IMG/VR virus record: IMGVR_UViG_3300037672_001935
Coordinates: 1-61,556 of that record
Strand: one strand, 5' to 3'
Length of the DNA stretch: 61,556 bases
Source of the DNA: a virus
The notes beneath the pieces were generated by a model. The model was not told the origin of the DNA. It saw nothing but the letters and a program-made list of their open reading frames with translations, and ran no database searches. Every line of letters starts with the position of its first letter. Positions within the stretch are counted from its first letter, which is position 1. Of the stretch, positions 1 to 61,556 are shown one piece after another. The position numbers and the translations under genes were made by a program.

Positions 1-2046
1 ATATTAAGCAAAGATGATACTCGAAAATTTTGTTTGTGGAAACAGTTGCCTAAGAAAAGAGAATATGAAAAATTCGGAAAAACTGCAGAGACTTATGATT
101 TTGTTGGTAGAGTACATTTAGATAGTTTGGAATTATATAGAAAATATACTTATGAGGAACGGCATAGTTACAGATTAGATGCAATCGGTGAAGCTGAGAT
201 TGGAGAGCGTAAGACAGTATATGAAGGTACATTAGATCAATTATATAATAATGATTTCCGTAAATTTATAGAATATAATAGACAAGACGTTGCATTGCTA
301 GATAAACTTGATCGTAAATTACGTTTTATAGATTTATCAAATGAACTTGCTCATGCTAATACAGTACTGTTAAAAACAACAATGGGTGCAGTAGCAGTGA
401 CGGAGCAAGCAATTATAAATGAATCTCACTATAGAGGTTTCCAGGTTCCTAACAGGATAAAACAAGGTGACAATAACACTGCGGCTGCAGGCGCTTATGT
501 AGCATTTCCAAAAAAAGGGGTCCACAAATGGATAGGTTCAATGGACTTGAATAGTCTATATCCAAGTGTAATTCGTGCTTTAAACATGGCGCCTGAAACA
601 ATAATAGGACAACTTAGACCAGATTCTACAGAAGAAACAATCCAGAATGCAATAACCCTTGAAAAAAAATCTTTTGCGGCAGCTTGGGAAGGAAGGTTTG
701 GATCCTTAGAATATGAGGCAGTATTAGAGAAACGTAAAGATGTAATGATTACAGTTGATTTTGAAGGTCAACCAAGTCAAGTTATGAGTGCGGCAGAAAT
801 ATATAAACTCATATATGATAGCAATATGCCTTGGATGCTTAGTGCAAACGGGACTATTTTTACTACAGAATATGAAGGCATTATTCCAGGTTTACTCAAA
901 AGATGGTATGCAGAGCGAAAAGACTTGCAAGCAATGAAGAAGAAAGCAATTGAGGCAAATAACGATCTTGAAATTGCTTTTTGGGATAAAAGACAGCTAG
1001 TTAAAAAAATTAATTTAAATTCATTATACGGAGCTATCTTAAATCCAGGATGTAGATTTTTCGATAAGAGAATTGGACAGAGCACAACACTTACTGGTAG
1101 ACAAATTGTTAAACACATGAGTGCGCAAGTAAACAAAGTAATCACTGGCAAATATGATCACACAGGTACAAGTGTAATTTACGGTGATACTGACAGTGTA
1201 TATTTTTCTGCATATCCAATGTTTGCGCAAGAAATTTCAGCTGGCACTGTTCCTTGGAATAAAGAAGCAGTTATACAACTTTATGACAAAATAGCCCAAG
1301 AGGTTAATACAACGTTTGGTGATTTTATGTTCGATACTTTTCATTGTATTTCTAGTAGGGCGGAAGTTATTGCAGCAGGTAGAGAAATTATTGCTGAATC
1401 TGGCTTATATATTACAAAGAAAAGATATGCTGCCTTAGTTTATGATATGGAAGGTGATCGCAAAGACATAGATGGTAAGCCAGGAAAAGTAAAAGCTATG
1501 GGATTAGATCTACGTCGATCTGATACTCCAATTTTTATGCAGGAGTTTTTAAGTGAGTTGCTGATGATGGTACTCCAAGAAAAATCTGAAAAAGACATTC
1601 TAGATAGAATAACAGAATTTAGACAAGAATTTAAGGACCGTCCAGGTTGGGAAAAAGGATCGCCTAAACGTGCAAATAAAATTGCATATTATCAAAGCTT
1701 AGAAGAAAAGAAAGGCAAAGCAAATTTACCTGGTCATGTACGTGCAAGTATAAATTGGAACACACTAAAAAAGATGAACAGTGATAAGTATAGTATTGAC
1801 ATTGTTGATGGTATGAAGGTTATAGTGTGTAAACTGCGATCTAATCCATTAAATTTCACAAGTGTTGCATACCCAACAGATGAATTAAGATTGCCCGAAT
1901 GGTTCAAAGATTTGCCATTTGATCATGAAGCTATGGAAACTACAATTATAGATAACAAATTAGACAATTTAATCGGAGTGCTTGATTACAATTTAGGTGA
2001 TACAAAACAAGATAATAACTTTAACAGTTTTTTTGAATGGGAATAA
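1..2046 (+). CDS. 43: Family B DNA polymerase (T4 gp43-like), 5' end cut by window
   Basis: Replicative DNA polymerase with 3'-5' proofreading. The frame is open from base 1, so the N-terminus lies outside the window; an in-frame TTG at 34 is not a credible start. About 681 residues are visible, against roughly 900 in T4 gp43. An Exo III-type motif (YNRQDVALLD) is near base 275. Polymerase motif A (DLNSLYPS) starts near 544, motif B (KINLNSLYGA) near 1006 and motif C (YGDTDSVY) near 1180, followed by a KKRYAAL element near 1417. All catalytic Asp positions of motifs A and C are present. The partner clamp genes lie just downstream. Identification is firm. Confidence 0.96.
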   Translation: MLSKDDTRKFCLWKQLPKKREYEKFGKTAETYDFVGRVHLDSLELYRKYTYEERHSYRLDAIGEAEIGERKTVYEGTLDQLYNNDFRKFIEYNRQDVALLDKLDRKLRFIDLSNELAHANTVLLKTTMGAVAVTEQAIINESHYRGFQVPNRIKQGDNNTAAAGAYVAFPKKGVHKWIGSMDLNSLYPSVIRALNMAPETIIGQLRPDSTEETIQNAITLEKKSFAAAWEGRFGSLEYEAVLEKRKDVMITVDFEGQPSQVMSAAEIYKLIYDSNMPWMLSANGTIFTTEYEGIIPGLLKRWYAERKDLQAMKKKAIEANNDLEIAFWDKRQLVKKINLNSLYGAILNPGCRFFDKRIGQSTTLTGRQIVKHMSAQVNKVITGKYDHTGTSVIYGDTDSVYFSAYPMFAQEISAGTVPWNKEAVIQLYDKIAQEVNTTFGDFMFDTFHCISSRAEVIAAGREIIAESGLYITKKRYAALVYDMEGDRKDIDGKPGKVKAMGLDLRRSDTPIFMQEFLSELLMMVLQEKSEKDILDRITEFRQEFKDRPGWEKGSPKRANKIAYYQSLEEKKGKANLPGHVRASINWNTLKKMNSDKYSIDIVDGMKVIVCKLRSNPLNFTSVAYPTDELRLPEWFKDLPFDHEAMETTIIDNKLDNLIGVLDYNLGDTKQDNNFNSFFEWE

Positions 2047-2049
2047 CAT

Positions 2050-2601
2050 ATGCCAACGGAATCTCCTGAACAATTAAAAAAAATAGCAGCCAATTGGGAA
2101 GACAACTTCAACGGTCACGCTGTTGAATTGAAGAAAAAAAGGTTAAAAGATTTAATTGAGTCTCCAGAATTAATGGATGCACAAATAGCGTATAAAGAAG
2201 AAACCGAACAGTATTCAACAGATAACGAGAAATGGTGGAATGAATTACCAGAAGAAGAAAGGGAAAAAGCTTTTTATGCTGTTTGCAAACGTATTTACAA
2301 GTCTGACATTGAAAAACAAGGTAGTTATAGATATGCACTTTATCAAATTTTTGGATTTGACATGAGCATGTATGGTGTTGGAATGGATTGTGGTTACATT
2401 GATATTCATAATACAATATATGGTGGAGTAGAATTAGCTAAAATGACCGATGCAAAAAAAATTATTATTAAAAATAAAAAAGATATTCAAACGATCGAAC
2501 TTGATAGTTACCAAAAAATTTTTGTTAAGTTAAAAGATGATGATAATATTTTAGAAATTGATATTAAGAATCTACCAAAGACTTATGATCATACACCTTA
2601 A
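2050..2601 (+). CDS. Conserved hypothetical protein following gp43
   Basis: A 183-residue acidic, helix-rich protein starting 3 bases after the polymerase stop, so almost certainly co-translated with it. The middle part (NEKWWNELPEEEREKAFYAV, then FGFDMSMYGVGMDCGY) resembles, from memory, a conserved unknown found beside replication genes in marine T4-like phages. No catalytic motif, signal peptide or membrane segment is visible. Position suggests an accessory role in replication, but that is inference. Confidence 0.75.
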   Translation: MPTESPEQLKKIAANWEDNFNGHAVELKKKRLKDLIESPELMDAQIAYKEETEQYSTDNEKWWNELPEEEREKAFYAVCKRIYKSDIEKQGSYRYALYQIFGFDMSMYGVGMDCGYIDIHNTIYGGVELAKMTDAKKIIIKNKKDIQTIELDSYQKIFVKLKDDDNILEIDIKNLPKTYDHTP

Positions 2602-2635
2602 AAAACAGTTAAATAGTATATAAAGTGGAGAAACA

Positions 2636-5425
2636 ATGAGAGATGTTTTATTAGATATACTAAATCACACACATGATATAACTGGTTTTGAGTTATTAAA
2701 AATTTACCATAAAAAACAAATTGTTACGGAAATTATTCCAGATCAATTTGGAAAGGTTACTGGTGTAGATAATATTACAAATCAATTCCAATCTACGCGA
2801 GAAAATATTCCTTGGTTAAAACTTGGAATGCCTATACATTTTTCAATAGTTGATTCTACATTTAACAACGCAACCAACCAAGCAGACAGTTCTACTACAT
2901 TTCTAACCGACACTAGAATCGACACTACCCAAACATATTACATTACAAATATAGTTGAAAATACAAAATGCTTGAGATTTACCGTTGGTATGACAGACGC
3001 ACCTGAAGACGTAGTTTTATTTCCTGCTGTAGACTTTGAATTTTTTGTTGTAAATCCACGAAGTTATTTTGTAGTTGCAGATTCTAGTATATTTAGAATA
3101 GGCGATCCTATCCTATTTGAATCTTTACCTGATTCAACCACTGCTGTAATCCAGTCAGAATTACAATTCCTTACAAGGTATTATATAAAAGAAATAGTAG
3201 ATAATACAAAAATAAGAGTTACTCCTGTTTTAAACGGAGACTTTATTAGATTTGATACAGCACTTAACAATAATTTTGAAATGGTTGTAGACAAGTCTTT
3301 TGTAGAAGCAGTATCGGAAGATCAAATAGTTTACGTAGTAGCAGAAACAAAACAAAAGATAAGAGATCTAAATGGTGAATTTGCATTAGATAAATTAGAT
3401 AAACTACATAATATAGTTCAAAATACTGACGAATATTTTCCTACAGGACATGGTCCGATTATACAAGCTACAAACACAGATACTAATAATGAATTTGTTA
3501 CTACAAAACTAAACATCTCAAATGCAGACGGAACTTTCAAAGATGAATACGTAATAAGTGACAAATCTATATTACAAACAGAGCATCCGATGATAGATTT
3601 CAAAGGATCATTGTGGAATTTCCAGTTTACTCCTAGTGCAACTAGTATTCAACGATTTGATGACATGGCAAAAACATACAATGAATTTTTATATTATGAT
3701 GTATCTACCAGCAGTATAAGTTTCAGAAACGATAACTACCCTGCTTTACCACACTATCAATTAGATTTAAAATTTGGAGAAGCTAATCCATATTTTGGCA
3801 ATGTGATATTTGAACCACAAATTTATGGCACATATATTCCGCAAATTATTTATAAGTATAAATCTACAATACGCAAAGTTACAGCAGATTATCGTGGACT
3901 TATTACAAAAATGAATAAAACTGTAGAACAAATAGTAGTAAATGTAAATGATGCCCTTGATATACTTACAATTAATGACACTTCTGTTTTAAATGTAAAT
4001 GATCCTGTGACTTTTGCAAACCCAGATGATTCTAGTACTGCACTTGTAAATGTAAATTTAGATGTAACAAAAACTTACTATATCAAAGAAATCATTGACT
4101 GCACAAGATTTAAAGTAAGTGAAGCAGTAAACGGCTCTGCTATAGACTTTCCGGAAGCTGATTGGACCTTTATCCTTGAGCGTGAAGTAAACATGTTTGA
4201 AATGACTTACAGTATGCCTAACAATGAAGATAGTGTAAATAAATTTTATTATGACAGTGCAGAAGACAGTGCTGGACCAATACAAATCGACTCAGAAGAC
4301 AGTAGTTATGACACTACTATGCAAAATAAAAGATATTGGCTAAGGGTTGGACTTCCTATACAATTCAATCCACAACAAGACTCAGCTGGTGCATTAGCGC
4401 AATATGGTATAGATTATACAAAAACGTATTATGTCAAAGAAATATTTAATACACTAAAAAGTCCAGATAGCGCAATGACTCCTATGATTTCAAGATTTAG
4501 TATTTCTGAAACAGTAGACGGTGCTGCCTTCCAAATACCATTTAATTTTGATCATGAGCAACCAGATAGCACAAAACCACAGATGGATGATTTTTACTGT
4601 TACACAGATGTAAACGAATTTGAAATTGATGATACTAGATTTTTTGAGGTAAATGATCCAGTGCAGATAGTAGGATTTCCTGTAGACGATAGTGTAAATT
4701 CTCCTTTACAGATTAACATTGATCCAAATATATTGTATTATATAAAAGAAATAAAAGATTCAAAAAGATTTACTATATCATCCACTATAGACGGTGATGA
4801 ATTCAAAATTACAGAATCAGCACTTATAGATTTCAATATCATGATTGTCCGAGAAAATAATAATAGTATTTTATTTACAAGTCATCCTAGTCTAAATGCT
4901 GATCCAACAAAAGAAAATGTGCTAACTACTGTATACGGGTCTGATTATCCAGTAATAAAAAATGTATCAACTACAGATTTCAACTATGGCAATCGACAAT
5001 CACTTATTCCTGTTGAGCCCAGCATGTTTGGGCCTTTAAAAATAGGTGATACATTGTCAGATTCAACTGACAAACTACATGATGATTCAACAATACCTAT
5101 ACCACGTGATCCATCTGGCAATACAACATTAGACGGACAATACGTTTACGCTTTTGAGTATCTCACAAAAACCTTGGAGGATAATTTTGCATATGATACA
5201 AATCAAGCAGGTGACGAGGTTAAAATTTACGATACTGTACAAAAAGGATATTTGATGCCTGTTGGATTCCTTAGACAATCCTGGACTTATTATGTTCCAC
5301 AAACCTTAGCAATCCTTACTTTGAATGATACAAAGACAATGCGTTTCAGCGATCAAGGCAAAATGATGATTACATTAGATAACTCATATGCCACTTACAA
5401 TTACATTATGCCAGCCAAATTATAA
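2636..5425 (+). CDS. Sliding-clamp homologue carrying five inserted virion-type repeats
   Basis: A 929-residue protein that matches the 243-residue clamp immediately downstream in three separated blocks: residues 1-35 (DVLLDILNHTH versus DILQDIVAHTH), about 225-405 (shared G-F-LDKLxxH, FKxDYxxxxK, FKGxxWxxxFTPSxxSIxR) and about 880-929 (LAILTLNDTK...SDQGKMMI...YNYIMPA). Between the blocks sit two and three copies of an 80-residue repeat. Each copy has a VNDPVxF-type strand, a TYYIKEI core near residues 100, 182, 480, 598 and 701, and a RFxVSxxVNG strand. Such repeats are typical of phage tail and structural proteins. The frame is uninterrupted, with a good GGAG site before the ATG. The insertions are Asp/Ser rich. 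It could be an active clamp, a clamp regulator or a virion protein built on a clamp core. Confidence 0.7.
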   Translation: MRDVLLDILNHTHDITGFELLKIYHKKQIVTEIIPDQFGKVTGVDNITNQFQSTRENIPWLKLGMPIHFSIVDSTFNNATNQADSSTTFLTDTRIDTTQTYYITNIVENTKCLRFTVGMTDAPEDVVLFPAVDFEFFVVNPRSYFVVADSSIFRIGDPILFESLPDSTTAVIQSELQFLTRYYIKEIVDNTKIRVTPVLNGDFIRFDTALNNNFEMVVDKSFVEAVSEDQIVYVVAETKQKIRDLNGEFALDKLDKLHNIVQNTDEYFPTGHGPIIQATNTDTNNEFVTTKLNISNADGTFKDEYVISDKSILQTEHPMIDFKGSLWNFQFTPSATSIQRFDDMAKTYNEFLYYDVSTSSISFRNDNYPALPHYQLDLKFGEANPYFGNVIFEPQIYGTYIPQIIYKYKSTIRKVTADYRGLITKMNKTVEQIVVNVNDALDILTINDTSVLNVNDPVTFANPDDSSTALVNVNLDVTKTYYIKEIIDCTRFKVSEAVNGSAIDFPEADWTFILEREVNMFEMTYSMPNNEDSVNKFYYDSAEDSAGPIQIDSEDSSYDTTMQNKRYWLRVGLPIQFNPQQDSAGALAQYGIDYTKTYYVKEIFNTLKSPDSAMTPMISRFSISETVDGAAFQIPFNFDHEQPDSTKPQMDDFYCYTDVNEFEIDDTRFFEVNDPVQIVGFPVDDSVNSPLQINIDPNILYYIKEIKDSKRFTISSTIDGDEFKITESALIDFNIMIVRENNNSILFTSHPSLNADPTKENVLTTVYGSDYPVIKNVSTTDFNYGNRQSLIPVEPSMFGPLKIGDTLSDSTDKLHDDSTIPIPRDPSGNTTLDGQYVYAFEYLTKTLEDNFAYDTNQAGDEVKIYDTVQKGYLMPVGFLRQSWTYYVPQTLAILTLNDTKTMRFSDQGKMMITLDNSYATYNYIMPAKL

Positions 5426-5434
5426 AAGGACATT

Positions 5435-6166
5435 ATGAAAGATATATTACAAGATATTGTAGCCCATACTCACGCTCTGGGCTCCTTAAATTTGCTAAAA
5501 GTCACATCTACAAGCACAGATACTACAATTGATTCTATAACTGACGATCGTAATATAATTTTATATGCAAAAACACATTCTCCTGTAAAAGAATTTACTG
5601 GTGTTTTTGGTATGGGTAATCTTGATAAGTTAAACTTACATTTAAAAAATCCAGAATACAAAGAAAATGCTACTTTGAATCTAGTTGAAGAAGATAGAAA
5701 TGGAATAAAATATCCTACCTACATACACTTTGAGAATCAAACTGGTGATTTTAAAAATGATTATCGATTTGTTAATAAAGCTATTATAGAACAGAAGATT
5801 AAAAATGCTAAATTTAAGGGAGCAACTTGGGCTATTGAATTTACTCCAAGCGTTGCAAGTATTGCTAGATTAAAACTTATGAGTGCTGCGCATGCTGAAG
5901 AGCCAACATTCAATGTTTTTACACATGCAAATAACTTAATTTTTTCATTTGGAGACACTACAACACATGCTGGTCAATTTGTGTTTGAAAGCAATGTAAA
6001 AGGCACTTTGAAAAAAACTTGGATTTGGCCTATTTCGGAAATACAAAGTATCCTTAATCTTAACGGAGACATATTTATAAGTATTTCAGATCAAGGATTA
6101 ATGAAAATCTCTATAGATAGCGGATTAGTGCTGTATGATTATTACGTTCCAGTCCATGTAAAATAA
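5435..6166 (+). CDS. 45: DNA polymerase sliding clamp (T4 gp45-like)
   Basis: A 243-residue protein close in length to T4 gp45 (228). The overall pattern resembles the gp45 clamps of marine T4-like phages as I remember them: IVAHTHALG at the start, GVFGMGNLDKLN near residue 60, FKNDYRF, EFTPSVASIARL near 140, and a C-terminal SDQGLMKISIDSG strand. It would form the ring that tethers gp43 to DNA and, in T4, also activates late transcription. It follows the enlarged clamp homologue by 9 bases and is preceded by an AAAGGA site. Sequence similarity to T4 gp45 itself is low, so the call rests on family pattern and neighbourhood. Confidence 0.75.
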   Translation: MKDILQDIVAHTHALGSLNLLKVTSTSTDTTIDSITDDRNIILYAKTHSPVKEFTGVFGMGNLDKLNLHLKNPEYKENATLNLVEEDRNGIKYPTYIHFENQTGDFKNDYRFVNKAIIEQKIKNAKFKGATWAIEFTPSVASIARLKLMSAAHAEEPTFNVFTHANNLIFSFGDTTTHAGQFVFESNVKGTLKKTWIWPISEIQSILNLNGDIFISISDQGLMKISIDSGLVLYDYYVPVHVK

Positions 6167-6876
6167 TGCATATAATGCTTACAGGGCATTGTGGTTACAT
6201 TGGAAGTGCCCTGTGTAAAAAATTAAACACACACAGCATAGTAGGATTTGATTTACTAGAAGGTCACAATTTGTTAGATATTCCTCTAAAAGAAAAGTTT
6301 GACCTTATAATTCATCTAGCTGGAAAAAGCGGTGTACGTAAAAGCATTGACAATCCTGCAGATTACTGGCATCACAATGTAGAAGTCACTAAAAGATTAT
6401 TAAGTATTTACGGAAATAAGACTAGATTTTTATATGCTAGTTCTAGTTCTGCATACGAGCCTGATCTAAATCCTTATGCTGCAAGTAAACTCTGTGTCGA
6501 AGCTGCTGCATCTAGGTATGATAACACATTAGGTATGCGCTTCCATACTGTATACAATCAAAATCCAAGACATGGAATGTTTGTTCAAAAATTATTAGAT
6601 AAAAAACTAGAATACACCACAAATCACTACAGAGATTTTATTCATATGGACGATCTATGTAATGCAATAATTAAATGTATCAACAGTGCTATTACTGGCA
6701 TTATTGACATTGGTACGGGTACACCGATTGCAGTCCGTGATTTAGCACCGCATTTGCCTGTCCGTCTAAATACTGTTGGCGAAAGAGAAATTACTTGTGC
6801 AAACATAAAAAATCTTCGTAAATTAAACTTCACTCCAAAACACAACATAATTGATTTTTTAAAAAATTTACAATGA
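6166..6876 (+). CDS. NAD-dependent sugar epimerase/dehydratase (extended SDR)
   Basis: A 236-residue short-chain dehydrogenase. The Rossmann motif TGHCGYIG is at residues 6-13, HLAGKSG near 50-56, a Ser-rich catalytic strand at 91-96 and the catalytic YAASK (Y104, K108) follow. It is shorter than UDP-galactose epimerases (about 330), with a reduced C-terminal substrate domain. The ATG overlaps the clamp stop by one base, an odd placement for a nucleotide-sugar enzyme in a replication operon. The sugar-nucleotide substrate cannot be told; it may supply the glycosyltransferases elsewhere in the window. Confidence 0.85.
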   Translation: MHIMLTGHCGYIGSALCKKLNTHSIVGFDLLEGHNLLDIPLKEKFDLIIHLAGKSGVRKSIDNPADYWHHNVEVTKRLLSIYGNKTRFLYASSSSAYEPDLNPYAASKLCVEAAASRYDNTLGMRFHTVYNQNPRHGMFVQKLLDKKLEYTTNHYRDFIHMDDLCNAIIKCINSAITGIIDIGTGTPIAVRDLAPHLPVRLNTVGEREITCANIKNLRKLNFTPKHNIIDFLKNLQ

Positions 6877-8417
6877 ACTATAATCTCACAAATACACAAA
6901 ATGATTATGCATATTTTTTGCCTGCAATTAGTGGCTTTTACTCTACATTTATAGGCAAACAAAGATTTGAAGAGTATGTTGTCAAAACCCGTATTCCAAA
7001 GGATTACACAAACAGTGTCGAAAGTTTAAATTATCTAAATAAACAAAAAGGTAAGTTTTATTACAAGTGGTCTTTATACTCTGCAGGACATGCCGATCTA
7101 GACATCACAAAACATATGCCTAAAGAAGATATGATAAGGAATCGTGATAGAGAAAATACATGGTTGCTAGGCGACTCAGGTGGATTTCAAATTGGAAAGG
7201 GGGTCTGGGAAGGAAATTGGAAAGATCCTGGATGTCCAAAAGCCAGCAAAAAACGTAAAGATGTACTTGCTTGGATGGACGAATATATGGATTATGGAAT
7301 GATTTTAGATATTCCTGCTTGGGTATCACGAAGTGAAAGGGGACAAGCAGCTACAGGTGTTACAACATATCAAGAAGCAGTAAATGCAACCAGGATAAAC
7401 AACAATTATTGGTTGCAAAACAGATCTGGCGCTTGCAAATTTTTAAATGTTTTACAAGGAGAAAATCACACTGATGCAGAAGATTGGTATCAGCAGATGA
7501 AAGATTATTGTGATCCTAAAAAGTATCCTGGTAATCATTTTAATGGTTGGAGTATGGGTGGACAAAATATGTGCGATATACACCTTGCTTTAAAAAGATT
7601 AATATCTTTAAGATTTGATAATTTATTAGAAAAAGGCATCCATGATGTGATACATTTTTTAGGGACAAGCAAATTAGAATGGGCAGTATTATTAACTGAT
7701 GTACAGAGAGCCATAAGAAAATATCATAATGAAAATTTCATGGTTACGTTTGACTGTGCAAGTCCTTTCCTTGCTACTGCTAACGGACAAATTTATATAC
7801 AAACAGAAACTAAAGATAGGAAAAAATGGGTCTACAGAATGGTTCCAAGTATTGATGGTTTGAAATATGCTACCGACACTCGCAATTTTAAAACTGGCGT
7901 TTTGCAAGATAATATTTTCAAAAATTTCGAAGATAGCCCTTTAACTGAAAACATTTTGATAAATGATATTTGTGTTTATGCAGAGGGTGATACAAATAAA
8001 GTAGGAGGTCCTAAAATAAAAGCAGGAAATATTGATAAAGATAAACACGGTAATCCGATATTAGATGATAACGGAAATATAATTATTAGAAAACGCGATT
8101 CAACAAGTTGGGATAGTTTTAGTTATGCTATTCAGATGGGACATAATGTATGGAGTCATATAACTGCAGTTCAAGAAGCTAATAGGCAATATGATAATAA
8201 CATAATTCCTTCAATGTTGATACGAGAAGACTTTGATATAATAGCTTTTCGCGATGTAGTAAATGATATTTTTGCAACTGACGATAAACAAAAAGCAAAT
8301 GATATAAACGATGATTATCAACGCTATCTTGATAGTATATTAGGTACTAGAGGACGTGTCGGCAAAAAAATGATGCATGCACATACAAAATATAATGAAT
8401 TTTTTGAAGAGGTTTGA
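6873..8417 (+). CDS. dpdA: DpdA-like 7-deazaguanine DNA transglycosylase (TGT superfamily)
   Basis: A 514-residue protein with the landmarks of tRNA-guanine transglycosylases in order: GDSGGFQIG (D101, the general acid position), a LNVLQG strand (191-196), GWSMGG (225-230), HFLGTSKLEW (261-270) and FDCASP with the nucleophile-type D294. The cysteine zinc site of tRNA TGT is not evident. Phage TGT relatives called DpdA replace guanine in DNA with preQ0 or derivatives, which protects the genome from host restriction. QueD-like, FolE and QueE genes lie in the next 8 kb and a QueC-like gene at 37.6 kb, which supports a DNA rather than tRNA role. The start overlaps the previous stop (ATGA). Confidence 0.8.
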   Translation: MNYNLTNTQNDYAYFLPAISGFYSTFIGKQRFEEYVVKTRIPKDYTNSVESLNYLNKQKGKFYYKWSLYSAGHADLDITKHMPKEDMIRNRDRENTWLLGDSGGFQIGKGVWEGNWKDPGCPKASKKRKDVLAWMDEYMDYGMILDIPAWVSRSERGQAATGVTTYQEAVNATRINNNYWLQNRSGACKFLNVLQGENHTDAEDWYQQMKDYCDPKKYPGNHFNGWSMGGQNMCDIHLALKRLISLRFDNLLEKGIHDVIHFLGTSKLEWAVLLTDVQRAIRKYHNENFMVTFDCASPFLATANGQIYIQTETKDRKKWVYRMVPSIDGLKYATDTRNFKTGVLQDNIFKNFEDSPLTENILINDICVYAEGDTNKVGGPKIKAGNIDKDKHGNPILDDNGNIIIRKRDSTSWDSFSYAIQMGHNVWSHITAVQEANRQYDNNIIPSMLIREDFDIIAFRDVVNDIFATDDKQKANDINDDYQRYLDSILGTRGRVGKKMMHAHTKYNEFFEEV

Positions 8418-8932
8418 TGGAAAGAGAGTATCTAAATATAGAAAAAAATAAAGAAGTCACTTTTTTTATTGGTAAAGAAGTAGAGAAAACACCAGCTTAC
8501 GGCAAAACTACTCTGTTTGTGATAGGAATACAACCTATAGTAGAAATTGAAAAACATTTAAAAAATATAGATCATATCTTTTTTGGTGCAAATCACAGTT
8601 TTGATCCAACTAGTAGTGAAGAATGGACGGCTTGGGAAGAACTTATACAATATTTCTTAAACGCTGGTAAGTTTTGTAGTTTAGATATAAACATTAAACA
8701 TGCAGAAGATTTCAATGAAGGCGGCTTATGTGAGTACAATAAATTTATTCCACAGATAAGGATTCCTATTCCATATATACAATTATGGAATTATAACACT
8801 ATGATTAAAATTGATGATAAAAGCTATAACGTGACTAATCCTGGAGTATGGTGTCATCGATTACATAAACTAAAAGATCCAGAAGCATTTACTGGCTGGG
8901 AAAAATATACCCTTGATAAAATTATTGAATAA
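8417..8932 (+). CDS. Unknown protein between DpdA-like and QueD-like genes
   Basis: A 171-residue protein. The ATG at 8417 overlaps the dpdA stop (TGATG) and has a GAAGAGG site 5 bases upstream; an in-frame TTG at 8414 is less likely. Distinctive segments are FFIGKEVEKTPAYGKTTLFV, FFGANHSFDP and NPGVWCHRLH. It seems familiar as a conserved unknown of marine phages, but I cannot assign a fold. Tight coupling to dpdA and the QueD-like gene makes a role in deazaguanine synthesis, insertion or tailoring plausible, by association only. Confidence 0.7.
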   Translation: MEREYLNIEKNKEVTFFIGKEVEKTPAYGKTTLFVIGIQPIVEIEKHLKNIDHIFFGANHSFDPTSSEEWTAWEELIQYFLNAGKFCSLDINIKHAEDFNEGGLCEYNKFIPQIRIPIPYIQLWNYNTMIKIDDKSYNVTNPGVWCHRLHKLKDPEAFTGWEKYTLDKIIE

Positions 8933-8952
8933 ATATAGTTACAGGAATACAT

Positions 8953-9345
8953 ATGAATAGTAAAAGAAGTATATGGATTACATTCAGGAAAGAAGGTATT
9001 CACCAATACCCTGCGGCGCTTACAGATCCTAATCTTGCAACAAAAGACCAATACGATGTAAGTTTTTTAGGATATCCGCATAGACACATCTTCCACTTCA
9101 AGGTACAGATCGAAGTGTTCCATGATGATAGAGAAATTGAATTTATACAATTCAAACGATGGTGTGAGAACTTATACTTAAATAACACTTTACAACTTAA
9201 TTATAAGAGTTGTGAAATGATTGCAGATGATTTATATGAACATATTAACAATAAATATCCAAATAGATTTGTTGTTATCGATGTTGCAGAAGACGGTGAA
9301 AATGGCTGTCAAATAATTTACAACAATTATACAGAGAAAAATTAA
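8953..9345 (+). CDS. queD: QueD-like T-fold protein (6-carboxytetrahydropterin synthase family)
   Basis: A 130-residue protein with a T-fold signature. A first His (H17, EGIHQYP) and an HRH pair (H43, H45) fit the zinc triad of QueD/PTPS enzymes. REIEFIQFKR corresponds to the GMVxDFxxLK strand, SCEMIADDLYEHI to the TxExLAxxL helix, and VAEDGENG to the terminal glutamate strand. The usual catalytic Cys just before the His pair is absent. QueD turns dihydroneopterin triphosphate into 6-carboxytetrahydropterin, the step between FolE and QueE, both encoded here. Divergence from textbook QueD makes this a family-level inference. Confidence 0.6.
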   Translation: MNSKRSIWITFRKEGIHQYPAALTDPNLATKDQYDVSFLGYPHRHIFHFKVQIEVFHDDREIEFIQFKRWCENLYLNNTLQLNYKSCEMIADDLYEHINNKYPNRFVVIDVAEDGENGCQIIYNNYTEKN

Positions 9346-9518
9346 TGGCTATTAAAGATCCACTAATTAAAAAAATATTTGATGATTTAGACGATTTTAG
9401 AGATTATTGTCGGTTTGAAGGCAAACCATTTCACGAAGCTAGCTTATATAAGAAAGGCGATCGTGTATGGGAAAGTTATCAAATATGGTGCCACAAGAAA
9501 CGTAGAATACGGAGATAA
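9345..9518 (+). CDS. Small conserved hypothetical protein, 57 residues
   Basis: A short frame starting at an ATG that overlaps the previous stop (TAATG) and ending at TAA 9516-9518. The product has an acidic start (IFDDLDDFRDYCR), then FEGKPFHEASLYKKGD and a basic tail. Small proteins with a similar RDYCR...LY...W layout occur in marine T4-like phages, from memory. Its presence explains the gap before the glycosyltransferase and supports the GTG start chosen for that gene. Confidence 0.6.
   Translation: MAIKDPLIKKIFDDLDDFRDYCRFEGKPFHEASLYKKGDRVWESYQIWCHKKRRIRR
9511..9514 (+). promoter_or_regulatory. Shine-Dalgarno site fixing a GTG start
   Basis: GGAG lies 8 bases before GTG 9523. It selects that GTG as the glycosyltransferase start over an in-frame TTG at 9415 that sits inside the preceding small gene and has no such site. 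Confidence 0.6.
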
Positions 9519-9522
9519 TAGT

Positions 9523-10587
9523 GTGACGATTTATATTGTTGATATCGAAGCAGTTGATACCAGATATACTAAACAATGGAAAGATTGGTTGCCTAAACAG
9601 TTTGAAAAAGCTTTAAAACTTCCAATATATACTATTTCAGGAGGAGACACTCCACAAACGACTACTCCTGGTGCATTTTTAAACTTTGGAGGTACAAATG
9701 TATACAAAAGCAAGCAACAAGAACACATAGCTAATTTGTTTTGTGAAAATAAAATACAAGACGGAGATTATTTTTTATATACAGATGCCTGGAATCCTAC
9801 TGTAATACAATTAAAATACATGGCAGAATTATTGAAGATAAAGATACGAATTGGTGGCATGTGGCATGCAGGATCATATGATTCACATGATTTTCTTGGC
9901 AGGTTAATTGGAGATGCACCTTGGGCTAGGCATGCAGAACGAAGTATGTATGAATGCTACGATGATAATTTTTTTGCAACAGAATTTCATATTGATTTAT
10001 TTACAAAAACATTTTGGGACGATCCACAAGATATTGATAAACAAAAACTGCATAAAATAAAACGTGTCGGATGGCCTATGGAATATCTTAAAGATAGTCT
10101 ATGGGGTAATCGTCAACTAAAAAAAGAAAACATAATATTATTTCCGCATAGACTTGCACCTGAAAAACAGCATGATATATTCTTAGATTTGAAAGAATCC
10201 TTGCCGCAATATCAATTTATTACTTGTCAAGAAAAAGAATTAACAAAAAAACAATATCACGAATTACTAGGCAGATCAAAAATTGTTTTTAGTGCAAACT
10301 TACAAGAAACATTAGGAATAAGTTGGTATGAGGGCTTAATTGTAGATTGTATTCCTATGGTGCCTGATCGATTAAGCTATAAAGAGATGGCGCAAGATGA
10401 TTTCAAATATCCAAGTGCTTGGACTGCAAACTTTGATGCATATAAGGAACATAAAATAAGTCTTATGGAAAGGATTTTGCACTTTATGGAAAATTATCAA
10501 ACATATTTGGCACAAATAAAAGAACAACGAGAATTTATCGAAAATAAATTTTTCTCAGGTACACGTTTATACAATGCACTTAAATGA
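9523..10587 (+). CDS. GT-B-like glycosyltransferase
   Basis: About 354 residues from the GTG. The N-terminal half is Trp-rich (FLYTDAWNPT, GGMWHAGSYDSHDF). The C-terminal half looks like a GT-B nucleotide-sugar domain: ILFPHRLAPEKQHD, then LLGRSKIVFSANLQETLG and WYEGLIVDCIPMVPDRLSY, the last matching the E-x7-E type donor site of family 4-like enzymes. Cytoplasmic, with no membrane segment. It sits in the dpdA/queD operon, so it could glycosylate a modified base, but a virion or cell-surface target is equally possible. It overlaps the next gene by 4 bases. Confidence 0.65.
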   Translation: MTIYIVDIEAVDTRYTKQWKDWLPKQFEKALKLPIYTISGGDTPQTTTPGAFLNFGGTNVYKSKQQEHIANLFCENKIQDGDYFLYTDAWNPTVIQLKYMAELLKIKIRIGGMWHAGSYDSHDFLGRLIGDAPWARHAERSMYECYDDNFFATEFHIDLFTKTFWDDPQDIDKQKLHKIKRVGWPMEYLKDSLWGNRQLKKENIILFPHRLAPEKQHDIFLDLKESLPQYQFITCQEKELTKKQYHELLGRSKIVFSANLQETLGISWYEGLIVDCIPMVPDRLSYKEMAQDDFKYPSAWTANFDAYKEHKISLMERILHFMENYQTYLAQIKEQREFIENKFFSGTRLYNALK

Positions 10588-10862
10588 TAAAACCTGTCAC
10601 TATTTCTATTCCTTTAGATGATCAAGACAGCCAGATATTGACATATACAACTAGAGATAACACGAAATCTATAGATCCAAATAGTTTCCAATATACAGCT
10701 ACTATTTGGGATAACACAGTTGTGTATAGCGAGTTGATAAACACAGAAGAGGTGCAAAAAATGGCTGAACAATATCCTGCTCTACAAAAAGCATATAAGA
10801 ATTTTAAACAAATTTATGATATAGTGAAACATGATTACAAGCAAAACAATGTAGGCAAATAA
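10584..10862 (+). CDS. Conserved hypothetical protein
   Basis: A 92-residue protein overlapping the glycosyltransferase stop (ATGA) and ending directly before the SHMT gene. It has a beta-rich N-terminus and a helical end (MAEQYPALQKAYKNFKQIYD) that I remember from other marine phage proteins of unknown role. No motif is recognised. Confidence 0.6.
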   Translation: MIKPVTISIPLDDQDSQILTYTTRDNTKSIDPNSFQYTATIWDNTVVYSELINTEEVQKMAEQYPALQKAYKNFKQIYDIVKHDYKQNNVGK

Positions 10863-12002
10863 ATGGATGGAAGAATTCAAGAAATATTAGACAATGAGGC
10901 TAAACGGCAGGAGCATACTGTTGAATTAATTGCAAGTGAAAATTTTGCAAGCCAAGCTGTGATGGATTTATGTGGAAGTATTTTCACAAACAAATATGCC
11001 GAAGGCTATCCTGGACGTAGATATTACAATGGCTGCAAACACATAGATGAAATAGAAGATCTTGCCATTGAAAGAATAAGATATCTATATAATTCTGCGT
11101 ATGCAAATGTACAACCTCACAGTGGAGCGAATGCGAACACAGCAGCGTATCAGGCACTGCTTCAACCTGGAGATAAAATTTTAGGAATGGATCTAGCAAG
11201 TGGCGGTCATCTCAGTCATGGAGCAAAAGTAAATATCAGTGGCAAAGTTTATAAATCTTTTTCATATGGAGTAGATGATAAAGGATGGTTAGACTATGGG
11301 AAGATAAATGAAATAGCAGAAATTGTTAAACCTAATCTTATTGTCGCAGGAGCTAGTAGCTATCCTAGACGTATTAACTGGGCAGAGTTACGTGATATAG
11401 CAGATTATCATAAATGTTTATTGATGGCAGACATTGCACATTACAGTGGACTAATAGCGGCTGGAGAATATCCTAATCCAGTTGAATATGCTGATGTCGT
11501 GACAAGTACTACGCATAAAACGTTGCGTGGACCAAGAGGTGGTTTTATACTTTGGAACAATGATGCATATACTAAAAAAATAAATAGTGCAATATTTCCT
11601 GGCACACAAGGTGGACCATTAATGAATATAATAGCAGCAAAAGCCCAAGCTTTTACAGAAGCACATCAGGATGACTTTAAAGAATACATTAAAAAGGTCA
11701 TTAAGCATGCAAAAATAATGGCTGATGTTTTCATAGCTCATGGTTTTAAAGTTCAGACTGCAGGCACAGACAGTCATTTAGTAGTCGTAAATTTAGTTGA
11801 CAAGAAATATTCAGGTAAAGAAGCAGCTGATTTATTAGAACAAAACAACATAACACTTAACAAAAATGGAGTACCTAATGACCCTAGAAATTTTATCCAG
11901 ACAAGTGGAATAAGAATTGGCACTGCAGCAGAAACTACAAGAGGGCATGATGAATTATGGTTTAAACAATTAGCCATAAAAATTTGTAACATTCTATCTT
12001 AA
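10863..12002 (+). CDS. glyA: Serine hydroxymethyltransferase
   Basis: A 379-residue PLP enzyme interconverting serine and glycine with formation of 5,10-methylene-THF. Visible landmarks are ELIASENFAS (21-30), NKYAEGYPGRRYY, HSGANANTAAY, ADIAHYSG (189-196) and the PLP lysine in TTHKTLRGPRGG (K219), ending with SGIRIGTAAETTRG. It is somewhat shorter than cellular GlyA (about 417), trimmed at the C-terminus, but all active-site elements are present. Together with FolE and the AICAR formyltransferase it indicates phage control of one-carbon and nucleotide supply. Confidence 0.95.
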   Translation: MDGRIQEILDNEAKRQEHTVELIASENFASQAVMDLCGSIFTNKYAEGYPGRRYYNGCKHIDEIEDLAIERIRYLYNSAYANVQPHSGANANTAAYQALLQPGDKILGMDLASGGHLSHGAKVNISGKVYKSFSYGVDDKGWLDYGKINEIAEIVKPNLIVAGASSYPRRINWAELRDIADYHKCLLMADIAHYSGLIAAGEYPNPVEYADVVTSTTHKTLRGPRGGFILWNNDAYTKKINSAIFPGTQGGPLMNIIAAKAQAFTEAHQDDFKEYIKKVIKHAKIMADVFIAHGFKVQTAGTDSHLVVVNLVDKKYSGKEAADLLEQNNITLNKNGVPNDPRNFIQTSGIRIGTAAETTRGHDELWFKQLAIKICNILS

Positions 12003-12008
12003 AATCAA

Positions 12009-12575
12009 ATGACAAATAAAAAAATTTATACTTGGCAAGACATTGAAAAAATGTGTGTTCATATCACATGTGAAATGTATTCTGATGGTTGGTTTCCAAA
12101 CTATGTTGTAGGAATAACTAGAGGTGGAAATGTACCTGCAACAATAATAGCAAACATGCTATCAATTCCAGCAGACTCAATAAGTGTTAGTTTCCGAGAT
12201 AACGGCATACTCACGGAGTCAAATTGTGTTATGGCGGAAGATGCATTTGGATATACTGTGCTACCGCGAGAAGGTTATTACCTTAGCAGTAATGGTAGTG
12301 ATCCAGATAGACGTAAAAATATTTTAATTATAGATGATATAAATGATACTGGAAGAACGTTTCAATGGATAATGAAAGATTGGCAACAATCTTGCATGCC
12401 CGAAGATACAGCTTGGAAAGATATCTGGACCTATAATGTGCGATTTGCTGCACTGACAGAAAATTTATCTAGTGAGTTTGAACATGTGACATACTACTGT
12501 GATACTGTTAACAAAGCAGAAGATGATGTTTGGTTAGTATACCCTTGGGAAAATGTAGGTGTATATGATAGATGA
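12009..12575 (+). CDS. Phosphoribosyltransferase
   Basis: A 188-residue type I PRTase. VVGITRGGNVPA (33-44) is the pyrophosphate loop region, and ILIIDDINDTGRTF (105-118) is the 13-residue PRPP-binding motif with its paired acids. These enzymes join PRPP to a base. The hood region does not let me choose between hypoxanthine/guanine and other bases. Lying 7 bases after glyA and overlapping a DNA glycosylase gene, it may salvage bases released from host DNA or the glycosylase product; that link is inference. Confidence 0.85.
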   Translation: MTNKKIYTWQDIEKMCVHITCEMYSDGWFPNYVVGITRGGNVPATIIANMLSIPADSISVSFRDNGILTESNCVMAEDAFGYTVLPREGYYLSSNGSDPDRRKNILIIDDINDTGRTFQWIMKDWQQSCMPEDTAWKDIWTYNVRFAALTENLSSEFEHVTYYCDTVNKAEDDVWLVYPWENVGVYDR

Positions 12576-12966
12576 ACTAATGGTGCAACAACAAGTTGCA
12601 AACAAATGGCAGCATATGGTAGGTGTTATATGTCTAAATCTTACTAACAGACGACAGGTTAAGAAGATTTTGCCCAAATTTTTTGCAAACTGGGATACAG
12701 CAGAAAAGTTTTTAAATGCAAATTACGATGAAGTAAAAAATACTATTAGTAGTTTAGGTATGTCCAATGTAAGAACAAAAAGATTATTCCAAATGTCTAA
12801 AGATTTCTTAACATGGGATCAAATAGATGCGCAAAAATTACATGGTATAGGCAAGTACGGTAGCGACAGTTATGAAATTTTTTATAATAATGTTGTTCCT
12901 AACAATGTACAAGATAAAGAATTATTGAAATATATTGCAAATGTTACTACACATTCCAGTACATGA
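12565..12966 (+). CDS. MBD4-like HhH-GPD DNA glycosylase
   Basis: A 133-residue single-domain protein of the endonuclease III/MBD4 superfamily. The ATG at 12565 lies inside the PRTase gene; a GTG at 12559 is possible. The pattern NRRxVxxxLPxFFxxW, then YDEVKNTISSLGMSNVRTKR, the helix-hairpin-helix LHGIGKYGS (92-100) and a downstream Asp in VQDKELLKY (D117) follows MBD4, where the Asp is catalytic. No FeS cysteines are present. It would excise a mismatched or damaged base, such as T or U opposite G. It has no methyl-binding domain and is shorter than the MBD4 catalytic domain. Confidence 0.7.
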   Translation: MIDELMVQQQVANKWQHMVGVICLNLTNRRQVKKILPKFFANWDTAEKFLNANYDEVKNTISSLGMSNVRTKRLFQMSKDFLTWDQIDAQKLHGIGKYGSDSYEIFYNNVVPNNVQDKELLKYIANVTTHSST

Positions 12967-13231
12967 TCTAGTTCCAGAAATATCAGATAGTCCTCAGTTA
13001 GTGTCAATGTTAAGACAAGTTGGTATTGATTATGCAACAAACACAATTGATGCTGTATTGCATGATACTTATATGAGCATATTCTATTTTGCAGATTATG
13101 ATATGAAATTGCAAAATAGATGGGTAACATATTGTATCAATTGGGGCGAAGCAGGAATAACACTTGTGCTAACTAGCACGAAAGACGTTACAGACCGCAT
13201 TACCTATCAAGAGAAATCCAGTTTTTATTAA
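12941..13231 (+). CDS. Small hypothetical protein
   Basis: A 96-residue protein. ATG 12941 is preferred over TTG 12935, and it overlaps the glycosylase end by 26 bases. It contains VLHDTYMSIFYFADYDM and NWGEAGITLVLTSTKD, a mixed alpha/beta composition with no known motif. It is the last gene before the promoter at 13249, so it closes this operon. Confidence 0.5.
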   Translation: MLLHIPVHDLVPEISDSPQLVSMLRQVGIDYATNTIDAVLHDTYMSIFYFADYDMKLQNRWVTYCINWGEAGITLVLTSTKDVTDRITYQEKSSFY

Positions 13232-13248
13232 AAATTTATTAATTTTTC

Positions 13249-13277
13249 TTGACAAATTTTCTAAATACATATACAAT
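13249..13277 (+). promoter_or_regulatory. Sigma-70-type promoter upstream of folE
   Basis: TTGACA at 13249-13254 and TACAAT at 13272-13277, separated by exactly 17 bases, in the 86-base gap before folE. An AT-only inverted repeat just upstream (13230-13247) might insulate it. The folE start at 13318 has a GGAG site. A host-type promoter suggests early or middle expression of folE and queE. Confidence 0.7.
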
Positions 13278-13317
13278 ATAAACACTAGACATCCTCGTCT
13301 ATAACTCGGAGCAATTA

Positions 13318-13989
13318 ATGATTAGTGATCAGATAAAAAACAGGATCAAGCAAGCTGGCGCTCGATTCCATAGTAATGACAACATAAGTGAATACATCAA
13401 CCCTGGCGAACTTGAACTACTTCAAGATGAAGTTCAGATTAAACTACAGAATGTTTTAGATAGTTTAGTTATTGATACTAGTAACGACCATAATACTAAC
13501 GAAACTGCAAAACGTGTCGCTAAAATGTATGTACAGGAAATTTTTGGCGGTAGATACAAACCCTTGCCAAAAATTACAGCTTTTCCTAACATGGGTTATA
13601 AGAGTTTGTATACAAGCGGTCCTATCAGTATACGAAGTACTTGTGCACATCACTTTCAAAATATTGTTGGCAAATGTTGGATTGGTATAATACCAGAGCA
13701 AGAAGTAATTGGATTAAGCAAATTTAACAGATTAGTTCATCATATTGCAGAACGCCCACAAATACAAGAAGAAATGACCACACAGATTGCCATGGCTTTA
13801 ACAGAATATGCAAAAACTCCAAACGTTGCTGTGGTAGTAAAAGCCGAACATCACTGCATGACGCATAGAGGTGTTCGTGAACACGAAAGCGATATGACAA
13901 CTGCTATCATGCTTGGAGCTTTTAATAAAGATTCTGCACTTAAACAGGAGTTTTATGATATATGCCTAAGCATGAAGGGTCATAAATGA
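13318..13989 (+). CDS. folE: GTP cyclohydrolase I
   Basis: A 223-residue enzyme converting GTP to 7,8-dihydroneopterin triphosphate, the first step of both folate and 7-deazaguanine synthesis. The zinc ligands C109 and C180 and the active-site HH pair (H111, H112 in STCAHHF) are in the same spacing as E. coli FolE (C110, H112, H113, C181). GLSKFNRLV and ERPQIQEEMT are also conserved. Full length. It directly precedes queE with a 4-base overlap, pointing to the deazaguanine branch. Confidence 0.96.
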   Translation: MISDQIKNRIKQAGARFHSNDNISEYINPGELELLQDEVQIKLQNVLDSLVIDTSNDHNTNETAKRVAKMYVQEIFGGRYKPLPKITAFPNMGYKSLYTSGPISIRSTCAHHFQNIVGKCWIGIIPEQEVIGLSKFNRLVHHIAERPQIQEEMTTQIAMALTEYAKTPNVAVVVKAEHHCMTHRGVREHESDMTTAIMLGAFNKDSALKQEFYDICLSMKGHK

Positions 13990-14858
13990 AAACGTTACGC
14001 TATTCTGAAGCATTTTACAGTGTGCAAGGAGAGGGTAATTTCATTGGTACTCCAAGTGTTTTCTTACGAAGCTTTGGTTGTAATTTAAGATGCCAAGGAT
14101 TTGGTTTGACACGTGGTACTCCTAAGAAAAAAATGAGTGACGAAGTTGTTGCATTATTAGATAATGGTGTGCTTGATAGGGTCAGTAAATTTGAGGATTT
14201 GCCTATGGTGAGAACAGGATGTGATACATATGCAAGTATATATCCTGAATTTAAAAAATACATGATGGACAGATCTGTAGATCAAGTAGTAGAACACATA
14301 CTCAGTCTTACACCAGAAAATAAATGGCAAATGGATAATGGTCAAGATATACATTTCATTCTAACCGGAGGAGAGCCATTATTATGGCAACGTTTTTGGC
14401 TTAATCTTTTCGAACATCCTAGGATGCAGGATTTACGAAATCTTACAGTAGAAACCAACACTACACAGCAATTACAACCACAATTTGCAGAATATCTTTC
14501 TACACAGGATAGATTCCAAGTAACTTGGGCATGCAGTCCTAAACTTACAGTATCTGCAGAACTGTGGAAAAATGCTATACGTCCAGAAATAGCACGGTCT
14601 TATCTTGACATAGATAAAAGTAAAATGTATTTAAAATTTGTAGTTGCCGACGATGTCGATATTGATGATGTGCATAAGGCTGTGAAAGAATTTTCAGATG
14701 GAGGAGTAGATGTGCCTGTATACGTAATGCCTGTCGGAGGATGTAAAGAAGAATATGGTGAAAATAAAGTGAACGTAGCTGAACTAGCATTAGCAAAAGG
14801 TTGGAGATACAGTCCTAGATTACAAGTAGAATTATTTGGTAACAGTTGGGGAACATAA
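13986..14858 (+). CDS. queE: 7-carboxy-7-deazaguanine synthase (radical SAM), unusual cluster motif
   Basis: A 290-residue radical SAM enzyme that converts 6-carboxytetrahydropterin to 7-carboxy-7-deazaguanine. EAFYSVQGEGNFIGTPSVF (8-26) is the QueE start signature and ILTGGEPLLW the SAM-binding GGEP motif. Instead of CX3CX2C the cluster region reads C32-NLR-C36 with F39 where the third Cys should be; the next Cys is C79 in RTGCDTYAS, after a 42-residue spacer. E. coli QueE uses CX3CX2C and Burkholderia QueE CX14CX2C. The C-terminal PVYVMPVGG and the YSPRLQVELFG end fit the family. It overlaps folE by 4 bases. Confidence 0.88.
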   Translation: MKTLRYSEAFYSVQGEGNFIGTPSVFLRSFGCNLRCQGFGLTRGTPKKKMSDEVVALLDNGVLDRVSKFEDLPMVRTGCDTYASIYPEFKKYMMDRSVDQVVEHILSLTPENKWQMDNGQDIHFILTGGEPLLWQRFWLNLFEHPRMQDLRNLTVETNTTQQLQPQFAEYLSTQDRFQVTWACSPKLTVSAELWKNAIRPEIARSYLDIDKSKMYLKFVVADDVDIDDVHKAVKEFSDGGVDVPVYVMPVGGCKEEYGENKVNVAELALAKGWRYSPRLQVELFGNSWGT

Positions 14859-15196
14859 TGAGGAATATATTTAAGAAAAACAAAAAAGAAGTAGCACAGA
14901 CACCAGAAGAACAAAGACGTGCTATTTTACAAAAAGAAAAAGATCAAGCTACAAAACGCAAGGAACCTTGGGTTGCAGTATTAGATACTCAGATTAATCC
15001 TGATAACATACGACATGGATTTTTTGAATTAGATTGGAATAATGAATTTATTGAGCAATTATTAGATGCAGGATACAAGGGCGAAACAAATGAACAGATA
15101 GTAGATTCTTGGTTCAAAACAATTGCAAAGCAAATTCTAGAAGATGAAGGTATGGATAATACCAGGCAGGCCGGTAGTATAAACATAAATCGTTAA
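14858..15196 (+). CDS. Conserved hypothetical protein
   Basis: A 112-residue protein whose ATG overlaps the queE stop (TAATG). A Lys-rich coiled N-terminus (KKNKKEVAQTPEEQRRAIL) leads to PWVAVLDTQINPDNIRHGFF and ELDWNNEFIEQLLDAGYKG. I remember this central segment from marine T4-like phages, where it is unassigned. No enzyme motif is seen. Confidence 0.7.
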   Translation: MRNIFKKNKKEVAQTPEEQRRAILQKEKDQATKRKEPWVAVLDTQINPDNIRHGFFELDWNNEFIEQLLDAGYKGETNEQIVDSWFKTIAKQILEDEGMDNTRQAGSININR

Positions 15197-15203
15197 AGGT
15201 AAT

Positions 15204-16193
15204 ATGAGTCAATATATTCTTGTAGACACTGCAAATACATTTTTTAGAGCAAGGCATGTGGTTAGAGGTGATGTGACCACTAAAGTAGGAATGGCACTAC
15301 ATGTAACATTAGCAAGTATTATGAAAGCATGGAAAGATTTCAATGCCGATCATGTAGTTTTCTGTTTAGAAGGCAGGAGTTGGCGGAAAGACGTGTATAA
15401 ACCATACAAGCGAAATAGGCAGGAAACTCGTGATGCATTAACTCCTCGAGAATTAGAAGAAGACAAAGTATTTTGGGAAACGTTTGATTCATTTAATGAA
15501 TTTATACGTGAAAAAACAAATTGTTCTGTCCTACAGCATAAACAACTTGAAGCAGATGATCTTATCGCAGGCTGGATTCAAAATCATCCCGAAGACCAAC
15601 ATGTAATATTATCTACTGACGGCGATTTTGCGCAGCTTCTTGCTCCAAATGTAAAACAATACAACGGTGTATCTAACACAACTATAACTTTAGACGGCTA
15701 TTTCAATGACAAAAACAAACTTGTCACTGATAAAAAAACTGGAGAACCTAAAGAATTCCCAGATCCACAATGGTTATTATTTGAAAAATGCATGCGAGGC
15801 GATACTAGTGATAATGTTTTCAGTGCTTATCCAGGAGTCCGCAAGAAAGGTACAAAGAATAAAGTTGGATTATTAGAAGCATTTACTGATAAAAAAGACA
15901 AAGGTTTCAACTGGAATAATTTAATGTTACAGCGTTGGGTTGACCATAACGGTGTTGAACATCGAGTTATTGATGATTATAACCGGAATGTTATGTTATG
16001 TGATTTGACTGCACAGCCGCAAGAAATACGTAAGATAATAGATGAAATTGTTACTAATACAGAATCAAAACAGGTTTCCCAAGTTGGTGTAAAATTTATG
16101 AAATTTTGTGCCAAGTGGGATTTACAACGTGTACTAGAACAATCAAATAAATATGCAGATTTACTTAATTCTAATTATAAAAAGGCACAATGA
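15204..16193 (+). CDS. rnh: RNase H / 5'-3' exonuclease (T4 Rnh-like, FEN family)
   Basis: A 329-residue flap nuclease that removes RNA primers and 5' flaps on the lagging strand. Metal-binding acids appear in order: LVDTANTFFRAR (D8), CLEGRSWRKDVYKPYKRNR, LEADDLIAGW, STDGDFAQLL and MRGDTSDNVF, followed by the helix-hairpin-helix-like YPGVRKKG. Length is close to T4 Rnh (305). It belongs with the polymerase and clamps functionally but is 13 kb downstream. Confidence 0.92.
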   Translation: MSQYILVDTANTFFRARHVVRGDVTTKVGMALHVTLASIMKAWKDFNADHVVFCLEGRSWRKDVYKPYKRNRQETRDALTPRELEEDKVFWETFDSFNEFIREKTNCSVLQHKQLEADDLIAGWIQNHPEDQHVILSTDGDFAQLLAPNVKQYNGVSNTTITLDGYFNDKNKLVTDKKTGEPKEFPDPQWLLFEKCMRGDTSDNVFSAYPGVRKKGTKNKVGLLEAFTDKKDKGFNWNNLMLQRWVDHNGVEHRVIDDYNRNVMLCDLTAQPQEIRKIIDEIVTNTESKQVSQVGVKFMKFCAKWDLQRVLEQSNKYADLLNSNYKKAQ

Positions 16194-16669
16194 CTGTTAC
16201 TGCTAAAGAAATCATTAAAGATAAATTTTGGATTGTAGAAAATAACGGCGAGAAGATAGCAACATTATCATTAAATGATAACAAATATATGTTTAGTGAT
16301 AGTAAAGGCACAAAATTCTATAACGACGAACAAAATCTCACAAAGGAAATTGGTACTCCTATATCTTGGAGCAAATTATCAATAACAGAAATTCCTAAAT
16401 TTGAAATTTACAATTATCCTACAAGTTGTGCACCACATAACATACTGTATGACGTTAAAAAATCATTACCACTATTCACAAAAAGTATTAAATCAAAAAG
16501 TTTATATTGTGCAGGATACTATATAATCCACTTTGATAAAGGTTGGGTAAAAAGTTTTTGCCCCAAATTAATGACGATAGAAGGATACCAATATCAAGGA
16601 CCATTTAAAAGTAAAATAGAAATGAAAAACGCTTTAGGACAGCAGAATGGAAAAAATAGAACCAATTAA
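16190..16669 (+). CDS. Conserved hypothetical protein
   Basis: A 159-residue protein overlapping the rnh stop by 4 bases. It contains YDVKKSLPLFTKSIKSKSLY and AGYYIIHFDKGWVKSFCPKL, then YQGPFKSK. The layout matches a conserved unknown that follows rnh in marine T4-like phages, from memory. Probably cytoplasmic; no function assigned. Confidence 0.7.
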   Translation: MTVTAKEIIKDKFWIVENNGEKIATLSLNDNKYMFSDSKGTKFYNDEQNLTKEIGTPISWSKLSITEIPKFEIYNYPTSCAPHNILYDVKKSLPLFTKSIKSKSLYCAGYYIIHFDKGWVKSFCPKLMTIEGYQYQGPFKSKIEMKNALGQQNGKNRTN

Positions 16670-16889
16670 TACAACAGCTTTACAAACGTTTTTTAAACTT
16701 GTGAAGAGTGCAGATACAAGCCAAGCAAAAGAGATTAGAATGACACTAGCAGACGCAAAGAAATTATCTTATACCCTATCTCAAATGTTACTTAGGCACA
16801 GTAGTAATCTTGAATCTTTATTTCAAAACCAAGTACAATCAACAGAAGAAGTTATCTCAGTGAATGTTGATGGTGGCAAAGGTTGGTAA
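16647..16889 (+). CDS. Small conserved hypothetical protein
   Basis: An 80-residue, mostly helical protein overlapping the previous gene by 23 bases. A TLADAKKLSYTLSQMLLRH helix dominates. It is part of the block of small conserved unknowns after rnh. No motif seen. Confidence 0.65.
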   Translation: MEKIEPINTTALQTFFKLVKSADTSQAKEIRMTLADAKKLSYTLSQMLLRHSSNLESLFQNQVQSTEEVISVNVDGGKGW

Positions 16890-16911
16890 ATATAGTGTTA
16901 TAGAGCATAAA

Positions 16912-17178
16912 ATGAGTAGACCAAAACCAACCATATTGCGTGAATATATTAACGACACCACACATAGATATGAACAAATCTTATCTGCTGAATCTACATG
17001 GATTGTTTTATACAAAAATCGTCCATTTAATTTAAAAAGTGGTAATTATCATAGTTCAACTCCTGGCCCGAAATACAAGAAAACATCTTTTTGCAATCCT
17101 GGACATGCGCACAATCTAGCAGAAAGGTTAAACACACAATTTAATTGCAATGATTTTACTGTTATAAACATCACATGA
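16912..17178 (+). CDS. Small conserved hypothetical protein
   Basis: An 88-residue protein. ATG 16912 is chosen because the longer frame starting at 16864 would lie inside the previous gene. It contains TPGPKYKKTSFCNPGHAHNL and a basic N-terminus (MSRPKPTILREY). Small proteins with the GPKYKKTSFxNPGHA segment are remembered from marine T4-like phages; role unknown. Confidence 0.7.
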   Translation: MSRPKPTILREYINDTTHRYEQILSAESTWIVLYKNRPFNLKSGNYHSSTPGPKYKKTSFCNPGHAHNLAERLNTQFNCNDFTVINIT

Positions 17179-17585
17179 ATTGGAAAGAAACTTATACGAA
17201 GATTTTTCTAAAACAAAGTAATATTCCTGTATCAGCAGTGAGCCTTAGGCAATATCTGCCTTTGTGGTGGCAAAATACCAGGACAAAATCACAAGGGGGT
17301 CTACGCTTAACATACAAAGGTTTTGAACATTTAAAAAATGTTGTGAATTTAAAATTTTATCAAGTGCCTTTACCTGACGATCAATCTATTGCTACACAAA
17401 CTATTTTATTTTTAGATAAATTTATTACTTGTCCTTATTTTTTGAATCAACACAGTATATTTGTCACAGAAGAAAAGAAAGCAATAGAGTTACATTTGTT
17501 TTCTGGTGATTTGCATAAGTATGGATTAGTAAAAGCAATGTCACGCTACAATAAAGAAGAAAATGGAATTAAAATACGGACTTAA
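17175..17585 (+). CDS. Conserved hypothetical protein
   Basis: A 136-residue protein overlapping the previous stop by 4 bases. It contains LRQYLPLWWQNTRTKSQGGL, a region I associate with an unassigned family of marine myoviruses. The Trp pair and Arg-rich stretch could bind nucleic acid, but nothing confirms this. Confidence 0.65.
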   Translation: MNWKETYTKIFLKQSNIPVSAVSLRQYLPLWWQNTRTKSQGGLRLTYKGFEHLKNVVNLKFYQVPLPDDQSIATQTILFLDKFITCPYFLNQHSIFVTEEKKAIELHLFSGDLHKYGLVKAMSRYNKEENGIKIRT

Positions 17586-18489
17586 CCCTAATCAAAAATC
17601 TGCATTCATAGAATCAGTAACAGATGAATTACCTTTTAAATTACTAAACGGAAAACCTGGATACATAAATTTACTTGATGCACTAAACAGTTGGCAATTG
17701 GTAAAAGAAGCTGATGAAGTTTTGTGTAAGCCAGCAGCAGCTAGTTTCAAACATGTAAGTCCTGCAGGTGCGGCTGTAGGTAATTCTCCATTACATGCTT
17801 ATAGAAAAGCAAGATTAACTGATCCAGTAAGTAGCTTTGGCGATTTTATTGCGTTGAGTAGATTAGTAGATAAAGACTGTGCCGAATATATTAAAACCAT
17901 AGTCAGTGACGGTATAATCTCCCCAGGATATACATCAGATGCTGTGGAGATTTTATCTGCCAAGAAAAAAGGAAATTTTATAGTTTTACAAATGGATAAA
18001 GACTATGTACCTCCCAACACTGAAAGTAGAGAAATATATGGTGTTAAATTAACACAATCTCGTAACGACACAGTTCTCAACAAAGAAAATTTATTGCATA
18101 CAGTGGTTACTGATGCGACAGAGGTACCAGATTCAGTAGTTGAAGACTTATTACTTGCCAGTATAACACTTAAATATACACAATCTAACAGCATAGGATA
18201 TGCTCAAAATGGTATGATGTTAGGAATAGGTGCAGGACAGCAGAGTAGGATAGATTGCACGAGATTAGCCGGCAAGAAGACTTGGCATAATAGAACGTTG
18301 TTGAGCAACCTATCACTTGCATCAGACGCATTTTTTCCGTTCAGAGACAACATTGATGTTGCAGGTAGCTATGGTGTTAAATACATTGTACAAGCTGGTG
18401 GATCAATACGCGATCAAGAAGTAATAGATGCTGCTAATGCCTACAATATGGTTATGTTTTTCAGTAATATAAGATTATTCCATCACTAA
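17563..18489 (+). CDS. purH: AICAR formyltransferase (PurH C-terminal domain only)
   Basis: A 308-residue protein covering the AICAR transformylase part of PurH/ATIC, which formylates AICAR with 10-formyl-THF in purine synthesis. YGLNPNQ is at the start, FKHVSPAGAAVG near residues 63-74, NSIGYAQNGMMLGIGAGQQSR, then SDAFFPFRDN and AGGSIRDQEV near the end. The N-terminal IMP cyclohydrolase domain is absent. KHVSPAGAAVG is the ATIC-like variant of this loop. The start overlaps the previous gene by 23 bases. Loss of cyclohydrolase implies reliance on a host enzyme to close the ring. Confidence 0.92.
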   Translation: MELKYGLNPNQKSAFIESVTDELPFKLLNGKPGYINLLDALNSWQLVKEADEVLCKPAAASFKHVSPAGAAVGNSPLHAYRKARLTDPVSSFGDFIALSRLVDKDCAEYIKTIVSDGIISPGYTSDAVEILSAKKKGNFIVLQMDKDYVPPNTESREIYGVKLTQSRNDTVLNKENLLHTVVTDATEVPDSVVEDLLLASITLKYTQSNSIGYAQNGMMLGIGAGQQSRIDCTRLAGKKTWHNRTLLSNLSLASDAFFPFRDNIDVAGSYGVKYIVQAGGSIRDQEVIDAANAYNMVMFFSNIRLFHH

Positions 18490-18493
18490 ACCA

Positions 18494-19294
18494 ATGCTTA
18501 TTACTACAAAAGAAATACCAATAACAACTTTTGCAAATTACAAAAGGTTATTCACATACGGTTGCAGTATGACCGGACATGATTGGCCTACGTGGGCAGA
18601 CATACTAGGACAAGAAATTCCGCTATACCAAAATTATGGATTACCAGGATCTGGAAATCAATTAATAAGTACACGTTTCGTTCAAAGTATTGTAACCGAA
18701 AACCTAAACAACAATGATTTCCACAGTAATGATATGATATTAATCATGTTTTCAACCACATGGCGTGAAGATAGATATATTAATAACCACTGGCGTGTAA
18801 ATGGTAATTTAGCTAATGCTCAACATTCTAAGTATTATAAGATGTGGAAAGAGAATAAGGAGTGGTTTAATGAATCACACTGTAGATATAGAGATTTAAT
18901 TTATATGTATAGTATAAAAGAAATGTTAATAAATAGAGACTGTTTATCTTACTTATGCACTATGAGTGATGAATTACAGGATCAATATAAACTCTCTGAT
19001 GAAATTGAAAAACTTACACAATATATTTTGCCTTTTTTAGGATATGATATGTTGAACAAAGGATGTAATGGACATTTTCCTAAATATTCTCACATGCCGT
19101 CAGAATATCATCCAAGTCCAGCACAACATTTTACTTTTCTAAAAAATTTATTTCCAAATATTACGTGGAAAAAAAACACAGAAAATTTTGTTAAATTTTG
19201 GGAAAAAAGAGTGCAAACAAATTCAATAAAAATTATACAAAAAAAATGGAGTGAATTTAAACATGCTAATAGCACCAAGTATCCTATCGGCTGA
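18494..19294 (+). CDS. SGNH/GDSL-like hydrolase
   Basis: A 266-residue protein. [20 protein letters not shown] resembles block I with a nucleophile-type Ser, YGLPGSGNQ fits block II, and EYHPSPAQH near the C-terminus fits the catalytic His block. A paralogue lies at 36743-37594 (FFSFGCSFT...PTWADII...HPTPNEH). Members of the superfamily are esterases or acetylxylan/O-antigen deacetylases. No signal peptide is seen, so a cytoplasmic or virion-borne enzyme is likely. Substrate unknown. Confidence 0.6.
19248..19251 (+). promoter_or_regulatory. Shine-Dalgarno site fixing the rpe start
   Basis: GGAG 11 bases before ATG 19263. A GTG at 19251 that would lengthen the frame by four codons overlaps this site, so the ATG is preferred. 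Confidence 0.45.
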
Positions 19295-19916
19295 TTTCAG
19301 CAAACTAGGACAAGAAATTAAAGATGTAGATAAAGCCGGGGCGGACTGGATACATATTGATGTAATGGATGGCCATTATGTGCCTAATCTTACAATAGGT
19401 CCGATGGTGATAGATAGTATAAGTTCAAGTACATCGAAACCGTTTGATGTGCATCTAATGATTGATCCATATATGCCATACTTAGAAGATTATGCCAAAG
19501 CAGGAGCTAATCATATCACCATACATGCTGAAGCTGGCAAACATCTGCACAGTGGTATACAAAAAATTAAAAGCCTAGGCAAGAAAGCAGGAGTAAGTTT
19601 GAATCCAGGTACTCCAGAATCCGTTTTAGAATATGTCATACAAGATATTGATATTGTACTAGTGATGACTGTTAATCCAGGTTTCGGCGGACAGGTGTTC
19701 ATAGCTAATCAAGTGGACAAAATTAAAAGAATCAAACAGATGATACAAGGAACCGATGTAAAGATTGTGGTAGACGGTGGTATAAATTCAAACAATATCA
19801 ATAAGATACACACTGCTGGTGCAGATGTAGCTGTGGCAGGTAGCTCAGTGTTTCGAGGTAGCTCAGCTTCCTGTTACAAAGCTAATATAAATAGTTTACG
19901 GAAAATGTGTGCTTAA
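19263..19916 (+). CDS. rpe: Ribulose-phosphate 3-epimerase
   Basis: A 217-residue TIM-barrel enzyme of the pentose phosphate pathway interconverting ribulose 5-phosphate and xylulose 5-phosphate. Every family block is present: APSILSADF (3-11), [34 protein letters not shown] and AGSSVFRG. It could channel host sugar phosphates toward ribose for nucleotides or toward surface sugars. The start lies inside the end of the SGNH-like gene. Rpe is an uncommon metabolic gene for a phage. Confidence 0.95.
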
Positions 19917-20925
19917 CATTTTTCCAATAGTTGATTCTTCAACTCTGTTACCGTGGCAATTAGAACCTCTCGACTACACAGATTATCTATTTATAGCTTT
20001 AGAGCCAACATGGTCAAATCAACAGAGAATTGCTATAAAAAAAAATGGTGGGCTAGATCAATTCAAATATATTTTTTTTGTTGACATTTACTTTGTAGGC
20101 GACAACTGCCATACACCAAAATGGCATGAAAAGATACAGAAAGAATTTTATCCATGGATACCTAATTTCCCATCTACTATCCATACTAACATGGCTAATC
20201 CTGTAGGATATTATGATTTCTTATTCAACCGTCAAAAAGCTTTTTTTACTGACTATTATACCCTGTGGAAAACAATTTGGACAAGTAACTCTAATAAGCG
20301 TACATTTCAACTAACAGATTTACCAAAAAATAAAGATAAAAACTGCATACCTTTTATATATCCAGCACGAATATATTTAAACAATCCTGGTACAAGGATC
20401 GAATACCGCAAAAAATTAAGAAAATTTTTACTTAGAAATAAGATTAAACATTTGTTTTCCCCGCTAAAACCTGAATATGGTAAGTACATAAGCGAGACTA
20501 AGAGTAACCACTCTCCTTGGTTACCTATTGCTAATGATATTTACAATTCTACATATGCATCTATATATGTTGAAAGTCTTACAGGGCCATATCAAAAATA
20601 CGCTCCCGAATGTCGCTCAATTACAGAAAAAACTTGGGACCCAATAATTAAAGGTCATTTCATACTTCCGTTTTCTTATTTAGGTATCATATCTGATCTA
20701 AAAAACTATTATGGTATTTGTTTTCCTGACGAGATAGATTACACTTATGATACAATTCCCGATCTGAAAGGTAGATTCAAAGAATTTTGTAAAGAAATTA
20801 AAAGGTTGAACGATATCGATTGGCAATCATGCTATAGAAAAAATCGAGACATGTTGATACATAATAGATCTATCTTTTTTGATCGTCCGTATAGCAAATT
20901 GCCAATAAAAAGCTTGACCTCTTGA
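19909..20925 (+). CDS. TEKTxxP-motif protein, possible glycosyltransferase
   Basis: A 338-residue protein starting at GTG 19909, overlapping the rpe stop. The C-terminal part reads [20 protein letters not shown], matching FITEKTWRPFLLAKPNLVLG and FFSEKTFRPIGLLMPFIIYG in the proteins at 43134 and 49294. A similar EK-rich donor loop before a Pro occurs in GT10-type fucosyltransferases, so a sugar transferase is my best guess. Rich in aromatic residues; no membrane segment. The N-terminal half is not recognised. Confidence 0.55.
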
Positions 20926-20942
20926 TACAATGATGCTATAAT
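20914..20942 (+). promoter_or_regulatory. Sigma-70-type promoter upstream of the MoxR gene
   Basis: TTGACC at 20914-20919, a 17-base spacer, then a perfect TATAAT at 20937-20942. The MoxR ATG follows 44 bases downstream with an AAGGA site. The -35 box overlaps the last codons of the previous gene. Confidence 0.7.
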
Positions 20943-20985
20943 AACAGTAGTTATTTGGTTTTCACATCAACCCACAAGGAATATC

Positions 20986-22065
20986 ATGGACACCACACGT
21001 ACTATCAGCCCAAACAAAGCAAAATCACGTATACAACATGCAATTAACAAGAAGCGTCCTATCTTTATTTGGGGTCCTCCGGGCATTGGTAAATCCGACA
21101 TTGTGCACCAAATCGGAGCATTAATTAATGCTCGTGTTATTGATGTTCGGTTGAGTCTGTGGGAGCCAACAGATATCAAAGGTATTCCGTATTACAGTGC
21201 AGAAGATAACAAAATGGCTTGGGCTCCGCCAGTAGAATTGCCAGATGAAGAGAGTGCTAAGGATGACGAAGCTATTATACTTTTCCTTGATGAGATGAAC
21301 AGTGCTGCTCCTGCAGTACAGGCAGCAGCATATCAGTTGATATTGAATCGCAGAGTTGGTATGTATACACTACCTGACAATGTTTATATTGTCGCAGCAG
21401 GTAATAGAGAGGCCGACAAAGGTGTTACATATCGTATGCCTGCTCCTCTTGCTAATCGATTTGTACACTTAGAACTTGCTGTAAATTTTGATGATTGGTT
21501 TGATTGGGCTGTTGATAATAAGATTAACAAGGATGTAGTTGGTTTCCTGCAGTTTAGCAAAGCCGATTTATATGATTTTGATCCTAAGAGTCCTAATCGC
21601 TCATTTGCAACTCCTCGTTCGTGGAGTTTTGTAAGCGAGTTACTTGATGACGGATTAGACGAAGACACTACTACTGATCTTGTGTCAGGTTGTGTGGGCG
21701 AAGGATTGGCTATTAAATTTGTTGCACATAGAAAAGTTGCTTCACAAATGCCTGATCCTATGGCAGTCCTTGAAGGGAAGATTACAGAGTGTGCAATTAA
21801 GGAGATAAGTGCTATGTATTCACTTACAATCGCCCTGTGTTATGAATTGAAAGAACTATGCGAGAAAGGTGACAAAGATTTCCATAATAAAGTTGACAAG
21901 TTTCTTCGCTTTATGATGGATAATTTTAGCACTGAACTTGTGGTAATGGGTGTAAAACTTGCCCTTACACAATATGCATTGCCGATCGATCCAGATGATA
22001 TTGATTGCTTTGATGAATTCCATGAGCGTTTTGGACGATACATTACTAAAGCACACGAAGCATAA
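20986..22065 (+). CDS. MoxR-type AAA+ ATPase
   Basis: A 359-residue ATPase with Walker A GPPGIGKS (30-37), Walker B ILFLDEMN (98-105), a sensor 1-like VAAGNRE and the arginine-rich MPAPLANRF element. MoxR proteins are chaperone-like ATPases that work with a VWA-domain partner to activate or remodel protein complexes. The partner gene follows 11 bases downstream. Expression from the promoter at 20914 suggests an early-gene pair. Similar pairs occur in marine myoviruses, though the target is unknown. Confidence 0.92.
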   Translation: MDTTRTISPNKAKSRIQHAINKKRPIFIWGPPGIGKSDIVHQIGALINARVIDVRLSLWEPTDIKGIPYYSAEDNKMAWAPPVELPDEESAKDDEAIILFLDEMNSAAPAVQAAAYQLILNRRVGMYTLPDNVYIVAAGNREADKGVTYRMPAPLANRFVHLELAVNFDDWFDWAVDNKINKDVVGFLQFSKADLYDFDPKSPNRSFATPRSWSFVSELLDDGLDEDTTTDLVSGCVGEGLAIKFVAHRKVASQMPDPMAVLEGKITECAIKEISAMYSLTIALCYELKELCEKGDKDFHNKVDKFLRFMMDNFSTELVVMGVKLALTQYALPIDPDDIDCFDEFHERFGRYITKAHEA

Positions 22066-22076
22066 GGATATTATAT

Positions 22077-23360
22077 ATGTCACTTTCAGGTAAAAACACA
22101 GGCTTTGAACCAAAAGATTTATCAGCAGATGAACTTGCGGTTATGGATAAAGAAGTAATGGACAAGATTATTGTTGCTAGAGTGGGATTATTGCTAAGGC
22201 ATCCTTTCTTTGGCAACATGGCAACTCGATTGCAGATTAAGAATTGTAATAGTTGGTGTCCTACCGCAGCTACTGATGGAAGAAATCTTTACTATAATAC
22301 TCAGTTCTTTAATATCCTTAGTGAGAAACAGATTGAGTTTGTAATTGCACACGAAATACTTCATTGTGTGTTTGATCATATTTCGCGACGAGAAGACCGT
22401 AATCCAATGCTGTATAATATTGCAAGTGACTATATAGTCAATAATTTATTAATTCGTGACGGCATTGGTGAGAAAGTAAAGCAAATTCCTATTTTTTCAG
22501 ATTTCAAGTATGATGGCTGGACTTCTGAAGAAGTATATGATGATCTTAAAACAAAAGCCGAACAAAAAGGAGAAGAATATCTAGAACAACTAGGTGAACT
22601 GCTTGACGATCATGTTGACTGGGAAGCTAATGCTGGTATGCCTAGTGCAGCAGGTGACGAGGATAGTGATAGTGAGGAAACAGGAACTCCTCCAAAAATC
22701 AGCAAAGATGAAATAAAAAAAATCCGTGATGAAGTAAAAGAAGCTGTAATGCAGGCAGCTCAGGCTGCAGGAGCTGGTAATGTGCCAAATGAGATACAGC
22801 GGATGATCAATAATCTTACTGATCCTAAAATGAACTGGAAGGAAATTTTACATTCTCAGATCCAATCAACTGTACGTAATGACTATACATTTAGTAGGCC
22901 TAGTAGGAAAGGGTGGCATACAGGAGCAGTGTTACCTGGAATGAACTTTGATGAAAGTATAGATATTGTAGTAAGCTTTGACATGAGTGGCAGTATAAGT
23001 GACGATCAAGCAAGAGATTTCCTTAGCGAAGTAAAAGGCATTGTTAGTCAATACAAAGAGTTTAAGATAAAAATATGGTGCTTTGATACAGATGTGTATA
23101 ATGAACAAGACTTTGCAAGTGATATGGGCGACGATATCACTACATATCAACCAGTGGGAGGAGGTGGCACAGAGTTTGATTGCAATTGGAGATACATGAA
23201 AGATAACGACATTCAGCCTAAGAAGTTCATTATGTTTACAGATGGTTATCCTTGGAGCTCTTGGGGAGATGATTCATACTGTGATACTATTTTTGTTATA
23301 CACGGGTATCATGATAAAAACTTTGAGGCTCCATTTGGTATTACAACACACTATGAATAG
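22077..23360 (+). CDS. VWA-like protein with HExxH metallopeptidase-type domain
   Basis: A 427-residue two-domain protein. The N-terminal part has an AHEILHCVFDH motif (H92, E93, H96) typical of zinc metallopeptidase-like domains. A Glu/Asp-rich linker follows around 195-215. The C-terminal VWA-like domain has a MIDAS FDMSGSIS near residue 302, GGGGTEF and FTDGYPW. It is the expected partner of the MoxR ATPase just upstream. Whether the HExxH site cleaves protein is untested; in related bacterial pairs the role is complex remodelling. Confidence 0.85.
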   Translation: MSLSGKNTGFEPKDLSADELAVMDKEVMDKIIVARVGLLLRHPFFGNMATRLQIKNCNSWCPTAATDGRNLYYNTQFFNILSEKQIEFVIAHEILHCVFDHISRREDRNPMLYNIASDYIVNNLLIRDGIGEKVKQIPIFSDFKYDGWTSEEVYDDLKTKAEQKGEEYLEQLGELLDDHVDWEANAGMPSAAGDEDSDSEETGTPPKISKDEIKKIRDEVKEAVMQAAQAAGAGNVPNEIQRMINNLTDPKMNWKEILHSQIQSTVRNDYTFSRPSRKGWHTGAVLPGMNFDESIDIVVSFDMSGSISDDQARDFLSEVKGIVSQYKEFKIKIWCFDTDVYNEQDFASDMGDDITTYQPVGGGGTEFDCNWRYMKDNDIQPKKFIMFTDGYPWSSWGDDSYCDTIFVIHGYHDKNFEAPFGITTHYE

Positions 23361-23631
23361 AATTAGAAAACCAAATGCATTAAATTTATTTGAATTAAGG
23401 ACTCCGCAAAGTCCACCATTGCATTTTGAATATATACTAATCTCTCAGAGATATAATCTTGAAAACACTATTGCTAAATGGATCGATGATAATTTAAAAG
23501 GTCGATTTTATATCGGCAAAACCGTGTGTATAAAACATGATAAACTTGTGGAATCGCTAAAAGTTGGTTTTGAACAACCAAAAGAATTGTCATATTTCAC
23601 ATTAGCTTGTCCATATTTAAAATATGATTAA
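23353..23631 (+). CDS. Small conserved hypothetical protein
   Basis: A 92-residue protein. ATG 23353 overlaps the VWA gene stop; an upstream in-frame codon at 23242 would lie inside that gene. A basic start (MNRIRKPNALNLFEL) is followed by IAKWIDDNLKGRFYIGKTVC. No motif is recognised. Coupled to the MoxR/VWA operon. Confidence 0.55.
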   Translation: MNRIRKPNALNLFELRTPQSPPLHFEYILISQRYNLENTIAKWIDDNLKGRFYIGKTVCIKHDKLVESLKVGFEQPKELSYFTLACPYLKYD

Positions 23632-23661
23632 ATAATTTACATTTTATGAAAGGAGAACTTT

Positions 23662-23901
23662 ATGGCAAAAGAAGAACTTAAAAAAGACAGTGCATTACCA
23701 ACAGAAGAAACTGCTCCCCAAGAAGAAGGAATAGAACTTACTGTAAATGATCTAAGTGCATTGAAACAAATTATAGATGTTGCTAGTAGTAGAGGAGCAT
23801 TTAAACCAAACGAAATGACTGTGATTGGCAATACTTATACAAAACTAGAATCGTTTTTAACTGCAGTACAACAACAAGGCGCAGGTACACAAAATGTATA
23901 A
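23662..23901 (+). CDS. Small conserved hypothetical protein
   Basis: A 79-residue acidic protein with a strong AAAGGAG site. ELTVNDLSALKQIIDVASSR and GAFKPNEMTVIGNTYTKLES form two predicted helices. It resembles a small unknown seen in many marine T4-like phages. It may be a component of a protein complex with the next gene, which it overlaps. Confidence 0.7.
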   Translation: MAKEELKKDSALPTEETAPQEEGIELTVNDLSALKQIIDVASSRGAFKPNEMTVIGNTYTKLESFLTAVQQQGAGTQNV

Positions 23902-24466
23902 ACATGTAGGAAGAATCAAAGGCACTACTAAGAAAGTTGTAGTTGCATATAGAACACTACCAAATGATGCAACATCATGCTTAGTAGTCAAAACAGAATC
24001 GCTAGATGCAGCAGAGCATGATTCATTAATCAATCTTGTTGAAAGTAATGTTGGTCAAACTGCCGAAGAATTTGCTGATGCGATGAATAGATCATTGCTA
24101 ACTGACGGACGTAACATGCTGCATAGATTTCACGCAACTGGTAAATTAGAAAAAATATCAACTAGTCATATTGAAATGACGCCAGATGTAAAATCTATAC
24201 TAGCTTTAGATAAACTGAACGAAATACTTGCTAAACAGAAAGGAGTGAGTGTAGAAGATCTTGCAGTTAAAAATCCAAATGCTGTGAAACAAGATGAACC
24301 AACTGTTACACAAAAACAAGAAGCTTTGTCAGATGACGATATTGCAGCACAATACAGATCGCAAGCAGACACAATGTTTAAAGAAGCAAAACGTTTGAGA
24401 GAACAAGCAGAAGAGTTAAGTCCTACAAAAAAGAAACAAAAAAATACAGATGAGGTCAAAGCATAA
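23894..24466 (+). CDS. Conserved hypothetical protein with charged coiled-coil tail
   Basis: A 190-residue protein overlapping the previous gene by 8 bases. A beta-rich N-terminal half (KKVVVAYRTLPNDATSCLVV) leads to a highly charged C-terminal helix with KEAKRLREQAEELSPTKKK, a likely coiled coil. From memory it matches an unassigned marine phage protein. Possibly virion or assembly related given the tail-fibre gene that follows. Confidence 0.65.
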   Translation: MYKHVGRIKGTTKKVVVAYRTLPNDATSCLVVKTESLDAAEHDSLINLVESNVGQTAEEFADAMNRSLLTDGRNMLHRFHATGKLEKISTSHIEMTPDVKSILALDKLNEILAKQKGVSVEDLAVKNPNAVKQDEPTVTQKQEALSDDDIAAQYRSQADTMFKEAKRLREQAEELSPTKKKQKNTDEVKA

Positions 24467-24767
24467 AAAATTGCCAGATGATATTGTAAATCATTGGCCA
24501 GAAATTTTTGCTGATATAGATTTTGGCGTAATACCCATAAATTATTTAAATGCAGTACGAGTATCTTTCCACGATGGCAAAATATGGAACATAGATATCG
24601 GCGAAAGTGCAACAAAAGATGATCCGGAAGAAATAGAAAAAAATTTATTAAAATTATTTCTTGAACATCAAGAAGATATCCAGCATATTGATTTTCGCTT
24701 AGATGCTGCAAAAATTAAAGCTGATATACAGAAGAAGACAACAGCTTTTATGAAGAAACCTAAGTAA
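24450..24767 (+). CDS. Conserved hypothetical protein
   Basis: A 105-residue protein overlapping the previous stop by 17 bases. LPDDIVNHWPEIFADIDFGV and ISIGES-like acidic stretches precede IQHIDFRLDAAKIKADIQKK. No motif identified. It is the last gene before the tail-fibre gene. Confidence 0.65.
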   Translation: MRSKHKKLPDDIVNHWPEIFADIDFGVIPINYLNAVRVSFHDGKIWNIDIGESATKDDPEEIEKNLLKLFLEHQEDIQHIDFRLDAAKIKADIQKKTTAFMKKPK

Positions 24768-24780
24768 TTGACCTTGATGT

Positions 24781-24788
24781 CATAAATA
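24781..24788 (+). promoter_or_regulatory. Candidate T4-type late promoter
   Basis: CATAAATA, one base from the T4 late consensus TATAAATA, 30 bases before the tail-fibre ATG. The location in front of a virion gene is right, but in such AT-rich DNA the motif is cheap. Confidence 0.4.
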
Positions 24789-24817
24789 CTTAAAAAGCTA
24801 TTAGGAGCAAATTAGAT

Positions 24818-26062
24818 ATGGCATTAAAACTTAGACGCGGTACAAATGCGCAAAGATTAGGAATAACTTTCGCCGAAGGCGAGTTAGTATATATAACCGA
24901 TAGCAAAAAACTATACATTGGAGATGGTGCATCGCAAGGTGGTAATCTTGTGAGCGGTATGAACAATCTCCTTGAAGATCAAACTCCGCAATTAGGTGGC
25001 AATTTAGATCTCAACGGAAACAACATCATAGGTACTGGTAATGTAAATATTACAGGCAGTCTAACTGTGGCTACTGGTTTCCTTGCTGTAGACACAAAAG
25101 GTTCAGTCTTTGCAAATGACAGTGGATTATTAGTTGATGGAATTGCCGGCAAGCACGTACTTTCGAATAATGCACTAGGTGATATAGGCAATGTTGCGGC
25201 CACTGCACCAACAGACGGTCAGGTTTTAAAATGGAATAACAGCGCAAGCCAATGGCAGCCGCAAGCAGACAGCACTGGCACACAACTGCTTAACACCTTG
25301 ACAGATGTAAATGCTGGTTCACCACAAAATCTACAAGCCTTGGTATGGGATAGCGGAACAAACAAATGGATCGCAGGCGATGTTGTGCAACAAGGTGAAT
25401 TCCTAGATGGTGATTTTAGAGGGTCGGTATTCGGTGACGATAGTACTTTAATTGTAGACGGTCTACGCAACACTATCACAGCTAGTAAAATCACAGTAAC
25501 CGAAATTGCATCCACTACTGAAGCAACTAATTTTAAATCTACTCAATCTGGACATAGGCATATAAACATTACTTCTATAGACTCTGGTACTGATAATAAC
25601 CATGAACCAGTTATAAATTGTTTTCGAGAATCACCAGATCCGACTACTAGAGTTAGCCATGTACACGGTGGTATAACATTTAAAGCAATTAATGCAAGTA
25701 GTCAAGCAATCTCTAATTATGGTTATGTGCTAGGTACTGGAAAGAGAATTGTCTTCTCAAGTAATGAAAACGGTGTATTTGACAATGAACATTCAATGGC
25801 ATTTGAGGAGAAGAAATTTGGTGTTGGTACTAGACATCCGTCTTATACATTAGATATACAAGGTGAAGGTGTATTTACTAATTATCTACGTCCTGGAGTA
25901 TTTACTAACGCTACTACACGTGATGCTGCAATAACAACACCTATAGAAGGGGCAATGGTGTTTTTACAGGATACAAAAAAGATGCAGGTGTATGTGCTTG
26001 ATACAGGACTTGCAGGTGGTGGTAGTGCCAACACGACAGCCGGATGGCATAACATGTATTAA
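24818..26062 (+). CDS. Tail fibre protein
   Basis: A 414-residue virion protein. The N-terminal segment LKLRRGTNAQR...FAEGELVYITDSKKLYIGDG is the hub-attachment style start found in many phage fibres (tropism-determinant N-terminal type). It continues with NLDLNGNNIIGTGNVNITGS repeats that form beta-helical shafts, and ends in a compact domain (EGAMVFLQDTKKMQVYV). Gly, Asn and Thr rich. It probably contributes to host recognition and should be expressed late. It is the last plus-strand core gene before the accessory island. Confidence 0.85.
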   Translation: MALKLRRGTNAQRLGITFAEGELVYITDSKKLYIGDGASQGGNLVSGMNNLLEDQTPQLGGNLDLNGNNIIGTGNVNITGSLTVATGFLAVDTKGSVFANDSGLLVDGIAGKHVLSNNALGDIGNVAATAPTDGQVLKWNNSASQWQPQADSTGTQLLNTLTDVNAGSPQNLQALVWDSGTNKWIAGDVVQQGEFLDGDFRGSVFGDDSTLIVDGLRNTITASKITVTEIASTTEATNFKSTQSGHRHINITSIDSGTDNNHEPVINCFRESPDPTTRVSHVHGGITFKAINASSQAISNYGYVLGTGKRIVFSSNENGVFDNEHSMAFEEKKFGVGTRHPSYTLDIQGEGVFTNYLRPGVFTNATTRDAAITTPIEGAMVFLQDTKKMQVYVLDTGLAGGGSANTTAGWHNMY

Positions 26063-26063
26063 T

Positions 26064-26783
26064 ATGCAATACATTATATTTGTATTACAAATCATTGCAT
26101 ATCTTTCACTTTTACCATTATTCTTGATAAATGATATACATCATTACATTTTAGCAATACTAATATATTTTTTCATGAATGCAATAGGTATGTCTATGAC
26201 CTATCATAGATTGCTTAGCCATCGTTCCTTTACATGTAATAAACTAATAGAATATATAGGCACTACATTAGGTGGATTAGCATTAACTGGAAGTGCTATT
26301 ACCTGGGTAGCTATGCATAGACAGCATCATAAATATTCTGATTCTGCAAAAGATCCTCACAGTCCTGATAATTTGGGATGGGTTAGAGTGCAATTTAAAA
26401 CAGCATTTTCTAAAATAAATGGAAAAAATGCCGTCGATTTGATGAGAAATAAATTTTACATATTTCAACATAGGTATTACTTTGGTATTATAATAGCGTA
26501 TGCCACGTTATTAGCTTTTTTGAATCCATTATATGTAATCAGTGCTTTTTTAGCTCCAGCAGGTCTCACTTTATTTTTTGGAACATTAGTATTAAGTTCA
26601 TGTCATAAAGACTATAAACCTAGAACTATTCCTTTTTTGGCTATTGTTACGTTTGGTGAATCATATCATTTAGAACATCATAAAGATGCTAGAATATTTA
26701 GACTACATAAATATGATATCACTGGATGGATTATAGAAAAGTTTATACATGATAAGACCACAATACTGGGCAAAGTCAATTAG
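26064..26783 (+). CDS. Membrane fatty-acid desaturase 1
   Basis: A 239-residue integral membrane di-iron enzyme of the delta-9 acyl desaturase family. Histidine boxes are HRLLSH (48-53), HRQHH (85-89) and HLEHH (202-206). Hydrophobic segments lie near 5-22, 28-45, 66-84, 140-160 and 162-178. The ATG at 26064 follows the fibre stop closely; an upstream in-frame codon lies within the fibre gene. The third box departs from the usual HNNHH. It would introduce double bonds in host membrane lipids or in a lipid attached to a surface glycan. Confidence 0.88.
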   Translation: MQYIIFVLQIIAYLSLLPLFLINDIHHYILAILIYFFMNAIGMSMTYHRLLSHRSFTCNKLIEYIGTTLGGLALTGSAITWVAMHRQHHKYSDSAKDPHSPDNLGWVRVQFKTAFSKINGKNAVDLMRNKFYIFQHRYYFGIIIAYATLLAFLNPLYVISAFLAPAGLTLFFGTLVLSSCHKDYKPRTIPFLAIVTFGESYHLEHHKDARIFRLHKYDITGWIIEKFIHDKTTILGKVN

Positions 26784-26813
26784 CTCAGTACCTTTTATAT
26801 ACTGGAATTGTAA

Positions 26814-27542
26814 ATGCAAAAATGGCGAAGTCGTTGGAACTTACCAGTTATTCAACGATTGGATAATGTCAGAGTTGACATCGACAAACTCAGAAGAGAC
26901 TCAGAAGAATTTTCCAAAGGAAAAACTTGGGATGGGTTAGGCAGTGAATATGCATCACTTTGTGAGACACATACACGGCTACCTAAAATGTTTTTTAAAG
27001 AAGAAGAATTAGATAACGTAGATTGTGTATGCGACTTAAATTGGAAGAAAACTAGTTACCAGCAATTATCACTCACAGAATTTGACGAATCATATACACT
27101 AGATCAACGAAAAGAAAAAAGTAACTCTGTATGGGATCACAGAATTGCCAAAAAGAATAAAGAAGCAGATGAGCGTTGGTTTAGAAAAATAAAAAACGAT
27201 GTGCCAGACTCATTTAGAGATTTATTCAAATTGTTTGATGACAAAGTTCATAGAACACGTTTTGCAAAATTATCACCTCATTCTGAAGTAAAGCCGCACA
27301 TTGATTATGATACATTATATGGTGTACGCTTACACATTGCTTTTGAAACTAATAATGATTGTGTAAATGGTGGTTGGGATAAATATGGATTAGAAACTAA
27401 AATAAATATCCCTGTAGATGGCAGTATTTGGTTTATAAATCCTGGAGTAAAACATTATGCTATAAATGGCGGGGACACAGAACGGAATCATTTAATTTTA
27501 AGTTTAGACAGTCAAGAATGCTTATCACAAAACTCTTTATAG
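26814..27542 (+). CDS. Aspartyl/asparaginyl beta-hydroxylase-like 2OG oxygenase
   Basis: A 242-residue protein with a cupin core. RFAKLSPHSEVKPHIDYD gives the H162xD164 iron ligands, GVKHYAINGG gives H214 and ERNHLILSLD gives R224 for 2-oxoglutarate. This arrangement fits the aspartyl/asparaginyl beta-hydroxylase family. The first 150 residues are charged and unassigned. It sits between two desaturase genes, so lipids or a carrier protein could be the substrate, but this is speculation. Confidence 0.75.
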   Translation: MQKWRSRWNLPVIQRLDNVRVDIDKLRRDSEEFSKGKTWDGLGSEYASLCETHTRLPKMFFKEEELDNVDCVCDLNWKKTSYQQLSLTEFDESYTLDQRKEKSNSVWDHRIAKKNKEADERWFRKIKNDVPDSFRDLFKLFDDKVHRTRFAKLSPHSEVKPHIDYDTLYGVRLHIAFETNNDCVNGGWDKYGLETKINIPVDGSIWFINPGVKHYAINGGDTERNHLILSLDSQECLSQNSL

Positions 27543-28183
27543 CGTGCCATCATATTCTATTTCTATATGGCTTCTACCTAATTGGATCTTATCAACTTTT
27601 GTTTTTTATTATGTCTGGTATATTTTTTATAAGAGTAATATCAGAAGAAATAATGCACAAAGGATTAAGTCATCAATTGTACAAACCTAATAACAAGTTT
27701 GATATCATTTGGAATTTATGTTCAGTACTACTATGCCAAGGTTCGGCTGTTGGTTGGTGCAACATACATCGGCAACATCATACTTACACAGACACAGAAA
27801 GAGATCCACAGAGTGTAGACCATAATGTATTATTAAAAGTTTATCTTGGTTTATTTAAGTCAAGTCCAAAAAATAAAATTATGGTAAAAGATTTGATAAG
27901 AAGAAAAGGCTTTAGTTGGACACACAAACATTATAACGAACTGCATATTTTATTATGTGTCATTGCTTACACTATCAATCCTTACTTATTACTAAGCATT
28001 ATAAGTCCGGGAATAATATTTGCATTCCATGGGGCAGGTTTAATTAATGGATTTTCACATGCCAATAAGAGACCAGTAAATAACATATTTTTAAGTTACT
28101 TTATCACTTTTAGCAGAGAACTTCATTTAGATCATCACACAAATCCACTCTCAAAAAAATATTCATTATTTAATATTTCATAA
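27518..28183 (+). CDS. Membrane fatty-acid desaturase 2
   Basis: A 221-residue membrane di-iron enzyme with boxes HKGLSH (47-52), HRQHH (84-88) and HLDHH near 201-205, and four or more hydrophobic helices. The ATG at 27518 overlaps the end of the oxygenase gene by 25 bases. It is only distantly similar to desaturase 1 and lacks the classic GEGWHNNHH box of desaturase 3. The gene runs 14 bases into the 3' end of a minus-strand gene and is the last plus-strand gene before the orientation switch. Confidence 0.85.
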   Translation: MLITKLFIACHHILFLYGFYLIGSYQLLFFIMSGIFFIRVISEEIMHKGLSHQLYKPNNKFDIIWNLCSVLLCQGSAVGWCNIHRQHHTYTDTERDPQSVDHNVLLKVYLGLFKSSPKNKIMVKDLIRRKGFSWTHKHYNELHILLCVIAYTINPYLLLSIISPGIIFAFHGAGLINGFSHANKRPVNNIFLSYFITFSRELHLDHHTNPLSKKYSLFNIS

Positions 28184-28910
28184 TATCTGAGAACACATTA
28201 TAATTTTTGTATTCATCAGGTATTCCATTCCAACTTATTGGATCATGCGTAACCCCTTTAAATATCAATTTGTCAGAATCCATTTGAAACATTAAATTAA
28301 TTCTATCAACATCTGAATAATGAAATGCTCTATGGTAAGTGCCAATATTTACAAAGTAGGCATAACCTGCATAAAGTCTATATAAACTATTCTTACCTGC
28401 TTCATAAAATACAATATGAACTGATTCATTTAATGGAACCATACATCTAAAGCCGTGCAGTGTATATCTATCGTGATCAATATGATATTTTGTATTCCAA
28501 CCTAAATAAGCAGTTGCATATTGATGCCTAAAGCATCCTACACTAAAATTTTCAAAAAACTCTCTTGTAACAGGTTGTATTATATCTAGCAAATCATTAG
28601 TGCCTTCTTTGCGCAATCCATAACCTTGATAGTGACCTTTTTTAAATCCTACCTCTTTTAAAACTGTCCATATATCATCTGATTCTAAATTATCCGGTAA
28701 AACTTGGATTCTTTTTTTAACATAATTCCGTCCAATTTGCTCAATATGATATAATGCTTCGGTGTGCAATTGCGGAACACAATCAACTTCATTTAATCTG
28801 ACAACATTAGGATAATTTTTTGGAAATCCTAAATTAGTTGTTACTGGCATAGATTCGTACGAACCATATCCAAAAATATCATTTTTTACTAGTTTATCCT
28901 GTAATTGCAT
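28170..28910 (-). CDS. Aspartyl/asparaginyl beta-hydroxylase-like 2OG oxygenase
   Basis: A 246-residue protein. YHIDHDRYTLHGFRCMVPLN supplies H143xD145, GTYHRAFHYS the distal His and DRINLMFQMD the 2OG-binding Arg (R203). The C-terminal part is aromatic rich. It is the most distal gene of the long minus-strand island and overlaps its upstream neighbour by 17 bases. Substrate unknown. Confidence 0.7.
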   Translation of the reverse strand: MQLQDKLVKNDIFGYGSYESMPVTTNLGFPKNYPNVVRLNEVDCVPQLHTEALYHIEQIGRNYVKKRIQVLPDNLESDDIWTVLKEVGFKKGHYQGYGLRKEGTNDLLDIIQPVTREFFENFSVGCFRHQYATAYLGWNTKYHIDHDRYTLHGFRCMVPLNESVHIVFYEAGKNSLYRLYAGYAYFVNIGTYHRAFHYSDVDRINLMFQMDSDKLIFKGVTHDPISWNGIPDEYKNYNVFSDIMKY

Positions 28911-29499
28911 AATCTTTAAATTTTTCTTGGGACTTACGTATTAATGCATTATGCTTGTCATTATAAAGTCCAAATATACTTATTATTAATTTTTTAGGAT
29001 CACTAAGTGTTGCACCATGCTTAACTTGTGATTCTTTAATAGCAAATATCTTATTTTTATTTGGTAATTTTATATATTGTTTTGGTTCTACATAAAAGCT
29101 ATCGAACGAGTTAGAAATAACAAGCCATTTATAACACATTTGATTTGGTATGCTATTTTCATACTCATGAACATCATAGTGTAACGGCACATCTTTAATT
29201 TGTCTTAGAATATTTACATGAGTGATTTTTTCAAAAGGCAACAACTGTAATGTACTTTTAACATTAGATACATTAGAAATATTAGGATGCCATTCAACAC
29301 TTACTTTGCTATTATATCTATTATTCCAATTAGCATTATATTCTTCTATTGAAGACTCGTAAATATTTTTAGCGCAAATAGTCCAATAATACCATAATCC
29401 TGTGTAATGAAGTTTTGCATTTTTATCCATATAAAACTGCAATAAATCTTCATTGATTTTTGGAGTTTGAATATCAATTGGTGTGTATAATAAATTCAT
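28894..29499 (-). CDS. Divergent 2OG oxygenase/cupin-like protein
   Basis: About 201 residues from the ATG at 29499; a GTG at 29511 is also possible and neither has a clear ribosome site. PLHYDVHEYE gives an HxD pair and QVKHGATLSDPKKLIISIFG gives a distal His, but the position expected to hold the 2OG-binding Arg is Lys. It may be inactive, use another cosubstrate or only bind a ligand. Overlaps the kinase-like gene upstream. Confidence 0.5.
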   Translation of the reverse strand: MNLLYTPIDIQTPKINEDLLQFYMDKNAKLHYTGLWYYWTICAKNIYESSIEEYNANWNNRYNSKVSVEWHPNISNVSNVKSTLQLLPFEKITHVNILRQIKDVPLHYDVHEYENSIPNQMCYKWLVISNSFDSFYVEPKQYIKLPNKNKIFAIKESQVKHGATLSDPKKLIISIFGLYNDKHNALIRKSQEKFKDYAITG

Positions 29500-30166
29500 T
29501 GATTTTATCACAACATTGTGTGAAAGATGTTACTTTGCTTGGTAAAACTGATATTAACCGTTTTTTCATTCCTAATGTATAAGCATCTTGTAAAGCATTT
29601 ACACCAAACAATTTTTTAACATTTAAAATGGCGCTTTGAAATTCATTTGTTCTTGCTAATACCATAGACAGATATATAAAACATATTGTGGCTATTTCTA
29701 ATTTTAAAGGCTTATAAGATAAGTTGTCCCAATCAACTACATAATTTCCAATTACATTCATATATTGCAAATCTCCATGAGATAATATGATATCGTTATT
29801 TTCAAATAAATCCATATACTCATGTTGCATCTCATATTTTTCTAATCGCGTATCTGCCACTTGAATCTGCGTAATAAATTGATAAACATCGTTAAAAAAG
29901 TATATAGAATCTATTAAACTTATTTCATTATATTTTATAAACTCTAACTCAATATATCCTAAATTATTACATATCTTTGACTCATACATTTGTGGAACTT
30001 TGAATATATCACTATTCCAACTAGCGGCCAATTCATATCTGAACACTGCATCTTTATAAATACTTAAATTTTTGTATATCTTAAAAAATTGATTATCATG
30101 AGTTTCAACTGCATAATTTCCATGTTTTACAAAATTACTTCCTTTATACTCTTTTCTAATATTCAT
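29474..30166 (-). CDS. APH/choline kinase-like phosphotransferase
   Basis: A 230-residue small-molecule kinase-like protein. LSHGDLQYMN (H130, D132, N137) is the Brenner-type catalytic loop and VVDWDNL (D145) the metal-binding Asp, as in aminoglycoside and choline kinases. The N-terminal lobe is short (KHGNYAVE...FFKIYK carries the lysine candidate). It may phosphorylate a sugar, choline or other small alcohol used to decorate a surface polymer. Starts overlap the next gene by 4 bases. Confidence 0.7.
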   Translation of the reverse strand: MNIRKEYKGSNFVKHGNYAVETHDNQFFKIYKNLSIYKDAVFRYELAASWNSDIFKVPQMYESKICNNLGYIELEFIKYNEISLIDSIYFFNDVYQFITQIQVADTRLEKYEMQHEYMDLFENNDIILSHGDLQYMNVIGNYVVDWDNLSYKPLKLEIATICFIYLSMVLARTNEFQSAILNVKKLFGVNALQDAYTLGMKKRLISVLPSKVTSFTQCCDKINEFIIHTN

Positions 30167-30789
30167 AAACTGTTCTTTAATTCGTTAATATCAAAAGAAC
30201 TATCTAAAGGAATATAAAACAAACTTTGCTGAACATTCTGATATTTAACCTTGTCATAATATTTTACCAAAGACAAATTAATAGACGAATGTGATTCATT
30301 GTGCCTTTTCTTACCTTTTATATTTTTAACAAATGCTTGCATCTTTTTACTATGAGCAAAAATTGTAAAAAATAATCCAGCTTTTCCTAAATTAGTAGCT
30401 ATACTTTTATGTTTATCAACTAATCCATTATCACGCCACATACACATACGAATATTTTTATCTAATCGATGTGATTTGAGTATATAATGAAATACGCCAA
30501 ATTTTATGTAACGGCCGTGTTCAATTGCTCCGCTAAAAGCAACAATTTTATCATTATCTAAAACTGCTAAAATATGATGGAATTTTGTTTTTAAAAATTT
30601 TGCTGCAGAAAATCTATAACCATCTTCAAATGTATTATGATCGTTTGGCATCATACTATATGTATACGACATATCTTTATATGCTCGATGATCAAAACCT
30701 ACACAATCTTCAAATAAAACTGAAAACCTAAATTGATCCAATAAATCATTATTGAGTGAATTGTTGTAAACCTGTATATTCAACGGCAT
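30163..30789 (-). CDS. Possible GNAT-like acyltransferase
   Basis: A 208-residue protein. The core FHHILAVLDNDKIVAFSGAI followed by FGVFHYILKSHR resembles beta-strands 2-4 of GNAT acyltransferases, but the acyl-CoA loop is not clear. The C-terminal half is basic. Its start lies inside the PhyH-like gene. The function is a guess from secondary-structure pattern. Confidence 0.4.
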   Translation of the reverse strand: MPLNIQVYNNSLNNDLLDQFRFSVLFEDCVGFDHRAYKDMSYTYSMMPNDHNTFEDGYRFSAAKFLKTKFHHILAVLDNDKIVAFSGAIEHGRYIKFGVFHYILKSHRLDKNIRMCMWRDNGLVDKHKSIATNLGKAGLFFTIFAHSKKMQAFVKNIKGKKRHNESHSSINLSLVKYYDKVKYQNVQQSLFYIPLDSSFDINELKNSL

Positions 30790-31588
30790 AATCTGTTTTA
30801 CCTTTATCTAGTAATGGACACGGTGGTGGAACAACTTTAGGTGTTACAGGCTCTAACCTTTCTTTATCATATTCAGATAAATTATTATAAAACTCTTTTG
30901 GCAATGATAATTTTAAGTCTTCTAATTGCGTTATAAATCTAGGCAAGAGTTGTAAGAAAAATCCAGATCTTGGAACATTGGTTTTATTTGCTGCTCCAGC
31001 ATGCCACATAGCTCCAAAATATAAAACTAAATCACCTGGCTCAGATATTATTTGCTTACAATTATCCCAAAATGTTATATCAGGATATTGACATTTCTTT
31101 TGCGATCCTGGATAATATAACGTGCCACCATTTTCTTGTGTAAATTCTGTTAAACACACAATAGCTTGTAAATTCAGAGGAAAAGATGTATTTGCCATAG
31201 ATGACCATCTATCCTTATATCGCAAAGCTAGATACGGATAATCTAAATGAGGTTCTTGTGTTATATAACCTGGCATCAGTGTTAGTGATGTCATTGATCC
31301 TAAATGATATCCACCACCTAGCCACTTCTTAGCAACTTTATCTATGTAATCAGATTGTACAATATGCCAAATTTTTTCATCTAACTGTATTAACCTTGAA
31401 AAATTAATACGCTGTCTTTTATTGCCTACACCAGAATTGTATAAATCTATTGATTCTGTTTGTATAGTGTTTCTATAATCAGCAATAACATCTTGTGGGA
31501 AAACTTGTTTGATGTGAACTAATCCATCACCATGCATAAGTTCATTTATTATTACATCGTCATTAAAATATTGTTTATCAATAATCAT
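30749..31588 (-). CDS. PhyH-family 2OG dioxygenase
   Basis: A 279-residue phytanoyl-CoA dioxygenase-type protein. EPHLDYPYLA gives H114xD116, MWHAGAANKTNVPRSGF gives H196 and R207, and NGGTLYYPGS plus EPGDLVLYFG are the typical strands between. ATG 31588 overlaps the desaturase stop (ATGA); a longer frame to 31654 would invade that gene. The family hydroxylates lipids and many small molecules, and the coupling to a desaturase favours a lipid-like substrate. Confidence 0.85.
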   Translation of the reverse strand: MIIDKQYFNDDVIINELMHGDGLVHIKQVFPQDVIADYRNTIQTESIDLYNSGVGNKRQRINFSRLIQLDEKIWHIVQSDYIDKVAKKWLGGGYHLGSMTSLTLMPGYITQEPHLDYPYLALRYKDRWSSMANTSFPLNLQAIVCLTEFTQENGGTLYYPGSQKKCQYPDITFWDNCKQIISEPGDLVLYFGAMWHAGAANKTNVPRSGFFLQLLPRFITQLEDLKLSLPKEFYNNLSEYDKERLEPVTPKVVPPPCPLLDKGKTDYAVEYTGLQQFTQ

Positions 31589-32358
31589 ACTTTTATCTGT
31601 TTTATAACAAACGCAGGAAAATCCCATTCCCACGGTTTTTCTTTTGTATTCCAATTATTTGGATATTGATGATGATTATTGTGCCACCCTTCACCAATAG
31701 TAAGAATATTCGCTATCCAGCTATTTGTAGATTTATCATTTGTGTTGTAAGTTCTATATCCATGTGTATGAGTTACAAAGGACAAGATATATCCACTCAT
31801 TAAACATAAAAAGTTTGGTATTGCATATAAGCTAAAGAAAAAATAACTACCAAACGACAAATCTATAAATAAATAAGCACTTATGATGATACCATGCATC
31901 ATAAAATAATTATAATGATAAAATCGCAAAGTATCATTTCGTAATTCTTTTATAATCATTGCTTTTCTAATAGGCACTTTCCATAATCCAAACACAATTC
32001 TCCATATATTATTAGTATGGGGGCTGTGAATATCCTTGTCTGTATCAGCATAAAGATGATGATATCTATGTTGTCCGACCCATGAAATTACGCTACCTAC
32101 ACCAATATAATGAGAGAAAAACGCTAAAACTTTTTCCCAGAGTTGACTTGTCGTAAATGTATTATGTCCGTAGTACCTGTGGAGCCCTACATTGCCACCT
32201 AAAGTGACTAATATCACATACATTATTAATGCAAATAATATCCATTCGTAGGACAAAACAAAGCATCCTATAACAGTAGAAATGAAAAATATATATTGTA
32301 AAATTCTAGTTTTCAACCCTAAATTATTAAGCATATAAATATTTATATGATGTTTCAT
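31585..32358 (-). CDS. Membrane delta-9-type fatty-acid desaturase 3
   Basis: 257 residues from the ATG at 32358, or 249 from the ATG at 32334. Canonical boxes are HRYYGH (60-65), HRYHH (97-101) and GEGWHNNHH (near 223-231), with WVGQHRYHHLYADTDKDIHSPH as in bacterial acyl-CoA/acyl-lipid desaturases. Two hydrophobic hairpins are visible. Electron donor must come from the host. The start region contains an 18-bp palindrome shared with the divergent gene. It heads a short operon with the PhyH-like oxygenase. Confidence 0.93.
   Translation of the reverse strand: MKHHINIYMLNNLGLKTRILQYIFFISTVIGCFVLSYEWILFALIMYVILVTLGGNVGLHRYYGHNTFTTSQLWEKVLAFFSHYIGVGSVISWVGQHRYHHLYADTDKDIHSPHTNNIWRIVFGLWKVPIRKAMIIKELRNDTLRFYHYNYFMMHGIIISAYLFIDLSFGSYFFFSLYAIPNFLCLMSGYILSFVTHTHGYRTYNTNDKSTNSWIANILTIGEGWHNNHHQYPNNWNTKEKPWEWDFPAFVIKQIKV
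32332..32349. promoter_or_regulatory. 18-bp perfect palindrome joining two divergent start codons
   Basis: CATATAAATATTTATATG reads identically on both strands. Its right end is the ATG of the plus-strand gene at 32347 and its left end the internal ATG (32334) of the minus-strand desaturase. Each strand contains TATAAATA, the T4 late consensus, 5 bases before its ATG. It could be a bidirectional late promoter for leaderless transcripts or an operator. AT-richness makes chance possible. Confidence 0.45.
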
Positions 32359-32838
32359 AACAACGATTACCTGTTGAGCTTTTCTGTACCAATTAATACT
32401 TCTATCTTACTCAATGAATACAATAGTGTTAAAGAGAATGCTGTTGATTACTCTGATCATAGACCGAGAGCATCTTTTAATAATTGGAAAATGGTAAAAC
32501 ATGATTTTCCATATGCAAAAGAATTAATTAAATTTTTTAGACTTGAAAAATTTGATGTTCGTCCTAGATTTTACTTGTTAAATAAAAATACATTATTAAA
32601 ACAACACGTAGACAATGGAACACTATGTTCTTTGAATTTTATATTATCCTATGAGAATGCACCTATAAACTTTCGAGAAAAAGAATTTATTTACAAATAT
32701 GCTCTTATAAATACCCAATCACATCACGGAGTTAGCCATCCATCTCCTGAAGATAGAATACTATTCAAATTAAGTGTTATGGATTTGTCATATCACAAAA
32801 CAAAATTAATAATAGAAGATGTATTATCAAACACTTAA
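32347..32838 (+). CDS. Small 2OG oxygenase-like protein
   Basis: A 163-residue protein on the strand opposite to its neighbours. LLKQHVDNGTLCSLNFIL gives H87xD89, NTQSHHGVSH the distal His and EDRILFKLS an Arg (R137), a minimal aspartyl/asparaginyl hydroxylase-like core. No Shine-Dalgarno precedes the ATG, which is the end of the palindrome at 32332. It converges on the methyltransferase gene with a 40-base AT-rich gap and no clear hairpin. Confidence 0.65.
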   Translation: MMFHNNDYLLSFSVPINTSILLNEYNSVKENAVDYSDHRPRASFNNWKMVKHDFPYAKELIKFFRLEKFDVRPRFYLLNKNTLLKQHVDNGTLCSLNFILSYENAPINFREKEFIYKYALINTQSHHGVSHPSPEDRILFKLSVMDLSYHKTKLIIEDVLSNT

Positions 32839-32878
32839 AAATATAGTTAATTGTAAGAGTTTATCTTTAATAACATAA

Positions 32879-33532
32879 CTAATCAAATAATAAAAAATCT
32901 TGATTACTATTGTTTACAAAAATATCACAATTAAAAGTTTTACGCAAAAATGAAATTTCATAAAAAGAAAAAAAATGTTTACTTATTTCATTATAACATA
33001 ATTCTGATATAGAAATTCTGTCATTATCAATTAAGTAAAAATAATCACAATCTATATTAAGTCCTGTACAGTAACCATAATCTTTATATCTTTTATCAAA
33101 AACCCATTTTTTTATTTTAACATTATCATTAGATACAAAAGATAATATTATCTTTTTAGATAAATTTTGTAAATAATTTATTGTTTGCTGAAAAGTAAAA
33201 AAATCAGTATGTGTAAATACGCTGTATGCAAAACAAATGTCAAATTTTTCTTCTAATATAGGAAAAGGCTCATTTATATTGCCTTCATTATACATAGGAC
33301 TAAAACGATTATAGTGTATAAAATGAGCATTTGGAAATTCAATTTTTCCTTGTTGTATTGCTTCTTTTTCTACATCAATACACGTATAATTTTCTTGTTT
33401 AATTTTACCTTGACTAAAATACAATAAATTTCCCCTGTTTCCTCCATAATCTAATATTTTTTTATTTGTATAATTTCCAGCAAATTTTTCAAACAAACTA
33501 AATCTATTTGTGCTGTGATTTCGTGGATGCAT
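32879..33532 (-). CDS. Class I SAM-dependent methyltransferase
   Basis: A 217-residue methyltransferase. KKILDYGGNRGNLLYF (25-38) is the SAM-binding motif I, CIDVEKEAI motif II, and FDICFAYSVFTH motif IV. The second half is unassigned. Very AT rich. It is followed by 40 bases and then a convergent gene. The substrate could be a sugar, lipid or peptide of the island pathway. Confidence 0.78.
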   Translation of the reverse strand: MHPRNHSTNRFSLFEKFAGNYTNKKILDYGGNRGNLLYFSQGKIKQENYTCIDVEKEAIQQGKIEFPNAHFIHYNRFSPMYNEGNINEPFPILEEKFDICFAYSVFTHTDFFTFQQTINYLQNLSKKIILSFVSNDNVKIKKWVFDKRYKDYGYCTGLNIDCDYFYLIDNDRISISELCYNEISKHFFSFYEISFLRKTFNCDIFVNNSNQDFLLFD

Positions 33533-33543
33533 AGTTTATTAAT

Positions 33544-34338
33544 TTAAATTGTAATTATTTTAGATACAGGACTTCCATGACTTTTTGCTTGACCTGGTCT
33601 TCTTTTTTCGTAAAAGTGCACTTCTGTAATTTCTTCATTTAATATTCTTCTTTTTGTTTCCTGACATCTTACGCCTGTCCATCTTGTTTTATCTTCTTTA
33701 CCAATACATAATAATATAATAATGTTTTCATTATCATTTAAGTAAATATTGCCATTATTATTTACTAAATTATTATCATGTATTCCACCAATACCTACAA
33801 ATGCAGTATCATATCCTAATTCTTGAGCTTTCAACTGTGCCCAACTACAAGATAACATGCAATCTCTTATTACGGTTGTTAATAATGCAATACGATTATT
33901 TTTCACCAAATTTTCAAGAGTATATCTATCCATTTGATCTCTAGTAGTGAAAAATAAATCTTTTTTATTACTATCTGCTATCCATTGTCCTACAAATGCA
34001 AGCACTAAGGGAGCTTCTAGTTGTTTAAGTTGTTGAACATTTTTAATTTTCGGTGTGGTAATATACGACCGATCGAAGTCGTAAGAATTTACTTGTTTAT
34101 CTTTATCAATATTCCATGTACATACACAAACATTTTCACACAGATGTTTTTTAAATTTCTTACCGTCTTCAGTGTCGGTAATAACCATTATATTATATGG
34201 ATTTAGGCAATTTTTACTAGGAGCTTTCATAGCTGCCTCAACAATTAGATTTGTATGTTCCTCTCTAACAACATTATCTAAAAATAATCTAACAGTATGT
34301 CTTGTATCAAATAAGTTATCTATCATCTGTGTAAACAT
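33544..34338 (-). CDS. Nitroreductase-family flavoprotein
   Basis: A 264-residue FMN-dependent oxidoreductase. The N-terminal TRHTVRLFLDNVV and AAMKAPSKNCLNPYNIMVI are the typical FMN-phosphate-binding start. Later LLTTVIRDCMLSCSWAQLKAQELG and the GIGGIHDN region follow the family, ending in ILLCIGK. It could provide reduced flavin, or reduce an intermediate made by the radical SAM enzymes or desaturases encoded around it. Actual substrate unknown. Confidence 0.78.
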   Translation of the reverse strand: MFTQMIDNLFDTRHTVRLFLDNVVREEHTNLIVEAAMKAPSKNCLNPYNIMVITDTEDGKKFKKHLCENVCVCTWNIDKDKQVNSYDFDRSYITTPKIKNVQQLKQLEAPLVLAFVGQWIADSNKKDLFFTTRDQMDRYTLENLVKNNRIALLTTVIRDCMLSCSWAQLKAQELGYDTAFVGIGGIHDNNLVNNNGNIYLNDNENIIILLCIGKEDKTRWTGVRCQETKRRILNEEITEVHFYEKRRPGQAKSHGSPVSKIITI

Positions 34339-34340
34339 CC

Positions 34341-34850
34341 CTAGCTATTTACACATCCTATTAAATGAATTCTTTGCTGTTTCGATCCATTAATAAATGT
34401 ATGTGTTTCTGTTGTATTTATCTTGTAAACTTTTCCAACTTCCAAATGAAATCTTTGGCCATGTTCAGGAAAATAAAAAACACATTGTGGATCTGTAATG
34501 ATAGGAATGTGTACTCGCCAAGTACCATCTTGATGGAAAGAATAACAAGTTTTTTGGTTTTTAACCATAACCCTAGTTCTAAACAAATTTAAATCACAAA
34601 CAATTTTTTCAATTATAGTGTTTTTAAAAATTTGATTGAGAAATTTAAAATCCTGCTCAACAGTACCTTTAGGGTATAATTTCAAACTTTCTAAACCATC
34701 AATTAAATTCCAAGGATCTAGCACATTTAATCTCGTTTGGACGCTAAAACCATCCATTCTCAACGGTAAATCCTTGTACACATAGCTATTTACAATTTTT
34801 AACAATTGATTTATATCTATATTATAATTAATTACTTTTATTAATTCCAT
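34341..34850 (-). CDS. Aspartyl/asparaginyl hydroxylase-like 2OG oxygenase
   Basis: A 169-residue protein. ATG 34850 is chosen since AAGGA lies just upstream; the longer frame to 34889 would extend into the radical SAM gene. CYSFHQDGTWRVHIPI gives H106xD108, TETHTFINGSKQQRIHLIG gives H150 and R160. It overlaps the radical SAM gene stop by 23 bases, so both are translated together. Possibly acts on the same substrate. Confidence 0.7.
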   Translation of the reverse strand: MELIKVINYNIDINQLLKIVNSYVYKDLPLRMDGFSVQTRLNVLDPWNLIDGLESLKLYPKGTVEQDFKFLNQIFKNTIIEKIVCDLNLFRTRVMVKNQKTCYSFHQDGTWRVHIPIITDPQCVFYFPEHGQRFHLEVGKVYKINTTETHTFINGSKQQRIHLIGCVNS

Positions 34851-35955
34851 TTTTTTCCTTAGGAATTTTTGAATCAGCACTAGACACACAACTTTCAGTT
34901 ATGCAAATTCGTGGTTTTTCTAATATCTTAAAGCCAGTTTCAATATTACCTAACGGTGCATCATGACAACTGTAACTACGTTTTATACTTCCATCAGGTT
35001 CTCTAATAATTATACCTTGATATCCTGCATTACATGTCCAGCCTTTAAATTTATTAAAATTAAATGCATTTAACCTCTCTGCTTGATCAATATACCATTT
35101 TTTTCCATTAGAATCTTCAAATTCAACCTGCATATGCAAAGGCACTGACGCATCATTTTTTAACATACTACCTGGATGCAATGCAAATTTAGGTTTTGGC
35201 CTTGCTTGCCATTTCCGCTTACTTTCTGTATAGGCACGCTGCGGCATACCATTCCACAATTTTTTTAATTGATCATCTGTATAACCATCAACTACACGAC
35301 TTGCTGTAGGATCACTTTGAGGTTTTAGCGTTACATTTATTCCTTGTTCATGGAAAAAAAGTGCATTTTCCCAATCTCTGTCAAACCAGTCTGGCACCAT
35401 TACTTGATTTATTGTAATTTCAACATCATACTCTTGACATAAATTTAATTTATCTGCAAAATTTTGCATTTGTTCTTTAGTTCGAATATGCTCAGTATGT
35501 AAACTTGCGGTAATACTGGCTCTATGAAATTTTTTTGAATGTCCAATATATTGTTTGAACCATTTTATGGGTCTGGAACAATTACTTGTCATATGTATAG
35601 ACGTAAAGTTAGTGCTGGATACATCATCTGCCAAATATTTTAATATATCCAAATAACCAGGATGAAATGTTGGTTCACCACCTGAGAGAGAAAAATGGAA
35701 CGAATTATATCCGTTTTGTCTTGCTTGACGTTTGATTTCGTCTATAGTTTTTAAACATAACTCTGTAGGACGATGATCTTTAGTGTTGGATCTGGCATAA
35801 GGCCAACAATATGTGCAACGATAATTACAATATCTACCTAACAACCAACTGACCGTAAATAAATCTCTGTATTTCAAAGTCCTTTGCCCAAAAGAAACTA
35901 TATCATCAAAAGGTATTTTTGTAAAATCGTAATTAGACCAACTTAATTTTTCCAT
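34828..35955 (-). CDS. Radical SAM protein with C-terminal cysteines
   Basis: A 375-residue radical SAM enzyme with the 4Fe-4S motif C43NYRC47TYC50, SLSGGEPTFHPGYL as the SAM-binding GGE element and MTSNCSRP as a barrel strand. Cysteines in the last 80 residues (FKGWTCNAGY, SYSCHDAPLG, ICITESCVSS) suggest an auxiliary cluster of SPASM or twitch type. It differs from the six twitch proteins further on by lacking the N-terminal Cys-rich module. It is sandwiched between two 2OG oxygenase genes, with its start adjacent to the stop of the preceding one. Confidence 0.9.
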   Translation of the reverse strand: MEKLSWSNYDFTKIPFDDIVSFGQRTLKYRDLFTVSWLLGRYCNYRCTYCWPYARSNTKDHRPTELCLKTIDEIKRQARQNGYNSFHFSLSGGEPTFHPGYLDILKYLADDVSSTNFTSIHMTSNCSRPIKWFKQYIGHSKKFHRASITASLHTEHIRTKEQMQNFADKLNLCQEYDVEITINQVMVPDWFDRDWENALFFHEQGINVTLKPQSDPTASRVVDGYTDDQLKKLWNGMPQRAYTESKRKWQARPKPKFALHPGSMLKNDASVPLHMQVEFEDSNGKKWYIDQAERLNAFNFNKFKGWTCNAGYQGIIIREPDGSIKRSYSCHDAPLGNIETGFKILEKPRICITESCVSSADSKIPKEKNGINKSN

Positions 35956-36749
35956 TAGGAAAATTTCTTTGTAATATTAAATCGTATCCCGCCTTTTAAT
36001 TTTGTGTTGCTATATTTATTATTTCCTGTAACATGTGGTTGATACGGATCAAATAAAATTATGCTCCCTGGAATAAATGGCAAAATGTTTTCTATAATCA
36101 TTCCATTATATGTATCTCTCGGTAAATGACATAAGCGTTTGTTATAAATCTCATCCGTAATATTATTGACATCTAATTCAATTTGTTTACCAAATTCATC
36201 AACCCAAGGCAATATATTGTAATTATCAACATTTTTTTGATAAGTCATTTTTACATCGTTAACCTGATTACTAAAGTTACACTCCCATCCAAACAATCTG
36301 TTTCTAAAAAATACAATTTCAGCATGTGGAGTTGTTTGGGATTTACATACAAATAATGGCAAAATGAAACTTTTTACTGATAATTGATTACAATCAAAAT
36401 ATAAAGATGGATTACAGCTATCCATGTGTAATGCATAATTTGTTGCAGTAATATATCCATTTCCACTTAAATAATATTGATTTTCATTTAACCAAGGATA
36501 CAATAATTTTAACTTTGGATATAAAATTTCTGTATATTTATCTGTATCAAACTTTTCAAATTTCAATGTACCCCCATTATAGTGTCGATATCGAGAAAAT
36601 GTTCTAAATAAATCAATAAAAATTGTGTCTAACTCTTTATCTGTAAGAAAATTATTTACAACTGATGATTTTTCTAAATATGTAGATAGTTCATTCTCAT
36701 GCTGTGTTGGCCATTTTTGTCTAGGTTGCATTGGAGTAATTTTTAACAT
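35955..36749 (-). CDS. 2OG oxygenase-like protein
   Basis: A 264-residue protein. NYALHMDSCNPSLYF gives H108xD110, a distant YQPHVTGNN the second His and LKGGIRFNITKKF the Arg, typical of prolyl-4-hydroxylase-like double-stranded helix proteins. PGSIILFDPYQPHVTG is the characteristic strand before the distal His. It starts 6 bases inside the SGNH-like gene and touches the radical SAM gene. Substrate unknown. Confidence 0.7.
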   Translation of the reverse strand: MLKITPMQPRQKWPTQHENELSTYLEKSSVVNNFLTDKELDTIFIDLFRTFSRYRHYNGGTLKFEKFDTDKYTEILYPKLKLLYPWLNENQYYLSGNGYITATNYALHMDSCNPSLYFDCNQLSVKSFILPLFVCKSQTTPHAEIVFFRNRLFGWECNFSNQVNDVKMTYQKNVDNYNILPWVDEFGKQIELDVNNITDEIYNKRLCHLPRDTYNGMIIENILPFIPGSIILFDPYQPHVTGNNKYSNTKLKGGIRFNITKKFS

Positions 36750-37594
36750 ATTATTTGTATAGGAATATCATGTGATTCAACCAATTTGGTTGCATTTGTA
36801 AAAGATTCTAACCATGCAGAGCCAAAATTATAAATATATTTGTCCTTTGATTGTGTTATATTATAAATATCTTTTATTTGTTCTTCCATATTATTATTAA
36901 TGGCTTTAATTTTTTCAATTGATTTAGAAAAATTATAATTACTTACGTGTTGAATATATTTTAAATGTTCATTTGGTGTCGGATGACAATCATCAAAGTA
37001 CTTATGAATTTTTTTGCAATCCGCTTTTTTATTTTCTAAATTATTATTCCATAAATATGCATAATAATCTTTAGGCATAATATCAATTATACTACTATAT
37101 GTGTTTTTTAAAACATCTAATTTTTTGTTTACTACAATAGTATTATCAAATTGATCAAAAATATCAAAAGGATTAATCATACAAAGAAATTGTAAATTTG
37201 TTTTGCTTTTTAATAGCTGATACACAAAATAAATTTGTGCATAATCTCGTAACAAACAATGTTCTATAGAATTATATTTTCGAACAAACTTTCTATCGTA
37301 AATCTGTTGTGTGCTTAAATTACCTGGCAAAATCCATTCCTGTTTGCTTGTATATCTATCTTCTCTAAACACATTTGTCCAACAAATTACCACTAAATCA
37401 TGTTTATTAAATTGGAAAAAATTATCAGCTTGTGCAATTATGTTACTGATGTACATGTTACCAGCTCCAGATTTTCCAAAATTGTAATAAGTGCAATTTA
37501 GATCATACGCTATTATATCTGCCCAAGTAGGCCATTTATATTTTGTAAAACTACAACCAAAAGAAAAAAAACGATCTATAGAATCTTTATACAT
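36743..37594 (-). CDS. SGNH/GDSL-like hydrolase (paralogue of the 18.5 kb gene)
   Basis: A 283-residue protein. ATG 37594 overlaps the end of the QueC-like gene by 8 bases; a longer frame to 37672 would lie inside it. RFFSFGCSFTKYKWPTWADI (block I), FGKSGAGNMYISN (block II), VVICWTNVFREDRYTS and DDCHPTPNEH (catalytic Asp/His block) match the protein at 18494 block by block. Likely a deacylase or esterase acting on surface sugars or lipids. Confidence 0.62.
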   Translation of the reverse strand: MYKDSIDRFFSFGCSFTKYKWPTWADIIAYDLNCTYYNFGKSGAGNMYISNIIAQADNFFQFNKHDLVVICWTNVFREDRYTSKQEWILPGNLSTQQIYDRKFVRKYNSIEHCLLRDYAQIYFVYQLLKSKTNLQFLCMINPFDIFDQFDNTIVVNKKLDVLKNTYSSIIDIMPKDYYAYLWNNNLENKKADCKKIHKYFDDCHPTPNEHLKYIQHVSNYNFSKSIEKIKAINNNMEEQIKDIYNITQSKDKYIYNFGSAWLESFTNATKLVESHDIPIQIIC

Positions 37595-38279
37595 ATCTGC
37601 CAAATGCCCAGTATCTTTCCTTACACCACCAACATTTTCCACAATGATTTTTATAATTATCTGTAACATCATGCATACCTTCGCAAGAATATGTTACGGG
37701 AAATAGTGTTTCCAGTGTATTAGTTTGTTTATATAATTCTGCAACAAATCGTTTATCAACACAATCAAATGGACGACTTGGCATTGGCTTATCTTTGATC
37801 TTATCTCTATCTATTACCCTCCATTTTGTTAAAAAATCATGTTTTATCATCTCTTTTTCAGGTGGATTAGCTGTTACTCCATATACAAATTTAAAAGTGC
37901 CAACACTGTTTTCTTCTAATCTTCTGTGTAAATCCCTAACATGCTCCTTTTCCTGTTCAGAAGTTTGTTTTTCTAATTGATTTTTTGGTTGTGGATCTAT
38001 GAAATGATACAAAAATACATTTTTTCCAAGTATTTCATTAATTTTGTCTATAACCAACCTAGACCTCCAGATATTCCAATTTTTTGGAAACGGTTGAGGA
38101 TAAGGTCTTTCTCTCGTAAATGGCAATATCCTGGTATATGAAGTTGATTCAATTATATCCTTTGCGATTAAATATGTTAATATTGCACTATCAGCTCCTC
38201 CACTCAAAGAACACCCCAGCACATCTACATCAAGATCAGGAGTATAACAAAACCCATATCTATTTTCATACTTCATCAT
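37587..38279 (-). CDS. queC: QueC-like 7-cyano-7-deazaguanine synthase
   Basis: A 230-residue ATP-pyrophosphatase-fold protein of QueC length. The PP-loop SGGADS is at 26-31. The C-terminal zinc-type cysteines are C199-X13-C213-GK-C216-WW-C219, followed by KERYWAFG, parallel to the CGKCxxCxER end of QueC (the first spacer is a few residues longer). QueC converts 7-carboxy-7-deazaguanine to preQ0, the only step between QueE and DpdA. Its presence among radical SAM genes, 23 kb from queE, is odd, so an alternative amidating or thiolating role on another substrate remains open. AAAGGA precedes the ATG. Confidence 0.72.
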   Translation of the reverse strand: MMKYENRYGFCYTPDLDVDVLGCSLSGGADSAILTYLIAKDIIESTSYTRILPFTRERPYPQPFPKNWNIWRSRLVIDKINEILGKNVFLYHFIDPQPKNQLEKQTSEQEKEHVRDLHRRLEENSVGTFKFVYGVTANPPEKEMIKHDFLTKWRVIDRDKIKDKPMPSRPFDCVDKRFVAELYKQTNTLETLFPVTYSCEGMHDVTDNYKNHCGKCWWCKERYWAFGRYV

Positions 38280-39540
38280 ATAAATATTCCTTTAAAATAG
38301 GTAGTGAACAATTTTTATATGTAAATCCTCTTATCAAATCTTGCTTGTTAATTTCATTTAACACGATATCTTTTAAATTTTTTTTATTGCCACTAGCAGG
38401 TAATATGTTTTCTACATACTTAATTATATTCGAAAAACTAATATCACAAGTATAATCATTTGAATTTAGTTGAAGGTCATCATTTACAAATGTGTGTAAT
38501 AATTTATTACGTACTGCTAAAGGTAGTAAATTTACACTCCAAGGACTGTTACTTGGTTTAAGACTTGTATCAAAATATATAAATTCTAAATTGTTATACT
38601 TTTTTTTATAGTAGTGAAACCACGAACGTAAATTTGGTAGGCACTCAATATTTAAATTCATTACCAAACAAGATATATTAAATTTTATGTTTGGTAAGTT
38701 ATCAATACTTGATAAAATTGTGTTTTCAAACGTTAACCATTTACTAGGCCAACGAATATAATCATAAATGTTTGATATTCCGTCTATACTATATTTTATC
38801 TGTGTGTTGTTTAACTTCTTTAAAATTGGTAAAAAATCTTTATGGATGACCGTACCATTTGTAGTAATTACAATGTATATATCTGGATTATATTTTGCAG
38901 CTAATGATAATATTTTTATAAAATCTTTATTCAAAAAAGGCTCTCCGCCTGTAAATTTAAGCACTTTCAATGTTGTAATATTTTTTTGTATATATGTACT
39001 CAAAGTTTCATCAACAGTTTTTTGAAAACTTTTATTTACTCGCCATGCAGATGGAATATTTTTATCTTGTAAATCACTTACTAAATCAGATATTTTTGTG
39101 CTTGAATTCCCATTACACATAACACAGGCTAAATTGCAAAAATTACTTGTTTTCAAATCAAAAAATATCGGCTGCGGATTTTCATAAAAATTTTTAGTTA
39201 TATTTAAATTTCTTTTATTATCATGATATTCACGCAAAGCTCCTAATCTTGGACTATCTAAATTTTTTTCTTCTTGTATCCAACATCTCTTACAAAGATT
39301 ATTTTTTTGTCCAGTGATAAGATCTGAACGCAATTGCGTCATTACTGCGCCATAAAACCAAGTATTCCATCTGGTATTCTCTACTGAATAATTACCTACA
39401 ACATCAGCATTACAACATGGAGCGTATCTTCCACGAACATTATAAAAAGCATGAACAAAAGGTAACGGACATATAGTATCCATACAGTATTTAGAAATGT
39501 CTATATTTTTTAAATATTGATAAAATTTTTGTTTTGTCAT
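38266..39540 (-). CDS. Twitch-domain radical SAM protein
   Basis: A 424-residue protein. An N-terminal Cys module (CMDTICPLPF...GRYAPCCNAD...CKRCWIQEE) precedes the core motif C135NLAC139VMC142, then LKFTGGEPFLNKDF and a YSIDGISNIYDYIRWPSKW strand. Such twitch-domain radical SAM proteins carry an extra cluster ligated by the N-terminal cysteines and modify peptides or small molecules. It overlaps its neighbours at both ends (14 and 4 bases). Confidence 0.88.
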   Translation of the reverse strand: MTKQKFYQYLKNIDISKYCMDTICPLPFVHAFYNVRGRYAPCCNADVVGNYSVENTRWNTWFYGAVMTQLRSDLITGQKNNLCKRCWIQEEKNLDSPRLGALREYHDNKRNLNITKNFYENPQPIFFDLKTSNFCNLACVMCNGNSSTKISDLVSDLQDKNIPSAWRVNKSFQKTVDETLSTYIQKNITTLKVLKFTGGEPFLNKDFIKILSLAAKYNPDIYIVITTNGTVIHKDFLPILKKLNNTQIKYSIDGISNIYDYIRWPSKWLTFENTILSSIDNLPNIKFNISCLVMNLNIECLPNLRSWFHYYKKKYNNLEFIYFDTSLKPSNSPWSVNLLPLAVRNKLLHTFVNDDLQLNSNDYTCDISFSNIIKYVENILPASGNKKNLKDIVLNEINKQDLIRGFTYKNCSLPILKEYLYDEV

Positions 39541-40649
39541 GTTTCTATTTTTTCTTTCAATTCAATTAAAGAAGGAATAGTATTGTAAATATCAACATGC
39601 AATTTATCTTCTGCATAATCTAAATATTTTATCAATTTTGTTATTGTATTTTTGTGCGGCTTAATATCTTTCAATATTGCATTACATAAATTCTGCATAT
39701 TTTTTTGAGAATCATAATTTTTTGAACGAATTTTTTTAACTACATTTTCTCGCATTGCCATAGGCAAATTATACAATGTCATGTAATCTGGTTGAGTACA
39801 GATTGTATAATTAAATAAACATTCTTGTCTTACCATCTGTAATTTTTTATTAAACCATTCTAAGTAATCATATAAACCTAAAGTATTGATCACAGTAAAA
39901 GTAGGGACTACCCTGATAATCCAATCTTTATGTAGTTCTTGACTAAATTTTAAAATATTTTTTTCTACAGTTTTCCAATTACTTTTTACTCTTTGTATTT
40001 CATTCCACGAATTTACTCCATCAATACTACAATGTAATCTTCCAGTTTTATATTGATTAAGTTTCTGGATAATTTCATCATCACACAAACTTACATTTGT
40101 GATAAATTTTAAATCTAAAGTGCAAGGAATATTGTCTAAAAGTGTAAAAAGTTGTTTTTTATTGTAAAATGGCTCTCCTCCTGCCAAACTAATAGATTTT
40201 AAATTTACACAATCACTTATAAAATTCATTATCTTGTTGAATTTAGTAGGTTCCCTCATCCAACTCACGTGTGGATTAGGATTTTTATTAATCTTTCCCC
40301 AAAGATGGCTGTCACGTTCGCCACACATAAGACAAGTGTAATTACAAACATTTCCAATTCTCAAGTCAATATATTCTACTTGCCTTGGATCTAATTCAGC
40401 TGTAATTTTATTTTTTATCGGCCACATGGTATTCATGTTATCTTTGTGGCTTGCAAACAGATTGCCTATATCAAAACAAGCTGTTTTACATCCTTGGATA
40501 ATTTTTCCTTGTAATATTTCTTGCCTACCTTTAACCAAACTATCTGCATTATAATGCCATCCAATAGGATCTCTACTAACACAACAATAAGAAAATTCTC
40601 CTGTATTTTTTATTTGAACTGTGGTCCAAGGTGCGCTACAAAAAGTCAT
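39537..40649 (-). CDS. Twitch-domain radical SAM protein
   Basis: A 370-residue protein. N-terminal cysteines (FCSAPWTTVQI, YCCVSRD, GCKTACFDIGN) form the twitch-like module; the core motif is C102NYTC106LMC109 after YIDLRIGNV, with ISLAGGEPFYNKKQL next and LHCSIDGVNSWNEIQRV later. It overlaps both neighbours by 4 bases (ATGA type), indicating strict co-translation. No peptide-recognition (RRE-like) domain is apparent. Confidence 0.88.
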   Translation of the reverse strand: MTFCSAPWTTVQIKNTGEFSYCCVSRDPIGWHYNADSLVKGRQEILQGKIIQGCKTACFDIGNLFASHKDNMNTMWPIKNKITAELDPRQVEYIDLRIGNVCNYTCLMCGERDSHLWGKINKNPNPHVSWMREPTKFNKIMNFISDCVNLKSISLAGGEPFYNKKQLFTLLDNIPCTLDLKFITNVSLCDDEIIQKLNQYKTGRLHCSIDGVNSWNEIQRVKSNWKTVEKNILKFSQELHKDWIIRVVPTFTVINTLGLYDYLEWFNKKLQMVRQECLFNYTICTQPDYMTLYNLPMAMRENVVKKIRSKNYDSQKNMQNLCNAILKDIKPHKNTITKLIKYLDYAEDKLHVDIYNTIPSLIELKEKIET

Positions 40650-42058
40650 AAATCTTTTAAAAGTGGAAAAATATTATCAAATTTAGAAGTCCACCCTCTT
40701 TGCTGATTTATTGTAGCGATCCATTCTCTTGTTTCAGGTAACCGTTCACTCCAATCTTCAGAATTCATAAAATTTATTATACCATTAAATCTTTTAATGC
40801 CATAAGGAGCATTTTTCCATGTCTCTAAATTTATGTTTGCTTGTGACACTCCTGTAAATTTGTCATAATTATCAATTAACCAAGGAAAAAATTCATAAAG
40901 GTATTTATTGGAAATTTTTTCCTTAAGATTTTTCGGTAATACTTTTACATTTAACTGCGGGGGCCAATATGCAAAGTGCATATTAATTCCACCGGCTCCT
41001 AGTGGCCATTTGTTTATTTTTTGGAAATTTTGGTTGACCTTCCATTTTACTAACTCTGGTATATAACCTATATTTAATGCCATAATAGTAGTAGCTATAG
41101 TCACTTCTATTTTATCATTAGTTTTATCTAATTTCCAAAAAACATCCTCTTGATGTTTCCAATTTGAGGGATAACGAATATAATCATTTTGTTTCCCGTA
41201 AGCATCAATTGAATAATGGAATCTCACTCTTTTAAATTCATTCCATAAATCAAACAAATCATCTCTCCATTCAACTGCATTACTATTATAGCGCAATTCA
41301 ATATTTTTAGCATAATTTTTCCTGACGCATTCTTCTAATAAACTATAATGCTCATCTATAATTAAACTTTCTCCACCAGCAAAATATAATTGATACATAT
41401 GCGGTATTTGTTGCATTAAATCGTCCCAAAACAAAGGGTTGTTCTTATGCCAATTATATGACGAACCATGTGATAAACCTTTATTATCCCAACTTTGATT
41501 CTTTATTAGCCTATTATTTTTTAATTTAGGAAAAATCTGTGTCCAATCCTTGATCCATCCAGACGAATCATGTGGTGAACACATTACACAAGCAAGCTGG
41601 CATTTACTGCCCATACGTAGATCGATATATCTAATTTTAGGCTCTACAACACCATCAATTGATGTTTCAGATACAAGTTGCTGTATATCATATCTTTTAC
41701 TCCAGTAATCTGTTTCCCAATTACGTTTTGATATGTGGCCTGCTGCTTCTTCTTTATAACATTTGATACAACTTTCTGGTTGTTTTCCTTGCAACATTAA
41801 TTTACGCACATTTCTCATATAACCACTATTCCAAGCATCAGCCAATCTTGTGTTGTTAAAATTTACAGATTCTCCTTTATCATTCTTCAACACACCAACC
41901 TCACCTCCCCCCGATTTTTTAGTAGAGTTTGGATCTTGTACAGAACTTGCATTAGATGTACAACAGGTTCTCATTTTTCCATCTGGCCTACTTGATAGAT
42001 GTATCCAAGGTAGAATACAAAAAGTTGGTGAAATTTCATTTTTAGGTAATTTACTCAT
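40646..42058 (-). CDS. Twitch-domain radical SAM protein
   Basis: A 470-residue protein from ATG 42058; a TTG at 42094 lies inside the upstream gene. The N-terminal module reads SPTFCILPWIHLSSRPDG, RTCC and MLQGKQPESCIKCYKEEA. The core motif is C153QLAC157VMC160 following RYIDLRMGSK, then LYFAGGESLIIDEH and VRFHYSIDAYGKQNDYIR. It forms a pair with the SPASM-type protein just upstream. A C6 tract (41907-41912) falls in a Gly-rich insert near residue 50. Confidence 0.9.
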   Translation of the reverse strand: MSKLPKNEISPTFCILPWIHLSSRPDGKMRTCCTSNASSVQDPNSTKKSGGGEVGVLKNDKGESVNFNNTRLADAWNSGYMRNVRKLMLQGKQPESCIKCYKEEAAGHISKRNWETDYWSKRYDIQQLVSETSIDGVVEPKIRYIDLRMGSKCQLACVMCSPHDSSGWIKDWTQIFPKLKNNRLIKNQSWDNKGLSHGSSYNWHKNNPLFWDDLMQQIPHMYQLYFAGGESLIIDEHYSLLEECVRKNYAKNIELRYNSNAVEWRDDLFDLWNEFKRVRFHYSIDAYGKQNDYIRYPSNWKHQEDVFWKLDKTNDKIEVTIATTIMALNIGYIPELVKWKVNQNFQKINKWPLGAGGINMHFAYWPPQLNVKVLPKNLKEKISNKYLYEFFPWLIDNYDKFTGVSQANINLETWKNAPYGIKRFNGIINFMNSEDWSERLPETREWIATINQQRGWTSKFDNIFPLLKDL

Positions 42059-42065
42059 ATTGAAT

Positions 42066-43133
42066 TCACGAAAATTGTTCAGTGAAGGGATCAAATTCTA
42101 TGCCACATTTTACAGCACAAACTTTTAATTTTCCATTATCACAAGATTTTATTTTCCAACTTTTTTCTATTTTGTCAAAAATACCAGAATCAAATACATT
42201 TTTTAATCCATTCTTTGCATTTATACTATCTTTATCATCAATAAATTTCCAAATTTGCTCAATCTTTGGATCATTATGCCACCATTTATACATCCTACCA
42301 GCAGTCCAACAGCAGGGCAAAGCTAATCCTTCTGCAGTAATAAATAAACTACCTATTTTTTTTACCTTACAATTTATCGGTACAGTGTCATAATACAAAT
42401 CCATAGAATGGTGTTTTTGTACAAGTTGATTAATTTTAGACAACGCTGAATTTTGATATTTTTTTTCCGGTTTAGTAAGATTAAATATATTTTTACCTTT
42501 TTTATTAATAGATTGGTGAGAATCTTTTGGTTCCAAATTAGAAGTAACAAATCTTCCTGTTTTTTTAATTTGAAAACGTTCACAACCCCATTTATCTGCC
42601 ATATCTTTTGCTTGTTCTATTTGATGTTGATTGTGTTCAAATACTATGTAATCCCAACGTGCTCTTCCTCCTGCACCTATAAATGCTTTCACATTTTGTT
42701 CTATATTTTCCCATAATACTCCTTGGCGATAAAGATGATTTGTATCTTGAAGTCCATCAATAGAAAAAATTACTGCAGCTGAACCACGTAACACTTTTGC
42801 AAGATCTTTCCACCAATTCTTGTCTCTTGCTCCGCCATTTGTGTTCATCGATAACCACATTGTTTTATTAGTTGTGCGAAAATAATCAAATATTTCTAAA
42901 GTATCGTTAGCAATAATAGGATCTCCTAGATTGCCACACATATACATTGTGTTTAATTGCATTATAAACTTTTTATCAAATATTTTTTTACAATCTTGTA
43001 ATGAAAGTTCATCTAAATTTATATGCGGATTTATCTTACCTCCATTTTGATTTCTATCACACATAGGGCAGCTAGCTTGACATTTTTGTGTCACTTCTAA
43101 ATGTATTTGCTTGATATCAGAATATTTGTACAA
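42066..43133 (-). CDS. SPASM-type radical SAM protein
   Basis: A 355-residue enzyme with the cluster motif very near the N-terminus, C18QASC22PMC25, MCGNLGDP in place of GGE, MNTNGG, and IFSIDGLQDTNHLYRQGVLW. C-terminal cysteines in LALPCCWTAG, KSCDNGKLKVC and AVKCG form a SPASM-like auxiliary site. It closely parallels the protein at 52162-53283. The GDP-type motif and DTNHLYR loop mark a separate subfamily from the twitch proteins. Confidence 0.9.
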   Translation of the reverse strand: MYKYSDIKQIHLEVTQKCQASCPMCDRNQNGGKINPHINLDELSLQDCKKIFDKKFIMQLNTMYMCGNLGDPIIANDTLEIFDYFRTTNKTMWLSMNTNGGARDKNWWKDLAKVLRGSAAVIFSIDGLQDTNHLYRQGVLWENIEQNVKAFIGAGGRARWDYIVFEHNQHQIEQAKDMADKWGCERFQIKKTGRFVTSNLEPKDSHQSINKKGKNIFNLTKPEKKYQNSALSKINQLVQKHHSMDLYYDTVPINCKVKKIGSLFITAEGLALPCCWTAGRMYKWWHNDPKIEQIWKFIDDKDSINAKNGLKNVFDSGIFDKIEKSWKIKSCDNGKLKVCAVKCGIEFDPFTEQFS

Positions 43134-44084
43134 TTAAAAAACCTTGTTATGGTATAAATCAATGTAGCAGGTATTATCAATTTTTTGCCATCTATCAAAT
43201 ATTTTTTGAAGTTTATGATCTGAATGCATAGCAGTAAGTGGACAAAACATAGGAGTATTATCTATTATTTCATGTACTTCATATTGATTTAATTTAGCAT
43301 GATTATAAAAAGGATTCATATCTTTAACTGCTAGTAAACGTTCAACTTCTATACAAAATTTATCAAATCTATCACTTGTATCATTGTCAAAATCATAATT
43401 GATGTAAGGATTGAGCGTCACTCCTAGTTTAGCTATTCGTTTATACATACCTGGATAACCCAAAACAAGATTAGGCTTAGCAAGTAAAAAAGGTCTCCAA
43501 GTTTTTTCAGTAATAAACTTGTAAAATTTCATTTCACTATAGCTACCAGTTTCTATACCGAATTCCCAATGGGTCTTAAAATATTCTGAACAAAGAGGAA
43601 ATCTAGATGTTTTTTTTAAATTATTTTTATGACGATATGCAAAATTATAATAACTTTTGTGTAAAAATTTTTCTATAAAGTTATACCATAATCTCCTATA
43701 AATTGTGTCTTTGCCAATAAGAGTTATGAATTTTTTCTGCGGTGTATATTCAAAATTATTGATATCATACAATGTATCTATAAAATATTTACATCTATGT
43801 AAATGCCATGTAGGTAGCATAAACAAATTTCCAAACTGATTTTGCTCACTACTACTACATATTATAATATTATTACGTAAAAAAGATGCAGTGACGCCAT
43901 ATCTATGTTGGAAATGTTCCCAAGGTTCGTTTGGGATGAAAACAAATTTATTTAGGCGGCAAAAGTTTTTTAGCCTTTTTATATTATATCCAAGTTTACC
44001 AATAATAAATGAATTTAATATTCCTATATCATCTCTAATATTGTGTATATTTACATATCCATATATATCACTCATGTAATTCAA
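43134..44084 (-). CDS. TEKTxxP-motif protein, possible glycosyltransferase
   Basis: About 316 residues (313 if ATG 44075 is used). The C-terminal half has KFITEKTWRPFLLAKPNLVL then YPGMYKRIAKLGVTL, and a repeated Asp/Asn stretch before DRFDKFCIEVERLL, shared with proteins at 19909 and 49294. This looks like the donor-binding half of a GT10-like glycosyltransferase. The N-terminal half is aromatic rich and not recognised. Ends one base before the SPASM gene start. Confidence 0.55.
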   Translation of the reverse strand: MNYMSDIYGYVNIHNIRDDIGILNSFIIGKLGYNIKRLKNFCRLNKFVFIPNEPWEHFQHRYGVTASFLRNNIIICSSSEQNQFGNLFMLPTWHLHRCKYFIDTLYDINNFEYTPQKKFITLIGKDTIYRRLWYNFIEKFLHKSYYNFAYRHKNNLKKTSRFPLCSEYFKTHWEFGIETGSYSEMKFYKFITEKTWRPFLLAKPNLVLGYPGMYKRIAKLGVTLNPYINYDFDNDTSDRFDKFCIEVERLLAVKDMNPFYNHAKLNQYEVHEIIDNTPMFCPLTAMHSDHKLQKIFDRWQKIDNTCYIDLYHNKVF

Positions 44085-44538
44085 CTTTTATACGGGAAAA
44101 TCCTAATTTATGAGTATAGTATACATACTTATATTTTGTATTAACAAATGTGCCGCCTGGTTTGATTAAAGATAAATTATATACGATAGCTGCATTATTT
44201 TGTTTATTTTTTGTTATTTTAAGAAAACTTTTATAACTGTTTTTTACACAGGAAAAAAGATGAAATCCACAAAAAAAGATATTTTCATATCCTAATTTAT
44301 TTAAATTTAATTGCCATTGTTTATCATAAATGTTACCATCAAATAAGTCAATATATTGAGTTATAGGATCCCAAGATAAATGGTATATATGATAGGAAAA
44401 TTTATTTTTAATTTGACATAGTTGTATTTGTAAAAATGTTGCAAAGGCATTGCATTCCTGCTGCCAAAAAGGAAATTTATTTGTATCTTCAAATAAACAT
44501 TTTTCCCATGCATCAACAACAATCACACAAGTTTTCAT
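44068..44538 (-). CDS. Possible isochorismatase-like protein
   Basis: A 156-residue protein. TCVIVVDAWEKCLF resembles the N-terminal strand with catalytic Asp of cysteine hydrolases, and NIFFCGFHLFSCVKNSYKSF resembles the strand with catalytic Cys (GFxxxxCVxxS). The connecting lysine is not certain. If correct, it hydrolyses an amide or ester of a small molecule. The start overlaps the next gene (ATGA). Very AT rich. Confidence 0.4.
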   Translation of the reverse strand: MKTCVIVVDAWEKCLFEDTNKFPFWQQECNAFATFLQIQLCQIKNKFSYHIYHLSWDPITQYIDLFDGNIYDKQWQLNLNKLGYENIFFCGFHLFSCVKNSYKSFLKITKNKQNNAAIVYNLSLIKPGGTFVNTKYKYVYYTHKLGFSRIKVELHE

Positions 44539-44753
44539 AATATTAACTTTATGTCTTTGGCGGGGCCAATTTCAGATGGTAATCCACCGTATTGATCTAT
44601 GTACCATTTAATTACTGCTTTATACCAATTTTGACTATTATGATGTGCCTGTTGGTTAAATGTATATATATTTTTATTTGTAGCTTGTATAACAAATAGT
44701 GCTTTTGCACTTTCTTGTTGTAATTTTCTTAATGAAAGTTTATTTATATCCAA
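44535..44753 (-). CDS. Small hypothetical protein
   Basis: A 72-residue protein, Gln/Asn rich, overlapping the methyltransferase gene by 14 bases and the next gene by 4. NWYKAVIKWYIDQYGGLPSE is its most structured part. No motif recognised. Confidence 0.5.
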   Translation of the reverse strand: MDINKLSLRKLQQESAKALFVIQATNKNIYTFNQQAHHNSQNWYKAVIKWYIDQYGGLPSEIGPAKDIKLIL

Positions 44754-45423
44754 TCCGCATAAATCTATTATATTGTTTTAACTCCAACACACCTTCATAA
44801 ATGACTCTATCTAATGGCGTTTGATCTGCAAATTCATAAAGATTACTAACACAATTGACATGTTGATCACAATTAACAAAATCGTTAGATTGTAATACAC
44901 ATAGGGTTCGACTCGGAATGCGCCAGAACCACTGTTCAAAATTTGTTATATGTTCACAACTTGTATTTATAATTGTATCTGGCATTTCTGTCAAAGTTAA
45001 ACTTGTACCATTTCTCCTAAAAGTTTTATAGGTGGTGGGAAATTCCATAGTACAAATATCTAACGTACTAGCTTTAAATTGCCAACCATTAATGACGAAT
45101 GGACGATTAATATTATCAGCTATTTCAGCGCATCCTGGATCTATGTCAAACGACCGTATTTTATTAAATTTTTTAGATACCTTTTGAAACATAAGATTAG
45201 CTAGTGTACCATACCAGCCAGCGCAAATAAATATCAAATTTAAATTATCTGGTAGATTTTCAATTAACCACAACTTACTCTTAAGTTGTCCAATAGAATA
45301 TGCATCTATTAAATATTCTTCTGTTTCTGGAAACAGATCTAATGTTCGTTTTATTTGAGATATAGTTACATTTTCTGGATATAAAAATTCTAACCCATTC
45401 AAAATTTTAATTGTACTTTTCAT
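44740..45423 (-). CDS. Class I SAM-dependent methyltransferase-like protein
   Basis: A 227-residue protein. LNLIFICAGWYGTLANLMF (61-79) is a SAM-binding motif I variant and IRSFDIDPGCAEIADNIN motif II. The remainder has conserved-looking NTSCEHI and VLQSNDF strands. Proteins with this AGWYGTLA motif are common in marine myovirus accessory regions, from memory. The target is unknown; a sugar or a small metabolite is plausible. Confidence 0.72.
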   Translation of the reverse strand: MKSTIKILNGLEFLYPENVTISQIKRTLDLFPETEEYLIDAYSIGQLKSKLWLIENLPDNLNLIFICAGWYGTLANLMFQKVSKKFNKIRSFDIDPGCAEIADNINRPFVINGWQFKASTLDICTMEFPTTYKTFRRNGTSLTLTEMPDTIINTSCEHITNFEQWFWRIPSRTLCVLQSNDFVNCDQHVNCVSNLYEFADQTPLDRVIYEGVLELKQYNRFMRIGYK

Positions 45424-47056
45424 AAACTTCTTTCAACCAATCAAAATCGTTAATTTTTTGTAGTGCTATGATGTTTCCTTGGTTATTGTATCCATATTCT
45501 CTACCCGCTGTGGCACCTAATATAGCATGTTGTCCATATGGTTTATCTTCACCAACTGTACACCATATATTTAATCTATCTTCTGTTTCTTGATTTTTTT
45601 GTCGATCGATAACTTTTGAAGCTAATTTACAACATTCCCTAAAAGCTGATTTCCAGGTATTAAATGGATCTGTATTGAAAGTTGTTATATTAGAAATTGT
45701 GTTCATTGCTTTAAACTTGTCTGTAATACTAGTAGTCATGTCTGGTTTTGATAAATCCATATCTACTGTAAGTTGCCTTGGAAATAATTTTACTCCACCA
45801 TATCCGTAAACTAAATTATTAATAGGATTCTTTGATCTCCACACATGTACAGCATCTCGATCCCATCTTTCAACAAAATATTCAAAATTAAATTCATCTA
45901 CAATTACAGCATCAGCATCGACAATCCAAAACATGTCTCTAGAACATATTTTTGCAGCTTCTATGTGCGCTTGATGTATGCCTTTTACACCATGTATCCT
46001 TTTTGCAGCAGGATATTTTTTTAAAAGCTGGTGAAAATTTTGATCTGCAAAAGATTCATTGTAACTTATAAAAACAACATCATACGGTTTATGTTTGCTA
46101 ACTACAATGTTGTGTTGTTTTTTATTTACAATATGCCGGAATGCAATTTCTCGTTCACTTACAGGTATATGTTTTGAAAATAAGAAAACACCGTTTTCCT
46201 TTTTTTCATTGTTGCATATATTTTGGAATGCGTGATTTATGTGTCTTTCATAATGAAATTCATCTGTACGATAATTATAATATAAATCAAATTCAAAATT
46301 ATCTGATATAATATCACTACTAATACTCCAAAAAAGTTCAGTTTTAGTATTTTTCAATGCGTGTTTATAATCTGTATAATTATCAATCGTAAATTTATCA
46401 TAATATTTTTGAGTGCTAGTTACAATAGGCCATTCTTTCCTAGATACTATGTGCCGATACTCGATTTCATTTTTAGTAATGGGTTTGTGTTTTGATAATA
46501 AAAAAAGTCCATCATACTTTTGTTCACCCTGTATATCATGTAAAAAAACGTGATTTTCGCAACGATTGTATCTGTCACTAACTGGAAAATATAAATCAAA
46601 ATTATATCCTGTTGTATCTATATTAATGCTATCTGCCCAAAATATTTCTGTAGTACTATTGTTTAAAGCATGCAAATAATCATCATATGTATCTATACAA
46701 AATTTATCATATGGCTTTGGATTACTAGCAACTATATCCACTTCTTTCTTACGAACTAAAAATCTGTGTTCTATTTCTTTTTTAGATACTTTGTAATTTT
46801 TTGATGCTAACCAAATACCATCATTATATTGTTTATTTAAAAATACATGTGATATGTCTTGACTTCCTTCATCTGGTTCATAATCAAAATCAAAATTATC
46901 GTTTACACAGACATCTGACCAAATACACCAGAAAAATTTTGTTATTGCTTGCCAGTTTGCATCATCAAAACTATCTGCCTGTTTAATCGTAAAAAATTTT
47001 TCTTTTAATTTATAAAATTGTTGATCTTTTTTACCAATATAGAATATATCAAACAT
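45407..47056 (-). CDS. GT-A-like glycosyltransferase with three N-terminal repeats
   Basis: A 549-residue protein. Residues about 20-325 hold three copies of a 100-residue unit: ExFWxxxxDxxxxxFxFDxYY-like strand, then a DGxxLxSKxxxxSxxEIxxRxxVxKKExxIVxS strand and PYDKF. The C-terminal domain (from about 325) has VVFISYNESFADQNF, AKRIHGVKGIHQAHIEAA and a DxD-like IVDADAVI near 378, matching the protein at 55863. The catalytic part is a GT-A fold candidate. The repeats may bind glycan or mediate assembly. It overlaps both neighbours slightly. Confidence 0.65.
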   Translation of the reverse strand: MFDIFYIGKKDQQFYKLKEKFFTIKQADSFDDANWQAITKFFWCIWSDVCVNDNFDFDYEPDEGSQDISHVFLNKQYNDGIWLASKNYKVSKKEIEHRFLVRKKEVDIVASNPKPYDKFCIDTYDDYLHALNNSTTEIFWADSINIDTTGYNFDLYFPVSDRYNRCENHVFLHDIQGEQKYDGLFLLSKHKPITKNEIEYRHIVSRKEWPIVTSTQKYYDKFTIDNYTDYKHALKNTKTELFWSISSDIISDNFEFDLYYNYRTDEFHYERHINHAFQNICNNEKKENGVFLFSKHIPVSEREIAFRHIVNKKQHNIVVSKHKPYDVVFISYNESFADQNFHQLLKKYPAAKRIHGVKGIHQAHIEAAKICSRDMFWIVDADAVIVDEFNFEYFVERWDRDAVHVWRSKNPINNLVYGYGGVKLFPRQLTVDMDLSKPDMTTSITDKFKAMNTISNITTFNTDPFNTWKSAFRECCKLASKVIDRQKNQETEDRLNIWCTVGEDKPYGQHAILGATAGREYGYNNQGNIIALQKINDFDWLKEVYEKYN

Positions 47057-48275
47057 TCAACCTTGTGTTGCCATAATGTACCACTGTGCACTTGCTATTT
47101 TGATAACTTCTCCACGGATCAACAACTATTGACCCATCTGGAATTATACAATACAAATCATCTTTTTCTGCTTGTTTAAGATATTTATATGTTACTGTAC
47201 TCCTATGTGCTAACAAAAACACACACGGTTCTTTAGGTTGAAAAATATCACCAGTACAAGGATCAACATAAGTCGGTTTGCATCCTAGTTGTTTACAATA
47301 ATACCCTACTAATACGCTATAACTACCATCGCAAAAAGGCACTTTTGGCTTATAAGCTTTGCCATGTATTACAATTTGTAAATTTGATCCTTTGCTTAAT
47401 TCTACTAACTTTTTTGCTAAATTTTCTGCTTGTATTTCGCGAGCATTCATTATACTATCAAAAAGATCATAACCTAAATTTAAATTATCACTCATCCAAC
47501 GTAATGCAATATTATCTCTAGGATGACATGCTCCTCCGTCACCCATTCCTGCAGTCATATATTGCGGACCCATAATTCTTTGCGAGCTTTTAGCAAGTGC
47601 ATCTGTCACAATATCAACATTTATATTACCCTGTGATTCAGCTACATCCTGTATCATATTTACAAGGCTTAATTTTGCACTAATAAAAGTATTATAAAAT
47701 ATTTTTATACACTCGCACTCATCCCATGTACCTACCACATAACGAGGATTGTTTTCCATCATAGATTCATAAAACTCTGACAATCTTTTTGCAATACCTG
47801 TAATGGACCCATTTTGAGTGCCAATCATTACCATTTCAGGATTAACCATATCCCATGCTACTGAACCCATAGCTATAAGATAAGGATTATAAATAAATTC
47901 TGTATTTGTAGTAAACTCTATCAACTCCCTACGTACAGTACCAGGTAACACTGTACTGATCAATACCAACAATTGATTTTTGCCCATCCATTTATTTGCT
48001 TCTGCTAATACCTCTTTAACAACATCATATGAAAAATCCTTTGATTGTAAATGGGCAACAGGAGTGCTGCCATCATAATTTTTATCATGTGGTGTTGGCA
48101 CAGCAACAAATACAATCTCTTTGTTTTTTACAACAAGTTCTATATTTTTTACAGTATCAAAAAATTTACTTTTAGTTAGATTTATATCATAACCTTCTAC
48201 TTCATGCCCTTTTTTTGCAATAACTTCCGCACAGGGCATTCCTAACTTGCCTAAACCAATAAAACCTATTCGCAT
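47049..48275 (-). CDS. UDP-glucose/GDP-mannose dehydrogenase family
   Basis: A 408-residue NAD-dependent sugar-nucleotide dehydrogenase oxidising a hexose to a uronic acid. RIGFIGLGKLGMP is the Rossmann start and the catalytic Cys lies in GMGDGGACHPRDN near residue 249. STVLPGT, the YNPYLIAMGS region and the C-terminal NAD-sugar domain (HGKAYKPKVPFCDGS) are all present. It probably prepares an acidic sugar for the island's glycosyltransferases. Full length for the family. Confidence 0.93.
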   Translation of the reverse strand: MRIGFIGLGKLGMPCAEVIAKKGHEVEGYDINLTKSKFFDTVKNIELVVKNKEIVFVAVPTPHDKNYDGSTPVAHLQSKDFSYDVVKEVLAEANKWMGKNQLLVLISTVLPGTVRRELIEFTTNTEFIYNPYLIAMGSVAWDMVNPEMVMIGTQNGSITGIAKRLSEFYESMMENNPRYVVGTWDECECIKIFYNTFISAKLSLVNMIQDVAESQGNINVDIVTDALAKSSQRIMGPQYMTAGMGDGGACHPRDNIALRWMSDNLNLGYDLFDSIMNAREIQAENLAKKLVELSKGSNLQIVIHGKAYKPKVPFCDGSYSVLVGYYCKQLGCKPTYVDPCTGDIFQPKEPCVFLLAHRSTVTYKYLKQAEKDDLYCIIPDGSIVVDPWRSYQNSKCTVVHYGNTRLNV

Positions 48276-48276
48276 G

Positions 48277-49260
48277 CTATTCCTTCAATAATTTCCAATA
48301 ATTAATTAAAAAATTTGCCCATAAAAAGTGACACTCAGCATTTGGATGATATCCATGTAAAGGACTTGATTTCAAATGTTCGTTAAATTTCTCTAATCTT
48401 TTAAATTCTTCAATAATCTCCTGTCGATCGTAACGAAAATTTTTATATATCCTATATGTTTTATCAAACCACCCTACTTCATTGCAATATGGTAATTCAA
48501 AATTCCTTCCTAATATCAGAGCTGAAAATTGTGTCCAAGGTGTATCACAAATATGTATATTTGGAAAAAATTTATTATATTTTTTTTGTGTACCTATAAA
48601 ATTATTAAAATTTTTCCACATAAATAATTTCATATTTGGAATTCTATCTTGAATTTTTGACACACCAGATATTATCATATGTTCATACATACGGAAAAAA
48701 TCTTCAAGTTCATAAAGATTATCTACTGTTTTTTCGTTATTATACAATACATCAAAATTAGGTAAATTATAATCTTTCAATATTCCGGTGTAATCTCTGC
48801 CAGGAGATGTTATCTGATATAAAACAAATATTTTTTTAAATTTTTTAAAATCTTCAGAAAACTCTGTAACTAATCCATCAAAATTACATAACATATTTTC
48901 ATTACTGTTTCCTGGGTAACTAGAAATTAAAATGTTAGTATTTAACATGTGTGCAATTGTACCCCAAAAACAATGTTTTACTCTTATATCTATATTATCT
49001 TGCATTTTAGGACTACAAATAATGTCAGTTCCTATTATATTTTCGCCCCAACTCCAACTTTCTCCACTTACAAACAATAAGTTCTCGCAATCACCATAAT
49101 CTATATACATTTCCGTGTTAGGAGCTATATTGTTAGGATGGTATTTGGCTTGTCTTACATAAACTTTTGGCGTTTCTTTACGGCTAAATAATGCTGATAG
49201 ACTTTTTTTATTTTTTACAATTTTTAAAATATGTGTATTAAAATTATTGATATTTAACAT
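48277..49260 (-). CDS. SGNH-like protein (divergent)
   Basis: A 327-residue protein. LLFVSGESWSWGENIIG resembles an SGNH block I, ISSYPGNSNENM block II, and HGYHPNAECHFLWANFLINY the catalytic His block. More distant from the pair at 18494 and 36743. AAGGT lies before the ATG, and a CTAAATA element sits in the 33-base divergent gap to the plus-strand gene at 49294. Probable hydrolase; substrate unknown. Confidence 0.5.
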   Translation of the reverse strand: MLNINNFNTHILKIVKNKKSLSALFSRKETPKVYVRQAKYHPNNIAPNTEMYIDYGDCENLLFVSGESWSWGENIIGTDIICSPKMQDNIDIRVKHCFWGTIAHMLNTNILISSYPGNSNENMLCNFDGLVTEFSEDFKKFKKIFVLYQITSPGRDYTGILKDYNLPNFDVLYNNEKTVDNLYELEDFFRMYEHMIISGVSKIQDRIPNMKLFMWKNFNNFIGTQKKYNKFFPNIHICDTPWTQFSALILGRNFELPYCNEVGWFDKTYRIYKNFRYDRQEIIEEFKRLEKFNEHLKSSPLHGYHPNAECHFLWANFLINYWKLLKE

Positions 49261-49293
49261 GTTACCTTATAAGATATTTAGCATACTCTCAAT

Positions 49294-50613
49294 ATGACTC
49301 AAGACCTTACGAAGTTACCATTAATTACTAACCCATATTTAAGAGATAGTAATTCTGGATCTTTAATAAAAGAATTTTTATTTAACCATTGGAAAAACAA
49401 AAAATTTGTATTTTATAAAGTTATGCTGCTATACCAGCAATTACCAAAAAAGCCTGATATATTCCAATATATTCCTACTAAAGTCTTAAATTCAATACGC
49501 ATAAAAAATAATGTTTTTTTGATTTATGACTGCTCAAATGAAGGATATAGTTCTTTAGAAACTCCTTGGAATTTTTTTTATATCATACAATACAATTGCA
49601 AAAAATATAATATTCCTATAAATAAAGTAATTTACGCGACAAGTAATCTTCGAGAAAAAGAAAATTTACAGAAATATATAAATTCTGGCAATATCAATAT
49701 GTCATTGCGAAATGACATGAAAATATTTTATTTTCATGCATTTAAGTGGAGCATAGGTAATAGATTAAAAGGAGAATTAATAGCTAATGTTTTTCCTTTA
49801 CAATCAGAATACAATCATATATATACACATGGCGAAAATGAATCACATGTAAAAGTAAAAATTAAATCCAATCGGTATTGGAAAGTTATGAAAGAAAACT
49901 TTCAACAATCTTATATACATAATAAAATTATTTTATCGTTAAGCAGACGATCAAGAGAACACAGAGTGCTTGCAAATTATGTTTTAAAGATGAATAAAGA
50001 TACAAACAACTATTGCACTGTTAGTCAAGGATTGCTACAGAAAACACTAAATGGTCACAATATACAAAGTATTCAAGATTATTTAAAAAAAGAATTACCT
50101 ATATTTGGAATGAGATATGATCGTAAGTGGCTAAAGATGTTACCTATCATTGCCGATACATCTGATTTTGCTACTAATCATGCACATAATTTAAATGTGA
50201 AATTGTGTCAACAACACCTTATAGAATTAGTTTTAGAAACTGATGTTGATAATAAAAACAACACTATGATGTTTTTCAGTGAAAAAACTTTTAGACCAAT
50301 TGGATTATTAATGCCATTCATAATTTATGGACACCAACACTGCTATAAATATTTGCAAAATCTTGGATTTATATTGTATACTGATATATTTGACTATTCT
50401 TTTGATAGTGAACCAGACAACACAAAGAGATTTTATCTTATTTTTTGTCAATTGAAAAAATTAATAGATACTTTAAAAAATATGTCACACCAAGAACAAA
50501 TAAATTGGCGTTTATCACATAAATCTGCTTTGATACATAATTTTGAAAAACTTTTTGAATATAAAGATGAACTGCAAGACTTTCAATCTCTTATCGCATA
50601 CACTAGGCAGTAA
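49294..50613 (+). CDS. TEKTxxP-motif protein, possible glycosyltransferase
   Basis: A 439-residue protein, one of only two plus-strand genes in the island. Near residue 330 MMFFSEKTFRPIGLLMPFII matches the motif in the proteins at 19909 and 43134, followed by YKYLQNLGFILYTDIFDYSF and a helical end. The N-terminal 300 residues are basic and aromatic, with no recognised motif. It converges on a radical SAM gene across 23 bases. A sugar transferase is a family-level guess. Confidence 0.55.
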   Translation: MTQDLTKLPLITNPYLRDSNSGSLIKEFLFNHWKNKKFVFYKVMLLYQQLPKKPDIFQYIPTKVLNSIRIKNNVFLIYDCSNEGYSSLETPWNFFYIIQYNCKKYNIPINKVIYATSNLREKENLQKYINSGNINMSLRNDMKIFYFHAFKWSIGNRLKGELIANVFPLQSEYNHIYTHGENESHVKVKIKSNRYWKVMKENFQQSYIHNKIILSLSRRSREHRVLANYVLKMNKDTNNYCTVSQGLLQKTLNGHNIQSIQDYLKKELPIFGMRYDRKWLKMLPIIADTSDFATNHAHNLNVKLCQQHLIELVLETDVDNKNNTMMFFSEKTFRPIGLLMPFIIYGHQHCYKYLQNLGFILYTDIFDYSFDSEPDNTKRFYLIFCQLKKLIDTLKNMSHQEQINWRLSHKSALIHNFEKLFEYKDELQDFQSLIAYTRQ

Positions 50614-50636
50614 CTTATAAAGATTGTATCAAAATA

Positions 50637-52169
50637 TTAAAAAACTTTATTATCAAAAGATTTTTGCGTATGTTGGCATTCAAGGAAAAAATCTTTCAAT
50701 TCAGGAAACATTTTACACAAATTTTTATTTCTTTTTTTATCATATTGTACAAAAAATTTTGCAAAATTTGCTCTATCAATTGCATTACTATTTGTTTTTA
50801 AAAATTGTAAATTTCTTTCCATTTTTGCTATCTCAAAATCATAAAATCCATTAAAGTTATCAATTTTTGTATTGGTTTTCATAAAATCAATAGCATTTTC
50901 TAAATTTTTACTATATATTGATTCCGGTAAAATATTTACTGCCATCCATTTTGGATTCCGCAGTAAAGGTATATCGAACCAAATTCGCTGGCGAGGATAG
51001 TACTCATAATCTGGATGTTTTGTATAAGGATCCTGAATTGGAATCTTAACAATAGTTTGATTATTTTTACTAAAATGTGTTCTCAAATCTAAAATAAATT
51101 TCAAATAATCTAATGTATTACACACACTGAACACACTGAAAGTATTAATAAACGTTACTGTAGTATTATTTGTTTCTTGTAAAAACCTATATACATTATC
51201 AACCATATAATTAAAATTTAATCCATCACGCACATATTCTGCTTTAGCATTTGTATTATCAACACTAATAAAAAGTGCAAAATTTTTCAATGCAGGATTG
51301 ACGTACCAATGATTACCACTACCAGGGTTAAATCTTTCTTTATCTTCCCAAATTTGTATTTTTTCTAATTTTTTTACAGCTTGTAAAAATTTATCCATTA
51401 ATTCTTTCTTGTTAGGAGAAAAATTTGTTGTAATTGATAATTCTAGCCATCTGTTTGGATTGTTGTACACATAATCTAAAATTTTGTATGTATTAGAATC
51501 CATTAATGGTTCACCTCCGGTAATTCTAAAAACTTGTAAAGATTTATAAAGTTTTGGCCACCAATTCCAAAATGCCGTAATATATGGATTATTTTTTTGA
51601 GCTACTTTCAAAGGCATAAATCCTAATTCGTTCAATGCCTCTAAATTATTATGTTTGACAGTTTTATTACCTTGGTAAATTTCATAATCACCCTTTTCTT
51701 GTATATGCTGTTCCCAAGTAGAGCTTAAATGCGGAGAACAATAAGCACAAGAAAGATTACATGCTTGATTAAAATTTACTTCAACATAAGTAGGATCAAT
51801 ATTATCTGTATCTAATTTAGAAAAAATTTCTTTTCTAGAATCTTGTGCCCAATATTCACCAGATTTATAAACTCTATCACTCCTTTCATTACGTTTTTCT
51901 ATATCCCAGCAATACGAACATCCACGAGGCTGTGCACCTTTCAACATCATTGTTCTTTCTTGTTTTTTTTGCCTAGTATTATGTAATGCTGACGGATCAT
52001 TCAAAATTTCATAAGGATCAATTTTATGTAATGGAGGATGATAACAACTACTGCCTAGTCCATTTGTTAAATGCAAAGATACTTGTGCCCATTTGGCATA
52101 ACACATAGTAGGACTTATCATTTTTAATTGTTTTTCTGCTTTATCAGCATCTGCATTATAATCACTCAT
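50637..52169 (-). CDS. Twitch-domain radical SAM protein
   Basis: A 510-residue protein from ATG 52169, which overlaps the SPASM gene end by 8 bases. The N-terminal module has SPTMCYAKWAQVSLHLTNG, SSCYHPPLHKI, ALHNTRQKKQERTMMLKG and GCSYCWDIEKR. Core motif C137NLSC141AYC144 and FRITGGEPLMDSNTY follow. It is a clear paralogue of the protein at 53264. Probably peptide- or cofactor-modifying. Forms a pair with the SPASM-type enzyme upstream. Confidence 0.9.
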   Translation of the reverse strand: MSDYNADADKAEKQLKMISPTMCYAKWAQVSLHLTNGLGSSCYHPPLHKIDPYEILNDPSALHNTRQKKQERTMMLKGAQPRGCSYCWDIEKRNERSDRVYKSGEYWAQDSRKEIFSKLDTDNIDPTYVEVNFNQACNLSCAYCSPHLSSTWEQHIQEKGDYEIYQGNKTVKHNNLEALNELGFMPLKVAQKNNPYITAFWNWWPKLYKSLQVFRITGGEPLMDSNTYKILDYVYNNPNRWLELSITTNFSPNKKELMDKFLQAVKKLEKIQIWEDKERFNPGSGNHWYVNPALKNFALFISVDNTNAKAEYVRDGLNFNYMVDNVYRFLQETNNTTVTFINTFSVFSVCNTLDYLKFILDLRTHFSKNNQTIVKIPIQDPYTKHPDYEYYPRQRIWFDIPLLRNPKWMAVNILPESIYSKNLENAIDFMKTNTKIDNFNGFYDFEIAKMERNLQFLKTNSNAIDRANFAKFFVQYDKKRNKNLCKMFPELKDFFLECQHTQKSFDNKVF

Positions 52170-53283
52170 GTTTTTTATCAATGAAAAGATTAGCAAATCG
52201 TCTTTGCGATTTTTTACAGTTTTCATAACAAAAATGAAAAGGGTTGTAATCAAACTTACTTGCAAACATTTGTAATGAATTTGTGTGATTTATTATTTGT
52301 TCTAATGAAAAATAATGTAAATTATTTTTTTCTCTTAAATGTTTGTACTGATCATGTAATTCTGACACACTAGATTTGTAAGCTGCTCCATTAGCTGCAT
52401 TCCCTACCAAACAACATGGATAAACTTTACCTTGTGCTGATACATATAATTCTTGCATAGCAACATTAGGATCAGATTCTAATTTATCAAAACTATAACA
52501 ACGTATACATTCATCTTTTTTTAATTCTACACTCTTCTTTGGTAACGGACTTGGTTTCCCTACAAATTTGCCACCAGCAGGCATTTTAGGTAATTCTTTT
52601 TCATGATGTTCTAAATAATATTCTAATTCAAAATTTTTGTCTAACACAGGCATAGCAAAATTTTCTACACCAAATGGATTTTTTAACATTAATGATACTC
52701 CATATTTTTCTGCAAGAAGTCTTGCTTCATCTATCTGATGATTATTATGTTTAAATCTTAAAAAATCCCAATGTATGTTAGCTCCTGTTTCTGCACAAGC
52801 AGCAAGATTTGCTTCTAATTTTTTCCAAACAACATTTCTTCTGTAAAGATGGTTTGTATCTTCTAATCCGTCAATAGAAAAAACAATATAACGATATGTA
52901 TCTATTTTAGAATGATTATGCACTGAATTTTTAAATAAATTTCCTAATTTTCTAAAAAATTTAGGATTCCTTAAGCCTCCGTTAGTGTTTAATTGCACCC
53001 GAGATACACTATTGTTACAAACATATTCTAAAATTTTATATATATCAGGACACGCCAATGGATCTCCTTGACTACCACAAAATAACCATCTTTTAATTTT
53101 TTTAGTAAAATTTAAAGGAAACCACTTTTGGAAATTTTCAATATTGATAGAAGTCAAAATTAAGTCCGGATTGACATTAGGACTATAATTAACATGCCTA
53201 GTACAACCAGGACAAGCTGCATTACAAAGTGAACTTGGTTCAATATGCAGTGCATTAATTTTATTATATTCCCATTTTATCAT
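52162..53283 (-). CDS. SPASM-type radical SAM protein
   Basis: A 373-residue enzyme from ATG 53283. Core motif C20NAAC24PGC27, FCGSQGDPLACP in place of GGE, LNTNGGLRNP and IVFSIDGLEDTNHLYRRNVV, then SPASM-like cysteines in DECIRCYSFD, KVYPCCLVG and FCYENCKKS. It parallels the protein at 42066 in order and spacing. Both lie directly upstream of a twitch-domain protein. Confidence 0.9.
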   Translation of the reverse strand: MIKWEYNKINALHIEPSSLCNAACPGCTRHVNYSPNVNPDLILTSINIENFQKWFPLNFTKKIKRWLFCGSQGDPLACPDIYKILEYVCNNSVSRVQLNTNGGLRNPKFFRKLGNLFKNSVHNHSKIDTYRYIVFSIDGLEDTNHLYRRNVVWKKLEANLAACAETGANIHWDFLRFKHNNHQIDEARLLAEKYGVSLMLKNPFGVENFAMPVLDKNFELEYYLEHHEKELPKMPAGGKFVGKPSPLPKKSVELKKDECIRCYSFDKLESDPNVAMQELYVSAQGKVYPCCLVGNAANGAAYKSSVSELHDQYKHLREKNNLHYFSLEQIINHTNSLQMFASKFDYNPFHFCYENCKKSQRRFANLFIDKKHE

Positions 53284-54652
53284 TATAAATATCTCTAGAT
53301 TTGGCACACAAATCCCAAAAATCTTTCATTTCCGGAAAAGTATGTAAAAAATTTGTGTTTCGCCTTTTATCATATTCTGTAAACCAATAAAAAAAATCTT
53401 TTCTACCCTCTAAAATTTTATCTTCATCATAATTTGATTGTAAAAAATAATTTTTTACCCTTCTAAAACGTTCATATTCTAAACTGCTAAACAATGTTGT
53501 ATCTTTATCATCACAATTTTTATGTATAAAATTTAATATATTATCAAAATATTTACTAAATTGATCTTTTGGTAATATATTCATATCATATTGTAATGGT
53601 TCTTTTAAATATGGAGTATCAAATCTTATACGGCGTGCTTTGCTATTATAAAATTTTTTCCGTAAATCTAAAATTTTTTGTAAAAATAAGATAAAACTTG
53701 TAACACTTAGTATATTAAAAGTACACATAATACTTACATTTCCATTTGTTGATTCTAAAAAGTATGTTAAATTCTTTTCCCACAACTCTATTTGCAATCC
53801 TGTGCGTAAGTATTCAGCCCTATCATTATATGTATCAATACTAGTATATAATTTAAATTTACGCACTGATTTTTTGTCTTCTAATAAATTAACTTTTTGT
53901 GCAAGTTTTTTAACAAGTCTATGCGTAACTCCTAAATTACTGTTGATATTTAATTCAAGATGAGGCTTTTTGTTTATTAATAGGTCATCCAAAATCTGCC
54001 ACGTACTCCTATGCAATAAAGGCTCACCGCCAGTAATTCTTAATATATTAAGTGTTTGGCTAACTTCAGGCCACCACTTCCACCATGCATCAACATATGG
54101 ATTGTCCTTTTCATCAATAGGAGTAAACCAATCAACATTAACACGATGATTACTTACTTGCTTGACAGGACCATATTTTTCAACTTCAGCATAATACGAA
54201 CTACTTGCCATTGGATGGCAATATCCGCATTTAAAATTACATTCGTTACTGAAAGAAATTTCAATGTATTCAGGATTAATATCAAAGTCCCAATTATTTT
54301 TAAGTATTTCATCTACCCGATCTTTTTTGTAGATACTTTGATTTCTTATCATTCTATCTGAAATATGATCATCACCTAATTCTTCAACGTTCCAACAATA
54401 TTGGCATCCTTCACACTTAACACCAACTAACATTTGTGCTCGTTCTTTCTTTTTTTGTAATGTATTATGCAATGCTGAAGGATTTTTTTTAATTTCATTT
54501 AATGAAATTTTGTGCGGTGACGGATGATAACAACTATGAGTGTCACCTGTATGCAAATAAATTGTTGTATGATGCCACTTTGCTAAACAAAATGTAGGAC
54601 TTATTTTATCCATCAAAAAATTATTTTGTCTTATTAAATTAGTTTCACTCAT
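53264..54652 (-). CDS. Twitch-domain radical SAM protein
   Basis: A 462-residue protein. N-terminal module: SPTFCLAKWHHTTIYLHTGD, SCYHPSPHKI, ALHNTLQKKKERAQMLVG, GCQYCWNVEEL. Core C138NFKC142GYC145, LRITGGEPLLHRSTW, then LYTSIDTYNDRAEYLRTGL. It matches the protein at 50637 throughout, so a gene duplication within the island is likely. ATGA overlap with the gene upstream. Confidence 0.9.
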   Translation of the reverse strand: MSETNLIRQNNFLMDKISPTFCLAKWHHTTIYLHTGDTHSCYHPSPHKISLNEIKKNPSALHNTLQKKKERAQMLVGVKCEGCQYCWNVEELGDDHISDRMIRNQSIYKKDRVDEILKNNWDFDINPEYIEISFSNECNFKCGYCHPMASSSYYAEVEKYGPVKQVSNHRVNVDWFTPIDEKDNPYVDAWWKWWPEVSQTLNILRITGGEPLLHRSTWQILDDLLINKKPHLELNINSNLGVTHRLVKKLAQKVNLLEDKKSVRKFKLYTSIDTYNDRAEYLRTGLQIELWEKNLTYFLESTNGNVSIMCTFNILSVTSFILFLQKILDLRKKFYNSKARRIRFDTPYLKEPLQYDMNILPKDQFSKYFDNILNFIHKNCDDKDTTLFSSLEYERFRRVKNYFLQSNYDEDKILEGRKDFFYWFTEYDKRRNTNFLHTFPEMKDFWDLCAKSRDIYNDKMGI

Positions 54653-55860
54653 ATACTTTGATTTTCTATACCATATAATTCTGGAAAAACATTATATAAA
54701 TTTTCATTACGTATAGCATCTCTACTATCAACTTGATTCAAAAAATTTATTTTTTGTTTTTTCCACAAATCTACACTATACGCTAAATCTAAAAGACTAT
54801 ATAAATTGTTTGCAAAATAATACCCTTCTTTTTTCCAAATACTAGCTTCTGTATAAAATTTGTCTTTGACTTTATTTTTAAAGGACATTGGTAATACGCA
54901 AGGAGAAAAATGTTCAGGATTTTGACAAGCAGTAAAAGTGATATTTGTCGTTTTTGTAAATAGCCTTTCATTTATCATGTAATGTATAAAATTTATAAGC
55001 GTTAAAAAACTAAAATTTGTAACAGTGACATTATAATCTATATTGATATTTGATAATTTTTGTAACTGTTTTATATTTTTACATACAACTTGCCATTTTG
55101 TACCATGCCGTATATACTCTGCACGACTACCATAATGATCAATACTTGCATAAAATTGAACTTCTTTATATTGATTCCATAGATCAATAATATTCTTTTT
55201 TTTATATTTTATTGTACTCATATTTGAATTGTACCGTAGTTTAATATCTACACTACGTCCTGATTCAATAATTTTTTCCAGTAAAATAAAATGCTCATTC
55301 ATTAGCAGCGGTTCTCCGCCTGCAAAATAAACCACTTTGATATTTGGAATTTGCTCTATAATTTTATTAACTATAGATTTGTTTGCACTAATAATAGGAA
55401 ATTCATTTCCATTTTCCTCTGCCCACGAACTACTAAATAGTGACCCGCACATTCTACATTTAAAATTGCACTTATTACTTAGTCTAACATCTACATATAG
55501 CATTTTAAAATTATCTAAAGAACCGTCTGAATTTGTAGATGACACTATATTCTCAAATTCCGATTCATATTCAAAAGATGACGTACGAAAACTATTAGCA
55601 GAATATTTTTCACTTTTATAACAAGTTTCGCAATATTTAGATGGTTCATCGGCTAGCATCTTGAGCCGTAGTTCCTTCATTTTTTTAGAATTTGTTAATT
55701 CTAAAAAACTTTGTTCTTTTACATTTGAAACGAATGGATTCATATCTCCAAGTAAACAACAAGGATACATTTCTGAATTAGGAGTAAACATCATATGTAT
55801 CCAAGGAAACATACAAAAATTTTTACTTTTATTAAAATAATAATTTTTGTCAAATTTCAT
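54649..55860 (-). CDS. Twitch-domain radical SAM protein
   Basis: A 403-residue protein. N-terminal module: NFCMFPWIHMMFTPNSEMYP, CCLLGDM and YCETCYKSEKYSANSFR. Core C131NFKC135RMC138 after YVDVRLSNK, VVYFAGGEPLLMNEH, then VQFYASIDHYGSRAEYIRHG. Closest in layout to the protein at 40646. First of four radical SAM genes in a row on this strand. Confidence 0.9.
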   Translation of the reverse strand: MKFDKNYYFNKSKNFCMFPWIHMMFTPNSEMYPCCLLGDMNPFVSNVKEQSFLELTNSKKMKELRLKMLADEPSKYCETCYKSEKYSANSFRTSSFEYESEFENIVSSTNSDGSLDNFKMLYVDVRLSNKCNFKCRMCGSLFSSSWAEENGNEFPIISANKSIVNKIIEQIPNIKVVYFAGGEPLLMNEHFILLEKIIESGRSVDIKLRYNSNMSTIKYKKKNIIDLWNQYKEVQFYASIDHYGSRAEYIRHGTKWQVVCKNIKQLQKLSNINIDYNVTVTNFSFLTLINFIHYMINERLFTKTTNITFTACQNPEHFSPCVLPMSFKNKVKDKFYTEASIWKKEGYYFANNLYSLLDLAYSVDLWKKQKINFLNQVDSRDAIRNENLYNVFPELYGIENQSI

Positions 55861-55862
55861 TA

Positions 55863-56786
55863 TTACTCAGGATCTATTACTGCGCGAGATATCCTATCCG
55901 GATTGCGATAGACAGTTTTGAAAAATTTATTCTGTTCAGGCATTAACGGATTATCACAAATCGGTAGTTCTAATTTTGTTTTTATTTTGTTTCCAATATT
56001 AATACATCTATTTAACATTTCATCATAATTGTAATTTTTATATTCTTGCCATAATTGATTTAAATATTTAAAATCTCTGACCTGAATATAATCCCAATCA
56101 GTACACATAGTTTTATATAATCCTTGTCTTGCGCCATATATTGCCCATAAACCATTATCCACGTCAGTACCTACCATTAACCAAATATATAATCTGTGTA
56201 AGTTTTTCCAATGATTCTGTTTAAATTGTGATAGACTTGGCCGTACTCCTTGATCTAATGCCATTTTAACACCTTCGCGAAATCCTGCCCTCCATGCCTG
56301 ATGCGGTGTTGCATTATTATATATATCTGAAAAACATGAATTCATCTGTATGTATTCAACGTCCCAACAAAAATCAACCTGTGCATGCGGATTGTCAGGT
56401 GCAGCATTTTCATGTGTTCGCATGTTTAACACAAATTCACGTGGCCAACACTTAACACCACCATTTCCATACATTAATCCGTTAATTACGTTATGTCCGC
56501 ACCAAGATATAACTTTATTTTCTAGTTCTACATGTTCATCAAAATCGATCTCTTGTGCTAAAAAATGTTCACGTATACGATTATCACCATCTATTGTAAC
56601 AAATCTATCTGTTTCACTTATTTTTGCACATGCTTTATGAGCAGCATCTGAACCTTCTACACCGTGCACACGTTTGGCCCAAGGTATTTTTTTACATAAA
56701 TCAGCGTAATTCTGTTCGGCATTGGGTTCATCATAGCTAAGATACACAATGTCATAATCAAGTACACGAAATTTTTTTTTACTCAT
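55863..56786 (-). CDS. GT-A-like glycosyltransferase
   Basis: A 307-residue protein matching the C-terminal domain of the 549-residue protein at 45407: YDIVYLSYDEPNAEQNY, AKRVHGVEGSDAAHKACA, DGD (D66-G-D68) in FVTIDGDNRI, NGLMYGNGGVKCWPREF. The DGD takes the place of DADA. Likely a metal-dependent nucleotide-sugar enzyme, cytoplasmic. The overlap of 8 bases with the gene upstream indicates operon structure. Confidence 0.65.
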   Translation of the reverse strand: MSKKKFRVLDYDIVYLSYDEPNAEQNYADLCKKIPWAKRVHGVEGSDAAHKACAKISETDRFVTIDGDNRIREHFLAQEIDFDEHVELENKVISWCGHNVINGLMYGNGGVKCWPREFVLNMRTHENAAPDNPHAQVDFCWDVEYIQMNSCFSDIYNNATPHQAWRAGFREGVKMALDQGVRPSLSQFKQNHWKNLHRLYIWLMVGTDVDNGLWAIYGARQGLYKTMCTDWDYIQVRDFKYLNQLWQEYKNYNYDEMLNRCINIGNKIKTKLELPICDNPLMPEQNKFFKTVYRNPDRISRAVIDPE

Positions 56787-57339
56787 TGTTTATTTTTTTA
56801 TAATTATATGAATTAAATCGTTTATTTGTAAACACACTGATATTTGTACCCTCAAACTCAAAAGGATATTTAAAATCAACAATAAAGTAATGTTCTTGCA
56901 ATAATTTATCAAATCTTACTATTAACTGCCTATATAAAATGTTTGGATTGTGCAATTTGGTTACACTAAAAAATAAATCAATTCGTCTACCAAAATTTTG
57001 TGTTGCAACTCCATTTTTTAATTCAGTTGATGGAAAAAATTTCCAACATTTATTAGGACAATCTTGTACAATTGACAAATCTGCAGTATCTTGCGTTGTG
57101 GGCACTTCGTAAATTATTTGGTTAATGTCAAATGCATCTTCCTCATAATCAGTCTTAGGTGTTAATTCCAATAAAGTGGTTTTTGGATTTAATTTTACTT
57201 GATAGTGTAAGTAACTATCCTTGCCTTGAAAAAATGGTTCAACTTCTTCTAGTGCAACCTCTAGATAATTTCCGTCAATAGGCATAACATTTGTTATCGA
57301 AGTTACGTTGTTTTCAGTATCATAAATTACATACATCAT
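56779..57339 (-). CDS. Hypothetical protein
   Basis: A 186-residue, beta-rich acidic protein. VIYDTENNVTSITNVMPIDG at the start resembles small virion accessory domains, and NPNILYRQLIVRFDKLLQEH is a later helix. No enzyme motif. It lies between glycosyltransferase genes with 4- and 8-base overlaps. Confidence 0.5.
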   Translation of the reverse strand: MMYVIYDTENNVTSITNVMPIDGNYLEVALEEVEPFFQGKDSYLHYQVKLNPKTTLLELTPKTDYEEDAFDINQIIYEVPTTQDTADLSIVQDCPNKCWKFFPSTELKNGVATQNFGRRIDLFFSVTKLHNPNILYRQLIVRFDKLLQEHYFIVDFKYPFEFEGTNISVFTNKRFNSYNYKKINNE

Positions 57340-58169
57340 AATCCTATCTTTTCACAATATCTTTCTAGCAACTTATAAGAAAAAAAACATGGTTCAGTAT
57401 AATGAAAAACTCCTGTCTGTCTATAATTACCAATCACAAGATCAAGATTTTCTGTAACATATACGCCTAGTTGATTTGTCCATTTTTCTTTCACCTGAGT
57501 CCATCCTTGAATGTATGGTTTCATATGAACAAATTTAATAATGTTGTTTTTAGTATAAGTTATTTGTTTTTCGATACCTAATAGTTTGCATGCTACAGCA
57601 GCAGTAATATCCATGCTAGGATATTGAGGATAATGATGTTTTACATATTGTCCATAAAATAATTCCCAATTATTTGAAATTAATTCCATCCATGCGTAAA
57701 ATTCTTTTGCTTTATCTGTTTTTTTAAAAAAATGTAAACCAGAATACAAGTTAGGCAAATTATTTTGTGTAAATGCTTTCCTATAATAATCATTATCAAT
57801 CTTGACTCCTCTATATGTTACAACATCTGTCACATAATAAAGATAATATTGATCTAGAAAATTCCACCACAGAGACAAATCTTGTAGGACTATTGTATCT
57901 GAATCTAGAACGATAGTTTGATCATATGGCGAAGCATGATATATTTTCCATCTATTCTCGATGCTATATCTACTCTTATCTACACTTTTATCATACCAAG
58001 GTATTGGTATGATTTTGTCAAACAAATTTATAAATTTATCGGGAATTACATCATTAGTAATCACTGATATTTTAACATTTTTATTTTTTACATGTAAACT
58101 TGCAGCACATAACAAAGCTTGGTTCACATAGTTAGCACCATCAGCAAATATTACAAAACCTTTTTTCAT
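57336..58169 (-). CDS. GT-A glycosyltransferase
   Basis: A 277-residue protein. ASLHVKNKNVKISVITND is the nucleotide-binding strand, TIVLDSDTIVLQDL holds the DxD (D89, D91), and SGLHFFKKTDKAKEF the acceptor-side strand, as in GT8-like enzymes. A terminal GVFHYTEPCFF element follows. It and the next gene are paralogous; both probably add sugars to a phage- or host-surface acceptor, given the tail-fibre genes beyond. Confidence 0.75.
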   Translation of the reverse strand: MKKGFVIFADGANYVNQALLCAASLHVKNKNVKISVITNDVIPDKFINLFDKIIPIPWYDKSVDKSRYSIENRWKIYHASPYDQTIVLDSDTIVLQDLSLWWNFLDQYYLYYVTDVVTYRGVKIDNDYYRKAFTQNNLPNLYSGLHFFKKTDKAKEFYAWMELISNNWELFYGQYVKHHYPQYPSMDITAAVACKLLGIEKQITYTKNNIIKFVHMKPYIQGWTQVKEKWTNQLGVYVTENLDLVIGNYRQTGVFHYTEPCFFSYKLLERYCEKIGL

Positions 58170-59062
58170 AATTGTATTTCATCAATGCATCTGTTAAGAC
58201 TATACTTGTTCATAACATGTATAGAATGTTCTTTCCATTTGCATAGGGTGTATTCACCATGATATTGTTGTTTTTCTAGTAAAAAAGTGATTTCGTTATC
58301 AGATATTTCCCAACAAATATCTTTATCCATGGTATAAAACAACTTTCCTGGCATTTTATTTGCAAAATTTCCATCTTGATACCCATTCATAATATGAATT
58401 GCTATCGAAAACACATGATCATTGCGTAATAAATTTTCACCAACTTGAAAAACTGATCTATAATGATTCCAATTTTCTTGGATATGACTTGCTAAATCGA
58501 AAAATATTTTATTTACTTGGGTTTTTCTAAAAAATACTACAGTAGCCCAATAAAACTTTACTCCAACATTGTTTATATAAGAAAATTCACTGTAATCTCT
58601 AAATTCAGCTAGATCATAAGATTCATCATATATTAAAAAATCATGTTCTTGATTAAAACAATGTTTCCATATATCATCTAAAACAACGATATCAGTATCT
58701 AACAATAAAGTTTCTTCATACGGAGTAACATCATAAACATAAGCTCTACAATTATTCTTGAACGGTAACCTCTTTTCAACGTTTGTACCATCTCTATAAG
58801 ACTTTATATGATGATTTTCTGATGGAGATAAAAGTTTTGTATCTGCATTATCAATTTTATCATAAACAACTTCTATTACATTATGAAATACATCTTTATA
58901 ATCTGTGTAATTTTTCTCAAGATATTCTATACTATCAGTAATAACGCTTGTCGGTAAATTCAAAAATTTTTTTATTTGTTTTGCTAGGAAATATGCTTGT
59001 TTAATGTAATCAATCTGCTTGTTATTCCTAGCAATTACTAAAATTCCCTGGGTATTTTGCAT
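58166..59062 (-). CDS. GT-A glycosyltransferase
   Basis: A 298-residue protein. ILVIARNNKQIDYIKQAYFL at the start, ETLLLDTDIVVLDDIW with the DxD (D122, D124), and a FYWATVVFFRKTQVNKIFF strand. Similar in layout to the protein at 57336, with a longer N-terminal part. ATGA overlap with it. Donor sugar unknown. Confidence 0.72.
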   Translation of the reverse strand: MQNTQGILVIARNNKQIDYIKQAYFLAKQIKKFLNLPTSVITDSIEYLEKNYTDYKDVFHNVIEVVYDKIDNADTKLLSPSENHHIKSYRDGTNVEKRLPFKNNCRAYVYDVTPYEETLLLDTDIVVLDDIWKHCFNQEHDFLIYDESYDLAEFRDYSEFSYINNVGVKFYWATVVFFRKTQVNKIFFDLASHIQENWNHYRSVFQVGENLLRNDHVFSIAIHIMNGYQDGNFANKMPGKLFYTMDKDICWEISDNEITFLLEKQQYHGEYTLCKWKEHSIHVMNKYSLNRCIDEIQL

Positions 59063-59063
59063 A

Positions 59064-59408
59064 TTAGCTTATGACAAATTCAACAGATCTCTTGCTTCGT
59101 AGAACTTTATAATCATTAAGATAAGAATTAGTCGCTAATACATATTTTTCAATAATAGAATCAAAAAATTCTTGTAAATCATTTATTTCAATTGGCATAT
59201 CATTATCGTCTATTAAGACTATAGTTTTTTGACACTTTGTCAACATAGCATTACAAAAACTAATTAATTCTTTAGTAATTAAAAATTGTCCACCATTTAT
59301 ATACATCATAGCATCTTGATAAAACTTTTCTCGTAATGCTCTTTTTTGATTATCAATTGTAACCATAAAATTAGAAAATTCTAAGGCTTTTTCCAATCTT
59401 TCATCCAT
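59064..59408 (-). CDS. Small conserved phage protein near tail genes
   Basis: A 114-residue helical protein with a strong AAAGGAG site. MDERLEKALEFSNFMVTIDN and an IEINDLQEFFDSIIEKY helix stand out. From memory such a protein accompanies tail-fibre genes in marine T4-like phages and could be an assembly factor. The 62-base gap upstream is AT rich, holding only this ribosome site. Confidence 0.6.
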   Translation of the reverse strand: MDERLEKALEFSNFMVTIDNQKRALREKFYQDAMMYINGGQFLITKELISFCNAMLTKCQKTIVLIDDNDMPIEINDLQEFFDSIIEKYVLATNSYLNDYKVLRSKRSVEFVIS

Positions 59409-59470
59409 AAGACTCCTTTATATTATATATCAGAAAAATTGGATGTAGGATTATATGTTGATAGGAAAAA

Positions 59471-60472
59471 TTATGATATATTATTGATATTGCAGCTAGG
59501 ACCTGCAGTGTTTACGTATGATCCAGTGGCTCTTGTTTCGCCCATAGTAAGAGTAAGAGATCCGCCTGTTGCAGGGGAAGTTGAATTACTGAACACATAC
59601 TCATCTATACCATAGCCTCCTGGTTGATTCAAATCTTGCCATTCAATCTTAAACACTACTTGCGTGGCTGCAGGAGCTTTTGCAGATATAATGTACCTAT
59701 TATCACTATAATTACTAGTACCTGCTCTGACATATATCTGCTGATAAGCTGTGGTTAACTGATAATTGCCTTTCGCGGCTTCTGGAGTGCCATTAGTACC
59801 CGAACTTTCTGTTCTATTATGGAAAAAAGTAATAGTCTCGTCTAATTGACTTATCCAATTAGAATATTTAGTGCTAGTAGCAGCATTTGATCCGCCTGCT
59901 AAAGCGCTCACAATAGAAATAGATCCACCTGCGTTAAAAAAATATCTTCGATAATCTGCACTTTCCCAAGTTAAAGTTACTTCAGTAGACAGATTACCTT
60001 TCCAGTCAGTAGTGTGCGCCTTAGTTCCATTAGTAAGTGTTGCGGCAGTAGCTTGTGCGGCAGAAAGAGTAAATCTTGCATCTCCATCAATATTATCAAC
60101 TGCTTGCTGATAATCATTAAAAGTATTTGTTGCATTATCTTCTACAGACGGGTTACCAGCTGTAATAATATTTCCAGTATTAACTTGTGTTAGATTTGAT
60201 GCTGCTACTCCACTTGTTTGCTGCATGCCTTTTGCTAGATCATTAACCTGATGATAGGTAATATCATCTAAATCTGTTTTAAGATTATTCAAATGGCTAT
60301 GATCTATTGTGTCTGTAACCGAAGTAACCTGTGCACTTGTCACAGTTTGACCATACCCTGTGTTGCCACTGCCTGAGCCTAAAATATTCCCTACCACAGT
60401 TTGCAATGCATTATATTGGGCTGCTGTAATATCTGTTACACTACCCGACGTTACTGTTGACTGAAATGCCAT
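59471..60472 (-). CDS. Virion structural protein, tail-associated
   Basis: A 333-residue Gly/Ser/Thr/Ala-rich protein with low charge. VTDITAAQYNALQTVVGNIL and DHSHLNNLKTDLDDITYHQV near the start recur in marine phage structural proteins; the C-terminal half is beta-rich (VVFKIEWQDLNQPGGYGIDE). Probably a tail or fibre component made late. An AAAGGT site precedes the ATG within 14 bases of the upstream stop. Confidence 0.75.
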   Translation of the reverse strand: MAFQSTVTSGSVTDITAAQYNALQTVVGNILGSGSGNTGYGQTVTSAQVTSVTDTIDHSHLNNLKTDLDDITYHQVNDLAKGMQQTSGVAASNLTQVNTGNIITAGNPSVEDNATNTFNDYQQAVDNIDGDARFTLSAAQATAATLTNGTKAHTTDWKGNLSTEVTLTWESADYRRYFFNAGGSISIVSALAGGSNAATSTKYSNWISQLDETITFFHNRTESSGTNGTPEAAKGNYQLTTAYQQIYVRAGTSNYSDNRYIISAKAPAATQVVFKIEWQDLNQPGGYGIDEYVFSNSTSPATGGSLTLTMGETRATGSYVNTAGPSCNINNIS

Positions 60473-60486
60473 GTTTTACCTTTATA

Positions 60487-61556
60487 TTATACGACTACTT
60501 CTATTAATCTAATACTGTCATCTTGTATATCTTCTAGAGCTTTGCCTAGCACACAATAAGCAGGTGTTGCTGGACCAGTAGGTACTTCAGCTACTCCTTT
60601 TTCTGCCGATGTGACTAATAAATCACCTTTACATACAGGTCCTTTTACTTTACAAGGGACTCTGCCACGTAAAGCTATAGGAGTACCGTCAATGCTATCA
60701 TTCATTAAATATGCAGGATTAGTAGAAACTACTCCTGCAACTTTTGCATCTAAAAATTTTCCACTGATAGTAACTTCTTCTTGCCCGCCAAATACCATAA
60801 CTGTACCTGGCTCATAATTATCATCTGCTAGATAATTTTCTGCAAGATCAGCATATTGCGCTTTTGTAGAAATTCCGTGGAACATACGTGCAGTAATATC
60901 ATTTGTAGCATCCCTTATAGCTACAGTATTTGCAGAACTGGCTATAGACCCTGTATATGCCGTTGAACCAACTTTAATAGCAGAAGCTTCAGTAGCCAAT
61001 CCACTGAAAGTTGTAGCATGCACTTCATTAAATTTTTCGGAACTACTACCAATATTGATACCGGAATTAGTTGTACCTGGCGTATAAGTAGTATCAGTTG
61101 GTGTAATACCATTAGTATGACCGGGTAAAAGTTCTGTTGCTTTAATTTTAAAGGGCATACTTGTTGCCCCTTGTGCTGTTTTACACTGTAAATATATTAC
61201 CTGTCCAACAGTATTACTTATCAAACCCTCATTATCATTAACTATTTTAACGAGTAAATCATTTCCACCGCCAACTGTAAATCCTGCATCAGCAAAAGCT
61301 GCTGAACTTGAAAAACTAGGTGATGACTTTAACAAATAATCAGCTGCGGCTACTCCGCCTAATTTTTCTGCATTTGTAGCAGTGCCCCACCATCTATCTG
61401 TAGATGTTGTGACACCTGTATCACTGTTCCTTAGAGTAAGTCCTGCACGTACTGTTGTAAATCCAACATAGGATGATGCATCAGCTGTACCTATAGTAAA
61501 TGCTATTCTGCTTATAATATGGACAACAGCATCATCTACAATAGACACAATAACAG
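60487..61556 (-). CDS. Tail fibre protein, 5' end cut by window
   Basis: At least 355 residues; the frame is open to the window edge, and the GTG at 61548 is unlikely to be the true start. RWWGTATNAEKLGGVAAADY is a fibre-shaft repeat. The C-terminal domain KAQYADLAENYLADDNYEPG, then VFGGQEEVTISG, AGVVSTNPAYLMN, ALRGRVPCKVKGPV and KGDLLVTS is the end domain seen in T4-like marine phage fibres. It likely contacts the host surface or protects the tip. Confidence 0.85.
   Translation of the reverse strand, partial: VIVSIVDDAVVHIISRIAFTIGTADASSYVGFTTVRAGLTLRNSDTGVTTSTDRWWGTATNAEKLGGVAAADYLLKSSPSFSSSAAFADAGFTVGGGNDLLVKIVNDNEGLISNTVGQVIYLQCKTAQGATSMPFKIKATELLPGHTNGITPTDTTYTPGTTNSGINIGSSSEKFNEVHATTFSGLATEASAIKVGSTAYTGSIASSANTVAIRDATNDITARMFHGISTKAQYADLAENYLADDNYEPGTVMVFGGQEEVTISGKFLDAKVAGVVSTNPAYLMNDSIDGTPIALRGRVPCKVKGPVCKGDLLVTSAEKGVAEVPTGPATPAYCVLGKALEDIQDDSIRLIEVVV

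Follow-up and report, generated by a model that had tools for sequence, protein, structure and literature searches.

The usual picture of a sliding clamp is that of a compact, conserved ring of the replication machinery. Paralogous clamp subunits can occur together in one organism, as in the heterotrimeric clamps PCNA1-2-3 of Sulfolobus and 9-1-1 of eukaryotes. Among large phages, PCNA-type clamps have been described for group 2 jumbo phages (Iyer et al. 2021), while the papers on phages RaK2 (PMC3622015) and CBB (PMC5259590) reported that a gp45 homologue was not found. The window analyzed here, the whole 61,556-nt stretch of a viral record (IMG/VR IMGVR_UViG_3300037672_001935, positions 1 to 61,556), encodes two clamp-related proteins downstream of a family B DNA polymerase: one of 243 residues and, directly ahead of it, one of 929 residues that we refer to as BIG. 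The coordinates of all features are collected in Table 1.

Results

A PCNA-type clamp downstream of BIG

The AlphaFold2 model of the 243-residue protein, for which 29 relatives served as input, reached a pLDDT of 87.4 and a pTM of 0.85 and displays the order helix, strands, helix, strands twice, corresponding to two domains. In a Foldseek comparison with the PDB, the top 50 matches were all PCNA-type sliding clamps (E 5e-11 to 2e-9, TM ~0.6-0.7), and on this modeling the protein is a clamp with the PCNA fold. Structure comparison was needed for the assignment, since a small-clamp profile retrieved nothing from the PDB sequences. The members of its family, phrog_12062, include proteins of the jumbo phages PA5oct, Atu_ph07, Phosso, GAP32, and CBB, with annotations ranging from 'hypothetical' through 'PCNA' to 'structural protein'; the family supplies the gp45-type clamp that had been reported missing for RaK2 and CBB. 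The PA5oct member (EST35_0314; L097 5992-6738) is an ordinary clamp that is listed in GenBank as a 'structural protein' with ESI-MS/MS evidence. This entry may reflect carry-over of an abundant replication protein; in a different phage, a clamp-loader peptide was among the proteins retrieved by its proteomics (PMC10892097).

BIG as a clamp paralogue with inserted repeats

By sequence comparison, BIG is a tandem paralogue of the 243-residue clamp. The first-pass annotation of the window had claimed that three blocks of BIG align with this clamp, and this was borne out by BLASTP, which returned three collinear blocks (E 1e-18, 9e-8, and 3e-4), as well as by a profile built from small clamps only, which matched BIG residues 1-35, 220-406, and 877-928 at 9.7, 72.7, and 41.1 bits, respectively, while the best of 500 shuffles of BIG reached 6.6 bits. 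Between the blocks lie two and three repeats of ~82-107 residues each, with YY[IV] cores at residues 101, 182, 481, 598, and 701, and both their number and their placement agree with the first-pass annotation. The five repeats detect one another, scoring 27-56 bits in leave-one-out profile searches against a shuffle maximum of 7-11 bits. The structural model of BIG itself was of moderate quality (pLDDT 68, pTM 0.53); in a PDB fold search PCNA ranked best for this model, albeit as a weak match (E 7e-3, prob 0.97). A gp27-type baseplate torus or tail-tube fold was also considered and was rejected, as the top 50 PDB matches of either BIG or the small protein contained no gp27 but clamps instead.

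Table 1. Features of the BIG locus, with coordinates in the window
Feature	Coordinates	Strand	Basis or remark
Family B DNA polymerase, 5' end beyond the window	34..2046	+	PF00136 E 4e-37; phrog_262 E 6.5e-154
Polymerase C-terminal peptide NFNSFFEWE, candidate clamp-binding tail	2017..2043	+	TFxxLFDF-type tail
p183, function unassigned, directly 5' of BIG in every carrier found	2050..2601	+	
GTTAAATAGTA in the p183-BIG gap	2608..2618	+	core AGTTAAATA[CG]TA 5' of BIG in L090, L103, L104, L112
BIG, clamp paralogue with inserted repeats	2636..5425	+	929-aa ORF
Clamp block 1: BIG 1-33 = clamp 1-33; N-terminal helix and first strand	2636..2734	+	hmmsearch, shuffles
Insertion 1: two repeats (BIG 36-142, 139-220), loop at clamp residues ~26-29	2741..3295	+	repeat HMM, leave-one-out
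Clamp block 2: BIG 219-407 = clamp 27-198	3290..3856	+	178 bits
Insertion 2: three repeats (BIG 438-519, 556-660, 658-742), loop at clamp residues ~186-195	3947..4861	+	repeat HMM, leave-one-out
Linker BIG 741-875 (~135 residues), without confident structure	4856..5260	+	pLDDT <50
Clamp block 3: BIG 877-928 = clamp 189-240; final helix and final three strands	5264..5419	+	hmmsearch, shuffles
Ordinary sliding clamp, 243 aa, phrog_12062 (predicted)	5435..6166	+	AlphaFold2, PDB fold search, phrog_12062 E 9e-34

Mapped onto the small-clamp model, the first insertion site is the turn joining the first two modeled strands of domain 1 (clamp residues 26-29), and the second is the loop 186-195 that precedes the last helix. 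An extra site used in one lineage of BIG (lineage 3) is the equivalent turn in domain 2 (clamp residues 165-166). We take the first and the extra site to be the B-C turns of PCNA, the domain-2 turn being the one that holds Lys164, and the second site to be its D2-E2 loop. From this correspondence we infer that the insertion sites lie on the back face or outer rim, a position from which the inserts would leave the channel, the subunit interface, and the partner-binding face free.

Distribution and forms of BIG

Scans of viral contigs revealed BIG in 22 contigs besides the window. One of these (L004, 12,638 nt) shows no difference from the window along 12.6 kb, and the other 21 are diverged. Since the identical and the diverged contigs carry the same design, a misassembly at the repeat boundaries, which the first-pass annotation had named as one possible refutation of its reading, is excluded. 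The gene order polymerase, p183, BIG was found in all carriers, and an ordinary clamp follows BIG in every contig that reaches that far (14/14). The amino acid identity of BIG is 33-51% in related phages and 33-37% between the main lineages. Longer forms of 1,133-1,181 aa contain up to eight repeat matches, and a third insertion point, with a repeat at clamp residues 164-166, is present in L090, L103, L104, and L109 and absent in L112-L114. BIG was not found in named phages (tblastn) or in bacterial genome contigs, and a search of 50,697 phage records returned no full-length relative. Judging by these collections, none of the carriers is in culture.

In several relatives BIG is divided into separate ORFs, namely 800 + 441 aa in L085 (three contigs; L085 4954-8678) and 816 + 309 + 126 aa in L177 (6124-9880). 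The last clamp helix and strands then reside on a separate polypeptide (441 aa in L085, 126 aa in L177), and the middle pieces contain proline-rich tracts. The breaks fall in the stretch that corresponds to the linker of the window's BIG and consist of clean ATGA and TAATG overlaps; because these are kept in three diverged phages (L085, L123, and L177), the split points are taken to be real.

Neighboring genes and the upstream element

The polymerase, which is complete in L004 (889 aa), ends in a TFxxLFDF-type C-terminal tail, as do all 72 polymerases compared. This tail resembles the gp45-binding one of T4/RB69 gp43. For p183, no relative was found in PHROGs, Pfam, or the PDB, and the proposal that it is a clamp-loader small subunit was rejected on that ground. 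The p183 family (the window, L101, L102, L106, L108, L117-L175) shares the core GSYRYxLYxxFGFDxxMYGxGMDCGYxxIHN. Many related phages have members of it at other loci, in unrelated gene surroundings; its location between polymerase and clamp is confined to the BIG clade.

The gap between p183 and BIG contains a short element, GTTAAATAGTA, whose GTTAAATA form is conserved 5' of BIG in lineages 1 and 3 and whose sequence is similar to ATAAATA, the late motif of phage CBB (PMC5259590). Motifs similar to GTTAAATA also precede the polymerase and the small clamp, and in the L085/L123 lineage p183 and BIG are joined without a gap. A late promoter as proof that BIG is a virion gene was therefore rejected, and the element is treated as weak evidence.

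Elsewhere in the window (6873-8417, 13318-13989, and 13986-14858), GTP cyclohydrolase I and QueE-like genes suggest a 7-deazaguanine pathway. In nearly all relatives, too, the 514-aa protein encoded at 6873 is found downstream of the clamp; it has no Pfam match. The region 28170-61548 on the minus strand (~33 kb, with genes almost all in one direction) encodes several radical SAM proteins (PF04055, phrog_14086) and a UDP-glucose dehydrogenase (phrog_9148, E 8.6e-98), and is a biosynthetic cluster unusual for a phage.

Virion character of the inserts

The first-pass annotation had called the repeats virion-type, and three lines of evidence support the term. First, a repeat profile made from two lineages found the repeats of lineage 3 independently, and the repeat HMM also matched giant ORFs of 3,334-4,516 aa in L093-L095, of which those of L094 and L095 are members of phrog_10938, 'virion structural protein' (E 1e-116 and 8e-222). 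Second, a Foldseek comparison of the BIG model with viral structures returned tail and virion proteins. Third, BIG of lineage 3 carries, at residues ~932-1049, a domain of phrog_677, 'baseplate wedge tail fiber protein connector' (E 1.9e-9), which is also found in the tail fibre/spike of P-SSM2 and in cyanophage tail fibres; BIG of the window is without it. Outside BIG, no repeats were found in nine partial records of these phages, and tblastn with the repeat regions of L093 and L095 gave no match in named phages.

Selection, loss, and divergence of the small clamp

In a polymerase tree, all carriers of BIG and p183 fall into one group (SH-aLRT 99). Inside this clade, four phages, L101, L102, and L106 among them, possess p183 and the clamp and are without BIG; one of their records, 66 kb long, has no BIG elsewhere. 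BIG is thus dispensable, and the positions of these four relatives on the tree imply about three losses within the clade, with the small clamp retained. Where present, BIG shows dN/dS values of 0.14-0.18 among relatives, and 0.08-0.14 in the clamp blocks, which indicate that it is under purifying selection. For the pair L090/L104, the blocks gave 0.08 and the inserts 0.12-0.20.

Relative to its polymerase, the small clamp has diverged to an unusual degree in this clade. Among pairs with polymerases 91-94% identical, its median identity was 59% (21 pairs), compared with 79% (258 pairs) for non-carrier relatives fetched by polymerase, the pairs not being independent of one another; an earlier comparison set (59 vs 88%) had been picked by clamp similarity and was biased. 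At equal polymerase identity, a neighboring gene displayed no such difference (77.7 vs 77.4%). The extra variability peaks in the linker between the domains, in the C-terminal tail, and, within domain 2, in two strands or loops. Since clade relatives without BIG are diverged as well and synonymous divergence (dS) is also high, allele exchange may contribute.

Channel-helix residues

Three basic residues, K71, R145, and K147, vary hardly at all among small clamps (entropy <0.2 bit, 91 + 14 sequences), and their helices, as we take from the PCNA fold, line the channel. In BIG, the position equivalent to K71 is occupied by Q, D, E, R, or L and that of K147 by D, N, or Q, with K retained in L085 alone, while the Arg at position 145 is kept in every BIG. 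Two of the three conserved basic residues are thus changed in most lineages, lineages 1 and 3 keeping one of the three, with the exception of the split lineage L085, which has basic residues at all three positions. BIG is also strongly acidic (pI 4.4-5.0). Because the basic helix residues are mostly lost, a ring of BIG would form a poor DNA channel in most lineages and probably does not hug DNA.

Discussion

The first-pass annotation had offered an either/or reading, a clamp whose loops are decorated or a virion ring of clamp origin. The part common to both, clamp ancestry, is shown by the fold of the small protein, the blocks of BIG, and the weak PCNA match of its model, and the virion character of the inserts holds at the level of domains. 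The reading that we favor, at somewhat less than even probability, is that a former clamp now serves as a ring-shaped platform carrying virion-type modules, with a structural or assembly role in the particle. The replication clamp was duplicated in an ancestor shared by a single clade of marine T4-like phages; according to this proposal, the small copy would remain the replicative clamp, while BIG would keep the clamp fold as a ring-forming core, presumably a trimer, and would no longer slide on DNA. With the beta-repeats placed in loops away from the channel-lining helices, such a ring could act as a threefold platform displaying 15 or more virion-type domains, and BIG would be a component of the particle or of its assembly. 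The loss of helix charge, the virion-type inserts, and the dispensability of BIG all argue for this platform, as do the maintenance of BIG under selection and the annotation of the homologous PA5oct clamp as a structural protein detected by mass spectrometry, although possible carry-over weakens the last point. Several observations argue against it: BIG sits in a replication operon between polymerase and clamp and adjoins no structural gene cluster, no further copies of the repeat turned up in the partial records of these phages, the BIG model is moderate and its PCNA match weak, and L085 keeps all three basic positions. The more specific version, in which the particle took over the replication clamp as a ring scaffold, with the virion domains facing outward and DNA binding lost, is also somewhat less probable than not.

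The location of BIG beside polymerase and small clamp in all carriers is what a working accessory clamp would predict, one that assembles on DNA, either into mixed rings together with the small clamp or into rings of its own, and whose repeats serve as docking arms tying replication or late transcription to another phage process, for example packaging. The stronger constraint on the blocks than on the inserts, the retention of block 3 even as a separate polypeptide, and the helix Arg common to every BIG are consistent with such a role, and the excess divergence of the small clamp, located mostly in its linker and C-terminal tail, looks as if its partners had changed. However, that divergence extends to relatives without BIG and may partly stem from allele exchange, the inserts are virion domains, and BIG was lost about three times, never together with the small clamp. 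Because of these repeated losses and the loss of two of the three basic helix residues, to acidic ones in several lineages, a working DNA clamp is less likely, and we regard it as the main rival explanation, possible but less probable than the platform. The patchy presence of BIG, its fast change between lineages, its fewer basic residues, and the fast-changing partner-binding parts of the small clamp would also suit a decoy or inhibitor, that is, a protein that mimics a clamp and so captures clamp-seeking proteins, be they from the host, from a rival phage, or from a defence system, with the repeats as solubility or binding modules. Yet such a protein would have no need of large conserved virion-type domains, and the searches of Pfam and PHROGs matched no defence or inhibitor family, which leaves this explanation improbable. 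The split and absent forms of BIG might suggest a duplicate in decay or repeats inserted by faulty assembly, but this was rejected as extremely improbable given the identical L004, conservation from end to end across the 22 contigs, the low dN/dS, and the clean split overlaps.

No earlier description of a clamp of this type was found in the literature searched, most subscription journals being beyond its scope; if the ring-scaffold version is true, BIG would be, to our knowledge, the first case of a clamp fold serving in the virion or its assembly. With one origin, natural nulls, and natural split versions, the BIG clade provides a clean comparative system for studying how a ring of the replication machinery acquires a new function.

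Compared with known systems, BIG stands closest to the PCNA/T4 gp45-type clamps of phrog_12062, with which it shares the clamp sequence in three collinear blocks and the position beside a family B polymerase, and its phages also keep the gp43-like clamp-binding tail. It differs from them in size (929-1,181 aa against ~243), in the virion repeats at two or three loops, in the change of two of the three basic helix residues in most lineages, and in always being a second copy beside an ordinary clamp. The virion proteins of phrog_10938 (3,000-4,500 aa) and cyanophage tail proteins have the ~80-residue YY[IV]KEI repeat in common with BIG, but are built as long chains of beta-domains and have no clamp core, whereas the T4-type baseplate wedge/tail fibre connector (phrog_677) and the fibre/spike of P-SSM2 share a single domain with lineage-3 BIG and nothing more. 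Finally, Sulfolobus PCNA1-2-3 and the 9-1-1 subunits resemble the BIG pair as clamp paralogues within one organism but, unlike BIG, are compact and devoid of virion domains.
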